A DNA stretch of 64,000 bases from an uncultured Pseudomonadota bacterium (lineage in GTDB: Bacteria > Pseudomonadota > Gammaproteobacteria > Methylococcales > Methylomonadaceae): the NCBI GenBank assembly GCA_903834465.1, contig CAILJB010000091.1, forward strand, positions 1-64,000. The letters run 5' to 3'. The notes beneath the pieces were generated by a model that searched no databases, had not been told where the DNA came from, and saw nothing but the letters and a program-made list of their open reading frames with translations. The translations under genes and the position numbers were made by a program. Numbering within the stretch: the stretch's first letter is position 1; each line of letters begins with the position of its first letter. Positions 1-64,000 of the stretch are shown here, in pieces.

Positions 1-80
1 GCTCTTTCTCATCGTTCGACTTGCATGTGTTAAGCATACCGCCAGCGTTCAATCTGAGCCATGATCAAACTCTTCAGTTT
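1..80 (-). rRNA. rrs: 16S ribosomal RNA, 5' end (partial)
   Basis: The reverse complement begins AAACTGAAGAGTTTGATCAT and continues through the universal GCTCAGATTGAACGCTGGCG and ACATGCAAGTCGAACG segments, which is the 5' end of bacterial 16S rRNA. The gene reads leftward out of the window, so only about 80 nt are present. The GGTATGCTTAACACATGC variant is common in several gammaproteobacterial lineages but is too short for firm placement. The mature 5' end was set by alignment from memory to the E. coli start (AAATTGAAGAG). Confidence 0.96.
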
Positions 81-228
81 AAATCAGTTTGTCACTATAA
101 AATTAGTGACCAATTTTGGTTCGACTAGAATTAAACGTATAAATTACTTTTTACGTTAGGTCTTGTGTCGATTATTTAATAATCACTTTCGTGCAACACA
201 AGCACCCACACAAATTATTTTGATTTAG

Positions 229-240
229 TTTTTAAAGAGC
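229..240 (-). promoter_or_regulatory. rRNA leader boxA antitermination element
   Basis: On the minus strand the sequence is GCTCTTTAAAAA, matching the rRNA boxA consensus (TGCTCTTTAACA) recognised by NusB/NusE. It lies about 40 nt downstream of the rRNA promoter and about 150 nt upstream of the 16S 5' end, the usual position in an rrn leader. The remaining leader (81-228) holds no gene and would be removed during 16S maturation. Confidence 0.75.
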
Positions 241-277
241 TTCATATTTCGCTGCGTTTGTGCAGCTGATTCCGAGT

Positions 278-305
278 ATTCTACAGACTTTTTAAACATT
301 GTCAA
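278..305 (-). promoter_or_regulatory. rRNA operon promoter
   Basis: On the minus strand there is a perfect -35 hexamer TTGACA (300-305) and a -10 TAGAAT (278-283) separated by 16 bp. The 16-bp spacing is the one typical of rrn P1 promoters. Upstream (about 306-340) lies an A/T-tract-rich stretch suitable as an UP element. No second promoter was evident between here and the 16S start. Confidence 0.85.
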
Positions 306-341
306 ACAAAAATTTAAACTTTTTTTATTTTTGTCGATAAA

Positions 342-374
342 CAACTCCCACTGTATGAAAAATTGTGAGAGTTG
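342..374 (-). terminator. Possible terminator after the dienelactone hydrolase gene
   Basis: A 10-bp stem (CAACTCTCAC / GTGGGAGTTG on the minus strand, one G-T pair) with a 13-nt loop is followed by TTTATC. It sits 17 bp past the dienelactone hydrolase stop and just before the rRNA UP element. The weak U-tract makes this tentative, but insulating the rRNA promoter from the upstream gene makes sense. Confidence 0.5.
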
Positions 375-390
375 TTCTTTGATAAATGCT

Positions 391-1185
391 TTAGTGACGC
401 GTCTCTGCGGGCGTTGTATCAGGCTGTTCTATATCAAGATCACCATAACCTAAACGTCTATGAAATAATTCTAATAGCAACGACCAACTCTGTAACGCAA
501 GAGCTGGATCGTAGCGTGGACCTTCATCACGCATAAAGGCATGTTGCCCATTCACTTCATGCCAAGTAAACTTTGCCCCCACTTCTTCGAGTCTTGCTTT
601 AAGTAAATTACGACCTTCCAGTGGGACGTGTGGGTCTTGTCTTCCCCAAATATGTAACAATTCGCCCTTAATTTCGCCGGCACGATCCATAGAATTATCG
701 TTTGTTCCCAACCCCAATCCTTTTTTGTGAATGTCTGTTGCGTAAAAACAAGTCGTTGCTAAAACATCAGGATTCATTGCCGCACGGAATGCAAGATGTC
801 CACCAATACAAATTCCCATTACACCAAGACGACCTGTGCAATAATCTAGCGTTTTAAGATAATCGAGTACGGCACGCGCATCACTATCATAAGAAGAAAG
901 TTCTTTGGTAATTTTATGGGAATTACCTCTAGTTGTACCTTCATCATCATAGGCAAGCACTGTTCCGGCAGGTTCCAATTCATGGTAGATTTCTGGGCAA
1001 GCCACGACAAATCCATGTCCGGCAAGCATCGCAGCTGTACGACGAATAGGCGCAGTTACTTGGAAAATTTCCGAAAACATTAAAATGCCGGGGTATTTTC
1101 CAGGTGCTGCGGGGCGAAAGATATGCGCTCGCATCGTCCCTGTCGGGGTTTCTAAATCTGCAATTTCATCATCTTTAATAATCAT
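391..1185 (-). CDS. Dienelactone hydrolase family protein
   Basis: A 264-residue alpha/beta-hydrolase of the dienelactone hydrolase family. The Cys nucleophile lies in GICIGGH (about residue 126), the acidic residue in WGRQDPHVP and the His in NGQHAFMRDE, giving the Cys-Asp-His triad typical of the family. Members hydrolyse lactone or ester bonds, but the substrate cannot be read from sequence and no aromatic-degradation genes are nearby, so a general housekeeping hydrolase is as likely as a chlorocatechol enzyme. The ATG is preceded by AGAGGA at good spacing. It lies 97 bp downstream of pgl on the same strand, possibly as the last gene of the zwf-pgl transcript. Confidence 0.88.
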   Translation of the reverse strand: MIIKDDEIADLETPTGTMRAHIFRPAAPGKYPGILMFSEIFQVTAPIRRTAAMLAGHGFVVACPEIYHELEPAGTVLAYDDEGTTRGNSHKITKELSSYDSDARAVLDYLKTLDYCTGRLGVMGICIGGHLAFRAAMNPDVLATTCFYATDIHKKGLGLGTNDNSMDRAGEIKGELLHIWGRQDPHVPLEGRNLLKARLEEVGAKFTWHEVNGQHAFMRDEGPRYDPALALQSWSLLLELFHRRLGYGDLDIEQPDTTPAETRH

Positions 1186-1282
1186 GGTTCATCCTCTGTT
1201 AATTTTCGGGTGGTTACTTCATTAAGAAGTCGTTCATGTTAATGCAACACGGGTTAAGCACACAAGATTGTGGGAGTAAAAA

Positions 1283-1966
1283 TCAATCTACGCTAGCTGC
1301 CGCGTCAAAAAAAACAACTATATGTTTTAACGCATTTAGTGTCGAAACAGGCAAATCGTCACCTGCCCGCCATTTTTTCAATGCCTCATGTTTATTTGAG
1401 CCTTCAATTAAGAAAAACAAATTTTGCGTATTACTCAATGCTTTTGCACTCAGGGTAACGCGCTCTGCTGGCGGTTTGGGTGAATTATAAATTGAATACA
1501 CCAGTGCATTTTCATCATGAACATACCCCGGAAATAAACTCGCCGTGTGTCCATCTTCGCCCATTCCCAGCAAAACCAAATCAAATGGCATTGCCGCTTC
1601 TACAATCGAACGATACGCCCCCGCACTTTCTTCAACACCTAATTCGGTTGGTATATCGAAGATTTGATTTTCAGGAATTGCGACCAAACTCAAAAAAGCA
1701 TTCGCTGCCATCACACTATTTCTATCAGCGTGATTCACTGGCAAACACCGTTCGTCACCATGATAAATAAACCATTTCGACCAATCTGCATCCTGTTTTG
1801 CCAGCAACTGATACAGTTTTTCAGGGGTTTTACCGCCTGCTAACACAAATTTAAATTTTCCATGTTCAGCAATCGCTTCTTTGGCTAATTCTAAAATACG
1901 TTCGCAAACGGTTTGTGCAATTTGGTCTACGGTTTCAAATTGAGACCATTGAATCTTACTTTGCAT
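1283..1966 (-). CDS. pgl: 6-phosphogluconolactonase
   Basis: A 227-residue protein of the glucosamine-6-phosphate isomerase/6-phosphogluconolactonase family. Visible signatures are VLAGGKTPEKLYQLL near residue 42, YHGDERCLP near 69, and LLGMGEDGHTASLFPG near 131, which carries the phosphosugar-binding and catalytic His segment. It hydrolyses 6-phosphoglucono-1,5-lactone made by Zwf to 6-phosphogluconate in the cytosol. Its start overlaps the end of zwf by 11 bp, so the two are co-transcribed and probably translationally coupled. Length is normal for the DevB-type lactonase. Confidence 0.95.
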   Translation of the reverse strand: MQSKIQWSQFETVDQIAQTVCERILELAKEAIAEHGKFKFVLAGGKTPEKLYQLLAKQDADWSKWFIYHGDERCLPVNHADRNSVMAANAFLSLVAIPENQIFDIPTELGVEESAGAYRSIVEAAMPFDLVLLGMGEDGHTASLFPGYVHDENALVYSIYNSPKPPAERVTLSAKALSNTQNLFFLIEGSNKHEALKKWRAGDDLPVSTLNALKHIVVFFDAAASVD

Positions 1967-3446
1967 TTGTACATTCCGGCGTTAAAGATGTTCGCCATTT
2001 TTGACTTTCTTTATCGAATAATCGGCTGTCTTCAGGTCCCCATGAACCTGCAGGATACGTCGCCACATAATCGCGTTCGCTTGCCCACGTTTGCAAAATA
2101 GGATCGACAATTTTCCACGCATATTCCACTTCATCAAAGCGTAAAAATAACGACCGATCACCTCTTAGAACATCTAATAACAAATCTTCATAAGCATCGA
2201 TGGCTTTTTCATCCGAATTCCGAAAACTCGCATCCAGTGAACTGGTACGGGTTCGCATTTCTAAACCGGGTTCTTTTACCGTCATTTCAATGCGGATACA
2301 TTCTTCTGGTTGAATGCCTAAAAGTACCCAGTTTTGATTCATACAATGAATTTCGGTATCGCGGAAAAAATGCAGAGGCGGATGACGGAAACAAATCGAA
2401 ATCACCGATTGTGCTTTTTTCATACGTTTGCCGGTGCGTAAATACATGGGAATACCGCGCCACCGCCAATTGTCTACATACAATTTCATTGACGCATACG
2501 TTTCCGTAATACTGTCAGCGGGAATATGGGATTCTTCTAAATACCCTTTCAGTTTTTCACCATTAACCACCCCCGTTGCATATTGAGCGCGATACGCATG
2601 AGCATGAACAGCCTCTTTAGAAATAGGACGAATCGATTTTAAAACTTTCACTTTTTCATCACGCAACGCATCGGCTTCCATTGAAACGGGTGGTTCCATA
2701 GTGACGAGTGTTAATAATTGCAATAAATGACTTTGCAACATATCGCGCATTGCACCTGAACCATTGTAATAATCGCCGCGTTCTTCAATACCAATACTTT
2801 CCGAATGCGTAATTTGAATGTGGTCGATATAATTTCGATTCCACAGCGGTTCAAGCATTACATTTGCAAATCGGAACACCAACACATTTTGCACTGTTCC
2901 TTTACCTAAATAATGGTCAATACGATAAATCTGATTTTCGGTTAAATAATGGCTAATACGTTTTTGTAGAGCTTGTGCGCTATCTAAATCATAACCAAAC
3001 GGTTTTTCAATCACCACACGTCGCCAGCCGTGCTGCTCGTTGAATAATTGATTATTACTCAATTGTTCCATCACCAATCCGAAGTCTGACGGACTAATTG
3101 ATAAGTAAAAGGCGATATTTTTTGGAAATTGCGGTTGATTAAACGTCTCGGCTAAACTGCTATAACATTCTGGCTGTTGCAAATCACCGAAATGATAATG
3201 CAACCTATCAGCAAAACGTTTAAATACGGTTTCGTCGAACGTTTCTTTAATTTTGGTTTGAATCATCTCTTTGACTTCGGCGAGCCATTTTTCTTGATTC
3301 CATTCACGTCGTCCGACAGCGATGATTTTCGTCCCTTCAGGTAATTTATTCGCCATATCCAAATGGTACAGCGCAGGCATCAATTTAATACGCGACAAGT
3401 TTCCCGTCGCACCAAAAATTACATAAGTACAGGCTTCAGCATTCAT
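1956..3446 (-). CDS. zwf: Glucose-6-phosphate 1-dehydrogenase
   Basis: Catalyses NAD(P)+-dependent oxidation of glucose 6-phosphate to 6-phosphogluconolactone, the entry step of the oxidative pentose-phosphate pathway. The N-terminal dinucleotide-binding motif is IFGATGNLSRIKL, and the active-site signature RIDHYLGKG is intact. I chose the ATG at 3446 (MNAEACTYVIFG, 496 aa) because it has a TGGAGT ribosome site and matches family length. A longer in-frame start at 3530 adds 28 unrelated residues. Followed directly by pgl with an 11-bp overlap. In methylotrophs the same enzyme can serve a dissimilatory C1 cycle, but nothing here tests that. Confidence 0.97.
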   Translation of the reverse strand: MNAEACTYVIFGATGNLSRIKLMPALYHLDMANKLPEGTKIIAVGRREWNQEKWLAEVKEMIQTKIKETFDETVFKRFADRLHYHFGDLQQPECYSSLAETFNQPQFPKNIAFYLSISPSDFGLVMEQLSNNQLFNEQHGWRRVVIEKPFGYDLDSAQALQKRISHYLTENQIYRIDHYLGKGTVQNVLVFRFANVMLEPLWNRNYIDHIQITHSESIGIEERGDYYNGSGAMRDMLQSHLLQLLTLVTMEPPVSMEADALRDEKVKVLKSIRPISKEAVHAHAYRAQYATGVVNGEKLKGYLEESHIPADSITETYASMKLYVDNWRWRGIPMYLRTGKRMKKAQSVISICFRHPPLHFFRDTEIHCMNQNWVLLGIQPEECIRIEMTVKEPGLEMRTRTSSLDASFRNSDEKAIDAYEDLLLDVLRGDRSLFLRFDEVEYAWKIVDPILQTWASERDYVATYPAGSWGPEDSRLFDKESQKWRTSLTPECTNAK

Positions 3447-3680
3447 AACAAATGACTCCAAAATAAAAGTAATAAAGCGGAAACTGATTATAACGCAGTT
3501 TGGTAGCCAATTCGCCGACGTGTTTTCCATTAAAAAATAAACTCAATTTTAATTTCATTTTCTTGAATCTGAACGCATTACATGCCAATAAAAAAATAAT
3601 TTTACGGGCTTTTTCATTCATTTTAAACTTTCTTTAAAAAAACATATTGTTATAAACAAATTATCATAATTTACTTTAAC

Positions 3681-3727
3681 TAATACCAAGTATTAGAATG
3701 GGATATAACCAGTTTGACTTGGTGTTA
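3681..3727. repeat. Imperfect inverted repeat in the zwf-chemoreceptor intergenic region
   Basis: TAATACCAAGT (3681-3691) and ACTTGGTGTTA (3717-3727) are inverted repeats with one mismatch and a 25-nt loop. An A/T palindrome (TTATTTTTAAAAAATAA) follows directly. The 513-bp gap between zwf and the chemoreceptor gene holds no convincing coding region; the only other recognisable element is the sigma-28 promoter at 3784-3810. The repeat could be an operator for zwf, a transcript hairpin or a relic of a small mobile repeat. Confidence 0.35.
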
Positions 3728-3783
3728 TTTTTAAAAAATAACATTAACAATATTTCTTAACCATTTCAAATCTGAGAAGTAAT

Positions 3784-3810
3784 TCAAGCCCGTTAGATTT
3801 AAGCCGATAA
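3784..3810 (+). promoter_or_regulatory. Sigma-28 (FliA) promoter of the chemoreceptor gene
   Basis: TCAAGCCC (3784-3791), an 11-bp spacer, then a perfect GCCGATAA (3803-3810). This matches the flagellar sigma-28 consensus, especially the Pseudomonas form TCAAG-N12-GCCGATA. It points at the chemoreceptor gene and implies a 5' untranslated region of about 140 nt before the ATG at 3960. Confidence 0.85.
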
Positions 3811-3959
3811 AAAGTGCAAATATTTTAAAGTTTTTAAGAAAAATACACCGTTGAGTCTTTTATTGAACGATTCAAATTTGACTGAGTCCTAAAATAAAAC
3901 AACTGTTTCCAATTTTACTAACATGCCATATTCAAATTCATATATTTGAGGGGAAGAAA

Positions 3960-6185
3960 ATGCTTAACAATTTAACCATCAAACTGCGTTTGATATTGCT
4001 CGTCGGATTTATGGCTGGCGTTATTTTGATAACGAATGGTTTTGGATTAGGTGGAATTAACCAATGCAATAACAGTGTGGAAAGCCTTTATACAAATAAA
4101 CTCGTATCAACAAGAGAGTTAGGCAACGTGCGAGACAGGTTAGTAAAAGAACGACTTACTATTGCGAATAGCATTATTTTCAAAGATGAATCGATTAAAA
4201 ATGTCGAATTGATTGAAAAAACAGAAACAGAACTTAACAAAGCCTGGAATATTTATGCCGCAACACCAGCTGGTGTTGAAGAACAGGAAATCATGGATAA
4301 ATTTCTTGGGCAACACAAACATTTCGTTAATGAAGCGTTAAATCCAGCTGTTGCCTTTATCAAAGCAGGCGAGATGGAACAATTGGAAAATCACATTCGT
4401 GAAAAAATCCGTCCACTGTACGCGCCAATGTCAGACTCCCTTGATAAATTGATTCAAATTCAAGAAAGAGACTCAAAAGAGTTATACGAAAACTCACAAG
4501 AAAATTTCAAAATAATCGCATTAGTTCTGATTAGCTTAGTTATTTTAGCTTTATTGGTTGCTTTAATTTCAAGTCGCAAAGTGCTTTGCAGCATTTTACA
4601 GTCAATCCGTAACGTACAAACGGTGGCAAATGCCATCGCTGCCGGTGATTTAAATTCAAAAATAGACACTAGCAGCAATGATGAAGCCGGTGCGATGATG
4701 AAATCGATGGAAAACATGCGAAACACGCTGATTGCTTTCGTTGATGCTCAAGAAGCGATGGCAAAAAAACACGCTGATGGCTGGATTAAAGAGCAAATTG
4801 ATGAAACTAAATTCCAAGGCTCTTACAAAACACTAGCGCAAAGTATTAACCATCTCGTGCAATCACATATCGCTGTCAAAATGCAGATTGTTGACGTGGT
4901 CACGCAATATTCGAAAGGTGATTTTAAACCGGATATGGAACGTTTACCGGGTGAAAAAGCAAAAATCACAGCGGCGATAGATGCTGTTAAAAATTCTTTC
5001 TTAGCCGTAAATACTGAAATTGAAAAACTCGCGGCGGCGGGCGCACAAGGTAATTTTTCCAAACGAGCGGATGCTGAAAAATTTGAATTTATGTTCAAAT
5101 CAGTGCTTGAGTATTTGAATATGTATGTTGAAACGTGTGACGTAGGTTTTAACGACGTGTTGCGTGTTGCCAATGCGTTAGCAGAAGGTGATTTAACCCA
5201 GTCGATTACGAAAGATTACCCAGGTGTGTTTGGTCAAGCGAAAGTGGGAATGAATACAACGACTGATAATTTAAAAGTCTTAATGAACGGCATTAAGGAA
5301 ACCACAGAGGTTATTGCGTCGTCGGCAAAAGAAATTGCAACGGGTAATAATGATTTGTCACACCGCACCGAAGAACAAGCGGCAAGTTTAGAAGAAACCG
5401 CTGCAAGTATGCACGAGCTAACATCAACCGTTCAGCACAATAGCGAAAATGCTAAACAGGCAAATGAATTAGCCGTTGGCGCAACAGATACGGCAAATAG
5501 AGGTGTTACAGTCGTTGAACAAGTTGTGAAAACAATGGAAAACATTAACGAATCATCATTGCGTATTGTCGATATTATTTCTGTGATTGATGATATTGCA
5601 TTCCAAACTAACATTTTGGCATTGAACGCCGCCGTTGAAGCGGCTCGTGCGGGCGAACAAGGCAAAGGTTTTGCGGTTGTCGCGGTCGAAGTTCGCAATT
5701 TAGCGCAACGCGCCGCCAATGCGGCGGGCGAAATTAAACGTTTAATTAGTGATTCGGTGGAACGCGTATCGGGCGGCAGTAAACAAGTTGCCGATGCGGG
5801 TAAAACGATGCAAGACATTGTGAATTCTATTCAAAGCGTGACCAGTATTATTGCAGAAATCGCCAGTGCTTCAGAACAGCAAAGTGCAGGGATTGCACAA
5901 GTTGCCCAAGCCATTGCTTCAATGGATGATGTGACCCAACAAAATGCAGCAATGGTAGAAGAAATCGCGGCAGCAGCAGGATCATTAGAATCACAAACTG
6001 GTAACTTGTCTTCAGAAATGTCGCAATTCAAAACAGGGAATGATTCAGGCAATAAAAGAAGCGTAGCAAAAACCATCACACCCGCAAAAAGTAAACCAGT
6101 TGCCGCACGATCTGCACCTGTCAAAGCGGTGTCTACGCCTAACGCAACGTTCACAGTAGGTAATGATGATTGGGAAGAATTTTAA
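3960..6185 (+). CDS. Methyl-accepting chemotaxis protein
   Basis: A 741-residue transmembrane chemoreceptor. TM1 is about residues 10-30, then a roughly 150-residue periplasmic helical region (four-helix-bundle-like), TM2 about 182-203, a HAMP domain, and two further HAMP-like units ([14 protein letters not shown]..., [15 protein letters not shown]). The signalling domain carries the hairpin tip [20 protein letters not shown]. The C terminus is DDWEEF, an xWxxF pentapeptide of the type that tethers CheR/CheB in high-abundance receptors. The ATG has a strong GAGGGGA site, and an upstream sigma-28 promoter places it in the flagellar regulon. The ligand is unknown. It sits as a single gene without che genes nearby. 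Confidence 0.95.
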
Positions 6186-6211
6186 AAATTTAAAATATCG
6201 TTGAAATTCAA

Positions 6212-6250
6212 ACACCGCTGTTCCTTGAAAAAGAACAGCGGCGTTTTTTT
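6212..6250 (+). terminator. Intrinsic terminator after the chemoreceptor gene
   Basis: CCGCTGTTC and GAACAGCGG form a 9-bp stem with a CTTGAAAAA-type loop, followed by a run of seven T. It lies 27 bp after the stop and between the convergent chemoreceptor and gnd genes. Confidence 0.9.
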
Positions 6251-6258
6251 AACTGAAA

Positions 6259-7725
6259 TTACACAGAATAAGTTGTCGCCGAAACATTACCACCATCGCC
6301 AATCCAATCGGTGTGGAAAAACTCACCGCGCGGTTTGTCGATACGTTCGTAACTGTGCGAACCAAAATAATCACGTTGTGCTTGCAATAAATTCGCCGGT
6401 AATTTTTCAGTGCGATAGCCATCAAAATAGGCTAATGCCGATGAAAACGTCGGCGTTGGAATACCCAATTGAATGCCTAAAATGACCGCTTTGCGCCAGC
6501 CAACTTCTGATTTTTCCATCACATTCGCAAAAAAGTCATCAAACAATAAATTTTCCAATTCGTGATTATTGCTATAAGCCTGTTTGATATTCTTTAAAAA
6601 TTTGCTGCGAATAATACAACCGCCGCGCCACATTAAAGCAATATCACCATAATTAAGCGCAAATTTATATTCTTTGGATGCCTCACGCATTAAGCGAAAA
6701 CCTTGCGCGTAAGAAATAATTTTTGACGCATACAACGCATCGTGAATAGCGTTAATCATTTCGGCTTTGTCACCGGTGAAGGCAGCAACAGGTTTTTTAG
6801 GTAAAATTTTAGCGGCTTGCACACGCTCTGATTTTTGCCACGACAAACAACGCGCAAAGACCGCCTCACCAATCAAAGTGAGTGGAATGCCTAATTCTAA
6901 TGCGTCAATTCCAGTCCATTTACCCGTGCCTTTTTGACCAGCCGTATCTAAAATTTTTAAAAGTAATGGCGAACCATCTTCATCTTTATGCCCCAAAATA
7001 TCAGCGGTGATTTCCATTAAATACGAACTTAATTCGCCTTTATTCCATTCTTGGAAAATATCGCGAATTTCGTCAATGCTCAATCCTAAGCCTTCTGACA
7101 ATAATTGGTAAGCCTCACAAATCAACTGCATATCACCGTATTCGATGCCGTTATGCACCATTTTGACGTAATGCCCTGCGCCATTATCACCAACCCAATG
7201 ACAACACGGCTCACCATCAACGTGTGCGCTGATTGCTTGAAAAATGGGTTTAACAGTTGCCCATGCTGCACGATTTCCACCCGGCATCATTGACGCGCCA
7301 TAATGTGCGCCTTCTTCACCACCTGAAACGCCCATGCCTATAAAATTCAAGCCTTTTTCTTTTAATGCAGCCACTCGGCGATTGGTGTCGGTGTAAAGTG
7401 AATTTCCACCGTCAACGATAATATCGCCTTCTGAAAGCAACGGCACTAATTTATCAATGTAAAAATCAACCACGTCCCCTGCTCTTACCATCATAAATAC
7501 AACACGGGGTGTTTGCAGATTATCAACTAACTCTTGCAATGAATTCGTGCTAATAATTTCAGCATTTTCAATCGCAGCGGTGTTTTCAGCTTCTGCGGCA
7601 ACAAACGCATCGGCAACGCCTTCCGCATATTCGTAAACCGCCACTTTAAAACCGTGGTCACGAATGTTAATTGTTAAGTTTTTACCCATTACCGCTAAAC
7701 CAACCATACCAATTTGTGCTTTCAT
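6259..7725 (-). CDS. gnd: 6-phosphogluconate dehydrogenase (decarboxylating)
   Basis: A 488-residue enzyme oxidising 6-phosphogluconate to ribulose 5-phosphate and CO2, third step of the oxidative pentose-phosphate pathway. Visible are the N-terminal nucleotide-binding GLAVMGKNLTINI, the GVSGGEEGAHYGASMMPGG substrate motif, HNGIEYGDMQLICEAY with the catalytic Lys-His region, and the C-terminal FHTDWIGDGG. The length is in the range of the long tetra/dimeric GndA type. With zwf and pgl in this window the oxidative branch is complete. It is separated from them by the chemoreceptor gene and reads in the same direction. No terminator of its own is obvious before ribF. Confidence 0.97.
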   Translation of the reverse strand: MKAQIGMVGLAVMGKNLTINIRDHGFKVAVYEYAEGVADAFVAAEAENTAAIENAEIISTNSLQELVDNLQTPRVVFMMVRAGDVVDFYIDKLVPLLSEGDIIVDGGNSLYTDTNRRVAALKEKGLNFIGMGVSGGEEGAHYGASMMPGGNRAAWATVKPIFQAISAHVDGEPCCHWVGDNGAGHYVKMVHNGIEYGDMQLICEAYQLLSEGLGLSIDEIRDIFQEWNKGELSSYLMEITADILGHKDEDGSPLLLKILDTAGQKGTGKWTGIDALELGIPLTLIGEAVFARCLSWQKSERVQAAKILPKKPVAAFTGDKAEMINAIHDALYASKIISYAQGFRLMREASKEYKFALNYGDIALMWRGGCIIRSKFLKNIKQAYSNNHELENLLFDDFFANVMEKSEVGWRKAVILGIQLGIPTPTFSSALAYFDGYRTEKLPANLLQAQRDYFGSHSYERIDKPRGEFFHTDWIGDGGNVSATTYSV

Positions 7726-7768
7726 TTTTTACCCTTTAATGGAATTTAGGAACGTGAATCTTAGCACG

Positions 7769-8701
7769 TCAAATGTTAAAAAAGTCTTTCGCCGCCACGA
7801 CATCTTGACGAATTTGAGATTGTAATTGTTCAAGTGAACCAAAACGCATTTCATCGCGTAATTTATGTTTAAATTGCACGCTAACGTAACGCCCATAAAT
7901 ATCTTGATTAAAATTAAATAGATGCGTTTCTAAAATAACTTTTCGTTTGCCATCAATCGTTGGGCGTGTACCGACATTTGCCACACCTTGAAATTTTTGA
8001 TTATCAATGCCAGTCATGGTTACGGCAAACACGCCTCGAATTGGTGTATTTCGGCGTAGTAATTTAATATTTGCAGTGGGAAATCCGAGCGTTCGTCCTA
8101 ACTGATCGCCTTGCGCGACTCGTCCACAAATTGAATAATCTTGCCCTAACAAGCGGCACGCTTGTTTTAAATCACCCGCATTCAACGCATCTCGAATTAG
8201 AGTGCTGCTGACACGCAAATCTGTTAATCGATATGTCGTCGATTTTTCCACAGAAAAACCAAGCAATTGCCCTTGTTCTTGCAATAATTTGAAATTGCCG
8301 CGTCGCGCTTTGCCAAAATGAAAATCGTCACCGATGACAAGATGTTTAAGATTGAGTTTTGACACCAAAATTTGTTGGATAAATTGTTCCGGTTCGTAGT
8401 CGGCTAAAGCACGATTAAAACGCACAATAACAACGTTATCGATAGGTAGCGGAGATAATGCCAGTATTTTTTCCCGCAATCGCATGAGACGTGCCGGCGC
8501 ATTATCGGCTAAAAAATATTCCAATGGTTGCGGTTCAAACAGCATGATTGCTGTTGGTAAATTAAGTTCGCGTCCGCGTGCTGCCAACATTTCAATAACA
8601 GCACGATGTCCTAAATGTACGCCGTCGAAATTACCAACCGTCAATACGCAACCGCGTAGAAAATTTTCTAAATTGGAAAAACCGCGAATTAAATGAATCA
8701 T
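7769..8701 (-). CDS. ribF: Bifunctional riboflavin kinase / FAD synthetase
   Basis: A 310-residue enzyme making FMN from riboflavin and then FAD. The N-terminal nucleotidyltransferase domain shows TVGNFDGVHLGH and VIGDDFHFGKARRG, and the C-terminal kinase domain shows GRTLGFPTANI and GVFAVTM. I chose the ATG at 8701 (MIHLIRGFSN). The longer frame starting at 8755 would run through the terminator hairpin of the preceding lipoprotein gene and can be discounted. In many proteobacteria ribF lies beside ileS and lspA, but here it is alone, downstream of the lipoprotein gene. Confidence 0.95.
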   Translation of the reverse strand: MIHLIRGFSNLENFLRGCVLTVGNFDGVHLGHRAVIEMLAARGRELNLPTAIMLFEPQPLEYFLADNAPARLMRLREKILALSPLPIDNVVIVRFNRALADYEPEQFIQQILVSKLNLKHLVIGDDFHFGKARRGNFKLLQEQGQLLGFSVEKSTTYRLTDLRVSSTLIRDALNAGDLKQACRLLGQDYSICGRVAQGDQLGRTLGFPTANIKLLRRNTPIRGVFAVTMTGIDNQKFQGVANVGTRPTIDGKRKVILETHLFNFNQDIYGRYVSVQFKHKLRDEMRFGSLEQLQSQIRQDVVAAKDFFNI

Positions 8702-8729
8702 GAAAAATAAAATTGTAAAATAATGGTTA

Positions 8730-8765
8730 AAAAAAAACCCTGTGAGCGAACTCACAGGGTTTTTC
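8730..8765 (-). terminator. Strong intrinsic terminator after the alanine-zipper lipoprotein gene
   Basis: A 10-bp perfect stem ACCCTGTGAG / CTCACAGGGT with a 4-nt loop, flanked by an A-run and a T-run so it can work in both directions. On the minus strand it is followed by nine T. It ends the lipoprotein transcript just before ribF starts. Confidence 0.93.
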
Positions 8766-8786
8766 TATCAGCATTCAATGAATGAA

Positions 8787-9065
8787 TTATTTCAACATTG
8801 ATTTTTTGAACAAGCTGTCCAATTTGCTGTTAGTGTCTTGTGCGTATTGCGCTGCACGGTTTGCAGCTGATTCAGCTGCTGCTGCGCGTGATGCTGCGTC
8901 AGCTGCTGCGCTTTGTGCGCTGTTAGCATCTGCTGAGGCTTGTGCAACTGATGTTTTCAATGTGTCGATTTGTGATTGCAAATGTGTAATGTCATCAGTG
9001 CTTGCACAGCCAACAACAACACTAGCAACTAAAGCGATCATTGATAATTTAACAAATTTTTTCAT
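8787..9065 (-). CDS. Alanine-zipper (Lpp/OprI-like) outer-membrane lipoprotein
   Basis: A 92-residue secreted lipoprotein. It has a signal peptide ending in a VVVGC lipobox (Cys20), then a continuous helix with Ala at core heptad positions (SADANSAQSAAADAASRAAA), as in OprI and Braun's Lpp trimeric coiled coils. It ends in KKSMLK, leaving a C-terminal Lys like the residue that Lpp links to meso-diaminopimelate. It has a clear ribosome site (GGAAAG) and its own strong terminator, consistent with high expression. The next gene upstream is an L,D-transpeptidase, the enzyme class that makes such links. Peptidoglycan attachment is inferred, not seen. Confidence 0.85.
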   Translation of the reverse strand: MKKFVKLSMIALVASVVVGCASTDDITHLQSQIDTLKTSVAQASADANSAQSAAADAASRAAAAESAANRAAQYAQDTNSKLDSLFKKSMLK

Positions 9066-9167
9066 GGGACTTTCCTTTTTAAAATGAGAACTTAACGAGA
9101 ACTTTTACTACAAAACTCAATTATAGCTGTGAACAATTTTAACCACCCACAGCCATATTTTCCAGCT

Positions 9168-9725
9168 TTATTTTATTTTAACCAGCGTACCGGTATCAAC
9201 TATTTGGCTTAAATGATCGATTTGCGAGTTCGTTAATGCAATACAACCGTGTGTCCAATCAAAAACTTCATGTACTCGCGCATTCGCGCTACCTAAGCCA
9301 TGAATGCCAATCTGTCCACCTAATGGTGTGTCTTGAGGTGGAATCTGATTACGTTGATGAGCCGACACAATCCGTCTATACATACCTTCGTTAATAATGC
9401 CTTTTTCGAACGCATTTTCGGCATCGTCAACCGAAGGATAGGTTAAGCCAAAAAATCGACGAAACGTGCTTTTTTCACCAATCCAACCGATTCGATATTC
9501 ACCGTGCGGCGTAATATTATCGCCACGATGCGTTTTCAAGCCCGCACCCCCACGCCCAATCGCAATACTTTCAAGCGTTTCAACCGTTTGTTCCCCTTTT
9601 TTGACTTCAATTTTTTTAGCTTTCGTATCAACCAATAACCAAACCTGATTTGGATAAACCTCCGTCGCGGCAATAACCGGCACAGCAAATAAACTAAAAC
9701 ATAACAATAAATAAGCGCGTAACAT
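9168..9725 (-). CDS. L,D-transpeptidase (YkuD/ErfK family)
   Basis: A 185-residue secreted YkuD-fold protein. The signal peptide (MLRAYLLLCFSLFAVPVIAA) is followed by the catalytic domain, with the motif IGIHGLG...HEVFDWTHGCIAL near the C terminus carrying the conserved His, His and Cys. Such enzymes make 3-3 cross-links or attach Braun-type lipoproteins to peptidoglycan. The ATG at 9725 has an AGAGGAA ribosome site and begins the signal peptide; the frame extends 18 codons upstream but without support. Its neighbour is a candidate substrate lipoprotein. No LysM domain is present. Confidence 0.92.
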   Translation of the reverse strand: MLRAYLLLCFSLFAVPVIAATEVYPNQVWLLVDTKAKKIEVKKGEQTVETLESIAIGRGGAGLKTHRGDNITPHGEYRIGWIGEKSTFRRFFGLTYPSVDDAENAFEKGIINEGMYRRIVSAHQRNQIPPQDTPLGGQIGIHGLGSANARVHEVFDWTHGCIALTNSQIDHLSQIVDTGTLVKIK

Positions 9726-9764
9726 ATTTCCTCTACACTGAAAGCTGGTTTTGGTGTACTTTAA

Positions 9765-11432
<1,668 letters not shown>

Positions 11433-11442
11433 ACTGTTGCTT

Positions 11443-11472
11443 AAAAAAAGCCCCACTATTTTCATAGTGGGG
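11443..11472 (-). terminator. Hairpin between pgm and hypE with its T-tract on the opposite strand
   Basis: A perfect 8-bp stem CCCCACTA / TAGTGGGG with a 6-nt loop. On the plus strand it is preceded by seven A and followed by TGAATGC, so it lacks a U-tract in the direction of pgm. On the minus strand it is followed by CTTTTTTT. It therefore looks like a terminator for leftward transcription, although no leftward gene lies just upstream of it. Confidence 0.6.
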
Positions 11473-11517
11473 TGAATGCTAATCGTAAGCTGTTAATTTC
11501 CTGACGGTATAATTTTT

Positions 11518-12564
11518 ATGACTGATTTCACTCTCAACTGCCCTACTCCGCTGCATTATGAACAAATCGTACTAGCTCATGGCGGCGGCGGACGGTTAAT
11601 GCAACAACTGTTAGATTCCACCGTTCAACCGATTTTTAATAATTCATTGCTACAACAAAAACAAGATTGCGCCGTTTTTCCCATTGGTGAACAAAAGTTA
11701 GCCTTTACCACCGATTCGTATGTGATTAACCCCGTGTTTTTTGCTGGTGGTGATATTGGCAAATTGGCGGTGTGCGGCACGTTAAACGATTTAGCAATGA
11801 GTGGCGCGAAACCATTGTATTTAAGCTGTGGTTTGATTTTAGAAGAAGGTTTTGCCATTGCAGATTTAAAACGCATTTTGCAATCGATGCACGACACCGC
11901 TCAAGCAGCAGGTGTATCAATTGTCACAGGCGATACGAAAGTTGTCGATAAAGGCAAAGGCGACGGTATTTATATCAACACCGCAGGAATCGGAGCAGTT
12001 GCTTCCGATGTGAATATCGCGCCACAACGCATTCAAGTCGGTGACAGCATCATCATTAACAGCGACATTGCCCGTCATGGCATGGCAATTATGTTAGCGC
12101 GTGAAGGTGTGGCGTTTGACAGCCAAATTCAAAGCGATTGCGCCGATTTATCAGGTTTAGTGCAGGAATTAGTTGCGGCTAAATTGGATTTACATTGTTT
12201 GCGAGATTTAACACGCGGAGGTTTAGCGAGTGGTTTATTGGAATTGGCGGCGACATCTGAACAACGTTTTGCCATTCAAGAAACGAAAATCCCCATTCAC
12301 GAAGATGTAAACAGTGCCTGCGAAATTTTAGGCTTTGACCCGTTGTATGTGGCAAACGAAGCCTGTTTTGTCTTATTTGTGTCACCAGAAGAAACCGAAA
12401 AAACCTTAGAGTTATTGCGTCAACATCCGCTCGGACACCAAGCGCAACAAATTGGGACGGTTACAAATGTGGATAAAAATGGCACGGTCGTATTAGAAAC
12501 CGCGATGGGCGTGGCTCGGCAATTGATGTTACTCAGCGGTGAGCAACTGCTGCGAATTTGCTAA
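11518..12564 (+). CDS. hypE: Hydrogenase maturation protein HypE
   Basis: A 348-residue ATP-dependent dehydratase that converts the S-carbamoyl group on its own C-terminal Cys to thiocyanate, the CN ligand source for the [NiFe]-hydrogenase active site. Visible are the N-terminal LAHGGGGRLMQQL and the PurM-like ATP-binding region (VTGDTKVV, DLTRGGLASGLLELA). The C terminus ends LLRIC, keeping the essential terminal Arg-Ile-Cys. No other hyp gene or hydrogenase subunit is in the window, so hypE is detached from its usual cluster or is the downstream remnant of one. No strong ribosome site was seen. Confidence 0.94.
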   Translation: MTDFTLNCPTPLHYEQIVLAHGGGGRLMQQLLDSTVQPIFNNSLLQQKQDCAVFPIGEQKLAFTTDSYVINPVFFAGGDIGKLAVCGTLNDLAMSGAKPLYLSCGLILEEGFAIADLKRILQSMHDTAQAAGVSIVTGDTKVVDKGKGDGIYINTAGIGAVASDVNIAPQRIQVGDSIIINSDIARHGMAIMLAREGVAFDSQIQSDCADLSGLVQELVAAKLDLHCLRDLTRGGLASGLLELAATSEQRFAIQETKIPIHEDVNSACEILGFDPLYVANEACFVLFVSPEETEKTLELLRQHPLGHQAQQIGTVTNVDKNGTVVLETAMGVARQLMLLSGEQLLRIC

Positions 12565-13088
12565 CCTTTTTCGATAAATTCCAGCGTTCGTTCAGGCAAA
12601 ATTTCTTTATTTTCCCCTTCCAAATAGAGCCGCGCATCTTCGTGAACCGTTGACATAAAACGGATAAGTTGGATTTCGCGGCGCATTTTTTCTTCAAATT
12701 CGGTAGTTTCCCACATTTCATTGAGCAAATATTTTGCATGATGATGAATGGTAAACGCGACCGCTTCGGGCAAATGCGTGTAACTACTTTGAATGGAATC
12801 TTTGAGTTGGTCGAGCGAGGCGAGATATTGTTTGTAATCTTTAACGTCTTGTTTACATTTTGTTTTAAACATCAGCAATTCGGCATTGTGCTGGGTTTGC
12901 AAAATCGTTAATTCATGTTTTAACTGGCGGCTACGTTTTTTTAATTCGGCAATTAAGGCTTTTTCCGCTAATACTTGCGCCTGTCTTAACGAGGCTTGCT
13001 GGGCTTGATTATCGTTTTTCCATTTTAAATTTTCGGTTTTAAGCGAGTGAACAGTGGTCACGATATTTAAGAGCCAGTTTTTCAACAT
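12561..13088 (-). CDS. Hypothetical coiled-coil protein
   Basis: 175 residues, not recognised. An N-terminal stretch (about 1-105) is Gln/Lys/Glu-rich and predicted helical/coiled-coil (QAQVLAEKALIAELKKRS), followed by a compact segment with HHHAKYLLNEMWETTEF. There is no signal peptide or membrane segment. It is the last gene of a probable slyX-membrane protein-this gene unit (2-bp gap to the upstream gene). It ends convergently with hypE, overlapping it by 4 bp. Function unknown. Confidence 0.7.
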   Translation of the reverse strand: MLKNWLLNIVTTVHSLKTENLKWKNDNQAQQASLRQAQVLAEKALIAELKKRSRQLKHELTILQTQHNAELLMFKTKCKQDVKDYKQYLASLDQLKDSIQSSYTHLPEAVAFTIHHHAKYLLNEMWETTEFEEKMRREIQLIRFMSTVHEDARLYLEGENKEILPERTLEFIEKG

Positions 13089-13090
13089 AG

Positions 13091-13621
13091 TTATTTGCCA
13101 GTAAGAGTTACTATTTTTTGATGCAATTCTAACAGAGCTTGCTCATTTTGTTTCAGCCGATAACGGCGATTTTCATCTTGTAATTGTGAAAAATGATCTT
13201 TAGAAAGCAAATGTTTGATACGCTGCAAATCCCGTTCAATTGCCGCTGACAGCGCGTTAATTTGTTGTCGATTATTTTCTTCGAGCAGGCGTTTACGTTG
13301 CCGTTCTTTGAAATATGTCAATTGCAGGCGTTGAAAATGTAGCAAACGTTGGCGATGCGAGCGTTTATTTTTTATAAAAAGAAGTTCGCGTTGACCGTGT
13401 TGTTCAGCCGAAAAATAATGCCTTAGTACATGCCAAAAACGTTGCAAAATTCCAAACATGCCCGCGAAAATCAATAGTCCAAATCCCACGAGTAGCACGA
13501 ATGCCGCTAACTGCGTCGCGAAAGCGGCAAAAATGATAAAAGTGAAAATAAGTAATACTTTCGCCACGATAAATAGCGGCAAACACAGCAATATCAGCAG
13601 CAATGCCGCTCTAATTAGCAT
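13091..13621 (-). CDS. Hypothetical membrane protein with a basic helical tail
   Basis: 176 residues, not recognised. Two adjacent hydrophobic helices (about residues 3-28 and 32-62, ALLLILLCLPLFIVAKVLLI...) anchor it in the membrane. The rest is a soluble, Arg/Gln/Lys-rich helical tail (KERQRKRLLEENNRQQ) likely forming a coiled coil. It lies between slyX and the coiled-coil gene, with very short gaps on both sides. The coiled-coil neighbour could be a partner, but this rests on adjacency only. Confidence 0.7.
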   Translation of the reverse strand: MLIRAALLLILLCLPLFIVAKVLLIFTFIIFAAFATQLAAFVLLVGFGLLIFAGMFGILQRFWHVLRHYFSAEQHGQRELLFIKNKRSHRQRLLHFQRLQLTYFKERQRKRLLEENNRQQINALSAAIERDLQRIKHLLSKDHFSQLQDENRRYRLKQNEQALLELHQKIVTLTGK

Positions 13622-13630
13622 AAGAAACGC

Positions 13631-13840
13631 TTAATAATGCGGCGGAATTTCATGCATTGGCGACGATTCTTCGGGCATCTTTAATGCCAAACTGCTAACC
13701 CGCTCGTGCATAGTTTTATAGGCACGTTCGAGTCGGTCAATTTGTTGTTGTTGCGTGGCGATAATAGTATTTAACGTTTGCAACAAATCGTCTTGATAGG
13801 CGACTTTAATTTCTAATTCAATGAGCCGATTTTCAGTCAT
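13631..13840 (-). CDS. slyX: SlyX family protein
   Basis: A 69-residue coiled-coil protein with the SlyX layout: an N-terminal helical segment RLIELEIKVAYQDDLLQTLN, a Gln-rich middle, and the characteristic Pro-rich end IPPHY. SlyX is widespread in gammaproteobacteria and of unknown role. First gene of a three-gene unit and 5 bp downstream of the OFA transporter gene, so possibly co-transcribed with it. Confidence 0.87.
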   Translation of the reverse strand: MTENRLIELEIKVAYQDDLLQTLNTIIATQQQQIDRLERAYKTMHERVSSLALKMPEESSPMHEIPPHY

Positions 13841-13845
13841 AGTCG

Positions 13846-15483
13846 TTATACAAAAAACTTGCTTACATTCATGAGTGTTTTATAAACGCCCCACGCCAAC
13901 GGAATGCCAACAATTGTCCACGCTGCATAAACTAAAACCATCGGTGTTGATTTCACCATATCGTCTGTTTCATCTGCACTTACTTCTTCTTCATGAATTT
14001 TGTCTTGCGCTAAATGTTTTTCATGGGCGAGTTCGTCAGGAGACATAAACCATTTTTCGTCAACGGGACGAATTAGCACGTTACAAATCAATCCGACAAT
14101 CAAAAGTCCCGCCAAAATCCACATAGTTTGGTTATAAACTTGTTCGCGCGGAATGCCTAAACCAAGTTGGTAATCGCGCATGTAATTAACAATCACTGGG
14201 CCTAAAACACCGGCGGTTGCCCATGCAGTGAGTAAGCGACCGTGAATTGCACCGACCATTTGTGTGCCGAATAAATCTGCCAAATAAGCCGGAACAGTTG
14301 CAAATGCGCCGCCATACATGCTTAAAATCAAACACAATGCCGCCACAAATAACAATTTATTGCCTGCCATCGCGCTGCCAGAAACGCTTAAATACAACAC
14401 ACTGCCGACTACAAAAAACACCATGAACGTTAATTTACGTCCTAATTTATCCGACAAACTGCCCCAGAAAAAACGTCCACCGATATTGAATAAACTCAAT
14501 AACGCTGTAAAACCTGCGGCAACCGTGGCAATCGTCGCTAATTCGGGTTTATCTAATTCGCTGTAAGTTTTTGCTAAACCAATCAATTGTCCGCCAAAAA
14601 CCTCTTGTAACATCGGCGATGACATGCCAATGACACCAATTCCCGCACTGACATTCATGCACAATGCGCCCCACAGCAACCAAAATTGTTTAATTTTGAA
14701 TACGTTTTTAACGTGAACGTGATGCGGCGTAACCATTTTGTTTTCAGTCAATGACACAGATGGTATCCAGCCAGCAGGTTGCCAGCCTGAAACAGGCAAA
14801 CGATACGTCATCGCGCCAGCCATCATGAAGATAAAATAAATCCCCGCCATGGCAATAAATGTTGGCATTACGCCCACATCGGTTTCACTGGCAAAATGTC
14901 CCATGAGTAATGTCGCTAATGGTGAACCAATCATCGCGCCACCGCCAAAGCCCATAATTGCCATACCGGTCGCCATACCGCGACGGTCAGGAAACCATTT
15001 TATGAGCATCGACACCGGCGAAATATAGCCCAAACCTAAACCGATACCGCCAATCACGCCAGAACCCAGCAACATAAGCCAGAACTGGTGCGTGTAAATA
15101 CCTAATGCCGATAGCAACATCCCACCGCACCAACATACCGCACTCACAACCCCAGCGCGACGAGGCCCGACGTGTTCAAGCCAACCGCCCCAAAGTGCTG
15201 CCGATGAACCTAAAAATACGAAAAATAACGTGTACATCCAACCCAGCGTGGAAATCTTCCAATCGCAAGTGGTTACGAATAATTCGGCAAAAAAGCCCAC
15301 GTCCACAGGACAAGCCACGCTTTGTTTAATCCCAATGGCTTTGGAAAGCGGCAACCAAAATACCGAAAAGCCATACGCCATACCAATACATAAATGAATT
15401 GCTAACGCCGCCGGCGGCATGAGCCAACGGTTAAAACCTGCGCCCGCAATCGTGTGTTTTTTATCTAAAAAATCGAGTGTCAT
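13846..15483 (-). CDS. OFA (oxalate/formate antiporter) family MFS transporter
   Basis: A 545-residue major-facilitator protein with about 12 membrane helices. It begins with RWLMPPAALAIHLCIGMAYG, typical of the OFA family, and has the loop motif KWFPDRRGMATGMAIMGFG and a second-half GRFFWGSLSDKLGRK. An inserted cytoplasmic loop after helix 6 and a charged C-terminal region account for the larger size. OFA proteins exchange small organic anions (oxalate, formate, lactate, pyruvate); the substrate here is unknown. It lies downstream of aspS on the same strand with a 66-bp gap. Confidence 0.9.
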   Translation of the reverse strand: MTLDFLDKKHTIAGAGFNRWLMPPAALAIHLCIGMAYGFSVFWLPLSKAIGIKQSVACPVDVGFFAELFVTTCDWKISTLGWMYTLFFVFLGSSAALWGGWLEHVGPRRAGVVSAVCWCGGMLLSALGIYTHQFWLMLLGSGVIGGIGLGLGYISPVSMLIKWFPDRRGMATGMAIMGFGGGAMIGSPLATLLMGHFASETDVGVMPTFIAMAGIYFIFMMAGAMTYRLPVSGWQPAGWIPSVSLTENKMVTPHHVHVKNVFKIKQFWLLWGALCMNVSAGIGVIGMSSPMLQEVFGGQLIGLAKTYSELDKPELATIATVAAGFTALLSLFNIGGRFFWGSLSDKLGRKLTFMVFFVVGSVLYLSVSGSAMAGNKLLFVAALCLILSMYGGAFATVPAYLADLFGTQMVGAIHGRLLTAWATAGVLGPVIVNYMRDYQLGLGIPREQVYNQTMWILAGLLIVGLICNVLIRPVDEKWFMSPDELAHEKHLAQDKIHEEEVSADETDDMVKSTPMVLVYAAWTIVGIPLAWGVYKTLMNVSKFFV

Positions 15484-15549
15484 AAATAATTTTATACGGT
15501 TAGTGTTTACGGTGAGCCGCTTTCGCTACCCACCGCAACGTCTTAAAAT

Positions 15550-17337
15550 TTAAACCTTTTCTTTCGCTGCAGGTTTAATTAACCGGATGCCCAACTCTTT
15601 CAATTGTTCGTCGGTTACAACCGCAGGCGCACTCACTAATGGACACGCGGCAGATTGCGTTTTTGGGAAGGCAATTACGTCACGAATTGAATGTGAACCG
15701 GTCATCAACATGACTAATCTATCCAAACCGAACGCCAAACCACCGTGTGGTGGCGCACCGTATTTCAACGCATCCAGCAAGAAGCCGAATTTTTCACGCG
15801 CTTCATCTTCACCAATACCTAAAATTTCAAACACGGTTTGCTGCATCGCTGGGCGATTGATACGAATTGAACCGCCGCCGACTTCTGTGCCGTTCAACAC
15901 TAAATCGTAAGCGCGTGATAATGCCGTCGCTGGATTTGCTTTTAAATCTTCAACGCTGCAACTTGGCGCAGTGAATGGATGATGAATGGCGTTGAAACGT
16001 CCGGCTTTTTCATCCCAATCGAACATTGGGAAATCAACCACCCAAACCGGTTTCCAATCGCCTTGAATCAAATTCAAATCATGACCCAATTTAACGCGCA
16101 ACGCGCCCATTGCTTCGTTTACAACTGTGGTTTTATCTGCACCGAAGAAAATTAAATCTCCATTTTGCGCGCCCGTTTTCGCTAACACATTCGCCCAAAC
16201 CTCAGCCGGTGCAAATTTCACAATCGGCGATTGCAAACCGTCAATGCCTGCATTTAAATCGTTGACTTTGATATACGCCAAGCCTTTCGCGCCATAAATA
16301 CTGACAAATTTGGTTAATTCGTCAATGTCTTTGCGGCTTAATAATTCGCCACCATTCGGCACGCGCAATGCGGCAATTCGACCTTTTGGATCATTTGCAG
16401 GCGCAGAAAATACTTTGAATTCGACATCTTTCATGAATTCGCCAATATCAACGAGTTCTAACGGAATGCGTAAATCTGGACGATCGACACCAAAACGCGA
16501 CATTGATTCAGCGTAAGTCATCCGTGGGAAAACCGCATCAAGTTGCACGTTAATCACTTTTGCAAATAACTGACGAATCATCTCTTCCATCACATTCATG
16601 ATTTGTTCTTCGGTCATGAATGACGTTTCAATATCGAGCTGGGTAAATTCGGGTTGGCGGTCAGCGCGTAAATCTTCGTCGCGGAAACAACGCACCACTT
16701 GATAATAACGGTCGAATCCGGCGATCATCAGCATTTGTTTATAAAGCTGTGGCGATTGTGGCAACGCAAAAAATGAATTTTCGTGTGTACGACTTGGCAC
16801 AATGTAATCGCGTGCGCCTTCTGGCGTTGCTTTAGTTAAATAAGGCGTTTCGATTTCGAAAAAGTCGTTATCATCCAAATAATTACGCAATACGCACGTC
16901 ACATCACGACGCACTTTCATTTTTTCCTGCATTGCCGTTTTACGCAAATCCAAATAACGATAGCGCAAACGCAATTCTTCATTCACTTCGATGTCGCTTT
17001 CAATCGGGAATGGCGGTGTTTCGGATTCATTCAAAACAACGATGCTTTTCGCCAAAATTTCGATTTCGCCTGAGTGCATATTTTTGTTAATCGTGCCTTC
17101 GGGACGATGACGCACTACGCCTGAAATTTGCAACACATATTCGCTACGAACGTGTTCGGCAATAGCAAATTGTTCAGCTAAATCTGGGTCAAAAACGACT
17201 TGCACTAAACCCGCGCGGTCGCGTAAATCAATGAAAATAACACCGCCATGATCGCGGCGGCGATGCACCCAACCACAAATTGTTACAGTTTGGTCAAGTT
17301 GTTGAGTGTTCAATTCGCCACATTTGTGGGTACGCAT
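15550..17337 (-). CDS. aspS: Aspartyl-tRNA synthetase, probably non-discriminating (Asp/Asn)
   Basis: A 595-residue bacterial-type class II synthetase with an N-terminal OB-fold anticodon-binding domain, catalytic core and GAD insertion. Class II motif 2 is [19 protein letters not shown] and motif 3 is [12 protein letters not shown]. The OB-fold has [10 protein letters not shown] with His where discriminating enzymes such as that of E. coli have Leu (RRDLGS). Known work on related enzymes links this His to charging of both tRNA-Asp and tRNA-Asn, with GatCAB then making Asn-tRNA, so relaxed specificity is inferred. It follows fmdB with a 39-bp gap, the order seen in many gammaproteobacteria. 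Confidence 0.97.
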
Positions 17338-17376
17338 AAGTTTTTCCTGTTGAGGTTAAAAAGAAGATTTTTGTAA

Positions 17377-17637
17377 TTATTGGCAACCGCCACCCGAACA
17401 GTTGCCAGAGGAACAACTTGACGGTGCAGAATCGGTGGCGACATTTTTTTTCGTGCCGCTTTTGAAATCGGTTTCATACCAGCCAGAACCTTTTAAGCGA
17501 AAACCCGCCGCCGAAATTTTTTTAACTAATTCCGATTTTTCGCATACGGGGCAATCTTTAAGCGGTTCAGCACTTAATTTTTGTAAGGCTTCGTGTTCGT
17601 GACCACATGCTTTGCATTGATATTCGTAAATGGGCAT
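17377..17637 (-). CDS. FmdB-family zinc-ribbon protein
   Basis: An 86-residue protein beginning MPIYEYQCKACGHEHE, the FmdB regulatory-protein signature, with CxxC at 9-12 and CPVC near 31-34 forming a zinc ribbon. The C-terminal tail is Ser/Gly/Cys-rich (SSCSSGNCSGGGCQ), which is frequent in this family. Function is not established; it is often upstream of aspS, as here, and may be co-transcribed with it. Confidence 0.93.
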   Translation of the reverse strand: MPIYEYQCKACGHEHEALQKLSAEPLKDCPVCEKSELVKKISAAGFRLKGSGWYETDFKSGTKKNVATDSAPSSCSSGNCSGGGCQ

Positions 17638-17735
17638 TTTTGTAACTCCAAAAATAGAAAAGATGACGCTAATTATTCATTTTTCAAGGCGATAGCCTAT
17701 AGAATGTGTCTATTTTACAGATTTAGGATGCAATT

Positions 17736-18755
17736 ATGAAAACATTGACCATTACTCGACCAGATGATTGCCATTTACACGTTCGCAATGGCGCAATTTT
17801 AAAAACCGTTTTGCCGCACACAGCTCGCCAATTCGCAAGGGCGATTATTATGCCAAATCTCAAACCGCCGGTAACGACAGTCGCGCAGGCGTTGGCATAT
17901 CGAAATGAAATTTTGCAAGCGATTCCAGAAGGTGTGAATTTTACGCCATTGATGACATTGTATTTAACGGCAGCAACAACGCTTGAAGAAATTAAACGTG
18001 CCGCTGAATGCGAACATGTTTATGCGTTTAAACTTTATCCCGCAGGTGCAACGACCAATTCGGATGCGGGTGTTGCCGATGTAACCAAAATTTATCCCCT
18101 GCTCGCTGCGTTGGAAAAATACGATTTGCCGCTGCTCATTCATGGCGAAGTAACTGATGAAGACTGCGATATTTTCGACCGTGAGCGCGTTTTTATTGAA
18201 CGTTATTTGATAGACATTGTTAAAAATTTTCCGGCGTTGCGAATTGTTTTAGAACACGCGACCACAAAAGAAGCTGTTGAATTTGTAACTTCTGCAAGCA
18301 ACAAAATTGCCGCGACGATTACACCGCAACATTTATTGTTTAATCGAAATGCTATTTTAGCCGGTGGCATTAAACCGCATTATTATTGTTTGCCCATTTT
18401 GAAACGGGAAACGCATCGTCAAGCGTTAATTAACGCAGCAATCAGTGGCAATCCAAAGTTTTTTTTAGGCACAGACAGTGCGCCACATTTGACGCATTTA
18501 AAAGAAAATGCGTGTGGTTGTGCGGGTTGTTACAGTGCATTTGCAGCGTTGGAACTTTATGCACAAGCCTTTGAACAAGCGAATTCGCTTGATAAATTAG
18601 AAGGCTTTGCAAGTTTTTATGGCGCAGATTTTTATGGTTTGCCGCGAAATGTTGAAAAAGTGACCTTAGAAAAAACGGATTGGACAGTGCCGGCAAGTTA
18701 TGACAAGATAACGCCATTAAAATCAACGGAAATATTGTATTGGAAAATGGTTTAA
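17736..18755 (+). CDS. pyrC: Dihydroorotase (class II)
   Basis: A 339-residue amidohydrolase that cyclises N-carbamoyl-aspartate to dihydroorotate in pyrimidine synthesis. Zinc ligands are visible in RPDDCHLHVR (about 9-18), the carbamylated Lys in AFKLYPAGATTNSD (about residue 98), the His ligands in LIHGEV and LEHATT, and the catalytic Asp in FFLGTDSAPH. Length matches the E. coli PyrC type. It is a single gene, divergent from fmdB-aspS, followed by the tRNA cluster. Confidence 0.97.
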   Translation: MKTLTITRPDDCHLHVRNGAILKTVLPHTARQFARAIIMPNLKPPVTTVAQALAYRNEILQAIPEGVNFTPLMTLYLTAATTLEEIKRAAECEHVYAFKLYPAGATTNSDAGVADVTKIYPLLAALEKYDLPLLIHGEVTDEDCDIFDRERVFIERYLIDIVKNFPALRIVLEHATTKEAVEFVTSASNKIAATITPQHLLFNRNAILAGGIKPHYYCLPILKRETHRQALINAAISGNPKFFLGTDSAPHLTHLKENACGCAGCYSAFAALELYAQAFEQANSLDKLEGFASFYGADFYGLPRNVEKVTLEKTDWTVPASYDKITPLKSTEILYWKMV

Positions 18756-18822
18756 TTATTTGTTTTTTCAAAAAAAGCTGTTTATATTTACCAGAGAGAA
18801 ATAAATTATTTAAAAATAAAAA

Positions 18823-18851
18823 TTGACGACAAAAAGCTGACTGGTTATTAT
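18823..18851 (+). promoter_or_regulatory. Promoter of the tRNA-Pro/Arg/His cluster
   Basis: TTGACG (18823-18828), a 17-bp spacer, and TATTAT (18846-18851), followed by a GC-rich GTGCGCTC discriminator as in stringently controlled stable-RNA promoters. An A/T-rich stretch (about 18795-18822) upstream could act as an UP element. The expected start lies about 40 nt before the first tRNA. Confidence 0.85.
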
Positions 18852-18898
18852 GTGCGCTCTTGGTTCTGCGAACTAAGTCATTTCAAACAAAGATTATT

Positions 18899-18975
18899 CG
18901 GGGTATAGCGCAGTCTGGTAGCGCGCCTGCTTTGGGAGCAGGATGTCGGGAGTTCGAATCTCTCTACCCCGACCA
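18899..18975 (+). tRNA. tRNA-Pro (anticodon TGG)
   Basis: 77 nt with a complete cloverleaf: acceptor CGGGGTA / TACCCCG, anticodon stem CCTGC / GCAGG around loop TTTGGGA (anticodon TGG at 18933-18935), T-arm GTTCGAATC, and encoded ACCA end. First gene of a three-tRNA cluster. Confidence 0.97.
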
Positions 18976-18980
18976 ACTTT

Positions 18981-19057
18981 GCGCTTGTAGCTCAACTGGA
19001 TAGAGCACCAGCCTTCTAAGCTGGGGGTCGCAGGTTCGAGTCCTGCCAAGCGTACCA
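18981..19057 (+). tRNA. tRNA-Arg (anticodon TCT)
   Basis: 77 nt: acceptor GCGCTTG / CAAGCGT (G-U at the first pair), anticodon stem CCAGC / GCTGG around loop CTTCTAA giving anticodon TCT, T-arm GGTTCGAGTCC, and encoded CCA. It begins 5 nt after tRNA-Pro, so the two are processed from one transcript. Confidence 0.97.
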
Positions 19058-19097
19058 ATAAAAAAATCCTCGTTTTACAGTTTTACACATACGCTAT

Positions 19098-19174
19098 GGT
19101 GAGCGTAGCTCAGTTGGTAGAGTCCCGGATTGTGATTCCGGTTGTCGTGGGTTCGAGCCCCATCGTTCACCCCA
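19098..19174 (+). tRNA. tRNA-His (anticodon GTG)
   Basis: 77 nt including the extra G(-1) at 19098 that pairs with C73, the identity element of tRNA-His. Acceptor GTGAGCG / CGTTCAC, anticodon stem CCGGA / TCCGG around loop TTGTGAT giving GTG, and encoded CCA. It lies 40 nt after tRNA-Arg, and no clear terminator was seen after it. Confidence 0.97.
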
Positions 19175-19197
19175 TTAAATCAACATATTTCATCCCC

Positions 19198-20547
19198 TTA
19201 CTTAGTAGTAACATTCACCATCGCTTGCCACGCCACATCAAACATCACGGTTAATTCATCCTGTGTAATAACATACGGAGGCATAAAATAAATCACATTC
19301 CCCAATGGTCGAAGCAACACGCCTTTCGACAACGCATACCGATAAACTTGCAAACCGCGTCGTTCTTGCCACGGATAAGGATCACGAGTAGTTTTGTTTT
19401 TAACCAATTCAATGGCGACAATCATTCCGGTTTGACGCACTTCGGCGACATTGGGATGATTCAAAAAACGTTGCGCTAATACCGTCATTTTCGCTGCTAA
19501 AATGCTATTATTTGCCAATACATCTTGCGATTCAAAAATACTTAACGTCGCCAATGCTGCCCGACAGGCTAAGGCATTGCCGGTGTAACTGTGAGAATGT
19601 AAAAATGCGCTGAGTTTTTCATAATCATCATAAAACGCGCCATAAATTTTATCTGTTGTCAGCACCGCTGAAAGCGGCAAATAACCGCCCGTTAAGCCTT
19701 TTGATAAACATAAAAAATCTGGCGAAATTGCTGCCTGTTCACACGCAAATAACGTTCCGGTGCGTCCAAAACCAACGGCAATTTCATCGGTAATTAAATG
19801 AACGCCATATTTATCACACGCCTCGCGCAATAATTTCAAATAAACCGCGTCGTACATTCGCATATTGCCTGCACATTGCACTAACGGTTCAATAATGACG
19901 GCACAAACTTCATTTGCATGTTGCTGCAAAGTTTGTTCAAGATGAACAAATTGGCGCGTGGAATAATCTGCCCAACTTTCGCCTTCTTCTCGAAAATAAC
20001 AATCGGGACTAGACACAGTCATCACGTCCATAAGCAATGGCGCGTAAGTTTTTTTGTATAACGCCACATCGCCAACGGCTAATGCCCCTAACGTTTCCCC
20101 GTGATAACTATTTTCGAGGGTAATAAATTTTGTTTTCTGACTTTGTCCGCAATTTTGCCAGTAATGAAAACTCATTTTTAACGCAACTTCGACCGCCGCT
20201 GAACCATTATCGGCATAAAAACAGCGTGATAATCCCGCCGGTGTAATGGCAACTAATTTTTCCGCTAATTCAATCGCGGCTTCATGCGTAAAACCTGCAA
20301 AAATAACGTGTTCTAAATTATCCAGTTGGTTTTTGAGTGCCGCGTTAATAATTGGATTGGCATGACCAAATAAATTCACCCACCACGAACTAATGGCATC
20401 TAAATAACGATTGCCTTCAAAATCTTCCAGCCAAACGCCTTCCCCTGATTTTATGGGAATCAAAGGAAATGTTTCGTGGTCGTGCATTTGGGTACATGGA
20501 TGCCACAATACGGCTAAATCACGTTGGGATAGAATCGCGTTTTTCAT
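19198..20547 (-). CDS. bioA: Adenosylmethionine-8-amino-7-oxononanoate aminotransferase
   Basis: A 449-residue PLP enzyme that transaminates KAPA to DAPA in biotin synthesis using S-adenosylmethionine. It starts with the diagnostic LWHPCTQMHDHETFPLIPI and ISSWWVNLFGH, has the PLP-binding LSKGLTGGYLPL (Schiff-base Lys) and LITDEIAVGFGRTG. I chose the ATG at 20547; an upstream in-frame ATG at 20640 adds 31 residues not typical of the family. No other bio gene is in the window. It ends 24 bp from the tRNA-His 3' end, convergently. Confidence 0.95.
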   Translation of the reverse strand: MKNAILSQRDLAVLWHPCTQMHDHETFPLIPIKSGEGVWLEDFEGNRYLDAISSWWVNLFGHANPIINAALKNQLDNLEHVIFAGFTHEAAIELAEKLVAITPAGLSRCFYADNGSAAVEVALKMSFHYWQNCGQSQKTKFITLENSYHGETLGALAVGDVALYKKTYAPLLMDVMTVSSPDCYFREEGESWADYSTRQFVHLEQTLQQHANEVCAVIIEPLVQCAGNMRMYDAVYLKLLREACDKYGVHLITDEIAVGFGRTGTLFACEQAAISPDFLCLSKGLTGGYLPLSAVLTTDKIYGAFYDDYEKLSAFLHSHSYTGNALACRAALATLSIFESQDVLANNSILAAKMTVLAQRFLNHPNVAEVRQTGMIVAIELVKNKTTRDPYPWQERRGLQVYRYALSKGVLLRPLGNVIYFMPPYVITQDELTVMFDVAWQAMVNVTTK

Positions 20548-20651
20548 TAGATAAATTATCGAAAAGAGTGGCGGATATGGTAAAAGGACAGCTCTAATAC
20601 TACCATCACAGCCATACAATTGTTTATTTTCACAAAGCAAAGGGAGAAATT

Positions 20652-21290
20652 ATGAAACGATTTATTTGTTTAGGGACAATTTGCGTTCTAAATAGCATTT
20701 CTTCATTAGCCAATGCTGAGGTTTATAAATGCTCGCAAGACGGTATAAAAGTTTATTCCGAATCGCCATGTGGCATTGATGCCACGGTCATGACGTTTGA
20801 AAATAGCCCTAAACAAGAATCTAAAAAAACATTTCCTCTAACAGAAAAAAAACAACCGAATACAAGCGTTATCACTGGCAACGTTATCAAAGTTGTAGAC
20901 GGCGATACCATTACAATTCGAACGTCTAACGGCAAAGTAAAAATACGATTCGCGCAAATTGATGCGCCCGAAACCTCACATTTTGGCAGCAAAGCGCAAC
21001 CGTATGGCAAAGAAGCTGCCATGTTTTTAACAAGTTTAGTTGCGAATCGTTCAGTGCGCGTGGAAGTGGAAACGGTTGATCAATACGGGCGTAACGTAGG
21101 AACGGTGTATGTTGACGGCAATAATATCAACCGTGAAATGGTCAAAAATGGTTATGCGTGGGTTTATCGCGAATACGCGCACGATTCAACATTGATAGAT
21201 TTAGAAAAATCCGCGCGTGAACGCCATATTGGTTTATGGCGTTCCGATAATCCTATTTATCCATCTGATTTTAGAAAGGAAAACAAATAA
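20652..21290 (+). CDS. Secreted thermonuclease-like (SNase) protein with N-terminal DUF4124
   Basis: 212 residues: signal peptide (cleavage after SLANA, about residue 23), then a short AEVYKCSQDGIKVYSESPCG segment typical of DUF4124, then a staphylococcal-nuclease OB-fold from about residue 75. The nuclease has VVDGDTITI, RFAQIDAPE and DQYGRNVG carrying the metal-binding Asp residues and catalytic Arg-Glu-Arg. Likely a periplasmic or extracellular Ca-dependent nuclease. In a comEC-bearing cell it could aid DNA scavenging, but that is a guess. Start has a GGGAG ribosome site. Confidence 0.9.
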   Translation: MKRFICLGTICVLNSISSLANAEVYKCSQDGIKVYSESPCGIDATVMTFENSPKQESKKTFPLTEKKQPNTSVITGNVIKVVDGDTITIRTSNGKVKIRFAQIDAPETSHFGSKAQPYGKEAAMFLTSLVANRSVRVEVETVDQYGRNVGTVYVDGNNINREMVKNGYAWVYREYAHDSTLIDLEKSARERHIGLWRSDNPIYPSDFRKENK

Positions 21291-21295
21291 TAAAT

Positions 21296-23692
21296 TTACG
21301 CCGCGTCCCCTTCTTTGTCATCGTCGTCGCCCAATTCTGAAATCTCTTTTAAACGACAAATCGCTTTAAAGTTCACACTGCCTTCCACACAATTTCCATC
21401 ATCGTCAATCATTCCCACAACTTCGCCGGTTAATAATCCTAATGCTTCATCAACCGTATTTACCGCGTAAATGGAAAATAACCCCGCTTCCACAGCGTCT
21501 AATACGTCTTGTTTGAGCATTAAATTACGTTTGTTTGCAGCAGGAATAATTACCGCGTGCGAACCATTTAAACCGCGTGCTTGGCATAAACGGAAAAAGC
21601 CTTCGATTTTTTCATTCGCGCCACCAATGGCTTGCACTTCACCGTATTGGTTAATCGAACCGGTAACGGCAAAATTTTGTTTAATTGGCACGCGCGTCAA
21701 CGCAGAAATCAAACTACACAACTCCGCAAGTGATGCGCTATCGCCATCAATGTGACCGTAAGATTGTTCCATTGCGATGCTGGCAGAAATGGCGAGCGGA
21801 AATTGTTGCGCGTAACAATGTCCCAAATAACCGGTCAGAATCATGACACCTTTTGAATGCAATGCCTGCCCTAATTCCACTTCGCGTTCAATATCGACAA
21901 CGCCGCGCGAACCCGGATAAACAGTTGTCGTAATGCGTGCTGGCGTACCAAAACTGCTGCCGCCCATATCTAAAACTGTCAAACCGTTGATTTTGCCAAT
22001 CGCGCTGCCATCGGTATCAATCAAAATCGTGCCGTCGAGCATTTCTTCTAAAATGGTTTGCGACATGCGTCCATTGCGATATTCCCGCGCCGCTAACGCT
22101 TGTTCAATATGCGTGCGGTCAATCTTCTGTTCACTTTGCGTTTTTTTAGCGAATAATTGCGCCTCTCCAATAATTTCTAACGCATCGTTAATACACGCTG
22201 AAAAATATTGCTGACTTTCTGCCAAGCGACAACTGTGTTCAATTAAACTTTCGATTGCCGCACAAGTAAGCGGGAACGTTTTTGCATCGCTTGCTTGTTT
22301 GACCATCAATTGCGCGAAATGTTGCATCGTCGCTGGCGTTCGTGGAATCCGATAATCAAAATCTGCCAACACGCGAAATGACTCATTAAATTCGTCGTCC
22401 ATCGCTTCGAGCAAATAATAAATATCGCTACTGCCGACCAAAATAATTTTGACGTTTAACGGAATCACTTCGGGTTTGAGCGTAATGGTATTCACACTTT
22501 GCTCGGTATAAGGCGATTCAATTTCGATATAACCGGCTTTTAATGCACGCTTCAAACCTTCCCAAACAAACGGATAATGCAGCACTTTTTCGGCATCTAA
22601 AATCAAATAACCGCCATTGGCTTTATGCAACGCACCGGCACAAATACGGCGATAATGCGGAATTAACGTGCCTTGATCGTTCGTATATTCCACACGCCCG
22701 AAAAGATTTTGATACGTCGGATGCGTTTCATAAATAACCGGCGCACCGCTATCTTGTTTGTAATCAATCAAAATATTGGGTGCGTATTGTTCCAAAATTA
22801 ACCGCTTCAACGTGTGGTCGCGTTCAATGGGTTCATTCGATGAAACCGGCATTAAATAATCGTTAATCGTATGCCGTAGATTTTTTTTCACTTCGGCTAA
22901 ATACGTTACCACATCGTCAATGGCTTCGTAGCGCGAATTTAATTCGTCAAACAGTGGCTCAATCGCCGCGTCAATCGTATCGTTATTGAGTTGTTGCATC
23001 GAGGCGGCAAGCTCTCTGCGCCACTGCGGTAATTCCAATAACGCTTCGCTTAAACAATCTTCCAATTCTTCAATATGCTGTTTGAATATGTCACGCTCTT
23101 CGCTCGACAAAGCTGATAATTGTTCTTCGCGCATCGGTTTGTTTTCAGACAATGGCACAAAATTAAACGTGTCATTTTCGGAAAATAAACCAATATTTAA
23201 CTCACGCGCTTGTTCGTCAATGCGTTCGGTTGCATCACGATAAGTATGAACAAATTGCCGTTCGACAGCCGTTTTTTTCTGTTGATAACTCGGGTTTTCA
23301 AACGCAGCCGGAAACGTTGCCAACACATTGGTAATTAAATTTTCAATCGCTTTGCAAAAAGCCTGACCGTGTTCAGCGGGCAATTGCACCGCAATCGGTT
23401 CGCGCGAATTCTCGAAATTATCCACATACGCATACGACATAGGCGCAGGGTTATTCGGTGCGAGTGCGTTTAAATACTGCATAATCATCGACAACCGACC
23501 CGAACCGGTTTCGCCCATAACAAAAATGTTATAGCCCGAATTAGGCATGGCGATACCGAATTCGAGTGCAGATTGAGCGCGTTCTTGCCCCAAAATGCTC
23601 GTCTGTGAATTCAACGGTGTGGTGAAATCGATAGCACTTAAATCGATAGTGGCTTTTAGCGTGGCGAGCGGGAGCTTTAAAGAATCGAGCAT
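21296..23692 (-). CDS. Lon-related ATP-dependent protease (AAA_32 / Lon_C)
   Basis: A 798-residue Lon-like protease of the LonB/YcbZ-related class: N-terminal AAA domain (GQERAQSAL, Walker A-like GETGSGR where Arg replaces the usual Lys), a long helical insertion (about 130-290), Walker B-like GGYLILDAEKVL, and a C-terminal Lon protease domain. The catalytic Ser is in DGDSASLAEL and the Lys lies within the segment ending GSINQYGEV. The acidic tail is DDDDKEGD. It should be cytosolic and soluble, and its physiological substrates are unknown. It lies 3 bp after the BON lipoprotein gene and is convergent with the nuclease gene. Confidence 0.9.
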   Translation of the reverse strand: MLDSLKLPLATLKATIDLSAIDFTTPLNSQTSILGQERAQSALEFGIAMPNSGYNIFVMGETGSGRLSMIMQYLNALAPNNPAPMSYAYVDNFENSREPIAVQLPAEHGQAFCKAIENLITNVLATFPAAFENPSYQQKKTAVERQFVHTYRDATERIDEQARELNIGLFSENDTFNFVPLSENKPMREEQLSALSSEERDIFKQHIEELEDCLSEALLELPQWRRELAASMQQLNNDTIDAAIEPLFDELNSRYEAIDDVVTYLAEVKKNLRHTINDYLMPVSSNEPIERDHTLKRLILEQYAPNILIDYKQDSGAPVIYETHPTYQNLFGRVEYTNDQGTLIPHYRRICAGALHKANGGYLILDAEKVLHYPFVWEGLKRALKAGYIEIESPYTEQSVNTITLKPEVIPLNVKIILVGSSDIYYLLEAMDDEFNESFRVLADFDYRIPRTPATMQHFAQLMVKQASDAKTFPLTCAAIESLIEHSCRLAESQQYFSACINDALEIIGEAQLFAKKTQSEQKIDRTHIEQALAAREYRNGRMSQTILEEMLDGTILIDTDGSAIGKINGLTVLDMGGSSFGTPARITTTVYPGSRGVVDIEREVELGQALHSKGVMILTGYLGHCYAQQFPLAISASIAMEQSYGHIDGDSASLAELCSLISALTRVPIKQNFAVTGSINQYGEVQAIGGANEKIEGFFRLCQARGLNGSHAVIIPAANKRNLMLKQDVLDAVEAGLFSIYAVNTVDEALGLLTGEVVGMIDDDGNCVEGSVNFKAICRLKEISELGDDDDKEGDAA

Positions 23693-23695
23693 ATT

Positions 23696-24010
23696 TTATT
23701 TAATGATTAAACTATTATTAACGGCTTTGACACCTTTGACGGTTCGAGCGAGCTGCACAGCGCGGTCGGCTTCTTTTTGCGTATCGATAAATCCACTCAA
23801 TTGCACCGTTCCTCGGAAACTTTTGACGTTAATATCGAGCATTTTTAAACGTGAATCGCCTAGAAAAGTCGCTTTAATTTTAGTGGTTAAAACGGAGTCG
23901 TCTAAATATTCGCCCGTACTTTCGCGTTTAGTATTATCCGAACAACCTACCATCACACTTAACAGGAATACACTGAGCAATAAACGAGTAAGAAACTTTA
24001 ATGTGTTCAT
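23696..24010 (-). CDS. BON-domain lipoprotein (OsmY-like)
   Basis: 104 residues: signal peptide with lipobox SVMVGC (Cys at about 23), a short linker, and one BON domain (LTTKIKATFLGDSRLKMLDINVKSF through VKGVKAVNNSL). BON domains bind membranes and occur in OsmY and DolP-type envelope maintenance proteins. It is three bases upstream of the Lon-related gene, which suggests one envelope/proteostasis operon. Confidence 0.9.
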   Translation of the reverse strand: MNTLKFLTRLLLSVFLLSVMVGCSDNTKRESTGEYLDDSVLTTKIKATFLGDSRLKMLDINVKSFRGTVQLSGFIDTQKEADRAVQLARTVKGVKAVNNSLIIK

Positions 24011-24160
24011 AATTTAGATAAAAGGTTCAAGGTGAAAAGTTCAAGTCGGCATATATCATAACGTTTTAGCAGGATGCAAGCTATAACAGGCTAGGAAAAG
24101 CCAGTTCTCAATGCTAGACTTCAAAGTTGTCATCTTAATTTGAATTTTTAGAGTATTTGA

Positions 24161-24910
24161 ATGTTTCGTTATTTCCCCCCGCAACACAATCTTCACCCGC
24201 ACAATTACCGAGATTATTACATTGCTGCATTTACTTTCTTTTGCGTTGCCGTATGTTTAATAACCGATGCAGATGCCACGATAGAAAAACAAAATGCTTT
24301 AGGCGTAAGCGGTTGGGTATTTTTGATTGGTTGGTTGCTAGGCGAAAACAAAGAAATTCGCGTGCAAGTTTTGATTGCCGTGTTATTTGCCACGGTGGGC
24401 GAGCATTTCGCATCCCCGTTTATGGGCGGTTATACCTATCGTTTTCATAATGTTCCGGCTTATGTTCCCGCTGGGCATGGCATGGTGTATTTAACTGCTG
24501 TGGCGTTGGGACGTTCCGGATTTTTCGTGCGTTATGCGCGGCAAATTGCTTTTTTTGTCGTGGCAGTCTGTGGCGCGTGGTCACTGTGGGGCATTACCTT
24601 TGCCGAGCAAGGTGATTTTGTTGGCGCGTTGTTGTTTGTTATATTTTTGCTGTATTTATTTAAAGGACGTTCTCCGCTGGTTTATTTAGCCGCTTTTTTT
24701 ATTACGACATGGCTGGAGTTAATCGGCACAGCGGTCGGAACGTGGCAATGGGCAGCCATCGACCCTGTTTTAGGTTTGCCACAAGGAAATCCGCCTAGCG
24801 GCGTGGCGGCGTGGTATTGTTTAGTGGATGCCGTGGCAATGGGCGGCTCTGCACCCGTTTTGCGAGCTGCAAAACGCACGCGGGATTTTCTATTGCAAAA
24901 ATTAAGTTAA
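24161..24910 (+). CDS. Hypothetical polytopic membrane protein
   Basis: 249 residues with about seven hydrophobic helices (for example YIAAFTFFCVAVCLI, IAFFVVAVCGAWSLW, ALLFVIFLLYLF, PLVYLAAFFITTWLEL). Conserved-looking polar spots inside helices include GEHFASPFMGGYTYRF, GHGMVYL and WLELIGTAVGTWQW, which may be functional. I do not recognise the family. It may be co-transcribed with the tautomerase gene 35 bp downstream. The ATG is preceded only by a weak site. Confidence 0.75.
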   Translation: MFRYFPPQHNLHPHNYRDYYIAAFTFFCVAVCLITDADATIEKQNALGVSGWVFLIGWLLGENKEIRVQVLIAVLFATVGEHFASPFMGGYTYRFHNVPAYVPAGHGMVYLTAVALGRSGFFVRYARQIAFFVVAVCGAWSLWGITFAEQGDFVGALLFVIFLLYLFKGRSPLVYLAAFFITTWLELIGTAVGTWQWAAIDPVLGLPQGNPPSGVAAWYCLVDAVAMGGSAPVLRAAKRTRDFLLQKLS

Positions 24911-24945
24911 TGTTATTTTTCAATCTACTGTTTTGAGGAAATTTT

Positions 24946-25287
24946 ATGCCTTATGTCAAACTGAACACCAATGTTGAAATCGCGGATAAACCTCAGGTTT
25001 TGCGTCAACTTTCGCAATTGTTAGTCAAAGAAACGGGTAAACCGGAATCGTATGTGATGGTTGAAATCGCGCATAATCCGAACATGTTGTTTGCTGGCAA
25101 AGATGCGCCACTTGCTTATTTGGAATGTAAAAGTATTGGTTTAACGGAAAAGCAGGCGAAGGCGTTAAGCGCGTCGCTGTGTCAATTACTCAATGCCGAA
25201 TTACACATCCCGTCGGATAGAATTTATATTGAATTTAGCAATGCCCCTGCGGCGTTTTGGGGTTATAACGGTTCTACGTTTGGTTAA
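24946..25287 (+). CDS. MIF-family (phenylpyruvate tautomerase-like) protein
   Basis: A 113-residue tautomerase-superfamily protein of the macrophage migration inhibitory factor branch. It starts MPYVKLNTNVEI with the catalytic N-terminal Pro after Met removal, has SYVMVEIAHNPNMLFAGKD and the C-terminal IYIEFSNAPAAFWGYNGSTF. It should form a trimer with keto-enol tautomerase activity; the bacterial role is unclear. The ribosome site is TTGAGG. It is followed by a strong terminator. Confidence 0.9.
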   Translation: MPYVKLNTNVEIADKPQVLRQLSQLLVKETGKPESYVMVEIAHNPNMLFAGKDAPLAYLECKSIGLTEKQAKALSASLCQLLNAELHIPSDRIYIEFSNAPAAFWGYNGSTFG

Positions 25288-25304
25288 ACGTTTAAGCTAC
25301 ATAG

Positions 25305-25334
25305 AAAGGCGATGTTTTTGGCATTGCCTTTTTT
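25305..25334 (+). terminator. Intrinsic terminator after the tautomerase gene
   Basis: AAAGGCGATG and CATTGCCTTT pair (one G-T) around TTTTTGG, followed by TTTT. It is one of three related terminators in the window sharing a GCGATG-T5-NN-CATCGC core (also at 28.9 and 30.1 kb). Confidence 0.85.
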
Positions 25335-25420
25335 AAATAATTAGTTTTAGTTTGTTTCTCAATAAGTCCAATCTCGAATCCAATGTGCAAGCAGCTAAAA
25401 GTGTCGTTTCAGTTAAGTTA

Positions 25421-25473
25421 AAATAAAAACGGTTTTTATACAATTCGCCGTAATTTTTCTACGGTAAACTTAA
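25421..25473. repeat. Nested inverted repeats upstream of the ATPase gene
   Basis: An outer pair GTTAAGTT / AACTTAAC (25422-25429 and 25466-25473) encloses a smaller hairpin CCGTA-N7-TACGG (25448-25452 and 25460-25464). It lies 64 bp before the ATPase start, in an otherwise featureless gap after the tautomerase terminator. It could be an operator for self-regulation or a leader RNA structure; no promoter hexamers were convincing. Confidence 0.4.
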
Positions 25474-25536
25474 CATTTTAACAATAGCTTGCTACACTGA
25501 ACGCTCTTATGTTTTATTTCCAGTCATACTATTATC

Positions 25537-26658
25537 ATGCTTACAAAATTTGAGGTTACTAATTTCAAAAGCTTTAAAGAAAAGTTTACTTTTGATTTTA
25601 CCAATACTAGCGATTACCAATTCAATACGGAATGTGTAAAAAATGGTATCACTAACAAAGGTATGATTTACGGGGCTAATGGTTCGGGGAAATCTAATTT
25701 GGGTTTAGCAATCTTTGATGTTGTCTCGCATTTAACAGATAAAAATTTTAAAAAAGCATATTACAAAAATTACTTAAATGGAAATAATCTCAAAGAGGAA
25801 TTAGCAGAATTTAGTTACACTTTTAAATTTGGAGAAAACAAAATTGAGTATTCTTACGGAAAATCAGACACAGATACATTAGTTTATGAAAATTTAATAA
25901 TCAATGATGATCAAGTTATCCGATTAGACCGCAGAAATAGCAACGAGGCATTTATAAATATTTTAGGAGCTGAAAATCTAAATACAGATATGGGACAATC
26001 AAAAATATCAGTTATTAATTATGTCAAAAATAACACTGTTCGCACTGCTAACATTATAAATACTGTATTTGATTATTTTACAGATTTTATTGATAACATG
26101 CTGTTTGTTAAAACTTTAATGGGCAATGAAATCTATTATTTAGGATTGGAAAAATTTACTGGCGACATTATTACCGACATTGTAGGGCATAATAATCTTC
26201 GAGATTTTGAAAAATTTCTTAACGATGCTGGGATTGAATGTAAATTAAAAACGATTAAACAAAATGGAAGGCTTGATCTATTTTTTGTTTTTAATGAAAA
26301 GAATATGCCGTTTTATGACGTTGCATCTACAGGTACACAATCACTAACATTGCTTTACTTTTGGTTGCAACGATTAAAAGAAAACAAACAAGTTTCATTT
26401 GTATTTATTGACGAGTTTGATGCCTTTTATCATCATGAATTGTCAGAGACTGTTGTGAAACAGCTAAACAAAATTGATGCACAGGTTATTTTAACCACAC
26501 ATAACACCAGTATCATGTCGAATGACTTATTAAGACCTGATTGTTATTTTTTAATGACGAAAGAAAAAATAAAACCCCTGAGTCAATGTACAGAAAAAGA
26601 ACTACGCTTTGCTCACAACCTTGAGAAAATTTATAGGGCAGAAGGTTTTAATGTCTAA
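25537..26658 (+). CDS. AAA family ATPase (AAA_15/AAA_21-like), defence-type
   Basis: A 373-residue ABC/SMC-like ATPase. It starts LTKFEVTNFKSFKEK, with Walker A GANGSGKSN near residue 48, a diverged signature region STGTQSLTLLYFW near 264, Walker B VSFVFIDEFDAF near 292, and a downstream His switch LTTHNTS. This layout occurs in ATPase partners of TOPRIM/RloB-type nucleases in phage-defence pairs (AbiL- and PARIS-like). The following gene encodes such a TOPRIM-like protein and overlaps it by 8 bp. Base composition is more AT-rich than the flanking core genes. The frame is intact. Defence is inferred from architecture, not shown. Confidence 0.85.
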   Translation: MLTKFEVTNFKSFKEKFTFDFTNTSDYQFNTECVKNGITNKGMIYGANGSGKSNLGLAIFDVVSHLTDKNFKKAYYKNYLNGNNLKEELAEFSYTFKFGENKIEYSYGKSDTDTLVYENLIINDDQVIRLDRRNSNEAFINILGAENLNTDMGQSKISVINYVKNNTVRTANIINTVFDYFTDFIDNMLFVKTLMGNEIYYLGLEKFTGDIITDIVGHNNLRDFEKFLNDAGIECKLKTIKQNGRLDLFFVFNEKNMPFYDVASTGTQSLTLLYFWLQRLKENKQVSFVFIDEFDAFYHHELSETVVKQLNKIDAQVILTTHNTSIMSNDLLRPDCYFLMTKEKIKPLSQCTEKELRFAHNLEKIYRAEGFNV

Positions 26659-27451
26659 AGCTAAAGTTATTCTGTTTGTATTTGAAGGGGAAAAAACAGA
26701 GAAAAAAATCTTTGCATCTTTGCAAAAATACTTTTTAAATGAAAATGGGCATAGCGTTTTATGTGCAACTTTTAATGCGGATATTTATCAGCTTTATCAA
26801 AAACTAGAGCTAGGAAATGATGAGATTAGCATTGATTTGGTTGAAGAACTTAGAGCTAAAAATGAAATCGAACTAACTGGAATTGTAAGAAAGAATATTG
26901 CGGAAGTTTATCTTTTTTTTGATTACGATGGTCATGCCGCTAATTTAAATAAAACATTGCGTGCCAATGATGATCATTTAAAGGAAATGCTTAATTATTT
27001 TAATAATGAAACGGAAAATGGAAAGCTATATATTAGTTATCCTATGGTTGAAGCTATTAAGCATTTGAAAGAAAATGTTGATTTCCATGAAACGATTGTT
27101 GAAGCGAAAACAAATATTAAATATAAAAATTTAGTCAGCTAAAATTGTGATTCTGATTATAACCAAATTGAAAAACTAAAATTTGAACATTGGATAATAA
27201 TAACGCAAGAACATTGCAAAAAACTAAACTTTCTCGTGGCTGCATCTTATTCATTTCCTGAGGAGGTTTTTCATCAACTAGAAATATTTGATGCCCAGTT
27301 AGAAAAATATATCAGACCAGAAAATAAAGTTGCTGTTTTAAGTGCTTTTCCTGTGCTTTTGCTCGATTATTATGGAACAGAAGGACTTTATAATAAAATA
27401 TCTTCCCATTTAAGCACGAAGAAATCGGACAATGGGGATTACTGCGAGTGA
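26651..27451 (+). pseudogene. RloB-like / TOPRIM-fold protein gene with an in-frame stop
   Basis: The start ATG at 26651 overlaps the ATPase stop. The product begins MSKAKVILFVFEGEKTEKKIF and has the TOPRIM-like acidic motifs FEGEKTE and YLFFDYDGH. Translation meets a single TAA at 27140-27142 (after NLVS), giving 163 residues. The same frame then stays open through NCDSDYNQIEKLKFEHW and SAFPVLLLDYYG to 27451, so a single nonsense change (for example AAA to TAA) is the simplest explanation. A second disturbance near 27400 is possible because frame +1 carries a protein-like tail (EEIGQWGLLRVIERDF) to 27480. Alternatives are a sequencing error, or a truncated but functional protein. Confidence 0.75.
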
Positions 27452-27503
27452 TTGAGCGGGATTTTCCAACGGAATACAATCAATTGTTCTAAAAATTCAT
27501 CAG

Positions 27504-28043
27504 TCAATTTAACTCTCCAGCAATCAAAGTTAAAAACATCTTTTCGCTAATAATATCTTGGTTATTTTCCACGCGGTCTAAATAAACCAAACCGTTCAAG
27601 TGGTCGTATTCATGTTGGAAAACCCGTGCTACAAAATCCTGAAAATCAACGTCTAACTGCTGCCCATCCAAATCCGTATAACAAACGCGAATCGATGAAT
27701 AACGCGGCACTAATGCCCGAATACTCGGAATACTCAAACAACCTTCCCAGTCCTTTTCTATCGTATCCGTTAGCGGCGTAAATTCAGGATTTACCATCAC
27801 CGTTGCAGGCATTTCAGGCGCATAGGGATAACGTTTTGTGGGTTTAGACGCTACGATGATTAGACGTTTTGATTCAAAAATTTGTGGTGCAGCTAATCCC
27901 ACGCCGCCAGAATCTTCTAACGTGAGCAACATCGTTTGCGCCAATTCGCGCACGGCAAAATTTGTTGCATCGTCAATGGGCTGTGCAATTTGTCTTAATA
28001 CTGATTCGCCCAAAAGGGCAATTTCTCTGGTTTTCATTGGCAT
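27504..28043 (-). CDS. def: Peptide deformylase
   Basis: A 179-residue metallohydrolase removing the formyl group from nascent N termini. The three family motifs are present: GVGLAAPQI (about 49), EGCLSIPS (Cys metal ligand, about 107) and QHEYDHLNG (HExxH-type His ligands). No fmt gene is beside it, so this may be a second, stand-alone deformylase. The VF530 gene lies 9 bp upstream on the same strand. Confidence 0.95.
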   Translation of the reverse strand: MPMKTREIALLGESVLRQIAQPIDDATNFAVRELAQTMLLTLEDSGGVGLAAPQIFESKRLIIVASKPTKRYPYAPEMPATVMVNPEFTPLTDTIEKDWEGCLSIPSIRALVPRYSSIRVCYTDLDGQQLDVDFQDFVARVFQHEYDHLNGLVYLDRVENNQDIISEKMFLTLIAGELN

Positions 28044-28052
28044 TTTCCTGTT

Positions 28053-28274
28053 TTACAATTCACTGTTTTTTTCTTTATAAGCGCAATACAGCATTTCAAT
28101 TTCCGTTCTTGCCCACGGGGTTTTGCGTAAAAATTTCAAGCTCGATTTTATGCTAGGTTCATTATAAAAACACCGAATCTTAACAAGTTGACTAAGTTCA
28201 ACCCAACCATACGCTGTGACCAATTCGTTTAAAATCGTTTCTAACGTTACGCCATTTAAATATTTTTTTGTCAT
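28053..28274 (-). CDS. VF530 (DUF2132) family DNA-binding protein
   Basis: 73 residues with the family pattern [19 protein letters not shown], then [19 protein letters not shown] and [12 protein letters not shown]. The VF530 family is small and helical with a reported DNA-binding fold; the role is unknown. It is followed by def with a 9-bp gap. Confidence 0.92.
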
Positions 28275-28381
28275 TTCGAAGTTTTATTAAGCCGTCTTTC
28301 AATTCGCTGAATTTTAACACAGTCGCCATTCAAACAATCTGTTGAAGATGCTAAATACTCTCGAATAGAATTGCCAAACAC
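28271..28381 (-). CDS. Possible 36-aa small ORF overlapping VF530
   Basis: A GTG-started frame encodes 36 residues ([15 protein letters not shown]...) and ends at a TGA that overlaps the VF530 ATG as ATGA. Composition looks protein-like and two Cys are spaced as CLNGDC. There is no Shine-Dalgarno sequence. It may be a small coupled gene, an upstream leader peptide, or chance. Confidence 0.25.
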
Positions 28382-28407
28382 ATTTGATTAACAATAACGA
28401 TACTTTT

Positions 28408-28881
28408 ATGACCATATCTTTAATGCCATCCATCCACAATAATTTTTATGCAACGCACGTTAAATTGATGGCTAACAGTTTTGAACGATTGCTTGGACGT
28501 TCATTGATTAACAGCAGCGATGATGAAAGGCTTGCCGAAGCCGTTTTTAATGGCGAATTTGCCTTGCTATCGCATAACACGGCATCAGAACCGATGTTTA
28601 ATTATGCCAATGCGAAAGCGTTAGCATTATTTGAATTGAGTTGGGAAGAACTCATCGCATTACCTTCTCGTTTATCTGCCGAATCTGTGAATCAAGACGA
28701 ACGGGCAAAATTACTAACGCAAGTCACCACAAAGGGTTTCATTGACAATTACCAAGGCGTTCGTATTTCTAAAACAGGCAAACGGTTCAACATCCGCAAT
28801 GCCGTTGTGTGGAATTTGCTTGATGACGATGGAATCTACCAAGGACAGGCGGCGTGCTTTTCTGATTGGAAATTTTTATAA
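28408..28881 (+). CDS. MEKHLA domain protein (PAS-like)
   Basis: 157 residues from the ATG at 28408. It matches the MEKHLA domain layout: HVKLMANSFERLLGRSL, NYANAKALALFELSWEEL (PAS-like core), and a C-terminal AACFSDWKFL. MEKHLA proteins are related to PAS sensors, and no bacterial function is established. No output domain is fused. A TTG 24 bp upstream in frame is a less likely start. It is followed by a strong terminator. Confidence 0.88.
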   Translation: MTISLMPSIHNNFYATHVKLMANSFERLLGRSLINSSDDERLAEAVFNGEFALLSHNTASEPMFNYANAKALALFELSWEELIALPSRLSAESVNQDERAKLLTQVTTKGFIDNYQGVRISKTGKRFNIRNAVVWNLLDDDGIYQGQAACFSDWKFL

Positions 28882-28886
28882 GTTAT

Positions 28887-28924
28887 AAAAAAAGGCGATG
28901 TTTTTAGCATCGCCTTTTTATTTT
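28887..28924. terminator. Bidirectional terminator between convergent genes
   Basis: AAAAAGGCGATG / CATCGCCTTTTT forms a perfect 12-bp stem around TTTTTAG, with A-run and T-run on both sides. It serves the MEKHLA gene and the convergent periplasmic-protein gene. Confidence 0.92.
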
Positions 28925-28939
28925 CCACTTTATTTCAAC

Positions 28940-29320
28940 TTATTGGTGATTCGTTGCATAAAGTTGCTTGATTTCTTTGTAGCGATTTAACGCCTCAGCC
29001 AATAATTCTTTAGCTGTTTCTTGCTCATTTTTCAAAAGCGCGGCTCGCACTTGTTTTAAAACATTGCTGGCTTGATTACGTTTTAAATCCAATACATTGT
29101 TGGCAATATCTTTTTGTAATTGGCGAGCATCGGTTAGCATGTCAACTAGAATTTCATTGCTTGTGCCGTTATCCATGCCGGTTTTGATTTCTTCTACTTT
29201 TGCCAAAGTATTATCAATGGCGGCTCTCACTTCATCATAAGAGGGATTCGCCACCGCAAAAGCGGTTGAAGATATTGTCGCGATAACAAAAGAAATTAGG
29301 ATTTTTTTAAATACGTTCAT
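28940..29320 (-). CDS. Hypothetical secreted helical protein
   Basis: 126 residues. Signal peptide about 1-22 (KKILISFVIATISSTAFA), then an almost wholly helical mature protein (AAIDNTLAKVEEIKTGMDN, LTDARQLQKDIANNVLDL, VRAALLKNEQETAKELLAEAL) suggesting a small periplasmic four-helix bundle. It has no haem motif and few His, so cytochrome b562 or SmbP identity is not supported. It is divergent from marR across 265 bp containing palindromic operators, so it is a candidate MarR target. Confidence 0.7.
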   Translation of the reverse strand: MNVFKKILISFVIATISSTAFAVANPSYDEVRAAIDNTLAKVEEIKTGMDNGTSNEILVDMLTDARQLQKDIANNVLDLKRNQASNVLKQVRAALLKNEQETAKELLAEALNRYKEIKQLYATNHQ

Positions 29321-29361
29321 TAGAATAAACCTCGCAGGGTGGTGAATAAAATATTGATACC

Positions 29362-29412
29362 TAATCAGTCAGAACAGACTTTTGAATCAGAAAAGTTTTG
29401 AACGACTGATTA
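29362..29412. repeat. 9-bp perfect inverted repeat in the leader of the secreted-protein gene
   Basis: TAATCAGTC (29362-29370) and GACTGATTA (29404-29412) are perfect inverted repeats separated by 33 nt. They lie in the likely 5' leader of the leftward secreted-protein gene. They could form an mRNA stem or a distant pair of half-sites. Confidence 0.45.
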
Positions 29413-29440
29413 AATATGGACAATATATTAACATCACTTA

Positions 29441-29474
29441 GTTCTGATTAGAACTATTTTGTTCTAATCAGAAC
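29441..29474. promoter_or_regulatory. Paired MarR-type operators
   Basis: GTTCTGATTAGAAC (29441-29454) and its exact reverse complement GTTCTAATCAGAAC (29461-29474) stand 20 bp apart, about two helical turns, separated by TATTTT. Each is a near-perfect 14-bp palindrome of the size bound by MarR dimers. The pair lies between the marR gene and the divergent secreted-protein gene. Confidence 0.82.
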
Positions 29475-29552
29475 TATTTTTTAAATATTTTTATCTTCAT
29501 GAAATAACAAGATTTTTCCTGATGTTATTTAAATATTAAGATTACACTAATT

Positions 29553-29566
29553 GTTCTAATTAGAAC
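29553..29566. promoter_or_regulatory. Third MarR-type operator next to the marR start
   Basis: GTTCTAATTAGAAC is a perfect 14-bp palindrome, the symmetrised version of the two sites at 29441-29474, and ends 19 bp before the marR ATG. Binding here would block marR's own promoter or elongation, implying autorepression. Confidence 0.82.
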
Positions 29567-29585
29567 TTTAAATTACTTAAAAATT

Positions 29586-30056
29586 ATGAAATCTACCTTT
29601 CCAACCGTGTTGCGTGAATTATTACGAACACACCAAGCCTTTTTATCTTATGCCGCAAGTCATGTGCAAAAACTTGATCTGACATTGCCACAATTCGACA
29701 TTATCATCACGCTAGGCAATACGGATGGGCTGCCTTATAAAATACTCGGCGAAAAAACGTTAATTACCAAAGGTACATTAACAGGAGTGATTAGCCGGTT
29801 GGAAGACAAAGGACTTGTTCAACGTGATGCGTCAAAAACGGATGGACGTAGTCAGATTATTCGATTGACGGAAACAGGTTATGCCCTATTTGAACGTACG
29901 TTTCCTGAACATTTATTATTTATTAACCGCTTATTTGATAACTATTCCCCTGAGGATGTTATCAACCTTGAGGCGGCGTTAAAACAATTGCATGAGGCTG
30001 TCATCTCACTGCGTAGCGAAGAACAAGAAAAAATTGTGGATGATACTGAGGCATAA
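29586..30056 (+). CDS. MarR-family transcriptional regulator
   Basis: 156 residues with a winged-helix domain: LTLPQFDIIITLGNTDG, the recognition region LITKGTLTGVISRLEDKGLVQR, and the wing SKTDGRSQIIRLTETG. Helical ends provide dimerisation. Three copies of a 14-bp palindrome upstream are its likely operators, giving autoregulation and control of the divergent secreted-protein gene. The ligand is unknown; no Cys-based redox motif was seen. Confidence 0.92.
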   Translation: MKSTFPTVLRELLRTHQAFLSYAASHVQKLDLTLPQFDIIITLGNTDGLPYKILGEKTLITKGTLTGVISRLEDKGLVQRDASKTDGRSQIIRLTETGYALFERTFPEHLLFINRLFDNYSPEDVINLEAALKQLHEAVISLRSEEQEKIVDDTEA

Positions 30057-30070
30057 AAACGGTAAGTAAT

Positions 30071-30102
30071 AAAAAAGCGATGTTTTTGACATCGCTTTTT
30101 TT
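30071..30102. terminator. Bidirectional terminator between marR and era
   Basis: AAAAAAGCGATGT / ACATCGCTTTTTT forms a perfect 13-bp stem around TTTTG, followed by further T. It serves convergent marR and era. Confidence 0.92.
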
Positions 30103-30123
30103 ATTATTCGAGATTTAGTTATC

Positions 30124-31005
30124 TCAATCCTGATAACCCAAACTCTGCAACGCCCGTTCGTTATCTGACCAACCTTTTTTCACTTTCACCCAAAGTTGCA
30201 AATACACTTTCTGCCCAATCAAACGCTCAATATCAAGCCGCGCATCCGTGCCAACTTTTTTCAACATTTCGCCTTCTGTGCCAATGATGATACTTTTTTG
30301 CGAGAGTCGCTCAATCCAAATAATTGCGTAGATTTTGCTGATATTTTCGAGTTCTTCATAACGTTCAATTTCAACCGTCAATTCATACGGCAATTCTGCC
30401 CCCAAACGACGCATTAACTTTTCACGAATAATCTCACCCACCAAAAATCGCTCTGGTCTATCGGTAATTTGGTCAGCGGGGTAAATTAAATCACCTTCCG
30501 GCAACAAGCCCATAATTTCGCTTTCCAATTCCTCTAAATGGATACCTTTTAACGCCGAAATGGGAAAAATAGCATGAAACGGAAAACGCTCTTGTGCAGC
30601 GGCAAAAAAGGCAAACACTTTGTCTTTGTCCGTAATTCTATCGACTTTATTGACCGCCAAAATAACCGGTAAACCGGCTTGTTTGAGTTTTTCAAAAATC
30701 ACTTCGTCGTATTCTTGAAACGCTAAACTGTCGAGCAACCACACAATCACATTCACACCGAGCAACGTGGTATCGGCGGTGCGATTGAGTTGACGATTTA
30801 ACGCTTTCTTTTGGTCGGCGTGCATCCCTGGCGTATCCATGTAAATGGCTTGCCCTGCGTCAGTCGTGTTAATACCTAAAATTCGATGGCGCGTCGTTTG
30901 AGGTTTGCGCGAGGTGATACTGATTTTTTGTTTGATTAAATGATTCATTAACGTCGATTTACCGACATTAGGGCGACCGATTAACGCGACGTAACCGCAA
31001 TTCAT
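30124..31005 (-). CDS. era: GTPase Era
   Basis: A 293-residue GTPase with a C-terminal KH domain that binds 16S rRNA during 30S assembly. G1 is GRPNVGKST, G3 DTPGMH and G4 NKVD, and the KH region starts about residue 200 (REKLMRRLGAELPYEL) with IIGTEGEMLKKVG. It is the last gene of lepA-lepB-rnc-era, overlapping rnc by 4 bp. The usual recO/pdxJ continuation is replaced by the marR region. Confidence 0.97.
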   Translation of the reverse strand: MNCGYVALIGRPNVGKSTLMNHLIKQKISITSRKPQTTRHRILGINTTDAGQAIYMDTPGMHADQKKALNRQLNRTADTTLLGVNVIVWLLDSLAFQEYDEVIFEKLKQAGLPVILAVNKVDRITDKDKVFAFFAAAQERFPFHAIFPISALKGIHLEELESEIMGLLPEGDLIYPADQITDRPERFLVGEIIREKLMRRLGAELPYELTVEIERYEELENISKIYAIIWIERLSQKSIIIGTEGEMLKKVGTDARLDIERLIGQKVYLQLWVKVKKGWSDNERALQSLGYQD

Positions 31006-31688
31006 AATATATTTTCCTTAGCTAATAATTCGAGGAGGATTTCTGCGGCGGCTTGTTCCGCGCCTTTTCGGGTGACACCTGCGCCGATGCTAGGGTCTGG
31101 CAATAACGAAATTTTGCATTGCACTTTAAACGTTTGTTCGTGCGCTAACCCCGACATTGTTAATAATTCATACTGCGGCAAGTCGAGTTTTTTGGATTGC
31201 ATCAATTCTTGTAAACGGGTTTTGGGGTCTTTTTGACCGTGATTTAACGAGAGATTGTGCAGTTTTTCGGCAAATAATTCGGCAACCCATTTCTGACACG
31301 CTGGCATGCCCTGATCTTGGTACAACGCTGCAATAATAGCTTCAACCGCATCGGATAAAATGGAATCCCGACGAAAACCGCCACTTTTCAATTCACCTGA
31401 ACCAAGTAGCAAATAATCGCCTAGATTATGTTGTCGCGCCAATTCGGCAAGCGAACGTTGATTCACCAAATTGGCGCGTAAACGGCTTAATACACCTTCG
31501 GGCGCATTGGGAAACAAATTGTATAACTGCTCTGCGATAACAAACCCTAAAATCGCATCGCCTAAAAATTCTAATCGTTCATTGTTATTCGAACTTGCGC
31601 TGCGATGTGTCAGCGCACGAACAAACAACTGTGGCTCATTAAAAACTAAACCTAATTTTTTACTTAATACTTCTGGTTTTTTTGTCAT
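31002..31688 (-). CDS. rnc: Ribonuclease III
   Basis: A 228-residue endonuclease for double-stranded RNA, needed for rRNA maturation. The catalytic signature NNERLEFLGDAILGF is intact with the acidic metal ligands, a second acidic cluster is at DAVEAIIAALYQD, and the C-terminal double-stranded RNA-binding domain ends in KGAEQAAAEILLELL. It overlaps era by 4 bp and starts directly after lepB. Confidence 0.97.
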   Translation of the reverse strand: MTKKPEVLSKKLGLVFNEPQLFVRALTHRSASSNNNERLEFLGDAILGFVIAEQLYNLFPNAPEGVLSRLRANLVNQRSLAELARQHNLGDYLLLGSGELKSGGFRRDSILSDAVEAIIAALYQDQGMPACQKWVAELFAEKLHNLSLNHGQKDPKTRLQELMQSKKLDLPQYELLTMSGLAHEQTFKVQCKISLLPDPSIGAGVTRKGAEQAAAEILLELLAKENIL

Positions 31689-32465
31689 TTATTTCAAAAC
31701 CGTCCCAATCCGTCCAAAATCAACACCTTTATTTTGCCAATCCCAACTCATCCAAATGAAAAACGCTTTACCGACTAAGTTTTCTTCCGGCACAGTTCCC
31801 CAATAACGGCTGTCGTTACTGTTATCACGGTTATCACCCATCATAAAATATTGCCCTTCTGGCACAGTGTAAGTGAATTCAACAGATGAAACGCCATCAC
31901 GATTTAACATTTGATGTTCAACGCCGGTTAAGTTTTCCAAAAATAACGCCGCACCAGTCATATCTTCGCCTTGTCCGACACCTTGAAAACTGCCCAATGC
32001 CGTTTCTGGAATTGGCTGACCATTCACGGTTAAACGTTTATTGATGTATGAAATTTTATCGTGCGGCAAGCCAATCAAACGTTTGATGTAATCCACTTCG
32101 GGATTTTTAGGATAACGAAACACCACAATATCGCCACGTCGAGGTTGGCTCAATTCAATCACTTTTTTGTTAATAACAGGAATGCGAATGCCATAAGTAA
32201 ATTTATTCACCAAAATGAAATCCCCCACCAACAACGTCGGCATCATGGATGCAGAAGGAATCCGAAACGGCTCAGCAATAAATGAACGCAGCAAAAAGAC
32301 AATCAGCACAACCGGAAAAAATGAATGCGCGTATTCGACTAACAGCGGTTCTTTTTCGATGTCATAAGGCACATTTTGCTGTTTCAAATACCACGCATAA
32401 CCGCCCCAAATCACGCCTGTCACGATAGTTGCTGCAAATAAAAAAAACGAAAAATCAAAGTCCAT
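31689..32465 (-). CDS. lepB: Signal peptidase I
   Basis: A 258-residue membrane serine protease that removes Sec/Tat signal peptides. N-terminal membrane helices lie at about 4-24 and 47-62. The catalytic Ser is in FRIPSASMMPTL, the catalytic Lys in DYIKRLIGLP, and the family box D MGDNRDNSNDSRYWG is present. It lies between lepA (11 bp) and rnc (0 bp). Confidence 0.97.
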   Translation of the reverse strand: MDFDFSFFLFAATIVTGVIWGGYAWYLKQQNVPYDIEKEPLLVEYAHSFFPVVLIVFLLRSFIAEPFRIPSASMMPTLLVGDFILVNKFTYGIRIPVINKKVIELSQPRRGDIVVFRYPKNPEVDYIKRLIGLPHDKISYINKRLTVNGQPIPETALGSFQGVGQGEDMTGAALFLENLTGVEHQMLNRDGVSSVEFTYTVPEGQYFMMGDNRDNSNDSRYWGTVPEENLVGKAFFIWMSWDWQNKGVDFGRIGTVLK

Positions 32466-32476
32466 TTATATCACCG

Positions 32477-34276
32477 TTATTCTTTGTTCAATTTCAAAAC
32501 CGCTAAAAACGCTTCTTGTGGAATTTCAACATTACCCACTTGTTTCATACGTTTTTTACCGGCTTTTTGTTTTTCGAGCAGTTTTTTCTTACGCGAAATA
32601 TCGCCGCCGTAACATTTTGCCAACACGTTTTTACTCATCGCTTTTACGGTCGAACGGGCAATAATTTTCGCGCCAATCGCCGCTTGAATGGCAATTTCAA
32701 ACATTTGACGCGGAATTAACTCTTTCATTTTATCAACTAATTCATGACCTCGACGTTGACTGACATCTTTATGCACAATCATCGACAACGCATCGACCTT
32801 TTCGCCGTTAATTAACACATCGAGTTTCACCAACGCGGCTTCTTGGAAACGCAAAAATTCATAATCAAACGACGCAAAACCACGACTGACGGATTTCAAG
32901 CGGTCAAAAAAATCCAAAACGACTTCGTTTAACGGCATTTCGTAATGCAACGACACTTGTCGCCCGACGTATTGCATATCTTTTTGCACGCCCCGTTTTT
33001 CGATACAGAGCGTAATCACTGCGCCGACGTAAGTTTCTGGTACAAGAATATTGGCACGAATAATCGGTTCACGGATTTCTTGAATCGTACCGTTTTCAGG
33101 CAATTTCGCCGGATTATCCACCATAATGGTTTTGCCGGTTTGCGTAATCACTTCGTAAATTACCGTTGGCGCAGTGGTAATCAAATCAACGTCGTATTCA
33201 CGTTCTAAACGTTCTTGCACAATTTCCATGTGCAACATGCCTAAGAATCCGCACCGGAAACCAAAACCTAATGCTTGCGAAGTTTCAGGTTCAAATTGCA
33301 ACGCAGCATCATTCAAATTCAATTTGTTCAACGCTTCGCGCAAATCTTCGTAATTGTCGGAACTAACCGGATAAATCCCTGCGAAAACGCGCGGTTGCAC
33401 GCGCTGAAAACCAGTCAATTGTTCAGTTGCTGGATTGTCTGTCCATGTGACGGTATCACCCACCGGCGCACCGAAAATGTCTTTAATTCCAGCGACTAAA
33501 AAACCTACTTCGCCGGTATTTAAAATTTCTTTTTCAACCCGTTTTGGCGTAAACACACCAACTTTTTCAGCTAAAAACGATTTGCCCGTGGACATGATGG
33601 TGATTTTCTGTTTGCGCTTGATGCTGCCATTCATAATCCGAACCAGCGACACCACGCCCAAATAACTGTCAAACCATGAATCAATAATTAACGCTTGCAA
33701 CGGCGCGTCAGGGTCGCCGACGGGACATGGAACTTTTAAGACGAGTTGTTCTAAAACATCTTTCACACCTAAACCGGTTTTCGCGCTAATCATCAACGCC
33801 TCGTCAGCCGGAATTCCAATCACTTCTTCGATTTCTGTCATGACCCGCTCAGGTTCAGCGGACGGTAAATCGATTTTGTTTAAAACGGGAACAACTTCTA
33901 AACCTTGTTCGATGGCGGTGTAACAATTCGCCACACTTTGTGCTTCTACGCCTTGCGCTGCATCGACGACAAGTAACGCGCCTTCGCATGCGGCGAGAGA
34001 ACGTGATACTTCATACGAAAAATCAACGTGTCCAGGGGTGTCGATAAAATTAAGTTGATAAATTTCGCCGTCAGCGGCTTTGAAATCGAGGGTGACGCTT
34101 TGCGCTTTGATGGTAATTCCGCGTTCTTTTTCAATATCCATTGAATCGAGAACTTGAGCAGACATTTCGCGGTCAGATAATCCACCACAAAGTTGAATAA
34201 AACGGTCGGCGAGCGTTGATTTACCATGATCGATATGCGCGATGATGGAAAAGTTTCTAATATGTTTTAAATCCAC
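32477..34276 (-). CDS. lepA: Elongation factor 4 (LepA)
   Basis: A 599-residue translational GTPase acting on stalled or initiating ribosomes. G1 is [10 protein letters not shown]3 DTPGHVDF and G4 NKIDLP, followed by EF-G-like domains and the LepA-specific C-terminal domain ending in [18 protein letters not shown]. First gene of the lepA-lepB-rnc-era operon; its promoter should lie in 34277-34301. Confidence 0.98.
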
Positions 34277-34301
34277 GGGTTACTTTTTGAAATTTGAAGG
34301 T

Positions 34302-34336
34302 AAAAAAATCGGACTAGCCAACGGTGCAGCTAATCC
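34302..34336 (-). terminator. Terminator after the Pro/His-rich secreted-protein gene
   Basis: On the minus strand GGATTAGC / GCTAGTCC (one G-T pair) with a 10-nt loop is followed by GATTTTTTT. It separates the upstream secreted-protein gene from lepA. Confidence 0.78.
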
Positions 34337-34408
34337 GTACGGTGTTTGTTTGCGCTATTCTATCAAAGTCGGTTGAGGCACGGGACGATATTATTGATAG
34401 GTGCAAAA

Positions 34409-34792
34409 TTAACGATTCCAGCAATTTCTGGAGTAATAATTTGAGTTACCATCATCGCGGTAATACTCTCTGCACTTTTCACGGTCATAATCGTCTCTAT
34501 CATGGTGACGGTGTTGTTGATGCTCGTAATATTCATGTTCGCGGCGTTCGAGTTCAAACTCACGTTGTCTTAACTGTTCTTCTCTGATTTCATACTGTGT
34601 TAATGGTCTACCGCCATAGTATGATGGTGGGGGTGGCGGAGGTGGCGCATATTGTGTTGCTTCATATAAAGCAGCGCCCGCAATCGCACCACCAACAATT
34701 GCAGGGGCAATCCAAGCATCGCCTCCACGATCAGCATTTGCTAGTAAAGGCACGGTGAACACAAGTGCTGCAACAACTAATTTTAATTTCAT
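34409..34792 (-). CDS. Hypothetical secreted low-complexity protein
   Basis: 127 residues. Signal peptide about 1-20 (LVVAALVFTVPLLANA), a Gly/Ala-rich hydrophobic stretch (IAPAIVGGAIAGAAL), a run of seven Pro, then an Arg/Glu/His/Tyr-rich helical tail (REEQLRQREFELERREHEY). Similar Gly-zipper plus charged-tail proteins are common in proteobacterial envelopes, with no known role. It has its own terminator. Confidence 0.72.
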   Translation of the reverse strand: MKLKLVVAALVFTVPLLANADRGGDAWIAPAIVGGAIAGAALYEATQYAPPPPPPPSYYGGRPLTQYEIREEQLRQREFELERREHEYYEHQQHRHHDRDDYDREKCREYYRDDGNSNYYSRNCWNR

Positions 34793-34835
34793 ATTTGCTC
34801 TCCAGTTTGCGGATTGTGCTTATAGGTTTAACGTA

Positions 34836-35123
34836 TCATTGCAATCGCTGTAACGCAATTTTATGAACATCGTTGCGTTCACGTTTTCCAATTGCAATCA
34901 CTGTGACCGTCACAACATTATCAAAAACTTGATAAACCAATCGATAACCTGATTTCTTGAGTTTTATTTTGTACACATTCGAGCCACCCGACAATTTTGC
35001 TTTTGGAATATGTGGCATTTCCAAGATTTCAGCGAGCTTCTTTTTCAATTGTATTCGTAAAGTAGCATCTAATTTTTGCCATTCCTTCAACGCGCTATCT
35101 TTAAACTCAAGCTCATAAATCAT
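34836..35123 (-). CDS. RelE/ParE-family toxin
   Basis: 95 residues from the ATG at 35123. RelE fold signs: IYELEFKDSALKEWQKLD at the start, LSGGSNVYKIKLKKSGYRLVY in the middle, and TVIAIGKRERNDVHKIA at the end, with the basic residues used for ribosome-dependent mRNA cleavage. The start overlaps the antitoxin gene by 11 bp, the usual antitoxin-first arrangement. Confidence 0.92.
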   Translation of the reverse strand: MIYELEFKDSALKEWQKLDATLRIQLKKKLAEILEMPHIPKAKLSGGSNVYKIKLKKSGYRLVYQVFDNVVTVTVIAIGKRERNDVHKIALQRLQ

Positions 35124-35325
35124 CGAGCGAGACCTTAATTGTTGGTTCATTTTCCCGCGCTTTCACAATTGCAAAAAATTCTGCGTCCTCTACCGCTTCG
35201 TCAAAATAATCGTTTAGATATTTTGCCAAAACATTGTTCACAATTTCATCAACGGAAAAAAGCGTTTGTTGCGACAGCATGGTAATTTGTTGGTTTAAAT
35301 TTTCATTCAACGTAACTATTGTCAT
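35113..35325 (-). CDS. RelB/Phd-type antitoxin
   Basis: 70 residues from the ATG at 35325 (MTIVTLNENLN), chosen because GAAGG lies eight bases upstream; a start at 35340 would add five residues. It has an N-terminal DNA-binding part and an acidic C-terminal toxin-binding part (DEAVEDAEFFAIVKARENEP). Paired with the RelE-like toxin downstream. The family split between RelB and DUF6290-like types is not certain. Confidence 0.85.
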   Translation of the reverse strand: MTIVTLNENLNQQITMLSQQTLFSVDEIVNNVLAKYLNDYFDEAVEDAEFFAIVKARENEPTIKVSLDDL

Positions 35326-35421
35326 TTCATTTACCTTCAATTATATAGCGTTTTAGATTTGATCTTTAGGTTGGTGCTAATGAATTTATCGAAAATTTGT
35401 TAATAACTATCACGAATCAAC

Positions 35422-35433
35422 ATGATATATCAT
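35422..35433. promoter_or_regulatory. 12-bp palindrome between the toxin-antitoxin pair and the DGQHR unit
   Basis: ATGATATATCAT is a perfect palindrome about 100 bp upstream of the antitoxin gene and about 190 bp upstream of the DGQHR gene. A weaker inverted pair TCGT-N6-ACGA lies at 35515-35528. The rest of this 294-bp divergent gap (35326-35619) shows no gene and no convincing promoter hexamers. Confidence 0.4.
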
Positions 35434-35619
35434 TTTCTCGTAAAACCTTGGCATAAAACATAAACACCGGCGTAAAGAACACGTCATTATTCACATCAAA
35501 AACATTGAAAATTATCGTTATTTTACGAAAACAACCGTACAATTCAACGATACGACTACGCTATTAAATTTATAAAAAGCATAGTTTTTCCTTATTTTTC
35601 AAAAAATATTCATAACTAT

Positions 35620-36615
35620 ATGACAACTAAAAAATTTACCGCTTTTAGTATTGGTACCGATAATGTTGAATGCTATGCAACCGTTATGTCAGCACAAGAA
35701 ATGGTTAAAATCGCAACCGTGTCGCGTATTGATAAAGACCCAGAAAATGGTTATCAACGTTATTTAGACCCGAGGCGCGTTAAAGAAATTACATCGTATA
35801 TTGACATAGGAAATGTTATCCCAGGTTCTATCATCTTAAGTGTCCAAAAGGATTGCAATGTACATTATGATAAAGAAAATACAGAACTCAGTATTACGTT
35901 AGAAGATGGTAATCTTTTATTTGTGATTGATGGTCAACATCGATTATACGGTGCAAGTCAATGTATACAAGATGTGAAATTACCAGTTTGTATTTTTACA
36001 ACTTTAGATACTAAACAAGAGGTTCAATATTTTTTGGATATTAACGGTTATCAAAGAGGAGTAGCTAAAACACTACGAATTGAATTATTGAAGTTCATGT
36101 CTGAACCCGAATCTAAGGATGCAATTCGTAATCGTTTATTTAAAGAATTAAATGAAGATGTAGCATCTCCGCTTTATAACAGAATGTGTTCAACGACCTC
36201 CATTGCTGGGAAATTATCACATGTGCCATTTCAAGATGCCATCGATCCTTTACTTGATGGAAAAGTATTAAGATCCTATAACTACGAAGACAAAAAGATG
36301 TTAATTATGAATTATTTATTGGCGGTTGATGTTGTACTCAAAAAAATGGGGGAAGATTCTAATCGAATGACTAATTCCATATTTTTTCAGGCTATATTTA
36401 AAATATTTGAAGATGTTTGTTTAATGTCTCTGACTTATTTCAAAAACTATAAAGAATCATCTTTTATCGAAATACTTGATGGGATTACCACATTAAATTT
36501 TGAAAGATACCCCGGTTCAAATAATCAGGTTAAAAATGACATGATAAAGGAAATGAAAACACTTTTAGAAATAAAAACGAGAATTTTAGGCGTTCCAGAT
36601 GATTTACTGTTTTAA
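35620..36615 (+). CDS. DGQHR-domain (DndB-like) protein
   Basis: 331 residues. The diagnostic motif is VIDGQHRLYGA (about residues 106-116), preceded by RYLDPRRVKEITSYI and followed by CIFTTLDTKQEVQYFLDIN. This is the layout of DndB-like DGQHR proteins, in which DndB is the regulator of DNA phosphorothioation, while other members sit in defence or mobile regions. No dndA/C/D/E genes are in the window, so this is a stand-alone relative. It is markedly AT-rich against its neighbours, has no clear ribosome site, and forms a two-gene unit with the 296-aa gene 2 bp downstream. Confidence 0.88.
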   Translation: MTTKKFTAFSIGTDNVECYATVMSAQEMVKIATVSRIDKDPENGYQRYLDPRRVKEITSYIDIGNVIPGSIILSVQKDCNVHYDKENTELSITLEDGNLLFVIDGQHRLYGASQCIQDVKLPVCIFTTLDTKQEVQYFLDINGYQRGVAKTLRIELLKFMSEPESKDAIRNRLFKELNEDVASPLYNRMCSTTSIAGKLSHVPFQDAIDPLLDGKVLRSYNYEDKKMLIMNYLLAVDVVLKKMGEDSNRMTNSIFFQAIFKIFEDVCLMSLTYFKNYKESSFIEILDGITTLNFERYPGSNNQVKNDMIKEMKTLLEIKTRILGVPDDLLF

Positions 36616-36617
36616 AT

Positions 36618-37508
36618 ATGATTCAAGAAGAATTAGCAAAACAAATATTGAAAAATCTTAGCAGTCTTAAACTTTCGCCTCCTGCTGTTAATAACAATTA
36701 CAGGTTCAAAGATACATTAAAGCAATGTTTATTGGATAGTGTTGGTGACTCCACCATTACATTAGAGGCAACAAATAAGCTGAAAATAGAAATCAAAAAA
36801 GAAGAGTTTAACCTTGCTCTCTTTTCTGATTTTTATTTTGGACATATACGAATCAAAGAACAAATTAAAAATGTTGGTAATTTACTAAACTCAAGCTCTC
36901 AAGTGGCATGGATTGTAACTACTACCTATTATGCCTGTTATTTTATGGCTGTTGAGATAGCCAAATTACATGGTGAATTTATTATCAATTTTTCTGCGGA
37001 TGAATTTGCGACCATATTGAGTAATTCTAGCAATCCGAATGGGCTAAGTGTAACTTCGGATAGCAATAACAGTTTCAAAGTTTTAGTTAAATCGTCCAAT
37101 TATGAAAATTTTTTAGATTTGCAACTAACAAAAGAAAGTTCAAAGCCTCATAAAATTGTATGGATAAATTTATGTAAAATTATTAGACAATTAAAAGTGC
37201 ATGATTGCTTATTACAACATAAAAATTTACTCACAGATATTTGTGATAATGGCAAGGACAAGTGGAAACTTCCTAGTACAGTGAGAAATGAATGGAATTA
37301 TACTTATGCAAATTATTATTCTGATAATGGAACGGATTTGGGTAATAAGTTTTTATCCATCATCAAAAATCCTAATTCTGCTATGAAGTGGACCAATTTA
37401 AGGACAATTCAACCCGATGAACAAAATATAACGGCAAGCATTGCCTATTTGTATCATTGCCTATGTCAAACAATAGAAAAACTCGATAACCGATTTAATC
37501 CGTCTTGA
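36618..37508 (+). CDS. Hypothetical partner of the DGQHR protein, possibly HEPN-like
   Basis: 296 residues, not recognised, starting 2 bp after the DGQHR stop. It is predicted largely helical with no signal peptide. A helix SSSQVAWIVTTTYYACYFMA followed far downstream by TVRNEWNYTYANYY resembles the helix-RN motif layout of HEPN-type proteins, but the catalytic His expected after RN is Tyr or absent, so the match is weak. AT-rich like its partner. A shared function with the DGQHR protein is inferred from the tight spacing and common terminator. Confidence 0.7.
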   Translation: MIQEELAKQILKNLSSLKLSPPAVNNNYRFKDTLKQCLLDSVGDSTITLEATNKLKIEIKKEEFNLALFSDFYFGHIRIKEQIKNVGNLLNSSSQVAWIVTTTYYACYFMAVEIAKLHGEFIINFSADEFATILSNSSNPNGLSVTSDSNNSFKVLVKSSNYENFLDLQLTKESSKPHKIVWINLCKIIRQLKVHDCLLQHKNLLTDICDNGKDKWKLPSTVRNEWNYTYANYYSDNGTDLGNKFLSIIKNPNSAMKWTNLRTIQPDEQNITASIAYLYHCLCQTIEKLDNRFNPS

Positions 37509-37523
37509 CAAATATTCTTACCT

Positions 37524-37573
37524 AAAAAAGCTCAAACTGCAACGCGATTAAAGCGTTGTATCTTGAGCTTTTG
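37524..37573. terminator. Bidirectional terminator after the DGQHR unit
   Basis: AAAAGCTCAA...GCAACGC / GCGTTG...TTGAGCTTTT forms a long stem with a small internal mismatch around GATTAAA. It lies between the convergent DGQHR unit and the DUF2970 gene. Confidence 0.85.
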
Positions 37574-37591
37574 ATTTAGCTTTTTAAAAAT

Positions 37592-37777
37592 TTACAACAC
37601 CATCGAAACAACTAATACAATCACGCCGATAAACGTTATCGTAAAAAGAATACCGCCAATCACATACGCCGATAGTGAACCGTGTTGAAAATCTTGTTCA
37701 CGATTTTTACTATTTTGCACACCGGTTGCAGCGGCGATAACACTTTTTGCAACTTCTATAAATGTTGGTTTTGACAT
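37592..37777 (-). CDS. DUF2970 membrane protein
   Basis: 61 residues from the ATG at 37777, which has a GGTGAGA ribosome site. It shows the DUF2970 pattern: AKSVIAAATGVQNSKNREQDF, then one membrane helix (GGILFTITFIGVIVLVVSMV). Function unknown. It follows rluB directly and may be co-transcribed. Confidence 0.87.
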   Translation of the reverse strand: MSKPTFIEVAKSVIAAATGVQNSKNREQDFQHGSLSAYVIGGILFTITFIGVIVLVVSMVL

Positions 37778-37782
37778 GATTC

Positions 37783-38688
37783 TCACCCTTTAATGACATT
37801 CGTTTTTTCCGCAGATAACCCTGCAAATTCAAATAATAATTCCAATTCTTTGGCTGTTAATTCATAACATTTACCTGTGCGTAATCCGTCAGATAACACC
37901 ACTGGTCCATAACGCACACGCATTAAGCGACTGACAACCACATTTTGAGCTTCCCACAAACGACGCACTAATCGATTTCGCCCTTCGCTGACTACAACGT
38001 GATACCACTTATTCGCGCCTTCGCCACCCATAAAATAGATTTGGTCGAATTTCGCCACGCCATCTTCGAGTTGCACGCCTTGTTTGAGTAATTCTAATTT
38101 TTCGTCCGGCACATCGCCCAAAATTCGCACCGCATATTCGCGCTCCACTTCGGTAGAGGGGTGCATCAATTTATTAGCGAGTTCGCCGTTATTTGTTACC
38201 AATAATAAGCCCGACGTGTTCACGTCTAAACGTCCGACCGCAATCCAACGCGCGGTATCCAATTTCGGCAACTGAGCAAAAATCGTCGGGCGACCTTGTG
38301 GATCGTGGCGCGTAACAATTTCACCAGTGGGTTTGTGATAAATCAACACGCGAGTGGGTTGAATGGCGAATTTTTCCCAATGCACCACGCGGTCGTTAAT
38401 TTGTAAATAATCACCGGTTTTTAAATGTGTCCCTTGCGTCACAACCGTGCCGTTTATTTTCAATCGCCCTTCAGTAATCCAACGTTCAATTTCGCGCCGT
38501 GAACCAATACCGCCCCGCGCTAACACTTTTTGTATACGTTCGGGCGATTCGGCATTGACCACGCCTTTTTGTGTCGATGATTTTTCAGTTGCACGCGATT
38601 TATCATGACGTGGCGCGGTTTTAGGCTTTGTTTTATTAAGTGTATTTTTATCGCGTGAGGCGAAAGGGTTACGTTGTTTATTGTTCAC
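37783..38688 (-). CDS. rluB: 23S rRNA pseudouridine synthase RluB
   Basis: 301 residues: a basic low-complexity N-terminal tail (about 1-50), an S4 RNA-binding domain (RIQKVLARGGIGSRREIERW), and the RsuA-type synthase domain with the catalytic Asp in VGRLDVNTSGLLL. RluB modifies U2605 of 23S rRNA. RluE/RsuA assignments are less likely given the N-terminal extension and the REIERWI-type S4 domain. DUF2970 follows immediately. Confidence 0.9.
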   Translation of the reverse strand: MNNKQRNPFASRDKNTLNKTKPKTAPRHDKSRATEKSSTQKGVVNAESPERIQKVLARGGIGSRREIERWITEGRLKINGTVVTQGTHLKTGDYLQINDRVVHWEKFAIQPTRVLIYHKPTGEIVTRHDPQGRPTIFAQLPKLDTARWIAVGRLDVNTSGLLLVTNNGELANKLMHPSTEVEREYAVRILGDVPDEKLELLKQGVQLEDGVAKFDQIYFMGGEGANKWYHVVVSEGRNRLVRRLWEAQNVVVSRLMRVRYGPVVLSDGLRTGKCYELTAKELELLFEFAGLSAEKTNVIKG

Positions 38689-38727
38689 GGTTTTCCTGTA
38701 AAAGTGTTGTGAGATTTGTATCTTGAA

Positions 38728-39294
38728 TTAACGTCGCCATTCTACCGCATGAAAAATCGGATAACGTGCAAATTTATGACCTTTTTCGCGGCGATGCGCC
38801 CATTTTTTTCTAACGTGATATGCCCAAAAATTGTTCATTGCTAAATAACCAACGCCCGAACAGAGAATTCCCATAATCAAACAGCCTAATAAAAAGGGTT
38901 CCCACACATCACCCAAGCCAGATAACACGCTTGTTAGCGAAAAATCTCCTTCTGCTGCGGGTTGATTCAAAATCCATAATCCGACTTGATAGGCGAAATA
39001 AAATAACGGCGGCATCGTCAACGGATTTGTCACCCAAACTAACGCGACTGAAACGGGCAAATTTGACCGAAAATAAATCGCTGCCGCAGCGGCAATCGCC
39101 ATTTGCGTAGGTGTTGGAATCCACGCACAAAATAATCCGACCGCAAACGCCATCGAAATCGACCGCCGATTTAAATGCCACAAATTTGGGTCGTGTAATT
39201 TCTCGCCCAAAAACTGTAGACTTTTGTGGCGTTTAATCACTTCTGGGTCGGGAATAAATCTGTGCATCATTTTTTCAATCAATTCTTTAGCCAT
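38728..39294 (-). CDS. DUF2062 membrane protein
   Basis: 188 residues with three hydrophobic segments and the DUF2062 signature SMAFAVGLFCAWIPTPTQM and SVALVWVTNPLTMPPLF. The family is widespread in proteobacteria and uncharacterised. It is divergent from comEC across 35 bp. Confidence 0.9.
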   Translation of the reverse strand: MAKELIEKMMHRFIPDPEVIKRHKSLQFLGEKLHDPNLWHLNRRSISMAFAVGLFCAWIPTPTQMAIAAAAAIYFRSNLPVSVALVWVTNPLTMPPLFYFAYQVGLWILNQPAAEGDFSLTSVLSGLGDVWEPFLLGCLIMGILCSGVGYLAMNNFWAYHVRKKWAHRREKGHKFARYPIFHAVEWRR

Positions 39295-39329
39295 TCTCTA
39301 TTTTCCTCATTCATTATTATTTTTCTTGC

Positions 39330-41588
39330 ATGATAGGTCGCGCTCTTGCTTTTGTATGTGGCGATTTGGCAGTGCAACAATTAGCACAATTGCCATCCTT
39401 AAACTGGTTGCTCGTCACTGGCGCGTTAGCGGCAATTATGGCACGGTTACGCTACTTTCACTGGCTCTTTTTCATAATCGGTTTTTTATGGGCAAGTGGT
39501 TTTGGCTATTATCAATTGCATGACCGATTATCACCCGAATTTGAAGGCATCCCGCTCACCATCACCGGCGAAATTGCCAACTTGCCCGACCAAAATTCGC
39601 ACCGCGCTAATTTTGAATTTACGCTCGAAAAAACCACCAAAAAATTACCCGATAAACTCAAACTCAGTTGGTACGAACCAAATATCATTTTACACGCTGG
39701 CGAACATTGGACATTTACCGTCAAACTCAAACGTCCACATGCTAATTTTAATTTAGGCGGACAGGATTTTGAAAGTTGGTTATTTATGCAAGGTATTGGC
39801 GCGACGGGAACCGTTTATGCGAAAACGTCGCCCATTTTTGTTGCACCAGCTTCGTTTAGTATTAACGCGCTACGGCAAAAAATTGGCGATACTTTGACTC
39901 AACGTTATGGCGAAAATACCAGTGGTGCATTATTGAAAGCCTTAACGATTGGCGATGATAACGGATTGAATTCGAAAAACTGGGACACATTTCGAATTAC
40001 TGGCACAACGCATTTAATCGTGATTTCGGGTTCGCACATTGCGTTAGTTGCGGGGTTGATTTATTGGCTGACGTTAAAATTGTGGGCAAGTTTTGGCTCA
40101 TTGCGTGTTTCACCGCCTCGCGTCGCGGCATTGGCGAGTTTGTTTGCTGCGATGGGTTATGCGAGTCTGGCAGGTTATGTGATTCCAACAAAACGTGCCG
40201 TGATTATGATTGGAATGGTGGCGTTAGCGAGTTTTTATCAGCGGCAACTGGGTCATTTACAAAGTTTGGCGATGGCGTTATTGGCAATGTTAATTTTCAA
40301 CCCAACGATGTTGTTATCGGTTGGTTTTTGGCTGTCATTTTTAGCCGTCGCATTGATTTTATATCGCGTTGCGGGACGTTTGAAATCGCCACCGAATTGG
40401 TTAAATGCCGTGGATATTCAACTCACCGTTTCGTTAGGTTTGTCGCCGTTATTGCTATTATTTTTTCAACAAGTGTCATTGATTGCGCCAGTGGTGAATT
40501 TTATTGCTGTGCCGATTGTTGAATTAGTCGTTGTGCCGTTAGCGTTATTACTCATTGCGGCAATATTCGTTTTACCGTGGTTGGCGGACAACATTTTTCT
40601 GATTTTAGATTTTATTTTGCAAAAATTCATGATGGCGTTGGAATCTGCGACGACTTTGGAATTCGCTAGTATTGATATGCCGCAACCGTCATTTTTTACG
40701 TTGCTTTTATCGTGTTTAGGATTATTGTGGTTATTTGCACCACGAGGCATTCCGGCACGTTGGCTGGGATTGGTTTTAAATTTACCGTTGTTGTTTCCGA
40801 TTATGCCGAAATTAAACAACGGTGAAGCAATTGTTACAGTGTTGGATGTTGGACAAGGTTTAGCGGTTTCGGTGCAAACTCAACATCATGATTTACTTTA
40901 CGATACGGGTGCAAAGTTTCCCAACGGCGGCGACATGGGCAAAAATGTAGTATTGCCATTCTTTCGTTATCAAGGCGTGAAACAGCTCGACACGTTATTG
41001 ATTAGTCATGGCGATAACGATCACATTGGCGGAGCTGAATCGATTTTACAAGCGTTGCCGGTGCAAGAAATTTTAACCAGCGTGCCAGAAAAATTTATCC
41101 CGTATCAAACGACAACGTGTCACGCGGGGCAAACTTGGACATGGGATGGCGTAAATTTTACGGTACTTTCGCCTGTGAAGACTTTTGAATCGGACAATAA
41201 TAATTCCTGTGTTTTGAAAATTGAAACAGCGACGGGTGCAATCTTATTAACCGGTGATATTGAAGCGAGTGCAGAAAATTGGTTGGTTGAAAATGCGCGT
41301 GAAAAATTACGCGCCAATGTATTAGTCGCGCCACATCATGGCAGTAAAACATCGTCTACGCTGCCATTTTTGGAAGCAGTTAAACCTGAAATGGTCTTAA
41401 TTCCATCCGGTTATCGCAATCAATTCCATCATCCAAGCCAAGGCGTGTTGGCGCGTTATCAATCAATGAACGCGAAATTTTTAACGAGCGCGAACAGTGG
41501 CGCGATGACAGTGCGATTAAATCGAGAGAGTGTGACAGTTGAAAGTTTGCGCGAAACAAACGGGAAGTATTGGAATTTTCACGATTAG
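39330..41588 (+). CDS. comEC: ComEC/Rec2 DNA-uptake channel
   Basis: A 752-residue inner-membrane protein: N-terminal helices and DUF4131-like region (about 30-170), the competence domain with HLIVISGSHIALVAG, eight or more further helices, and a C-terminal metallo-beta-lactamase domain with ISHGDNDHIGGAES and VAPHHGSKTS. It carries single-stranded DNA across the inner membrane during transformation, and the metal motifs are intact. It stands alone without other com genes. No ribosome site of note. Completeness suggests the cell may be naturally competent. Confidence 0.95.
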   Translation: MIGRALAFVCGDLAVQQLAQLPSLNWLLVTGALAAIMARLRYFHWLFFIIGFLWASGFGYYQLHDRLSPEFEGIPLTITGEIANLPDQNSHRANFEFTLEKTTKKLPDKLKLSWYEPNIILHAGEHWTFTVKLKRPHANFNLGGQDFESWLFMQGIGATGTVYAKTSPIFVAPASFSINALRQKIGDTLTQRYGENTSGALLKALTIGDDNGLNSKNWDTFRITGTTHLIVISGSHIALVAGLIYWLTLKLWASFGSLRVSPPRVAALASLFAAMGYASLAGYVIPTKRAVIMIGMVALASFYQRQLGHLQSLAMALLAMLIFNPTMLLSVGFWLSFLAVALILYRVAGRLKSPPNWLNAVDIQLTVSLGLSPLLLLFFQQVSLIAPVVNFIAVPIVELVVVPLALLLIAAIFVLPWLADNIFLILDFILQKFMMALESATTLEFASIDMPQPSFFTLLLSCLGLLWLFAPRGIPARWLGLVLNLPLLFPIMPKLNNGEAIVTVLDVGQGLAVSVQTQHHDLLYDTGAKFPNGGDMGKNVVLPFFRYQGVKQLDTLLISHGDNDHIGGAESILQALPVQEILTSVPEKFIPYQTTTCHAGQTWTWDGVNFTVLSPVKTFESDNNNSCVLKIETATGAILLTGDIEASAENWLVENAREKLRANVLVAPHHGSKTSSTLPFLEAVKPEMVLIPSGYRNQFHHPSQGVLARYQSMNAKFLTSANSGAMTVRLNRESVTVESLRETNGKYWNFHD

Positions 41589-41679
41589 GGTTGATATTTA
41601 AATTTTGATACTTATTGTCATAATAGGTTGTTCAGGTCTGCACGACTAATTTTCGATTCAAAATAGGAATTTAAAAATT

Positions 41680-41928
41680 ATGTCAATCAATAATAAAAAA
41701 ACGTCAAGCGAAGTAGCTTCGCAAGCGGCGAAAACTCTTTCAGATAAAAATGCTTCTAAAACTGCAAAACGTTTAGCTGCATCGGCTTTAGCCCAATCTG
41801 TAAATGGAAAGCAAACAGGTGCTGAAATGGAAGATTTAGCTTCGGCTGTGCTGAATAGTACAAAATACAGTAATGCAACAAAAGAATTAGCAGGTTCTGT
41901 TTTAACACAATCAAGCCCTGAGCGTTGA
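41680..41928 (+). CDS. Conserved small hypothetical protein
   Basis: 82 residues, Ser/Ala/Lys-rich and probably helical with two similar halves (KTAKRLAASALAQSV and NATKELAGSVLTQSS). Similar small proteins with this internal repeat recur in proteobacterial chromosomes and plasmids; function unknown. It has a GGAAT-type ribosome site. Confidence 0.7.
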   Translation: MSINNKKTSSEVASQAAKTLSDKNASKTAKRLAASALAQSVNGKQTGAEMEDLASAVLNSTKYSNATKELAGSVLTQSSPER

Positions 41929-42065
41929 TTTTAAAGAGCGTTTGATATAACCACAAGATTAACGAACAGCCAAAACGTCACACTTTAGACTGTTCGTTGA
42001 TTTTAAAGATAAACTGCCACAAAAACTTTCACGCCCCTCAAAAATATTTAAAGGATTTTTTATTC

Positions 42066-42374
42066 GTGAACGACGATAACAATAACAACGACCTGTCACA
42101 TCATATTTTGCCCAATTCTGCGACGATGGTTGGCGTATGCGTTATGGTCATCAGTATCGTTAAAAGCATGCCTGCAGACACGGTGAATTATTTTATCGAC
42201 AAAGCATTGGCTATTGATAGCGTATTATTCATGATTAGCGCACTATTTTCGTTTTTATCAATTCGCCTAGATTATTCTGCTTTGAGGTTAGAGCGGTGGG
42301 CAGAAATAATTTTCATTTTAGGATTGGTCTCGATGACAATGATTGCGGTCATTTTTTCTTTCGAGATTGTTTAG
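42066..42374 (+). CDS. Small membrane protein, GTG start
   Basis: 102 residues from GTG at 42066, chosen because AAAGGA lies 10 bases upstream; a longer ATG frame from 41997 lacks such a site. It has an Asn/Asp-rich N terminus (NDDNNNNDLSHH) and about three membrane helices (MVGVCVMVISIVKSM, DSVLFMISALFSFLSI, AEIIFILGLVSMTMIAVIFS). The family is not recognised. It lies 22 bp before the COG3014 lipoprotein gene. Confidence 0.72.
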   Translation: MNDDNNNNDLSHHILPNSATMVGVCVMVISIVKSMPADTVNYFIDKALAIDSVLFMISALFSFLSIRLDYSALRLERWAEIIFILGLVSMTMIAVIFSFEIV

Positions 42375-42396
42375 TTTTAATCATTCAAGGATTTTT

Positions 42397-43863
42397 ATGC
42401 CGATTTCTCCCCAAAAATTCACGTTAGCGTTAGCCATCACTTTTGTGCTTTCGGGCTGCTCTGTTATGCGAAGTTATGACGACGAGTTAAAACAAACCGT
42501 TGATTTAGTCGCGCAAGGTCAAGTCAATCAAGCTCTGCAACAGCTGGATTCAAATAATACGAGCAGCGATAAAGATTTGTTGTATTACTTTGAAAAAGGC
42601 ACATTGCAGCGTTTTAACAATCAATACAAAGACAGCATTTCGACGTGGCTTTCGGCAGATAGATTAGTCAATGAATGGGAAAACGAGGCGAAAATTCGTG
42701 CCGGCGCAATTTTAGAAAATATTGGCGCGGTGACGCTTAATGATAAAACACGCCGTTATGATGGGCATGATTACGAAAAAGTGATGCTTTCCACGCAATT
42801 GGCTTTGGATCATTTGCTCAATGGTGATTGGGATTTCGCCCGCACGGAAATTAAAAAAACGCATGAACGTGAAGCCGTTATTGCCGAAGTTCGCGCCAAA
42901 GAAGCCGACGAAATTGAAAAAGAAAGTAAAGCCAAAGGCATTGGTACGACATTTAAAGATTTAAACGGTTATCCGGTCGAAACGTTAAATTCGCCCGAAA
43001 TTACCTCGTTAAAAAATGGTTATCAAAGTGCGTTTAGTCATTATTTAGCAGGGTTTGTTTATGAAGCATTGAATGAACCCAGTTTAGCGTCAGCAGGTTA
43101 TCGACAAGCTATTGAATTGCGTCCGAATATCAAAACATTGGAAGATGGATTATCCGGTTTAGATTTACGTCCACGCCAGCATAAACCGAATGAAACAGAT
43201 GTTTTAATGGTCGTCGAAAGCGGCGTTGCTCCGTCACTTTCTTCAATTATGATTCCAATTCCGGTTATTTATAAAGGCTTAGGCGTTATTCCGATTTCAT
43301 TCCCCGTTTTACATTCTGATCCCACGCATACTACCGCGCCAAATTACGTCAGTATCGATAGTGCAATCAATCAACCGCTGGCGATGGTAACAAGTTTAGA
43401 TGCAATGTCGAAACGGGCGTTAAAAGATGATATGACAGGCATTATTTTACGCGGTATTTTACGCTCCGCCGTTAAAACCGCTTCGCAACAAGCCTTGATG
43501 AGTAGTAATAATACTTATGCTGTACTGGCTGGTGTAGCGTTAAATGCGGCGAATGTGATTACTGAATCCGCAGACGAACGAACATGGCGCACGCTGCCTT
43601 CGACGATTAACGTAGCGCGTTTTTCATTGCCAACCGGCAAGCATGAATTTACCATTGGTTCACGAAAACAAACGCTAGAAATTAACGGCTCGCACGCCGT
43701 AGTGGTAGCACGAGTTATTAACAATCAAGTGTATTGGTCACAACCAGTTTACACTGCAAAAATGCCCGCCAATAACACCTTACCCGTTCAACACGTTGAA
43801 CCCGAAATTATGCCTACGAAAACAGCGCGTAAATCTTCCAATAAAAAACGGAGTAAAAAATGA
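42397..43863 (+). CDS. COG3014-family lipoprotein with TPR-like repeats
   Basis: 488 residues from the ATG at 42397 (CAAGGA site). Signal peptide with lipobox FVLSGC, then TPR-like helices (VDLVAQGQVNQALQQLD, YKDSISTWLSADRLVNEW, AGFVYEALNEPSLASAGY) and a C-terminal beta-rich part. The family is uncharacterised but often lies beside YcfL and the penicillin-binding-protein activator LpoB. YcfL follows here with a 4-bp overlap, but lpoB is absent. The longer frame from 42343 lacks a signal peptide at its start. Confidence 0.87.
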   Translation: MPISPQKFTLALAITFVLSGCSVMRSYDDELKQTVDLVAQGQVNQALQQLDSNNTSSDKDLLYYFEKGTLQRFNNQYKDSISTWLSADRLVNEWENEAKIRAGAILENIGAVTLNDKTRRYDGHDYEKVMLSTQLALDHLLNGDWDFARTEIKKTHEREAVIAEVRAKEADEIEKESKAKGIGTTFKDLNGYPVETLNSPEITSLKNGYQSAFSHYLAGFVYEALNEPSLASAGYRQAIELRPNIKTLEDGLSGLDLRPRQHKPNETDVLMVVESGVAPSLSSIMIPIPVIYKGLGVIPISFPVLHSDPTHTTAPNYVSIDSAINQPLAMVTSLDAMSKRALKDDMTGIILRGILRSAVKTASQQALMSSNNTYAVLAGVALNAANVITESADERTWRTLPSTINVARFSLPTGKHEFTIGSRKQTLEINGSHAVVVARVINNQVYWSQPVYTAKMPANNTLPVQHVEPEIMPTKTARKSSNKKRSKK

Positions 43864-44267
43864 AATCGATTCAGTTAATTCAACGTTTAACTATGGTTGC
43901 TACATTAACACTATCTGCGTGTGCAACAACACCTCCTCCACCTCCTAGACCAAATAGCATTCCAACCAAGGTCGAACAATTAGGCGAAATGTCGTACTTG
44001 CAAATCAGCAATATTATCGCGACTAAACGTAATCATTTAATGGCGTTGCAAGCTGAAATTCTCAATACCGATTCAGATAATCAGCAGTTGTATTACCGTT
44101 TCAAATGGTTAGATAGAAATGGAATCGTGATTGGCGATGATGAAGCGTGGCAACCATTGTTAGTTTATGCAGGGCAGAAACAAACTATTAACGCTCTCGC
44201 TCCGTCGCCACAAGCGGTAGATTTTAGAATTTTGGTCAGTAGTCCTGATAATACGGGTAATCCGTAA
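43860..44267 (+). CDS. YcfL-like (DUF1425) lipoprotein
   Basis: 135 residues. Lipobox LTLSAC (Cys20), then a Pro-rich linker (TTPPPPPRP) and a beta-sandwich DUF1425 domain (LMALQAEILNTDSDNQQLYYRFKWLD). In E. coli ycfL precedes lpoB; here it is the last gene of its unit and is followed by a terminator. Outer-membrane location is inferred from the lipobox. Confidence 0.87.
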   Translation: MKSIQLIQRLTMVATLTLSACATTPPPPPRPNSIPTKVEQLGEMSYLQISNIIATKRNHLMALQAEILNTDSDNQQLYYRFKWLDRNGIVIGDDEAWQPLLVYAGQKQTINALAPSPQAVDFRILVSSPDNTGNP

Positions 44268-44278
44268 ATATTAAACAT

Positions 44279-44317
44279 AAAAAACGCCCTAGAACTTACG
44301 TTTTAGGGCGTTTTTAT
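44279..44317. terminator. Bidirectional terminator between ycfL-like and DUF4389 genes
   Basis: AAAAACGCCCTA / TTAGGGCGTTTTT stem around an 11-nt loop with A/T runs on both sides, between convergent genes. Confidence 0.9.
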
Positions 44318-44333
44318 TTGGTGAGAAAATAAT

Positions 44334-44636
44334 TTACTTTTCGTCAGGGAATTTTAAATCCGCTTGAATCCCCCAAGGAGAAAATGGAAACGGTAGCGTT
44401 TCTGTGACAAACGTTAAAAATAGCAAAATATGATATTCATAAATAGCTAAACCACGCCCAAAGCTCAAGATATTACTATTTTTTGTCCCTGTTAATAAGA
44501 CAAAAATCAGTTGCAACACAATAACAGCCCATGCTAACCAACGTGCCATCGTGACAACTACGACAAACAGTAACATGAAAAAAATACGCTTCCACGTTTG
44601 AGCTTGTGATAAATGAATATTGATTTGTTCTTCCAC
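44334..44636 (-). CDS. DUF4389 membrane protein
   Basis: 100 residues with two to three membrane segments (FFMLLFVVVVTMARWLAW, YHILLFLTFVTETLPF) and the family ending LPFPFSPWG. Function unknown. It is 4 bp downstream of the DUF2333 gene and probably in the same operon. Confidence 0.85.
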   Translation of the reverse strand: MEEQINIHLSQAQTWKRIFFMLLFVVVVTMARWLAWAVIVLQLIFVLLTGTKNSNILSFGRGLAIYEYHILLFLTFVTETLPFPFSPWGIQADLKFPDEK

Positions 44637-44640
44637 TGGA

Positions 44641-45726
44641 TTAACCTCTGTTCATAATATCGCGTAAATCGAGAGCTGCCGCGTTAGCACGCGCAATGTA
44701 GTTCGCCATTGATAACGAGTAGTTAGCAAATAAACCATATCCGCTACCGTCTAAAACCATCGGACTCAATGTTGGCGTTAAACTGTTTTCCAATTCACGA
44801 ATCATAATATCAACGGTTCGCATCGCGCGTTTATCAAGCAAAATATCATGAAAATCATGCTTAATGGCGCGTAAAACATGTAACAATGCCCAACTCGCGC
44901 CGCGTGCTTCATAAAACACGTTATCGATTTCCATCCATGTTACTTTTGCAGCCACTTTGTCATTAGCTTGTTCAAGTTCTAATTCGGTTAAACCCGGTGC
45001 AAAGTTACTGCTTGACGCATTCGAACTTAAACGGGTCGATAAATCGCCTAAACGTTTAATCACAACCTCGGTGTATTGCCACAAGTTATCTGCTCGTGAA
45101 TAAAACTGTGCTTTTTTACCCGCATTAGGGTCTTGCAAACGCGCCATGTATTTGTGCAATGCTTGAATCCCTTTTTCATATTCGGCTTCGGTCGCAGGCA
45201 ATGCCCAAGAATTTGGCTCGTAATAAAAATACGGTTCAGCAACCGCTAAATCAGGATCTTGTTCAGATTGCGATTGATCACGGGCAAAATGATTTCGTAA
45301 TGCGGTTGTTGCGTCGCGCAACATAACTAATGCGCCCCATTCCCAACTGGTGATGTTATCGAGCATCACACCGGGTGGCGCAATATCGTTGGTAATATAA
45401 CCACCACTTTTATTTAGCAATGTATCAGCAATATGCGCTAATGTTGCGGCATAAGTGTAACCAAGCGGTAATTGAGACGCTAAAACTTCATAACTAGGGG
45501 CTTCAGCAGGTTCACCGTGTCCAGCATCTGCATTTTCGGCATCAGTTGGCACAGGGGTAAGACCCGCTTGGGAAATTGCCGACTCCAATATGTTGAACTG
45601 TCCAGGCTCTCGCCCCCACCATTGTGCTAACAAAAAGACGATGAAAATGCCAATGGACGCTAAAACGCTAAGCACCCATGCCGTACCTTTTGATTTGATG
45701 TCTGTTATTTTTTCGCTTGCCGCCAT
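44641..45726 (-). CDS. DUF2333 protein
   Basis: 361 residues with one N-terminal membrane helix (about 17-37) and a large periplasmic domain showing DUF2333 features GGYITNDIAPPGVMLDN, SWEWGALVMLRDATTALRNHF and SQSEQDPDLAVAEPYF. The family is found in gammaproteobacteria and is uncharacterised. It pairs with DUF4389 downstream. Confidence 0.88.
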   Translation of the reverse strand: MAASEKITDIKSKGTAWVLSVLASIGIFIVFLLAQWWGREPGQFNILESAISQAGLTPVPTDAENADAGHGEPAEAPSYEVLASQLPLGYTYAATLAHIADTLLNKSGGYITNDIAPPGVMLDNITSWEWGALVMLRDATTALRNHFARDQSQSEQDPDLAVAEPYFYYEPNSWALPATEAEYEKGIQALHKYMARLQDPNAGKKAQFYSRADNLWQYTEVVIKRLGDLSTRLSSNASSSNFAPGLTELELEQANDKVAAKVTWMEIDNVFYEARGASWALLHVLRAIKHDFHDILLDKRAMRTVDIMIRELENSLTPTLSPMVLDGSGYGLFANYSLSMANYIARANAAALDLRDIMNRG

Positions 45727-45814
45727 GATTTAAACCTTAAAAGGAAATATATTTGCGAGATTGTATTTTAAAAGTGTGGCGCATAGTAGCAGGTTTTTAT
45801 TGTTTTTGGCGCGA

Positions 45815-46720
45815 CTAAGCCGGCTTTTTTTTTGCCCGTGGATGGGCGTTATCGTAGACCTTCGCCAAATGTTGAAAATCTAAATGGGTATAAATTTGCG
45901 TGGTGCTAATGTTGCTATGACCGAGTAATTCTTGCACAGCGCGTAAATCTTGACTCGCTTGCAATAAATGGCTGGCAAAAGAATGGCGTAACATGTGTGG
46001 ATGGACGTGTTCGGGTATGCCTTTTTTAATACACCATTGAGCCAAACGGTATTCGACATTGCGTTGACTTAGACGCTCGCCGCGTATCGATAAAAATACC
46101 GCTTTTTCTGTTTCCGAACGTGCGACGCGATGTTTTAACCAATTTTGCAACGCGCTTACAGCTTTACTGCCTACAGGTAAAATCCGCGCTTTACCGCCCT
46201 TCCCCGCTTGAACGCGCAACGATTTATCACTTAAATCTAAATCCGGTAAATCTAAATTCACCAATTCACTTAATCGCAAACCTGACGAATAAAACAATTC
46301 AAATATCGCTAAATCACGCACTTCTAAAACAGAATCTGTCCCCGCATCTAAAAGCCCGCCGACTTGATCTACGTCTAACGTTTTGGGTAGTTTTCGCACT
46401 TGTTTGGGAGCTTTAACATATTGCGCGGGATTGATGGTTGCCAGATTATTTTTTAACAAATAAGTGTAAAAACACCGCATCGCTGATAACTCACGCTGCA
46501 AACTTTTACCACTCAAACCGTGTCGATGACGATTGGCAATGTGTTGGCGAATATCATTGGGTTGCAATTGCGCCCAAGCGTCTAATTTTTGTTCCTCACA
46601 AAAAGCCACCAATTGCTGCAAATCGTGCTGATAACTTTTCAACGTATGAATGGAAACGCGCTGCTCAACTTCAAGTTGCGTGAGAAAATTATCAAGTTGT
46701 TTTGCAGCGAGAGATTGCAA
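45815..46720 (-). CDS. xerC: Tyrosine recombinase XerC
   Basis: A 301-residue tyrosine recombinase that with XerD resolves chromosome dimers at dif. Catalytic residues are in SSGLRLSEL (Arg), QAGKGGKARILPV (Lys), HMLRHSFASHLL (His-x-x-Arg), LLGHSNISTT (His) and YTHLDF (Tyr). The N-terminal SAM-like domain starts about residue 5. It lies downstream of DUF484 and dapF, the conserved context of xerC, although here three genes intervene. Confidence 0.95.
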   Translation of the reverse strand: MQSLAAKQLDNFLTQLEVEQRVSIHTLKSYQHDLQQLVAFCEEQKLDAWAQLQPNDIRQHIANRHRHGLSGKSLQRELSAMRCFYTYLLKNNLATINPAQYVKAPKQVRKLPKTLDVDQVGGLLDAGTDSVLEVRDLAIFELFYSSGLRLSELVNLDLPDLDLSDKSLRVQAGKGGKARILPVGSKAVSALQNWLKHRVARSETEKAVFLSIRGERLSQRNVEYRLAQWCIKKGIPEHVHPHMLRHSFASHLLQASQDLRAVQELLGHSNISTTQIYTHLDFQHLAKVYDNAHPRAKKKPA

Positions 46721-47059
46721 CTATTTAGACCGCTTCGTGCTGTTAAAGGTATACGAAGACACCACGTCATTTTTATTAAAATGAATCACCAAATCTTCAG
46801 AATTGCCATTACCAACCAAATTGTAAGAATAATCGCCGTACGTCCATGTTTTCAAACCATTTTCAACACCCGTGCGCCAAGGCGTTCCGAATAAATTGGT
46901 AATATCATTTTGGGTCGTTGTGCCTATTTTAATACTCGATACATTACCAGCAGGAAATTCATGCCCCACCGTCATACAACCTGTGACTAAACCTGTTGAT
47001 AACAGCATGATAGCTGCCGTGCAGACAGTTTTTTGAACGTTAAACGCGATGCTTTTCAT
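46721..47059 (-). CDS. BamE/OmlA-like lipoprotein
   Basis: 112 residues. Signal peptide with lipobox GLVTGC (Cys28) and a SmpA/OmlA fold (IKIGTTTQNDITNLFGTP...TWTYGDYS). It may be a BamE paralogue rather than BamE itself, since the usual YVVPG-type region is not clear. The stop abuts the xerC start. Confidence 0.82.
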   Translation of the reverse strand: MKSIAFNVQKTVCTAAIMLLSTGLVTGCMTVGHEFPAGNVSSIKIGTTTQNDITNLFGTPWRTGVENGLKTWTYGDYSYNLVGNGNSEDLVIHFNKNDVVSSYTFNSTKRSK

Positions 47060-47091
47060 TGGGTGTTATCCTGTTTTTTTCAAAGTAAAAG

Positions 47092-48993
47092 TTAAGGGTA
47101 GCGGCTTAAACGGTGTGTCCAAACATAATCCGCCGATTGATAATAGCTCATCACATCATTGACTAAATCCGGCTGCGTTTCAGGTTTTAAATCCTGATGC
47201 TTTCCGAGCGGGTCGTCAACCATATCGACTTTTTGCTGTGGCGACAAATACACTAACTTATTATTCTTAAATAAGCCCAATTTTTGATAGTTGCTTACTA
47301 ACGCGCGACCTTTTTCAGGCGACATTTTAAAAATATCTTGCCCGTAAAATTGGCTTTCGTAATTCAAATTCAATAAACCTAACACCGTCGGCGCAACGTC
47401 GATTTGACTAGAAAGCGTCGTATTTTCAACAGCCGGAACGTGTTTGGGCGCGTAAATAAACAATGGAATATGATATTTATCAACGGGCAATTCTGTTTTT
47501 CGCGCACTGCCGGCACAATGATCGGCGACCATCACAAAAATCGTATTATCAAACCACGGCTTCGTTTTTGCTGTTTTGATAAATTCTTGAATCGCGTAAT
47601 CGGTGTATTTCACCGCGCCTTCACGTCCTTGACCAGACGGAATATCGATTTTACCTTCTGGATATGAATACGGACGATGATTGGTCGTCGTCATAATTTG
47701 AAAGAAAAACGGCTTATTCTGAGCAAAATCTAAATCGGCTTCTTTGACGGTGCGATTAAAAATGATGTCGTCTGACACGCCCCACGCATTTTTAAACGTG
47801 ATTTCTTCGACAGTGAATTCAGTTTGATCGACAATGCGATAACCATTCCCCGCATAAAACGCATTCATATTGTCAAAATAACCACGTCCACCGTATAAAA
47901 ACGCCGTATCGTAACCACGTTGTTGCAACACATGACCTAAATTGAAGAGTTTTTCATTATCAGGACGTTTAACAATCGATTGTCCCGCTGTGGGAGGAAT
48001 TGACAACGTCAATGCTTCTAAACCACGAATCGTGCGTGTTCCCGTCGCATAAAAATTGGTAAACAATGCGCCTTCTTTAAACCAACTATCCATGAAGGGC
48101 GTAATGTTTTGCGTACTGCCAAATTTACTCAAATAATCCGCGCTCAAACTTTCAACGGTAATCAAAATAATATTTAAGCGTTTTTCTGCGCCATTGCCTT
48201 TTATCTCGCGTTTGATGTCATACAAACCATCATTCGTTGCGTCTAATTCCGTTTTGATTTTTTGCGATAATTGCGTGTCATCGCCTAATCGATAAAAATG
48301 CCGATAATCTAACTCGTTATTACGAAATGCAGAGAAAAATTGATATGCGCCATTTGCCGCAATTTCGTTTAAATAAGTATTGGCGGAAAATTGATACGTC
48401 GTGCGTCCGATTGCAAAATAACTAATGACGGGAAATAAAAATAAAACACCTGCAATTTTTGCTCGACGTGAAAATGTTTCGTTGGCATAGAATGTGACCG
48501 CCAATGTATTTTTGACCAGCCAAAAACAGCCAATCGTTACAACCAAAATACTAAATAACAACAAACCTAACGGATAAGATTCGATAATGTTTTGTACCAC
48601 TTCATGCGTGTAAATTAGATAATCTACCGCAATGAAATTGAAACGCACGCCGAATTCATCCCAAAATGTCCATTCCGATACTACAACAAAAAATAAGGCA
48701 TACAAGTTAATCAAGAAACCTGAAAACACAAACCATTTATGTAATTTACTTTGATACCAGCGATTAGGAATGGCGAGTAAATAGAGTGTGAAGGGAATTA
48801 AAAAATAACTGTAATACGCTAAATCGTGAATTGCACCCAACACAAATGCGAAGATAATTTGATAAAACGGCGTGTCAATATCTGCCCATTGTTTTGCGAG
48901 TAACGCCACACGCAATAAGGCAAATGTTACCAAATTGACCAGTAAAAATAGCCCTAAAATACTAAAGCGTGAACGCGAAAATGCTGAGCGCAT
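47092..48993 (-). CDS. LTA synthase family / phosphoglycerol-transferase-like protein
   Basis: 633 residues: about five N-terminal membrane helices (to about residue 190), then an extracytoplasmic alkaline-phosphatase-superfamily domain. It shows LITVESLSADYLSKFG, the catalytic-Thr region GTRTIRGLEAL, FFFQIMTTTNHRPY, and metal ligands in MVADHCAGSA. Gram-negative relatives transfer phosphoglycerol or phosphoethanolamine to glycans or lipids (as OpgB-type enzymes do), so teichoic acid synthesis should not be assumed. It is followed by the BamE-like gene. Confidence 0.88.
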   Translation of the reverse strand: MRSAFSRSRFSILGLFLLVNLVTFALLRVALLAKQWADIDTPFYQIIFAFVLGAIHDLAYYSYFLIPFTLYLLAIPNRWYQSKLHKWFVFSGFLINLYALFFVVVSEWTFWDEFGVRFNFIAVDYLIYTHEVVQNIIESYPLGLLLFSILVVTIGCFWLVKNTLAVTFYANETFSRRAKIAGVLFLFPVISYFAIGRTTYQFSANTYLNEIAANGAYQFFSAFRNNELDYRHFYRLGDDTQLSQKIKTELDATNDGLYDIKREIKGNGAEKRLNIILITVESLSADYLSKFGSTQNITPFMDSWFKEGALFTNFYATGTRTIRGLEALTLSIPPTAGQSIVKRPDNEKLFNLGHVLQQRGYDTAFLYGGRGYFDNMNAFYAGNGYRIVDQTEFTVEEITFKNAWGVSDDIIFNRTVKEADLDFAQNKPFFFQIMTTTNHRPYSYPEGKIDIPSGQGREGAVKYTDYAIQEFIKTAKTKPWFDNTIFVMVADHCAGSARKTELPVDKYHIPLFIYAPKHVPAVENTTLSSQIDVAPTVLGLLNLNYESQFYGQDIFKMSPEKGRALVSNYQKLGLFKNNKLVYLSPQQKVDMVDDPLGKHQDLKPETQPDLVNDVMSYYQSADYVWTHRLSRYP

Positions 48994-48996
48994 AGT

Positions 48997-49506
48997 TTAA
49001 ATATCCATAAACAGCATCGGAATGCCGTACGTTAAAACAAAATAGCAAAATGCCAATGACACACTTTTCCCCACGTTGTAGGCGAAAAATCGTCGCAAAA
49101 TAAAGGCCACAATTCCTAAATACCAGGTCACTAAAAAAACGGCCAAACCAATCCCGACTATTTCACGGTGTTCATAATGAATTCTGACTAACGCGAAATC
49201 CAATGCCTCACACGCAATGGCAAGAATCATAATGTAATTTTCACAAACAAATATCGCGGTAAAGACGCGCTGAAATAACAAAATGTTTTTGTGAAAAAAT
49301 AAGAATGTCGCCACCGAAGAAAATGCCATGATGGCGCGTAATGAAACTTCTAACGTGCCGTCCGCAAAATCTGCAATCAATCCTTCAACGATAATCCCTG
49401 AAACTAAGTAAAAAGCGATGCACTGCCATGAAAAATTACGACTCGGTGTTAATTCCGTTGGGCTGCCTCGAAAAAAACATAATTTTAGATATGAAATCAA
49501 TAACAT
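48997..49506 (-). CDS. Hypothetical membrane protein upstream of the LTA-synthase-like gene
   Basis: 169 residues with about five hydrophobic helices (FYLVSGIIVEGLIADF, IMAFSSVATFLFF, IGLAVFLVTWYLGIVAFIL, SVSLAFCYFVLTYGIPMLF). The family is not recognised. It lies 3 bp upstream of the LTA-synthase-like gene on the same strand, so it may assist that enzyme. Confidence 0.72.
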   Translation of the reverse strand: MLLISYLKLCFFRGSPTELTPSRNFSWQCIAFYLVSGIIVEGLIADFADGTLEVSLRAIMAFSSVATFLFFHKNILLFQRVFTAIFVCENYIMILAIACEALDFALVRIHYEHREIVGIGLAVFLVTWYLGIVAFILRRFFAYNVGKSVSLAFCYFVLTYGIPMLFMDI

Positions 49507-49519
49507 GATGAATATAAAT

Positions 49520-50305
49520 CTATTTTGTAGGTTGCAACAACGTGATTAAGCGCGTCGCAATCACTTCGCTCATTTGCGTTAAAAATAAATGTCCCATACT
49601 GGCGTGAAAACGATTTTCGTCACGGCTACCAATTGCCAGCAAACCTTCTAATTCTGTAAATAACATTGGCACAATCGCGCAAGATTTAACTTCGTTTGCT
49701 TGAAAACCAAACAATACCCGCGCTTGTAAAGGTGATAATTGACCGCAGCTTGGTAAACCGGTACTTAATTCACGTTCAAACGGTTTCAACTCTTTGCTGT
49801 TTGGCGCAATAAAAATGGCATCGAAATCGGAAGGGGGCGACGGTTGAATCAGACGAATTGCCACAAAATCGGTTAAAAAATATTCTGATAACACCAAATT
49901 CAAATTAGATACCACATCTTCTAGTGTCGTCGCATCGAGCAGAGCTAAATTTAATTTGTGCATTCGATTAACAGCGGTATCGTTATCACGCGCAATTTCA
50001 ATCAATTCCGTCAGTTGATTTTCCATGTCTTGATAACGCGAACGAAATAATTCTAACTGCTTAGAAATCAGTGAAACCGCGCCACCACTTGGATGCGGAA
50101 TACTGAGATGTTCAAGTAATAGGACGTGTTCAATAAAAAAATCAGGATGAGCTTTTAAATAATCCGCAACTTGCGCGGCTGTCATCTCGATTTTATCAAC
50201 AGGCTTGGCTTTAATTACTTTAGGCTTAGACGTTTTCGGCTCAGCTTTAGGTTTTACAGTACGCGGGGCGCGTGGTTTTTTAGCAGGTTTTTTTACTTCA
50301 CTCAT
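49520..50305 (-). CDS. DUF484 protein (GAF-like)
   Basis: 261 residues. A Lys/Pro-rich N terminus (about 1-35) precedes the DUF484 domain: [20 protein letters not shown], then [22 protein letters not shown] and a GAF-like region ending [20 protein letters not shown]. In many gammaproteobacteria it lies between dapF and xerC; here dapF overlaps its start by 4 bp. Role unknown. Confidence 0.92.
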
Positions 50306-51141
50306 AATGCAATAAATCCTTCAAATACAGAAACCGCCGCCCCTGTCATAAATACAGGTTCGCCGCGTCCTGCCCAACGAATGGTTAATTCGCCACCGGG
50401 TAATTCAACGCGCACCGTATCATCTAATAAATGTTGTTCAATACCGATGACAACCGCTGCACATGCACCGCTGCCACACGCTTGCGTTTCGCCTGCGCCA
50501 CGTTCATAAACACGCAATTTAATCGCATTTTTATCTAACACTTGCATAAAACCAATGTTCGCGCGTTCGGGAAAAATACTGTGACTTTCAAGTGCTGCGC
50601 CAATGGTTTCGACCGGTGCTGTTTTAATATCATTCACCTGCAAAACCGCGTGCGGATTGCCCATCGACACCGCACCAAAGGCTTTTTCAGTACCATTCAC
50701 ATTGACGGTATAAAAACGTGCTTCTTGCTCAGCGACGAGTGGAATTTCTGCTGGCAAATGGCGAGGAATTCCCATATTAACCGTAATCAAATCATTGTCG
50801 TCAAAACTTAAAATCAATTGTCCTGATTTTGTTTCAACGCGAATTTCATCTTTATCGGTCAATTTTTTATCGCGTACAAATCGCGCAAAACACCGTGCGC
50901 CATTACCGCATTGTCCCACTTCGCTGCCATCGGCATTAAAAATACGGTATTTAAAATCCGCAGTCGCTTGACTACTTTTTTCAACGACCAGCAATTGATC
51001 AAAACCAATCCCCGTATGACGATTCGCCATAAAACGGATTTTTTTCGGCGTAAGGGCAATGCGTTGATTGATAGCATCAACGACAACGAAATCATTGCCA
51101 AGACCGTGCATTTTAGTAAATTTCATAAACGTTTCTGTCAT
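50302..51141 (-). CDS. dapF: Diaminopimelate epimerase
   Basis: A 279-residue enzyme converting LL- to meso-diaminopimelate for peptidoglycan and lysine. The two catalytic Cys are in [13 protein letters not shown] and [11 protein letters not shown]. The start at 51141 shares one base with the tldD stop (TAATG). An internal ATG at 51126 ([10 protein letters not shown]) matches typical family starts and is also possible. It overlaps the DUF484 gene by 4 bp. Confidence 0.97.
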
Positions 51142-52583
51142 TAAACTTGTGTGCCGCCAACCGTGAGACCTTCAATTTTTAATGTTGGTTGACCGACTCC
51201 GACCGGCACACTTTGTCCATCTTTGCCGCATGTTCCCACGCCGCTGTCGAGTTCTAAATCATTACCCACCATTGAAACTTTCGTCAAAACATCAGGGCCA
51301 TTACCAATTAACGTTGCGCCTTTGACAGGACGCGTAATTTTACCATTTTCAATTAAATACGCTTCGCTGGCAGAAAATACGAATTTTCCCGACGTAATAT
51401 CAACTTGTCCACCGGCAAAGTTTTTTGCATATAAACCGTTTTTAACCGATTGAATAATCTCATCGGGATGATGTTGTCCCGCCAACATATAAGTATTTGT
51501 CATGCGTGGTATGGGTAAATGTGCGTAAGATTCACGTCGTCCATTTCCGGTAGAACTGACTCCCATCAATCGCGCGTTTAATCGGTCTTGCATGTAGCCT
51601 TTTAAAATACCGTTTTCAATTAACACCGTATTTTCAGTTTGCGTGCCTTCGTCATCGATACTTAATGACCCGCGCCGACCGTGTAATGTGCCGTCATCCA
51701 CAACCGTACATAATGAAGATGCGACACGTTCACCAACACGTCCACTAAATGCTGAGGTGCCTTTACGATTAAAATCACCTTCTAAACCGTGTCCGATGGC
51801 TTCGTGTAATAAAATTCCAGGCCAGCCAGCCCCTAATACAACGGTCATATTTCCTGCGGGAGCTTCGCCAGCTTCGAGATTAACCAAGGCTTGACGCACG
51901 GCTTCTCGCGCATAATTCATGCCTGTGTCTTGTTCAAAAAACATCGCGTAATCACAACGTCCGCCGCCGCCCATGCTGCCTTGTTCACGTTTACCGTTTT
52001 CAACCACAATAACGGTGACATTCAAACGCACCAATGGGCGAACATCTGCGAGTAAATGACCGTCTTGATTCGCAACCAAAATATGCTCGTGAACGCCCGA
52101 TAAACTCACAATCACTTCTTCAATGCGTGAATCTAATTGGCGCGTTTGCGTATCGAGTTGCTTTAGAAAATCAATTTTTTGTTGGTCTGCAAGCGATTTC
52201 AATGGATTCAACGCAGGATATAAAACGCGAGCATTGGTATTTATCGCATTCAGATTGACGTACGCGTTTTGTGCCTGACGAGTAATGGCTTTAACGTTGT
52301 TGATTGCCTCAAATAAAACCGGTATTTCTAAACGATCGCTGTATGCAAATCCTGTTTTTTCACCGGCTACCGCACGCACACCTGCACCTTGCTCAATACT
52401 GTGATGCCCTTCTTTGACAATACCGCTTTCGAGTACCCACGATTCCGAATGGCTAGATTGAAAATAAATATCGGCGGCATCAACTTCTGCACTAAGTAAT
52501 TGATTCATCAATTTTTCAATATCGGAATCTTGGATGTTCGCAGGAGTGAGAATCGCTTGTCGTGCAAGTTGGAGTAAGTGCAT
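51141..52583 (-). CDS. tldD: Metalloprotease TldD
   Basis: A 480-residue subunit of the TldD/TldE zinc protease that processes small modified peptides and the CcdA antitoxin in E. coli. The zinc motif is [14 protein letters not shown] and the C-terminal domain has [17 protein letters not shown]. The pmbA/tldE partner is not in the window. It heads tldD-dapF-DUF484 with very short overlaps. Confidence 0.96.
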
Positions 52584-52615
52584 AAAACCTGTGTGAGATA
52601 AAAAAGAAAAATCGC

Positions 52616-53749
52616 TTAGGAAGTAACGAGCAAATCAACCAACATCTGCTCATAAATTTTGCTTAAAACGTCTAAATCTGCAACGCCAATATGTTCGTTT
52701 ACTTTGTGAATACTGGCATTTAACGCACCCAATTCGATAACTTGTGCGCCCGTCGGTGCAATAAAACGCCCGTCAGAGGTACCGCCACCAGTATCATCTA
52801 GCGTTTCAAAACCGGTTACAGTTTTAATCGCCTTGTGCGCCGCATCAATCAACGCGCCAGTTGCCGTCAAAAATGGTTCACCTGACAAACGCCATTGAAT
52901 GTCATAGTTCAAGCCATGTCGATTTAGAATTTTTGCCGTGCGTTGTTTGATAATCTCAGCGGTTAATTCCGTGCTAAAACGCAGATTAAACTGCACATTT
53001 ACATTCGCAGGAATGACGTTTTCAGCCCCTGCACCGCTGTGAATATTGGAAATCTGCAAACTCGTCGCCGGAAAAAACGCATTTCCGTTATCCCAAACTT
53101 CATTCACCAAATCATTTAATGCCGGCGTAATTTTATGAATCGGATTGTCGGCTAATTCTGGATAGGCAACATGTCCTTGAATACCGTGAACGGTTAAATT
53201 CGCATTGAGCGAACCACGTCGCCCAACACGGATTACATCACCAATCTGTTTGTCACTTGATGGTTCACCAACTAAACACCAATCGATTTTGTCGCCTCGA
53301 TTTTCTAACACATCGACAACTTTTACAACACCATTTGTGGCAATGCCTTCTTCGTCGCTGGTCAACATAATCGCAATCGAACCGGCGTGATTTGGATGAT
53401 TGGCAATAAAACGTTCCACCGCCGTCACAAAACATGCAATGCCGCCTTTCATGTCCGCCGCGCCACGTCCGTATAATTGACCATCACGGATTGTGGGTTC
53501 AAACGGTGGCGATTCCCAAAGATTTAACGCACCGACTGGCACAACATCCGTGTGACCTAAAAACACAAAAAATGGTTTCGCATCACCACGACGCAACCAA
53601 ATGTTTTCCGTGTTGTCAAAATTTAAACGTTCATCGACAAAACCTAATGGCGTTAAACGTGCGGCTAATAAATCCAAACAGCCCGCATCATTAGGCGTTA
53701 CCGATTCACGACGAATTAGCTCTTTTAAAAGCTCTAGCGTATCGCTCAT
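52616..53749 (-). CDS. dapE: Succinyl-diaminopimelate desuccinylase
   Basis: A 377-residue M20 peptidase-family enzyme of lysine/DAP synthesis. Metal and catalytic residues are in [21 protein letters not shown] and LTSDEEG, and the late [10 protein letters not shown] motif is present. It overlaps the ArsC-like gene by 4 bp, reproducing the yffB-dapE pair of E. coli. Confidence 0.96.
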
Positions 53750-54096
53750 AACAACGTTTTTTCGTAAACTTTAGCATCGTAACCCACTAACAATGTGTCA
53801 CCGGTATCAAGCACTGGACGTTTCATCAACGTTGGATATTCCAGTATTAAAGGCAACGCCATTTCAAGCGTTTCAGCACGTTGACGCTGCTCAGGCGAAA
53901 ATTTACGCCATGTCACGCCCTTACGATTAACCAAAACCTGCCAATCATCAAGTCGTGCAGCAAATTGTTGCAATAATTCTAATGAAAAACCATCGCGGCG
54001 GATTTCGTGAAATTGATAATCGAGCTTGTTTTCTTTTAACCAGTGTCGTGCTTTTTTAATGGTATCGCAATTTGCTAAACCGTAAAGGATAATCAT
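53746..54096 (-). CDS. ArsC/Spx family protein (YffB-like)
   Basis: 116 residues from the ATG at 54096. Thioredoxin-fold ArsC relative with YGLANCDTIKKARHWL (single Cys) and later TLMKRPVLD. YffB-type proteins lie next to dapE and are glutathione-related rather than proven arsenate reductases. The frame extends upstream to 54183 but the family begins with MIILYGLANCD. Confidence 0.9.
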   Translation of the reverse strand: MIILYGLANCDTIKKARHWLKENKLDYQFHEIRRDGFSLELLQQFAARLDDWQVLVNRKGVTWRKFSPEQRQRAETLEMALPLILEYPTLMKRPVLDTGDTLLVGYDAKVYEKTLL

Positions 54097-54100
54097 CGTA

Positions 54101-54349
54101 TTAAACCTCTGAATCACCGCCGAGCAACTCTTCAATTGCTGGCAACTCAGGGTCTGCTTTGCAGCGGACTTTATAAAGGTCAATCAGTTCCATTAAGGCT
54201 TGTTCTAAATCACCCAAAATTTCTTCTTCGTATTCGATTTCATCTTCTGGAATTTCACCTGAATCTAAATAATCTTTTTGAGTGTTGACAGAATCTTCAA
54301 CCGACAAAATGGAATACATTAAAGTGGTGCTTGAAATATCTTTGCTCAT
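54101..54349 (-). CDS. Hypothetical acidic protein
   Basis: 82 residues, strongly acidic (SGEIPEDEIEYEEEILGDLE), probably helical, with no signal peptide or membrane segment. Not recognised. It lies 4 bp upstream of the ArsC-like gene and may be co-transcribed with it and dapE. Confidence 0.65.
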   Translation of the reverse strand: MSKDISSTTLMYSILSVEDSVNTQKDYLDSGEIPEDEIEYEEEILGDLEQALMELIDLYKVRCKADPELPAIEELLGGDSEV

Positions 54350-54395
54350 GGTTTTGTGCCTTAGGTAGTTAAAAAATGGGGTTTAAAAATGATGT

Positions 54396-55070
54396 TTAAA
54401 TTGCATAGCGTGTGACATCAGGTATTTTCGCTTCTAAAAATCCCGTTTGACGTAATCGGCACGCATCGCACGAGCCACATGCCTCGCCATCATCATTTGC
54501 CGAATAACAAGAAACGGTGCGGCGATAATCAACACCTAACGCTGTGCCTTGTTCAATAATTTGTGCTTTGCTTAAGTTGATTAACGGTGTATGAATCTTA
54601 AACGCCGCGCCTTCAACACTGACTTTTGTGGCTAAATTTGCCATCGTCTCAAACGCGGCAATAAATTCAGGACGACAATCCGGATAACCGGAATAATCTA
54701 CCGCATTCACGCCGATAAAAATATTTTGTGCGTGCAGCACTTCCGCCCAGCCTAACGCTAACGATAAAAAAACGGTATTTCGTGCAGGAACGTAAGTAAC
54801 GGGAATACCAATTTCTAATGTTTGCGGCACGGCAATATCAGAATCGGTCAACGCTGAACCGCCAATTGTGCCTAAATCTAAGCGAATAATTTTATGTTCG
54901 ACGACACCGTAATCGGCAGCAATTTTTGCGGCGGCGTGCAACTCGGCATTATGGCGTTGCCCGTAATCAAAACTGAGCGTATAGCACGCATAGCCTTGTG
55001 CTTGCGCCATCGCCAATACGGTAATGGAATCTAAACCACCTGAAAGTAAGATAACTGCTTTTTTTTGCAT
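54396..55070 (-). CDS. queC: 7-cyano-7-deazaguanine synthase
   Basis: A 224-residue PP-loop ATPase making preQ0 from CDG for queuosine. The PP-loop is [13 protein letters not shown] and the C-terminal zinc site is [20 protein letters not shown] with four Cys. It follows queE with a 3-bp gap at the end of the tol-pal operon. Confidence 0.97.
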
Positions 55071-55073
55071 TGG

Positions 55074-55715
55074 CTATTTTCCTTGTGCATCTTGCCACAA
55101 GAGTTTATGTAATTGAATTTGAAAACGTATCGGCAATTTATCTGCCAAAATTTTCTCCGCTAATTCAGTTGGATTTTGAACTGGTACAACCGGCGAAAAT
55201 AACACTTGGCAACGTTGCGTTAAACCGTATTCTGCAACCATTTTTTTAGACCAGTCATAATCCTCGTCACCAGCGATGACAAATTTCACTTGATCTTGCG
55301 CGGTTAAAAATTCGATATTTTCATAACGATTTTTAGCCATTTCGCCCGAACTCGGTGTTTTCAAATCCACCACTTTCACAATTCGAGCATCAACATTGGA
55401 AACATCTAACGCACCACTGGTTTCGAGTGAAACATTAAAATTTAAATCCGCCAATTGCGTTAATAACGTCTCACACGCCGGTTGCACTAACGGTTCGCCG
55501 CCTGTGATGCAAACGTAATTGCAATTATATTTTTTGATTTCAGAGACTATCGTTTCTAACGGTATTTTTGTGCCGCCTGAAAACGCATAACTGGTATCAC
55601 AATAATTACAACGTAACGGACAGCCTGTTAATCGAACAAAAACAGTTGGCAATCCAACCGTATTCGATTCGCCTTGCAACGAATAAAAAATTTCACTAAT
55701 GCGTAATTCAGACAT
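55074..55715 (-). CDS. queE: 7-carboxy-7-deazaguanine synthase
   Basis: A 213-residue radical-SAM enzyme making CDG from CPH4. The iron-sulfur motif is CPLRCNYCDTSY (C-x3-C-x2-C) and the glycine-rich GGEPLVQPACE follows. FYSLQGESNTVGLPTVFVRL at the N terminus is typical of the proteobacterial type. It starts at the cpoB stop (1-bp overlap). Confidence 0.96.
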   Translation of the reverse strand: MSELRISEIFYSLQGESNTVGLPTVFVRLTGCPLRCNYCDTSYAFSGGTKIPLETIVSEIKKYNCNYVCITGGEPLVQPACETLLTQLADLNFNVSLETSGALDVSNVDARIVKVVDLKTPSSGEMAKNRYENIEFLTAQDQVKFVIAGDEDYDWSKKMVAEYGLTQRCQVLFSPVVPVQNPTELAEKILADKLPIRFQIQLHKLLWQDAQGK

Positions 55716-56545
55716 TAGTTAGGAACTTGATTAAGTTGCTGCAATTTTTTCGCCGCGATTTCAGCGGGTTTAGAACTGGGATAATCCGTAATGACGCGCG
55801 TTAAATATTCTTTCGCTTTAACCGTATTTTTTTGTTCCATTTCAATCGTTCCCAGTTTTAAAAGTGCGTCCGGCACTTTTTGGCTATTCGGATATTTTTC
55901 TAAAACTAAACTAAACGCTTTACGCGCCGCGTCAGTATTTTTATTTACCCGATACGCTTCACCTAACCAAAATTGCGCGTTATTGGCATACAAATTATTG
56001 GGATCTTTACTTAACAACGTATTGAATTGCGTGATGGCTTCAATCACTTGACCGTTGCGAAATGCCTCGAAAGCTTGCAAATATTGCTGTTTTTTCTCGT
56101 CAGCCGGTGTTGCCGCTGGTTGCCCAGTTGGTGCAACAGGTGCAGTGGCAGGTTTCGGTGGCGGCGAGGCTTCAACCGGTTCAGCTTCTTTTGCCGCTGG
56201 CGCAGGCGATTCCGAAGAGGTCGCCGGTTTTGCACCGCTCAATTTCGTTTCCAATTGTTGCAAACGATCATCAAAATCCGCATACATTGCCGCTTGTTTC
56301 TTTTTCATTTCAACAATCAAATTGGCTTGCTCTTCGAGCTTACCATTTAACTGTTGAATTTCTGCCTGCGCTTCGTCTAAACGAGTCATTAACTCAAACG
56401 TACTGTTCATGGGCGCACTTGCTGGAACAGGCATAGCCGCTGGCGCACCGGTTGGATACGCTGAATTATCAATCACAGGCGCGAGTGAATCAGCCAACGC
56501 CAATACGCTAACGCTATAAAGTAAAAACGCAGGTAGTTTTTTCAT
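55715..56545 (-). CDS. cpoB: Cell division coordinator CpoB (YbgF)
   Basis: 276 residues from the ATG at 56545: signal peptide (MKKLPAFLLYSVSVLALA), a coiled-coil trimerisation segment (about 45-90, MTRLDEAQAEIQQLNGKL), a Pro/Ala-rich linker, and TPR repeats (QAFEAFRNGQVIEAITQFN, ANNAQFWLGEAYRVN, ALLKLGTIEMEQ). It couples Tol-Pal with PBP1B at division. A longer frame needs a TTG start. It begins directly after the pal stop. Confidence 0.92.
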   Translation of the reverse strand: MKKLPAFLLYSVSVLALADSLAPVIDNSAYPTGAPAAMPVPASAPMNSTFELMTRLDEAQAEIQQLNGKLEEQANLIVEMKKKQAAMYADFDDRLQQLETKLSGAKPATSSESPAPAAKEAEPVEASPPPKPATAPVAPTGQPAATPADEKKQQYLQAFEAFRNGQVIEAITQFNTLLSKDPNNLYANNAQFWLGEAYRVNKNTDAARKAFSLVLEKYPNSQKVPDALLKLGTIEMEQKNTVKAKEYLTRVITDYPSSKPAEIAAKKLQQLNQVPN

Positions 56546-56546
56546 T

Positions 56547-57122
56547 TTAGTAAGCAAGTTCAACGCGACGGTTTAATTCCCAAGCCGATTCATCATGTCC
56601 CATTGCAACCGGTTTTTCTTCGCCGTAACTGACAATACTAAGCTGACTTTCTGAAACGCCTTGTGCTTTTAACATGCCGGCAACGGTTTTTGAACGTTGT
56701 TCGCCCAACGCAATGTTATATTCACGCGAGCCACGTTCGTCGCCATTACCTTCTAAAACAACGTGTTGACTTGGATTTGCCAGTAAGTAACGTGCGTGTG
56801 CCGCAATCACAGGAACAAAGTCTTGTTGCACTTGACTGCTATCAAGCATGAAGTAAATGGTACGTTTTGAAAGTGGATTATTTGGATCGCTAAATTCGGG
56901 CGGTAAACCGTTTGCACCGCGTGCGCCATATTTACCGTTTGCCCCAAAACGTCCACCATTCATGCCTGAACCATCGTTCAAACCACTCACTGACGCATCG
57001 TTCATCCCACCATTTAAACTGCCATCTGTTAGACTCGCGTCTTTTTCTTCATCAGAGCTACAACCCGCTAAGGTCAAAGCACTCATCATGGCAATTGTCG
57101 CCAACATTTTTGTAAATTTCAT
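56547..57122 (-). CDS. pal: Peptidoglycan-associated lipoprotein Pal
   Basis: 191 residues: signal peptide with lipobox LTLAGC (Cys21), a Gly/Asn/Ser-rich linker (about 35-75, GLNDGSGMNGGRFGANG), and an OmpA-like peptidoglycan-binding domain with NGDERGSREYNIALGEQRS. The linker is longer than in E. coli Pal. Anchors the outer membrane to peptidoglycan and binds TolB. Confidence 0.97.
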   Translation of the reverse strand: MKFTKMLATIAMMSALTLAGCSSDEEKDASLTDGSLNGGMNDASVSGLNDGSGMNGGRFGANGKYGARGANGLPPEFSDPNNPLSKRTIYFMLDSSQVQQDFVPVIAAHARYLLANPSQHVVLEGNGDERGSREYNIALGEQRSKTVAGMLKAQGVSESQLSIVSYGEEKPVAMGHDESAWELNRRVELAY

Positions 57123-57158
57123 AATGTATTTTCCAAAATATAAGGGTTAAAAAAGTTT

Positions 57159-58439
57159 TTATTTAGGCGACCAAGCGGGTTCGCGCACTTCAGAGCTATC
57201 AAAAACGAGCTTTTGTTGCATTCTACCATTGATAGAAACGGCGGATAAATAGCCTGTGCTGCCTTTGCGTGACGCATATAAAACCATGTCGCTATTCGGG
57301 GCAAAACTGGGCGATTCATCGAGCGGCCCGGAGGTTAAAACGCTAATAGATTTCGAATTTACGTCCATCACGCCAATTCGATAGTCGCCACCGTTGCCGT
57401 GAACCATCGTAATAAATTTTCCATCAGGTGAAAAACTTGCACGGGCATTGTAACTACCACTAAACGTAATGCGTTTCTCTTCACCACCTTGCACGGGAAT
57501 CGAATATAACTGTGGTTTACCACCACGGTCTGAGGTGAACACAATCGTTCTACCATCGGGCGACCACGTTGGTTCGGTATCAATAGCACGATTTTTAGTC
57601 AATTTTGTGACATTACGCGACCCTAAATCCAAAATGTAAATATCCGGATTGCCGTCTTTAGATAAAGTGACCGCTAATTTTGAACCATCGGGCGACCACG
57701 CAGGTGCGCCGTTAATGCCTGGAAATTCAGCCACCCGTTCACGTTGTCCTGTTGCCAACGTTTGCGTATAAATCGCCGCTGTTTTCTTTTCAAATGAAAC
57801 GTAAGCAATACGCCGCGCATCCGGCGACCACGCAGGTGACATTAACGGTTCCATTGATGTAGCAATCGCTTGAGCATTTGCACCATCTGCGTCAGCAACC
57901 ATCAATTTGTGATGACTTTCCGCGCCTTGTCTAGTGCTGGTAATGTAAGCAATCCGACCACTGAACACGCCTTTTTTACCCAGCAATTTTTCGTAAATCA
58001 TATCGCTAATGTGATGCGCGGTTTTACGCAAATCGTTTGCCGATGATGACATGCGATAACCTAATAATTGCGAACCATTGGCGACATCGAATAATTGAAA
58101 TTCGACCGTGTATTGCCCACCATTTGGTTGCACGCGCCCAATCACAACGTAATTTTGTCCAACCGCTTGCCAATCTGGAAAGTTAATGGCTTCGGCAGAC
58201 GTAGGTCGTGCTGGCATGCGTTGAGAGGGCAAGGTTTTAAAATAACCACTGCGTGTCAAATCCGAATCCACAACGCTACTTACATCAAGTGGCGCACCTT
58301 GTGAGGCAAATGGCACGATTGCAATCGGCATCGCACTTTCAATACCTTCTGTAATTTCAATCGACATTTCCGCATTCGCTACAGACGCAAAACACATTCC
58401 AATTGCCGACGCTAAAACCAGTTTTTTAAATAAATTCAC
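57159..58439 (-). CDS. tolB: Tol-Pal system protein TolB
   Basis: A 426-residue periplasmic protein: signal peptide (cleaved near SVANA, about residue 23), an N-terminal alpha/beta domain, and a six-bladed PD40 beta-propeller with repeated [18 protein letters not shown] and SFSPDGKF motifs. Binds Pal. Lies between tolA and pal in standard order. Confidence 0.97.
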
Positions 58440-58448
58440 GAGACACCT

Positions 58449-59828
58449 TTATTTTCTGTGTATTGTTATCTTAATTTTTCTTTCACTTGGCACAGGGAAT
58501 GGAACGGCTGAAGTCACAGCATTCACAACCGAATCATCAAACATTGTGTCGCCGCTACTTTTTGTTACATTCACCTCGCCAACAATGTCACCTGTTGAAC
58601 TTAGTCTAAACTCGACAACACACGTTAAAGCGTCTGAACCGGGTGGACGATGATGATGACTTTCAATTTTTTTCTGAATTTCGCCTTTAATTGCAGCATC
58701 CGCATTAGCTGCCGCAGCGGCGGCTCTGGCATTTGCGGCGGCGGCTTCTTGTTTGGCAGCTTCTATTCTTGCCGCATCTGCTGCCGCACGTTCAGCCGCT
58801 TGTTTTGCTAATGCGTCAGCGCGTGCCTTTTCATTGGCAGCCCTTTCTGCATCGGCTTTTGCAGCAGCATCTTTTGCTGCTTTTTCCGCAGCTTGTTTTG
58901 CAGATGCTTCGGCTTTTGCGGCTTGTGCTTTTTCGTTAGCTAATTTTTCAGCTTTTTCCTTTTCAGCAGCGTCTTTAGCCGCCGCTTTTTTCGCTTCCGC
59001 TTCGGCAGCTTTTTTAGCATCAGCCTCTGCTTTCTTTGCTTCTGCTTTTTCAGCGGCTAATTTTTCAGCTTTTTCTTTTTCGGCAGCTTCTTTGGCAGCG
59101 GCTTTTTTCGCCTCCGCTTCTGCCTTTTTAGCGTCCGCTTTTTCGGCGGCAAGTTTTTCAGCTTTTTCTTTTTCAGTGGCTTCTTTTTTAGCTTCGGCTT
59201 TTTCGGCGGCTAATTTTTCAGCCGCTGCTTCTTTTTCGTGTTCAGCTTTTTTAGCGTCTTCAGCTTCTTTAGATTTTACATGCTCAATGGCTTTTTTAGC
59301 CGCTTCAACTTTTTGCGCTTCAGCCTTTTCAGCGGCGAGTTTTTCAGCTTTTACAGCGGCTTCCTTTACAGCCTTTTCATTCGCCATTTTTTTAACTTCT
59401 TCAACTTTTTCAGCCACCAATTTTTCAGCTTTAACCGCCGCTTCTTTTTGCGCTTTTTCCGTTGCTACTTTTCTAGTTTCTTCTGCCTTTTTAGCTTCTG
59501 CCTCTGCTTTAGCAACGGCTGCCGCTTGTTTTGCCGCTAAATCTTCTTTTGGTTTAGGCGGTTCAACAGGTTTTGGTGGTTCAACTTTTTTCGGTTCTTC
59601 AACAGGCGGCGGTGTTGGCTCTGGTTCAGGCGCAGGTTTCTCAACTGGCGGAACAGGTTTTGCCGCAGGCGGATTTAATTCCACCATCGTCGCATGAATA
59701 ATTTCGGGTTCTGGCGGTGGTGGCGGTGGCGCAGGTTTATACAACGCACTAAGCGCAAATAAGCCTAATAGCGTTAAATGAAACGCTAATGCCAATAAAA
59801 AAGGCTTTGAAAATTTTTGATTAGCCAT
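58449..59828 (-). CDS. tolA: Tol-Pal system protein TolA
   Basis: 459 residues: one N-terminal membrane helix (LALAFHLTLLGLFALSALY), a Pro-rich section (about 30-90), a very long Ala/Lys/Glu coiled-coil of AEKA/AKKAE-type repeats (about 95-375), and a compact C-terminal domain (about 385-459, LTCVVEFRLSSTGDIVGEV). Links TolQR energy to the outer membrane. The repeat part is likely to vary in length between strains. Confidence 0.95.
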   Translation of the reverse strand: MANQKFSKPFLLALAFHLTLLGLFALSALYKPAPPPPPPEPEIIHATMVELNPPAAKPVPPVEKPAPEPEPTPPPVEEPKKVEPPKPVEPPKPKEDLAAKQAAAVAKAEAEAKKAEETRKVATEKAQKEAAVKAEKLVAEKVEEVKKMANEKAVKEAAVKAEKLAAEKAEAQKVEAAKKAIEHVKSKEAEDAKKAEHEKEAAAEKLAAEKAEAKKEATEKEKAEKLAAEKADAKKAEAEAKKAAAKEAAEKEKAEKLAAEKAEAKKAEADAKKAAEAEAKKAAAKDAAEKEKAEKLANEKAQAAKAEASAKQAAEKAAKDAAAKADAERAANEKARADALAKQAAERAAADAARIEAAKQEAAAANARAAAAAANADAAIKGEIQKKIESHHHRPPGSDALTCVVEFRLSSTGDIVGEVNVTKSSGDTMFDDSVVNAVTSAVPFPVPSERKIKITIHRK

Positions 59829-59836
59829 TGAAGCTG

Positions 59837-60283
59837 TTAATTTTCATCAGATTTAGTCATTAAGCCAACGCTTGGCACGCCAGCTTGTTTGAGCGTTGCC
59901 ATGGTGACAACAACTGTGCCGTAATCAATATTTTTGTCAGCGTTAATCAGAATTTGGGTTTCAGGTTTATTTTTCAAGACTGCTTCGATACGCGGATAAA
60001 TTTCTTCGAGCGTCACGGGTTCATCTTCACCATTCCCGACGTTGATAAAATATTTACCGCCCTCTTCGCTGTGCTGAATCGAAATAATAAACGGTGGTGT
60101 ATCATCTTTTTGCTCAATCATTGCCGCTTGCGCTCGTGGCAAATCCACTTCAACGCCGGACTGCAACATCGGCGTGGTAATCATGAAAATAATCAGCAAT
60201 ACCAGCGTTACGTCGATATATGGCACGACGTTAATTTCAGCCATCGGGCGACGGCGACCGGCTTTTTTGTTATTTACATTCAT
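59837..60283 (-). CDS. tolR: Tol-Pal system protein TolR
   Basis: 148 residues, ExbD/TolR family: cytoplasmic basic N terminus, one membrane helix with the proton-path Asp in VPYIDVTLVLLIIFM, and a periplasmic domain (INADKNIDYGTVVVTMATLKQ). Overlaps tolQ by 4 bp. Confidence 0.96.
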   Translation of the reverse strand: MNVNNKKAGRRRPMAEINVVPYIDVTLVLLIIFMITTPMLQSGVEVDLPRAQAAMIEQKDDTPPFIISIQHSEEGGKYFINVGNGEDEPVTLEEIYPRIEAVLKNKPETQILINADKNIDYGTVVVTMATLKQAGVPSVGLMTKSDEN

Positions 60284-60957
60284 TTGCTATGCGCCTGTCT
60301 TTGCAATAACACGATAAATTCTTCAACGAATAATTCATAACGACCGGTTAATCTATCCAAACGGGTTGAAAAACGGTTATACGCCACAACCGCTGGAATA
60401 GCGGCAAACAAACCAATCGCGGTGGCAATCAATGCTTCGGCAATACCGGGGGCAACTTGCGCTAACGTAGCCTGTTTTACATTTCCCAACGCCATAAACG
60501 AATTCATAATCCCCCAAACCGTTCCGAATAAACCGATATACGGACTAGTTGAACCGACGGTTGCTAAAAACGCCAAATGTTCATCCAAACGGTCAAGTTC
60601 GCGCAATAACTCAATTCGCATCACACGCTGTGCGCTTTCAACTTGCACGGCTGGTTCGACATTACCGCTTAAACGCATCCGAGAAAATTCTTTGTAACCG
60701 GCTAAAAAGATTTTTTCAATGCCTTCGGGTTCAAAATCTTTTGCCGCGAGTTTGCGATAAAGCTCTGACAACGAAACGCCTGACCAAAATTGCTCTTCAA
60801 ATTCGTCCGTGATTTCAATCGCGCGGTTAAGTTCTTTGCGTTTAGAAAAAATAAACGTCCATGATACGAGTGAGGCGGTAAATAAAACCAGCATCACAAA
60901 TTGCACCACAAAACTGGCTTCGGTGACTAAATGGAAAATCGATAAATCAGTGTTCAT
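60280..60957 (-). CDS. tolQ: Tol-Pal system protein TolQ
   Basis: 225 residues, ExbB/TolQ/MotA family with three membrane helices (about 15-35, 130-152, 165-190) and the conserved TVWGIMNSFMALGN and IAEALIATAIGLFAAIPAV. Forms the proton-driven motor with TolR. Overlaps ybgC by 11 bp. Confidence 0.96.
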   Translation of the reverse strand: MNTDLSIFHLVTEASFVVQFVMLVLFTASLVSWTFIFSKRKELNRAIEITDEFEEQFWSGVSLSELYRKLAAKDFEPEGIEKIFLAGYKEFSRMRLSGNVEPAVQVESAQRVMRIELLRELDRLDEHLAFLATVGSTSPYIGLFGTVWGIMNSFMALGNVKQATLAQVAPGIAEALIATAIGLFAAIPAVVAYNRFSTRLDRLTGRYELFVEEFIVLLQRQAHSK

Positions 60958-61363
60958 TGTATTTAGTTAAAAATGCGTCAAATAAAAAATCAGGAATGGC
61001 GGTCGGTTGAAATGCCTCTACATTGATGCAAACAATCCGGCAGCTACAAGTGCAAAGCGTTATATCACCGCACTTAATGGTTTGTTCAAACGTAAAACTT
61101 GCCCTTTTCAATTGTAAAATTTCTGCACTAACGTGCAGTAAATCATTAAATTTTGCGGGACGTAAATAATCAATTTGCATATTTTTTACAGCAAAAATAA
61201 TGCCCGCTTGTGCGCGTAATTCGTTTTGCTCAAAACCTAAATCACGCAACATTTCTGTTCTGGTGCGTTCGAAAAAATTTAAATAGTTTGCATGATACAC
61301 CACGCCGCCTGCGTCAGTGTCTTCGTAATAAACCCTAATGGGAAAAATAAAAGGTGTTTTCAT
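60947..61363 (-). CDS. ybgC: Acyl-CoA thioesterase YbgC
   Basis: A 138-residue hotdog-fold thioesterase with the catalytic [21 protein letters not shown] region, the conserved opening of the Tol-Pal operon. The N terminus [12 protein letters not shown] is typical. Overlaps ruvB by 4 bp and tolQ by 11 bp. Confidence 0.96.
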
Positions 61364-62397
61364 GATTCAAATAAATCGACATTTACTGTTGCAACTTTGG
61401 GGGCAGTCAAACCAAAATGCAAATAAGCTGCTGACGTTGCTACACGTCCACGAGGTGTTCGCATAATAAAACCTTGTTGCAATAAATACGGCTCTAAAAC
61501 ATCTTCAATCGTGCCACGCTCTTCGCTAATTGCTGCGGCTAAGGTATCCAAACCAACCGGCCCGCCCGAAAAATTTTCGATAAGCGTTAATAAAAACTTT
61601 CTATCCAAACTATCAAAACCATTGCTATCGACTTTCAACATCGTTAAGGCTTCGGCGGCAACCTGTTCGGTAATAATGCCGTTGCTTTTCACCTGAGCAA
61701 AATCTCGTACACGGCGTAATAAGCGGTTGGCAATGCGTGGTGTGCCGCGTGAACGTTTCGCAATTTCAACGGCACCTTTAGGTTCGATTCCCATTTTTAA
61801 AACGTGTGCCGAACGGGTAACGATGCTGGTTAATTCTTCTACCGTGTAAAAAACTAAGCGTTGTACAATGCCAAATCTATCGCGCAATGGCGACGTTAAT
61901 AAACCCGCGCGAGTTGTTGCACCAATTAACGTAAATGGCGGCAAATCAATTTTAATTGACCGCGCCGCTGCCCCTTCGCCAATCATCAAATCGAGCTGAT
62001 AATCTTCCATCGCCGGATATAAAATTTCTTCAACGGCTGGACTCAAACGGTGAATTTCGTCGATGAACAGTACGTCGTGTTTTTCTAAATTTGTCAGTAA
62101 CGCCGCTAAATCACCGGCTTTTTCTAAAACGGGCGCAGCGGTTTGACGCAAATTTACGCCCATTTCGCTGGCAATAATCATAGCCAGTGTCGTTTTACCT
62201 AAACCTGGTGGACCAAAAATTAACGTGTGGTCTAAGGCTTCATTTCGCGCCAATGTCGCTTCAATGAAAATTTCCATTTGTGTGCGACATTCTTCTTGAC
62301 CAACATAATCCGCCAATTTTTTGGGACGCATCGCACGGTCGAAGCCTTCTTCGCCCTGCCCCGTATTTGCGGTAATTAAACGGTCTTCTTCAATCAT
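61360..62397 (-). CDS. ruvB: Holliday junction branch-migration helicase RuvB
   Basis: A 345-residue AAA+ motor of Holliday-junction branch migration. Walker A is [11 protein letters not shown], Walker [12 protein letters not shown], sensor GATTRAG, with the C-terminal winged helix ending [13 protein letters not shown]. ruvA and ruvC, its usual upstream neighbours, are not in the 1.6 kb before it. Instead a DUF2442 gene overlaps its start as ATGA, so ruvB translation is coupled to that gene. Confidence 0.98.
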
Positions 62398-62633
62398 TTT
62401 AAAAAATAGGAAAGGTCATACAGCGTTTCGGGAGCAATATCAATTTCATCAGACCAAACTACTGTCCCATAATCAATTCGCGCTTGCTTAAACAAACTAA
62501 TACTTTTCAATACCTGGAATATTGGTGCATTCAAATAAGGGTTCATATCAAAATATTTTTTTTCGTTATTTTCAAATGTAAGCAACAAGTGATAATCAGG
62601 TAATGTCTCGACAGCAATTACATTCGGAAACAT
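62394..62633 (-). CDS. DUF2442 protein (possible antitoxin)
   Basis: 79 residues with the DUF2442 pattern: [42 protein letters not shown] and [15 protein letters not shown]. The family commonly pairs with DUF4160, which precedes it here by 2 bp. The pair is regarded as toxin-antitoxin-like on genomic context. Its stop codon overlaps the ruvB start. Confidence 0.9.
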
Positions 62634-62635
62634 AA

Positions 62636-62905
62636 TTATTGCAACGGTTTAATTTGGAAAACTGGCTCACCATTTACAGCTAATGCCCAATCTGCCATCA
62701 ATTCGTCTTCGTGCAAAATAATCCATGCTTTGACCAGACTGACTTTTTTATTTGGTAACGAGCCTTCTAATAATTCGCCGTCAGGAATAGTAAAAACAGC
62801 TCTTACACCTTGATATTCGACATGAATGTGCGGCAAATGGTGTTGTTGCGTATCAAAAAACAACATCCTGATAATAATTCCATAAAACATACTAATCGCT
62901 GGCAC
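62636..62905 (-). CDS. DUF4160 protein (possible toxin)
   Basis: 89 residues from a GTG at 62905 with TGGAGA upstream; the product starts (M)PAISMFYGIIIRM, the common family start. It has DTQQHHLPHIHVEYQG and a C-terminal AWIILHEDELMADW. The longer frame from 62968 is less likely. Pairs with DUF2442 downstream. Confidence 0.88.
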   Translation of the reverse strand: MPAISMFYGIIIRMLFFDTQQHHLPHIHVEYQGVRAVFTIPDGELLEGSLPNKKVSLVKAWIILHEDELMADWALAVNGEPVFQIKPLQ

Positions 62906-62964
62906 AACAAATCTCCAAAAAATCTCCACAAACCAAGAACGAAAGCCCCGCGCCTTCAAGCAAA

Positions 62965-63183
62965 TCAATATGCCATTTCAACATCAACAAACGCACTTTT
63001 TGAAACAGGTCGTGGAATGCTCACACCTTCAGCTTTCAAGTCTTCTAAATGAAAATAAATCGCCTCTTGAATTAACGCAATCACTTCATTTTCAGTTTCA
63101 CCAACAGCTACACACCCTGTTAAATCTGGAACAAACGCGCCATAACTGGTTTCGCCTTTTTCAATTACGACCATATATTGCAT
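62965..63183 (-). CDS. hicB: HicB-family antitoxin
   Basis: 72 residues with the HicB fold (VVIEKGETSYGAFVPDLTGCVAVG, then a helical segment and a beta end). It is intact, while the upstream hicA is frameshifted, so it may be an orphan antitoxin. It ends about 60 bp before DUF4160. Confidence 0.9.
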   Translation of the reverse strand: MQYMVVIEKGETSYGAFVPDLTGCVAVGETENEVIALIQEAIYFHLEDLKAEGVSIPRPVSKSAFVDVEMAY

Positions 63184-63186
63184 TTT

Positions 63187-63374
63187 CTACTCCTTCAAAC
63201 CTGCTTGTTTTAAAACACTATTCAATGTTCCCGCTGGCACGTCAATACTCGGTTTTCCTGCAACGGTTACAGTTCCTGATTTGTACAAATGATGTTGTGT
63301 CGATGACTGCCACGCTGTCGAACTAAAAACCAACCATTCTGCTCAATTAGTTTCAACAGCTCTGAAACTTTCAT
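63187..63374 (-). pseudogene. hicA: HicA toxin gene disrupted by a 2-bp insertion
   Basis: The minus-strand frame from the ATG at 63374 reads MKVSELLKLIEQNGWFLVRQ then RGSHR, a classic HicA start with the catalytic His, then drifts to a stop. A second frame picks up as HHLYKSGTVTVAGKPSIDVP and ends at 63187, four bases before hicB. The join is explained by an extra CA near 63295-63299 (CGACACAACATC where CGACAACATC would keep frame). Normal hicA-hicB order is kept. It could be an error in the read or true loss of the toxin. Confidence 0.85.
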
Positions 63375-63414
63375 CGTAAAACATCCAAAAAATCAAAATT
63401 TTAAAACACTGTCG

Positions 63415-64000
63415 CTACCGCACTAACCAAACATAATTGCTACCGTTTTTATTGCTGCGGTAAGAATCTCCGTAGCCGAAATAGATATTCCACGCATGGG
63501 TACTGTTATGGCTACTACTGCTAGCATCAGCCGAAGAAGACCAAAAATCTCCTGGATTTTCAGGCAAAATGTCTATTTTTTCGTTTTTGATGTTATTGAC
63601 TAACATTTTTAATTCGTCAAGTTAGGAACTCGCCAATTAAGGAAACCTCCGTACCCTCGTTTTTTGTTGAATGTTTTAGCAGTTTGCATTGCGTTACTCC
63701 AATCCATTTTTTCAGCATTTCCAACCGTATTACCATCTTTCCATTTTTGCCCATAAGCAAATCGTAACCACATCAGACCAGTTTCAGTATCCGTTGCAAT
63801 ACCATCTTGGAGAATAAATTTACTTACAGGCTTTGAAATAACAGATTCTGCAAATGTTATACCTGATGAATTAAACTGGATATTTTCTAAAATAATTCCA
63901 CCCGCTGATGCTTTTTTAATTGCTTCAACGGCAATATCAATCGAACAGTTAAACCATTCTTTGTTTTCGTGAACGCCTTTATTTTTAAGCAAGCCGTGTG
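63415..64000 (-). pseudogene. DUF1566 protein gene with a 1-bp deletion, partial at the window edge
   Basis: The upstream frame (open to the right edge, so the true start is outside) includes TDTETGLMWLRFAYGQKW and GYGGFLNWRVPNL, then stops at 63609. The other frame continues from ELKMLVNNIKNEKID through FWSSSADASSSSHNSTHAW to YVWLVR at 63415. DUF1566 proteins read ...WRVPNLDELKxLV... so one G lost near 63618 explains the break. The N-terminal 60 residues are an unassigned domain. DUF1566 modules occur in many secreted or phage-tail-type proteins, with unknown role. Confidence 0.85.

Follow-up and report, generated by a model that had tools for sequence, protein, structure and literature searches.

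A PDC-M12 ATPase/RloB-like gene pair with an interrupted second gene and a candidate operator ahead of its ATPase gene

ATPase/TOPRIM-like protein pairs have been described as a sensor combined with an effector. The locus at positions 25537-27451 of the window (the whole stretch of 64,000 nucleotides analyzed here, from a draft genome of 2.82 Mb in 135 contigs) comprises two such genes on the same strand, gene A for the ATPase and, behind it, gene B for a nuclease-like protein with a stop codon in its frame. The locus thus raises the question of what has become of the pair and, by virtue of a dyad ahead of gene A, how the dose of such a pair is set and by which protein. In our assessment, this is probably a PDC-M12 pair in which B was cut by a young nonsense codon, with the likely loss of the weapon, and in which the dyad is the pair's own operator. 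The broken B makes this one more defence pair that keeps its ATPase without the effector; the operator candidate outweighs the broken gene in importance.

An intact ATPase gene and an interrupted partner

Gene A (25537-26658, + strand; ATG at 25537, TAA at 26656-26658) encodes an ABC/SMC-like ATPase of 373 aa with the motifs GANGSGKSN and FIDEFDAF. An earlier note had taken this ATPase to be intact, which is borne out by a full-length match to the PADLOC profile PDC-M12A (E 2.7e-152, residues 1-372 on profile positions 1-368 of 369). Among the Pfam families, A matches AAA_21 (74.7 bits, cut-off 27) and SMC_N (57.5 bits, cut-off 40), the latter a class of DNA-associated ATPases, and the top PDB neighbours of its AlphaFold2 model (pLDDT 88.9) include Rad50, SMC and retron PtuA. 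A protein search of the window's own genome revealed no further match to A at E 0.001, and family profiles run on this genome yielded further ATPase matches, all weaker than A; no close second copy of the pair was found in it.

Gene B (26651-27451, + strand) overlaps A by 8 nt. Its first ATG is at 26651, with AGAAGG (26640-26645) 5 nt ahead, whereas 26609 is a merely mechanical TTG start of the frame. The in-frame TAA at 27140-27142 separates a first part of 163 aa (26651-27142) from 102 open codons behind it (27143-27451). The open frame alone is weak proof of a single gene, given that the window has 52 open stretches of 150 codons or more and that 7 of them continue in frame for at least 102 open codons. 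We consider the two parts to be one interrupted gene because homology is found on both sides of the stop: the first part matches the PDC-M12B profile PDLC04430 at positions 6-160 (E 1.8e-55) and the part behind the stop matches it at positions 163-244 of 251 (E 8.6e-25). The pair in the window is a broken member of PDC-M12, with B interrupted. The single TAA in an otherwise open frame, as previously noticed, is therefore confirmed at the same coordinates, and the PDC-M12 matches likewise sustain the view of a two-gene ATPase and RloB-like pair that belongs to a family of defence candidates.

The description of B as RloB/TOPRIM-like is weakly supported by Pfam: the RloB match of the first part (E 9.4e-5, 23.1 bits) falls under the cut-off of 31.5, and among 49 homologues of B, at E 0.01, RloB is detected in 15 and Toprim in one. 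At the same E, AbiLii is matched by 12 of the 49. The conserved acidic residues of B (E12; D91 and D93; E134) all lie ahead of the stop and fit a putative TOPRIM-like metal site; a TOPRIM nuclease would be expected to carry an acidic Glu and a DxD on a Rossmann-like core. The predicted B of a relative (L034) forms one alpha/beta domain (pLDDT 93.0). With this model, Foldseek detected no solved neighbour at E < 0.001, and VIA gave a best Z of 4.3, which may reflect merely a common arrangement, with no close solved relative among the listed matches; by sequence, the solved relatives were just Csm1/Cas10 matches, at E 0.017 and above.

The stop site corresponds to residue 158 of the L034 model, five residues behind an invariant lysine and close to where a short helix (152-159) ends, not in a linker. 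The stop deprives B of 102 of 266 codons, over a third of the protein, which in L034 numbering hold the long helices 172-191 and 203-218, the short strand 220-222 and the helices 226-235 and 237-248. From the model, we infer that the 163-aa product does not fold as B does. The presence of all four acidic residues ahead of the stop would suit a short B that is stable and active or dominant-negative, so that the system works in an altered way; the loss of one strand and four helices from a domain predicted at such a high pLDDT makes this quite improbable.

To see which residue normally stands at 27140, the stop column was inspected in 93 full-length homologues of B (87 distinct), that is, those in which one open frame reaches from profile position 25 or lower to position 209 or higher of 244. 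Varied residues occupy this column in 92 homologues and a gap in one; none of them stops there because the selection for full length rules such stops out. The homologues are 220-360 aa long, 92 of them at most 272 aa. Endings near NLVS, the alternative under which B would be naturally short, are not the rule, judging by the PDC-M12B profile and these 93 homologues.

Of 79 other non-redundant sequences, at least 80% agree in 19 columns behind the stop, all 19 of which are kept in the window; ahead of the stop, the window keeps 33 of 35 such columns. The identity ratio between the C-terminal and N-terminal parts of B ranks 58th of 80, where the lowest rank denotes the most decayed. An old stop followed by a decaying tail was ruled out on these two counts. 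With its C-terminal part undecayed, the stop is either very young or an error. The latter option, under which the stop is absent from the organism, B is whole and the TAA stems from a base error in sequencing or assembly or from a minority strain, would be in keeping with the intact state of the part behind the stop and with a draft of 135 contigs. However, polished drafts seldom contain single-base nonsense errors, and a real lesion is unsurprising because 11 of 96 related loci, records not marked as MAG included, are without an intact B. We thus regard an error as unlikely and a young nonsense mutation as the preferred reading. An exact search of IMG/VR with a 29-mer of B ahead of the stop, for a second copy from the population, gave 0 matches.

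Recurrent loss in related loci and origin of the pair

Searches with A as bait confirmed 535 genome loci, of which the best 80 were taken, along with 17 viral loci; family members and plasmid and phage records were added, and loci duplicated under other identifiers and loci sharing the 3' stretch of A were dropped ahead of the count. Of the resulting 100 distinct loci, 96 were assessable, after setting aside three at contig ends (L061, L077, L108) and one with N in B (L064). A gene was counted as intact when one open frame spanned profile positions from 8 or lower to 355 or higher of 370 for A, and from 25 or lower to 209 or higher of 244 for B. By this definition, both genes are intact in 82 loci, A is intact and B broken or absent in 11, and A is broken and B intact in 3. 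Because bait A favours intact A genes and ranks broken ones lower, the ratio of 11 to 3 does not tell whether B or A tends to be lost first, and we make no claim that losses of B outnumber those of A; reciprocal searches (IMG/VR; 369 genomes) yielded too few new loci.

The lesions of B are diverse. A single stop is present in the window and in Myroides pelagicus SM1T (L044), two stops in L041, a frameshift in a sponge symbiont (L008), an internal deletion in L056 and an internal deletion with a frame change in L063; in L082 and L106 all of B is gone except for its first part, and in L055, L075 and L115 no B is recognisable. Records not marked as MAG are among these, namely, Myroides (L044), Pasteurellaceae (L106), Leucothrix (L075) and Arachidicoccus (L055). 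Since the lesions differ in both site and kind, they point to recurrent loss, and not to recoding or to a B that is naturally in two parts. A natural end of the homologues at the stop was rejected as an explanation, with 82 of the 96 loci intact and the others ending or breaking at other places.

The conservation of the C-terminal part would also be expected if the stop were recoded or read through, as the earlier note had considered, or if the two parts of B acted as two peptides. This is hardly credible: A, in the same operon, itself ends in TAA; the lesions of relatives are at other places and of other kinds; the genome is without a second match to B; no Rfam family reaches its gathering score in 25200-27600; and no ribosome-binding site was seen, by eye, before the first in-frame start behind the stop, GTG at 27236.

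Two further features were observed among the broken genes. The frameshift of L008 (at 1880-1975 of that locus) lies near an A7 run, where slippage, an error or a programmed shift is possible, and the deletions in L056 and L063 leave in place ~25-45 residues at the start of B and the conserved block nearest its end (VLS..P...DY.G-like).

Within the window's own lineage, a search with B in 201 genomes of the family (control 0/14) and a search with A in 311 genomes of the order converged on the same 7 genomes with the pair. Four of these carry it intact (G030, G100, G113, G126), B is broken in the window's genome (G000) and in G075, and A is broken in G008; two broken B genes versus one broken A gene in seven are too few to call B lost first. 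In the G008 locus (L278, G008:C2:1024800-1030500), B is open and 237 aa long, and the first ~34 residues of the broken A and the dyad were not found; repeat copies with ends like GGCTACCAACTTAAGACGGGACA occur there in both orientations, in and ahead of the broken A.

The pair was probably acquired horizontally, given its low GC content (0.294 for A and 0.301 for B vs. 0.410 for the window), its distribution in the genus (a strong match to A in 1 of 18 genomes, the next best at E 3e-18) and its occurrence on plasmids and phage elsewhere. It is found as cargo of 4-kb plasmids of Raoultella and E. coli and of a 10-kb filamentous phage of Vibrio (L010, L016 and L015), and occupies a large share of these records. 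An empty site was not found in the sister genomes, where the tautomerase and deformylase genes have other neighbours in the readable loci. A different frame (27418-27492), which covers the end of B and runs past it, reads EEIGQWGLLRVIERDFPTEYNQLF followed by a stop; it looks like the 3' end of another gene, perhaps cut on the arrival of the pair, and the neighbours of deformylase in five relatives offered no explanation for it.

The dyad ahead of gene A

Upstream of A, and outside the coordinates 25537-27451 covered by the earlier note, there is a 17-bp dyad, CCGTAATTTTTCTACGG (25448-25464), of the form CCGTA-(A/T)7-TACGG, with exact arms. It was first seen by reading the upstream stretches of the window and of L008 and was then tested on all loci. 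Of 106 loci, 97 have CCGTA-n-TACGG with at most one mismatch in the 300 bp ahead of A, compared to a mean of 2.1 in letter shuffles. Among 93 distinct PDC-M12A loci, obtained by dropping loci that share the first 60 residues of A, 84 have the dyad at most 160 bp before A (70 of them with exact arms), compared to 1 of 93 when the same stretches are read backwards; the distance to the ATG of A has a median of 50 bp and a range of 34-92. Intact pairs with a perfect dyad include those of L034 and of L012 (Acinetobacter lwoffii pZS-2). Two loci that were unused in discovery (L138 and L156) both carry the dyad, whose end lies 46 and 50 bp upstream of A, respectively. As for the misses, L010 and L016 have two mismatches, L006 has an exact-arm copy further upstream and L046 is cut by the contig end; the other five of the 93 (L049, L057, L061, L066 and L095, three of them Campylobacterota) are without the dyad for no evident reason and, therefore, the pair can do without it.

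According to record titles, the hosts of the dyad include Bacteroidota, gamma-, beta- and zetaproteobacteria, Campylobacterota, Bdellovibrionales, Phycisphaerales and Delongbacteria, and a Fusobacterium record has it as well. The consensus extends to ~TGCCGTA-W7-TACGGCA, with the outer positions at 50-67% and with CG and TA in their place in the window. While the ATPases of these loci are 40-62% identical to A of the window, this element of 17-21 bp is near-invariant across many phyla and could, thus, serve as a DNA tag to find and type PDC-M12 loci. Counted over all bait loci without removal of duplicates (1.08 Mb), exact-arm copies number 82 in the 150 bp ahead of A and 3 anywhere else. The window's own genome has 3 exact-arm sites, among which an A/T-rich centre is confined to the copy at 25448-25464. 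AbiLi-type loci of the same class, where the 450 bp before the Walker A region were examined in 29 usable loci out of 30, have no dyad (0/29, vs. 97/105 of the M12A loci by a like yardstick). In IMG/VR, the exact 17-mer is present in 69 stretches, and by hmmsearch it is followed by an M12A ATPase in 5 of them; the remaining products of at least 150 aa behind the 17-mer appear, by eye, to be ordinary phage genes.

The centre of the dyad, tallied in 84 loci, is a T-tract in 47, an A-tract in 33 and mixed in 4, i.e. the element occurs in both orientations, which suits a protein binding double-stranded DNA, not an RNA hairpin. In the window, a sigma-70-like promoter, TTAACA-17-TACACT with TG before the -10 element (25470-25498, + strand), lies wholly behind the dyad and starts 5 bases after it; the consensus scan that identified it found 1 such site vs. 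1.2 expected in shuffles and is weak on its own. The promoter box consensus of Bacteroidota is TAnnTTTG. In the Bacteroidota loci, assigned by hand from record titles, this box is present behind the dyad in 35 of 41 (1.75 in shuffles), and in 33 loci it lies 14-22 bp behind it (0.41 in shuffles; the range was chosen after seeing the offsets), so that in most of these loci the dyad covers the -33 promoter position. For the 27 other loci, from Proteobacteria and Campylobacterota, considered without a control set, the best TAnnnT falls 14-22 bp downstream of the dyad in 16 and outside this range in 11. Overlap of the dyad with the -35 element is therefore not general, because the register is loose outside Bacteroidota and the window's promoter is wholly behind the dyad.

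The question is then which protein would read the dyad. Across six annotated records, the pair has no recurrent third gene next to it and, hence, the reader would most simply be A, B or an A-B complex. We see about even chances that the ATPase, by itself or jointly with the TOPRIM-like protein, recognises a specific DNA sequence and thereby regulates the promoter from which it is expressed. As for the dyad in damaged pairs, among the 11 loci without an intact B, it has exact arms in 8, one mismatch in L008, and one mismatch along with a shorter centre in L041 and L055, and among the 3 loci with a broken A, it is kept in L090 and L129, with none seen in the G008 stretch. Retention after the loss of B fits A as the reader but is no proof because the losses may be young.

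Reading by a host factor, or a role as a recombination or insertion site or as an RNA hairpin, instead of as the pair's own operator, is possible but doubtful. In its favour, no classical DNA-binding domain scores above the Pfam cut-off in A or B, and a regulator-like gene is found near the pair in 2 of the 6 annotated records (an HTH gene in L010 and a LysR-type gene in L012); nevertheless, a single regulator common to hosts of many phyla seems unlikely, and the A/T-centred pattern, which cannot match the window's own copy, has 0 occurrences in the 18 genus genomes. Exact-arm copies are nearly confined to the stretch before A, and hence the pair is not flanked by a second copy. The hairpin is at odds with the two orientations, and the location of the dyad at the promoter in most Bacteroidota loci further speaks against this reading.

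The scenario that we prefer, with the dyad as the pair's own operator, can be outlined as follows. A would be translated together with B, and in intact pairs, by analogy with AriA/AriB, it would sense infection and hold B, a putative metal-dependent nuclease that might arrest growth once released. In the window, a young nonsense mutation would have removed over a third of B, including a strand and four helices, and the cell would keep the ATPase and the operator candidate, the weapon being probably lost. The dyad at 25448-25464 would serve the pair as the operator for control of its own promoter, with A or the A-B complex as the most likely reader. Such autoregulation would resemble that of toxin-antitoxin operons, with an ABC-type ATPase in the antitoxin role; if this is true, a sensor that keeps its effector in check would at the same time determine how much of itself is made.

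Comparison with known defence systems

The best models for A, over its full length, and for both parts of B belong to PDC-M12, a candidate two-gene system of PADLOC, from which the window differs in that its B is interrupted. A literature search by name found no experimental paper on PDC-M12, and strings of the dyad sequence had no match in the literature searched. PDC systems are referred to as unvalidated candidates in PMC12988326, and two others, PDC-M63AB and PDC-S04, gave no defence when tested in a native host, according to PMC12409345.

The earlier note had likened the pair to AbiL and PARIS; AbiL is the nearer of the two, and PARIS appears to be a relative by analogy alone. PARIS (AriA, an ATPase, and AriB, a TOPRIM tRNase) shares with the window pair the plan of an ATPase and a TOPRIM-like effector. 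According to PMC12409363, AriA is a hexamer that holds AriB, and the released AriB cleaves tRNA. The criterion for an AriA-type ATPase (AAA_15 or AAA_21) admits A via AAA_21, the model being a general one, and the annotation of the Vibrio phage labels the homologue of A as Paris_II__AAA_21; AriA itself appears among the sequence matches of A solely at E 0.044. DUF4435, which PARIS detection requires according to PMC9122126, is absent from the Pfam matches of B (E up to 1) and of the 49 homologues (E up to 0.01), and therefore the pair is not PARIS by PARIS's own definition. The same paper reports that deletion of either PARIS gene was non-toxic and abolished defence, which leaves it uncertain whether cost drives the loss of B.

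Two other systems are alike in one respect each. The NetFlax pair D29/D44 (an AAA antitoxin with an RloB-like TOPRIM_OLD toxin) consists of the same kinds of proteins, a likeness by description alone; PMC10440598 lists the D44 (RloB-like TOPRIM)/AAA pair as validated by neutralisation of toxicity in E. coli and terms its role in phage defence speculation. PtuA of Septu and retrons has a fold like that of A (Foldseek E 4.1e-11 to PtuA of retron Ec83), whereas its partner is an HNH nuclease (PMC12409363), in contrast to the RloB-like B of the window pair.

AbiL (the ATPase AbiLi and the RloB-like effector AbiLii) has the same gene order and kinds of genes as the window pair. AbiLi matches A at E 1.3e-40 over 231 of 326 profile positions, which is a good match but not the best one, and AbiLii matches the first part of B at E 4e-5; the 29 usable AbiLi-type loci are without the dyad of the M12A loci. 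PDC-M12 is, as far as we found, a catalogued family that is untried by experiment, and the operator candidate ahead of its ATPase gene is a new feature.
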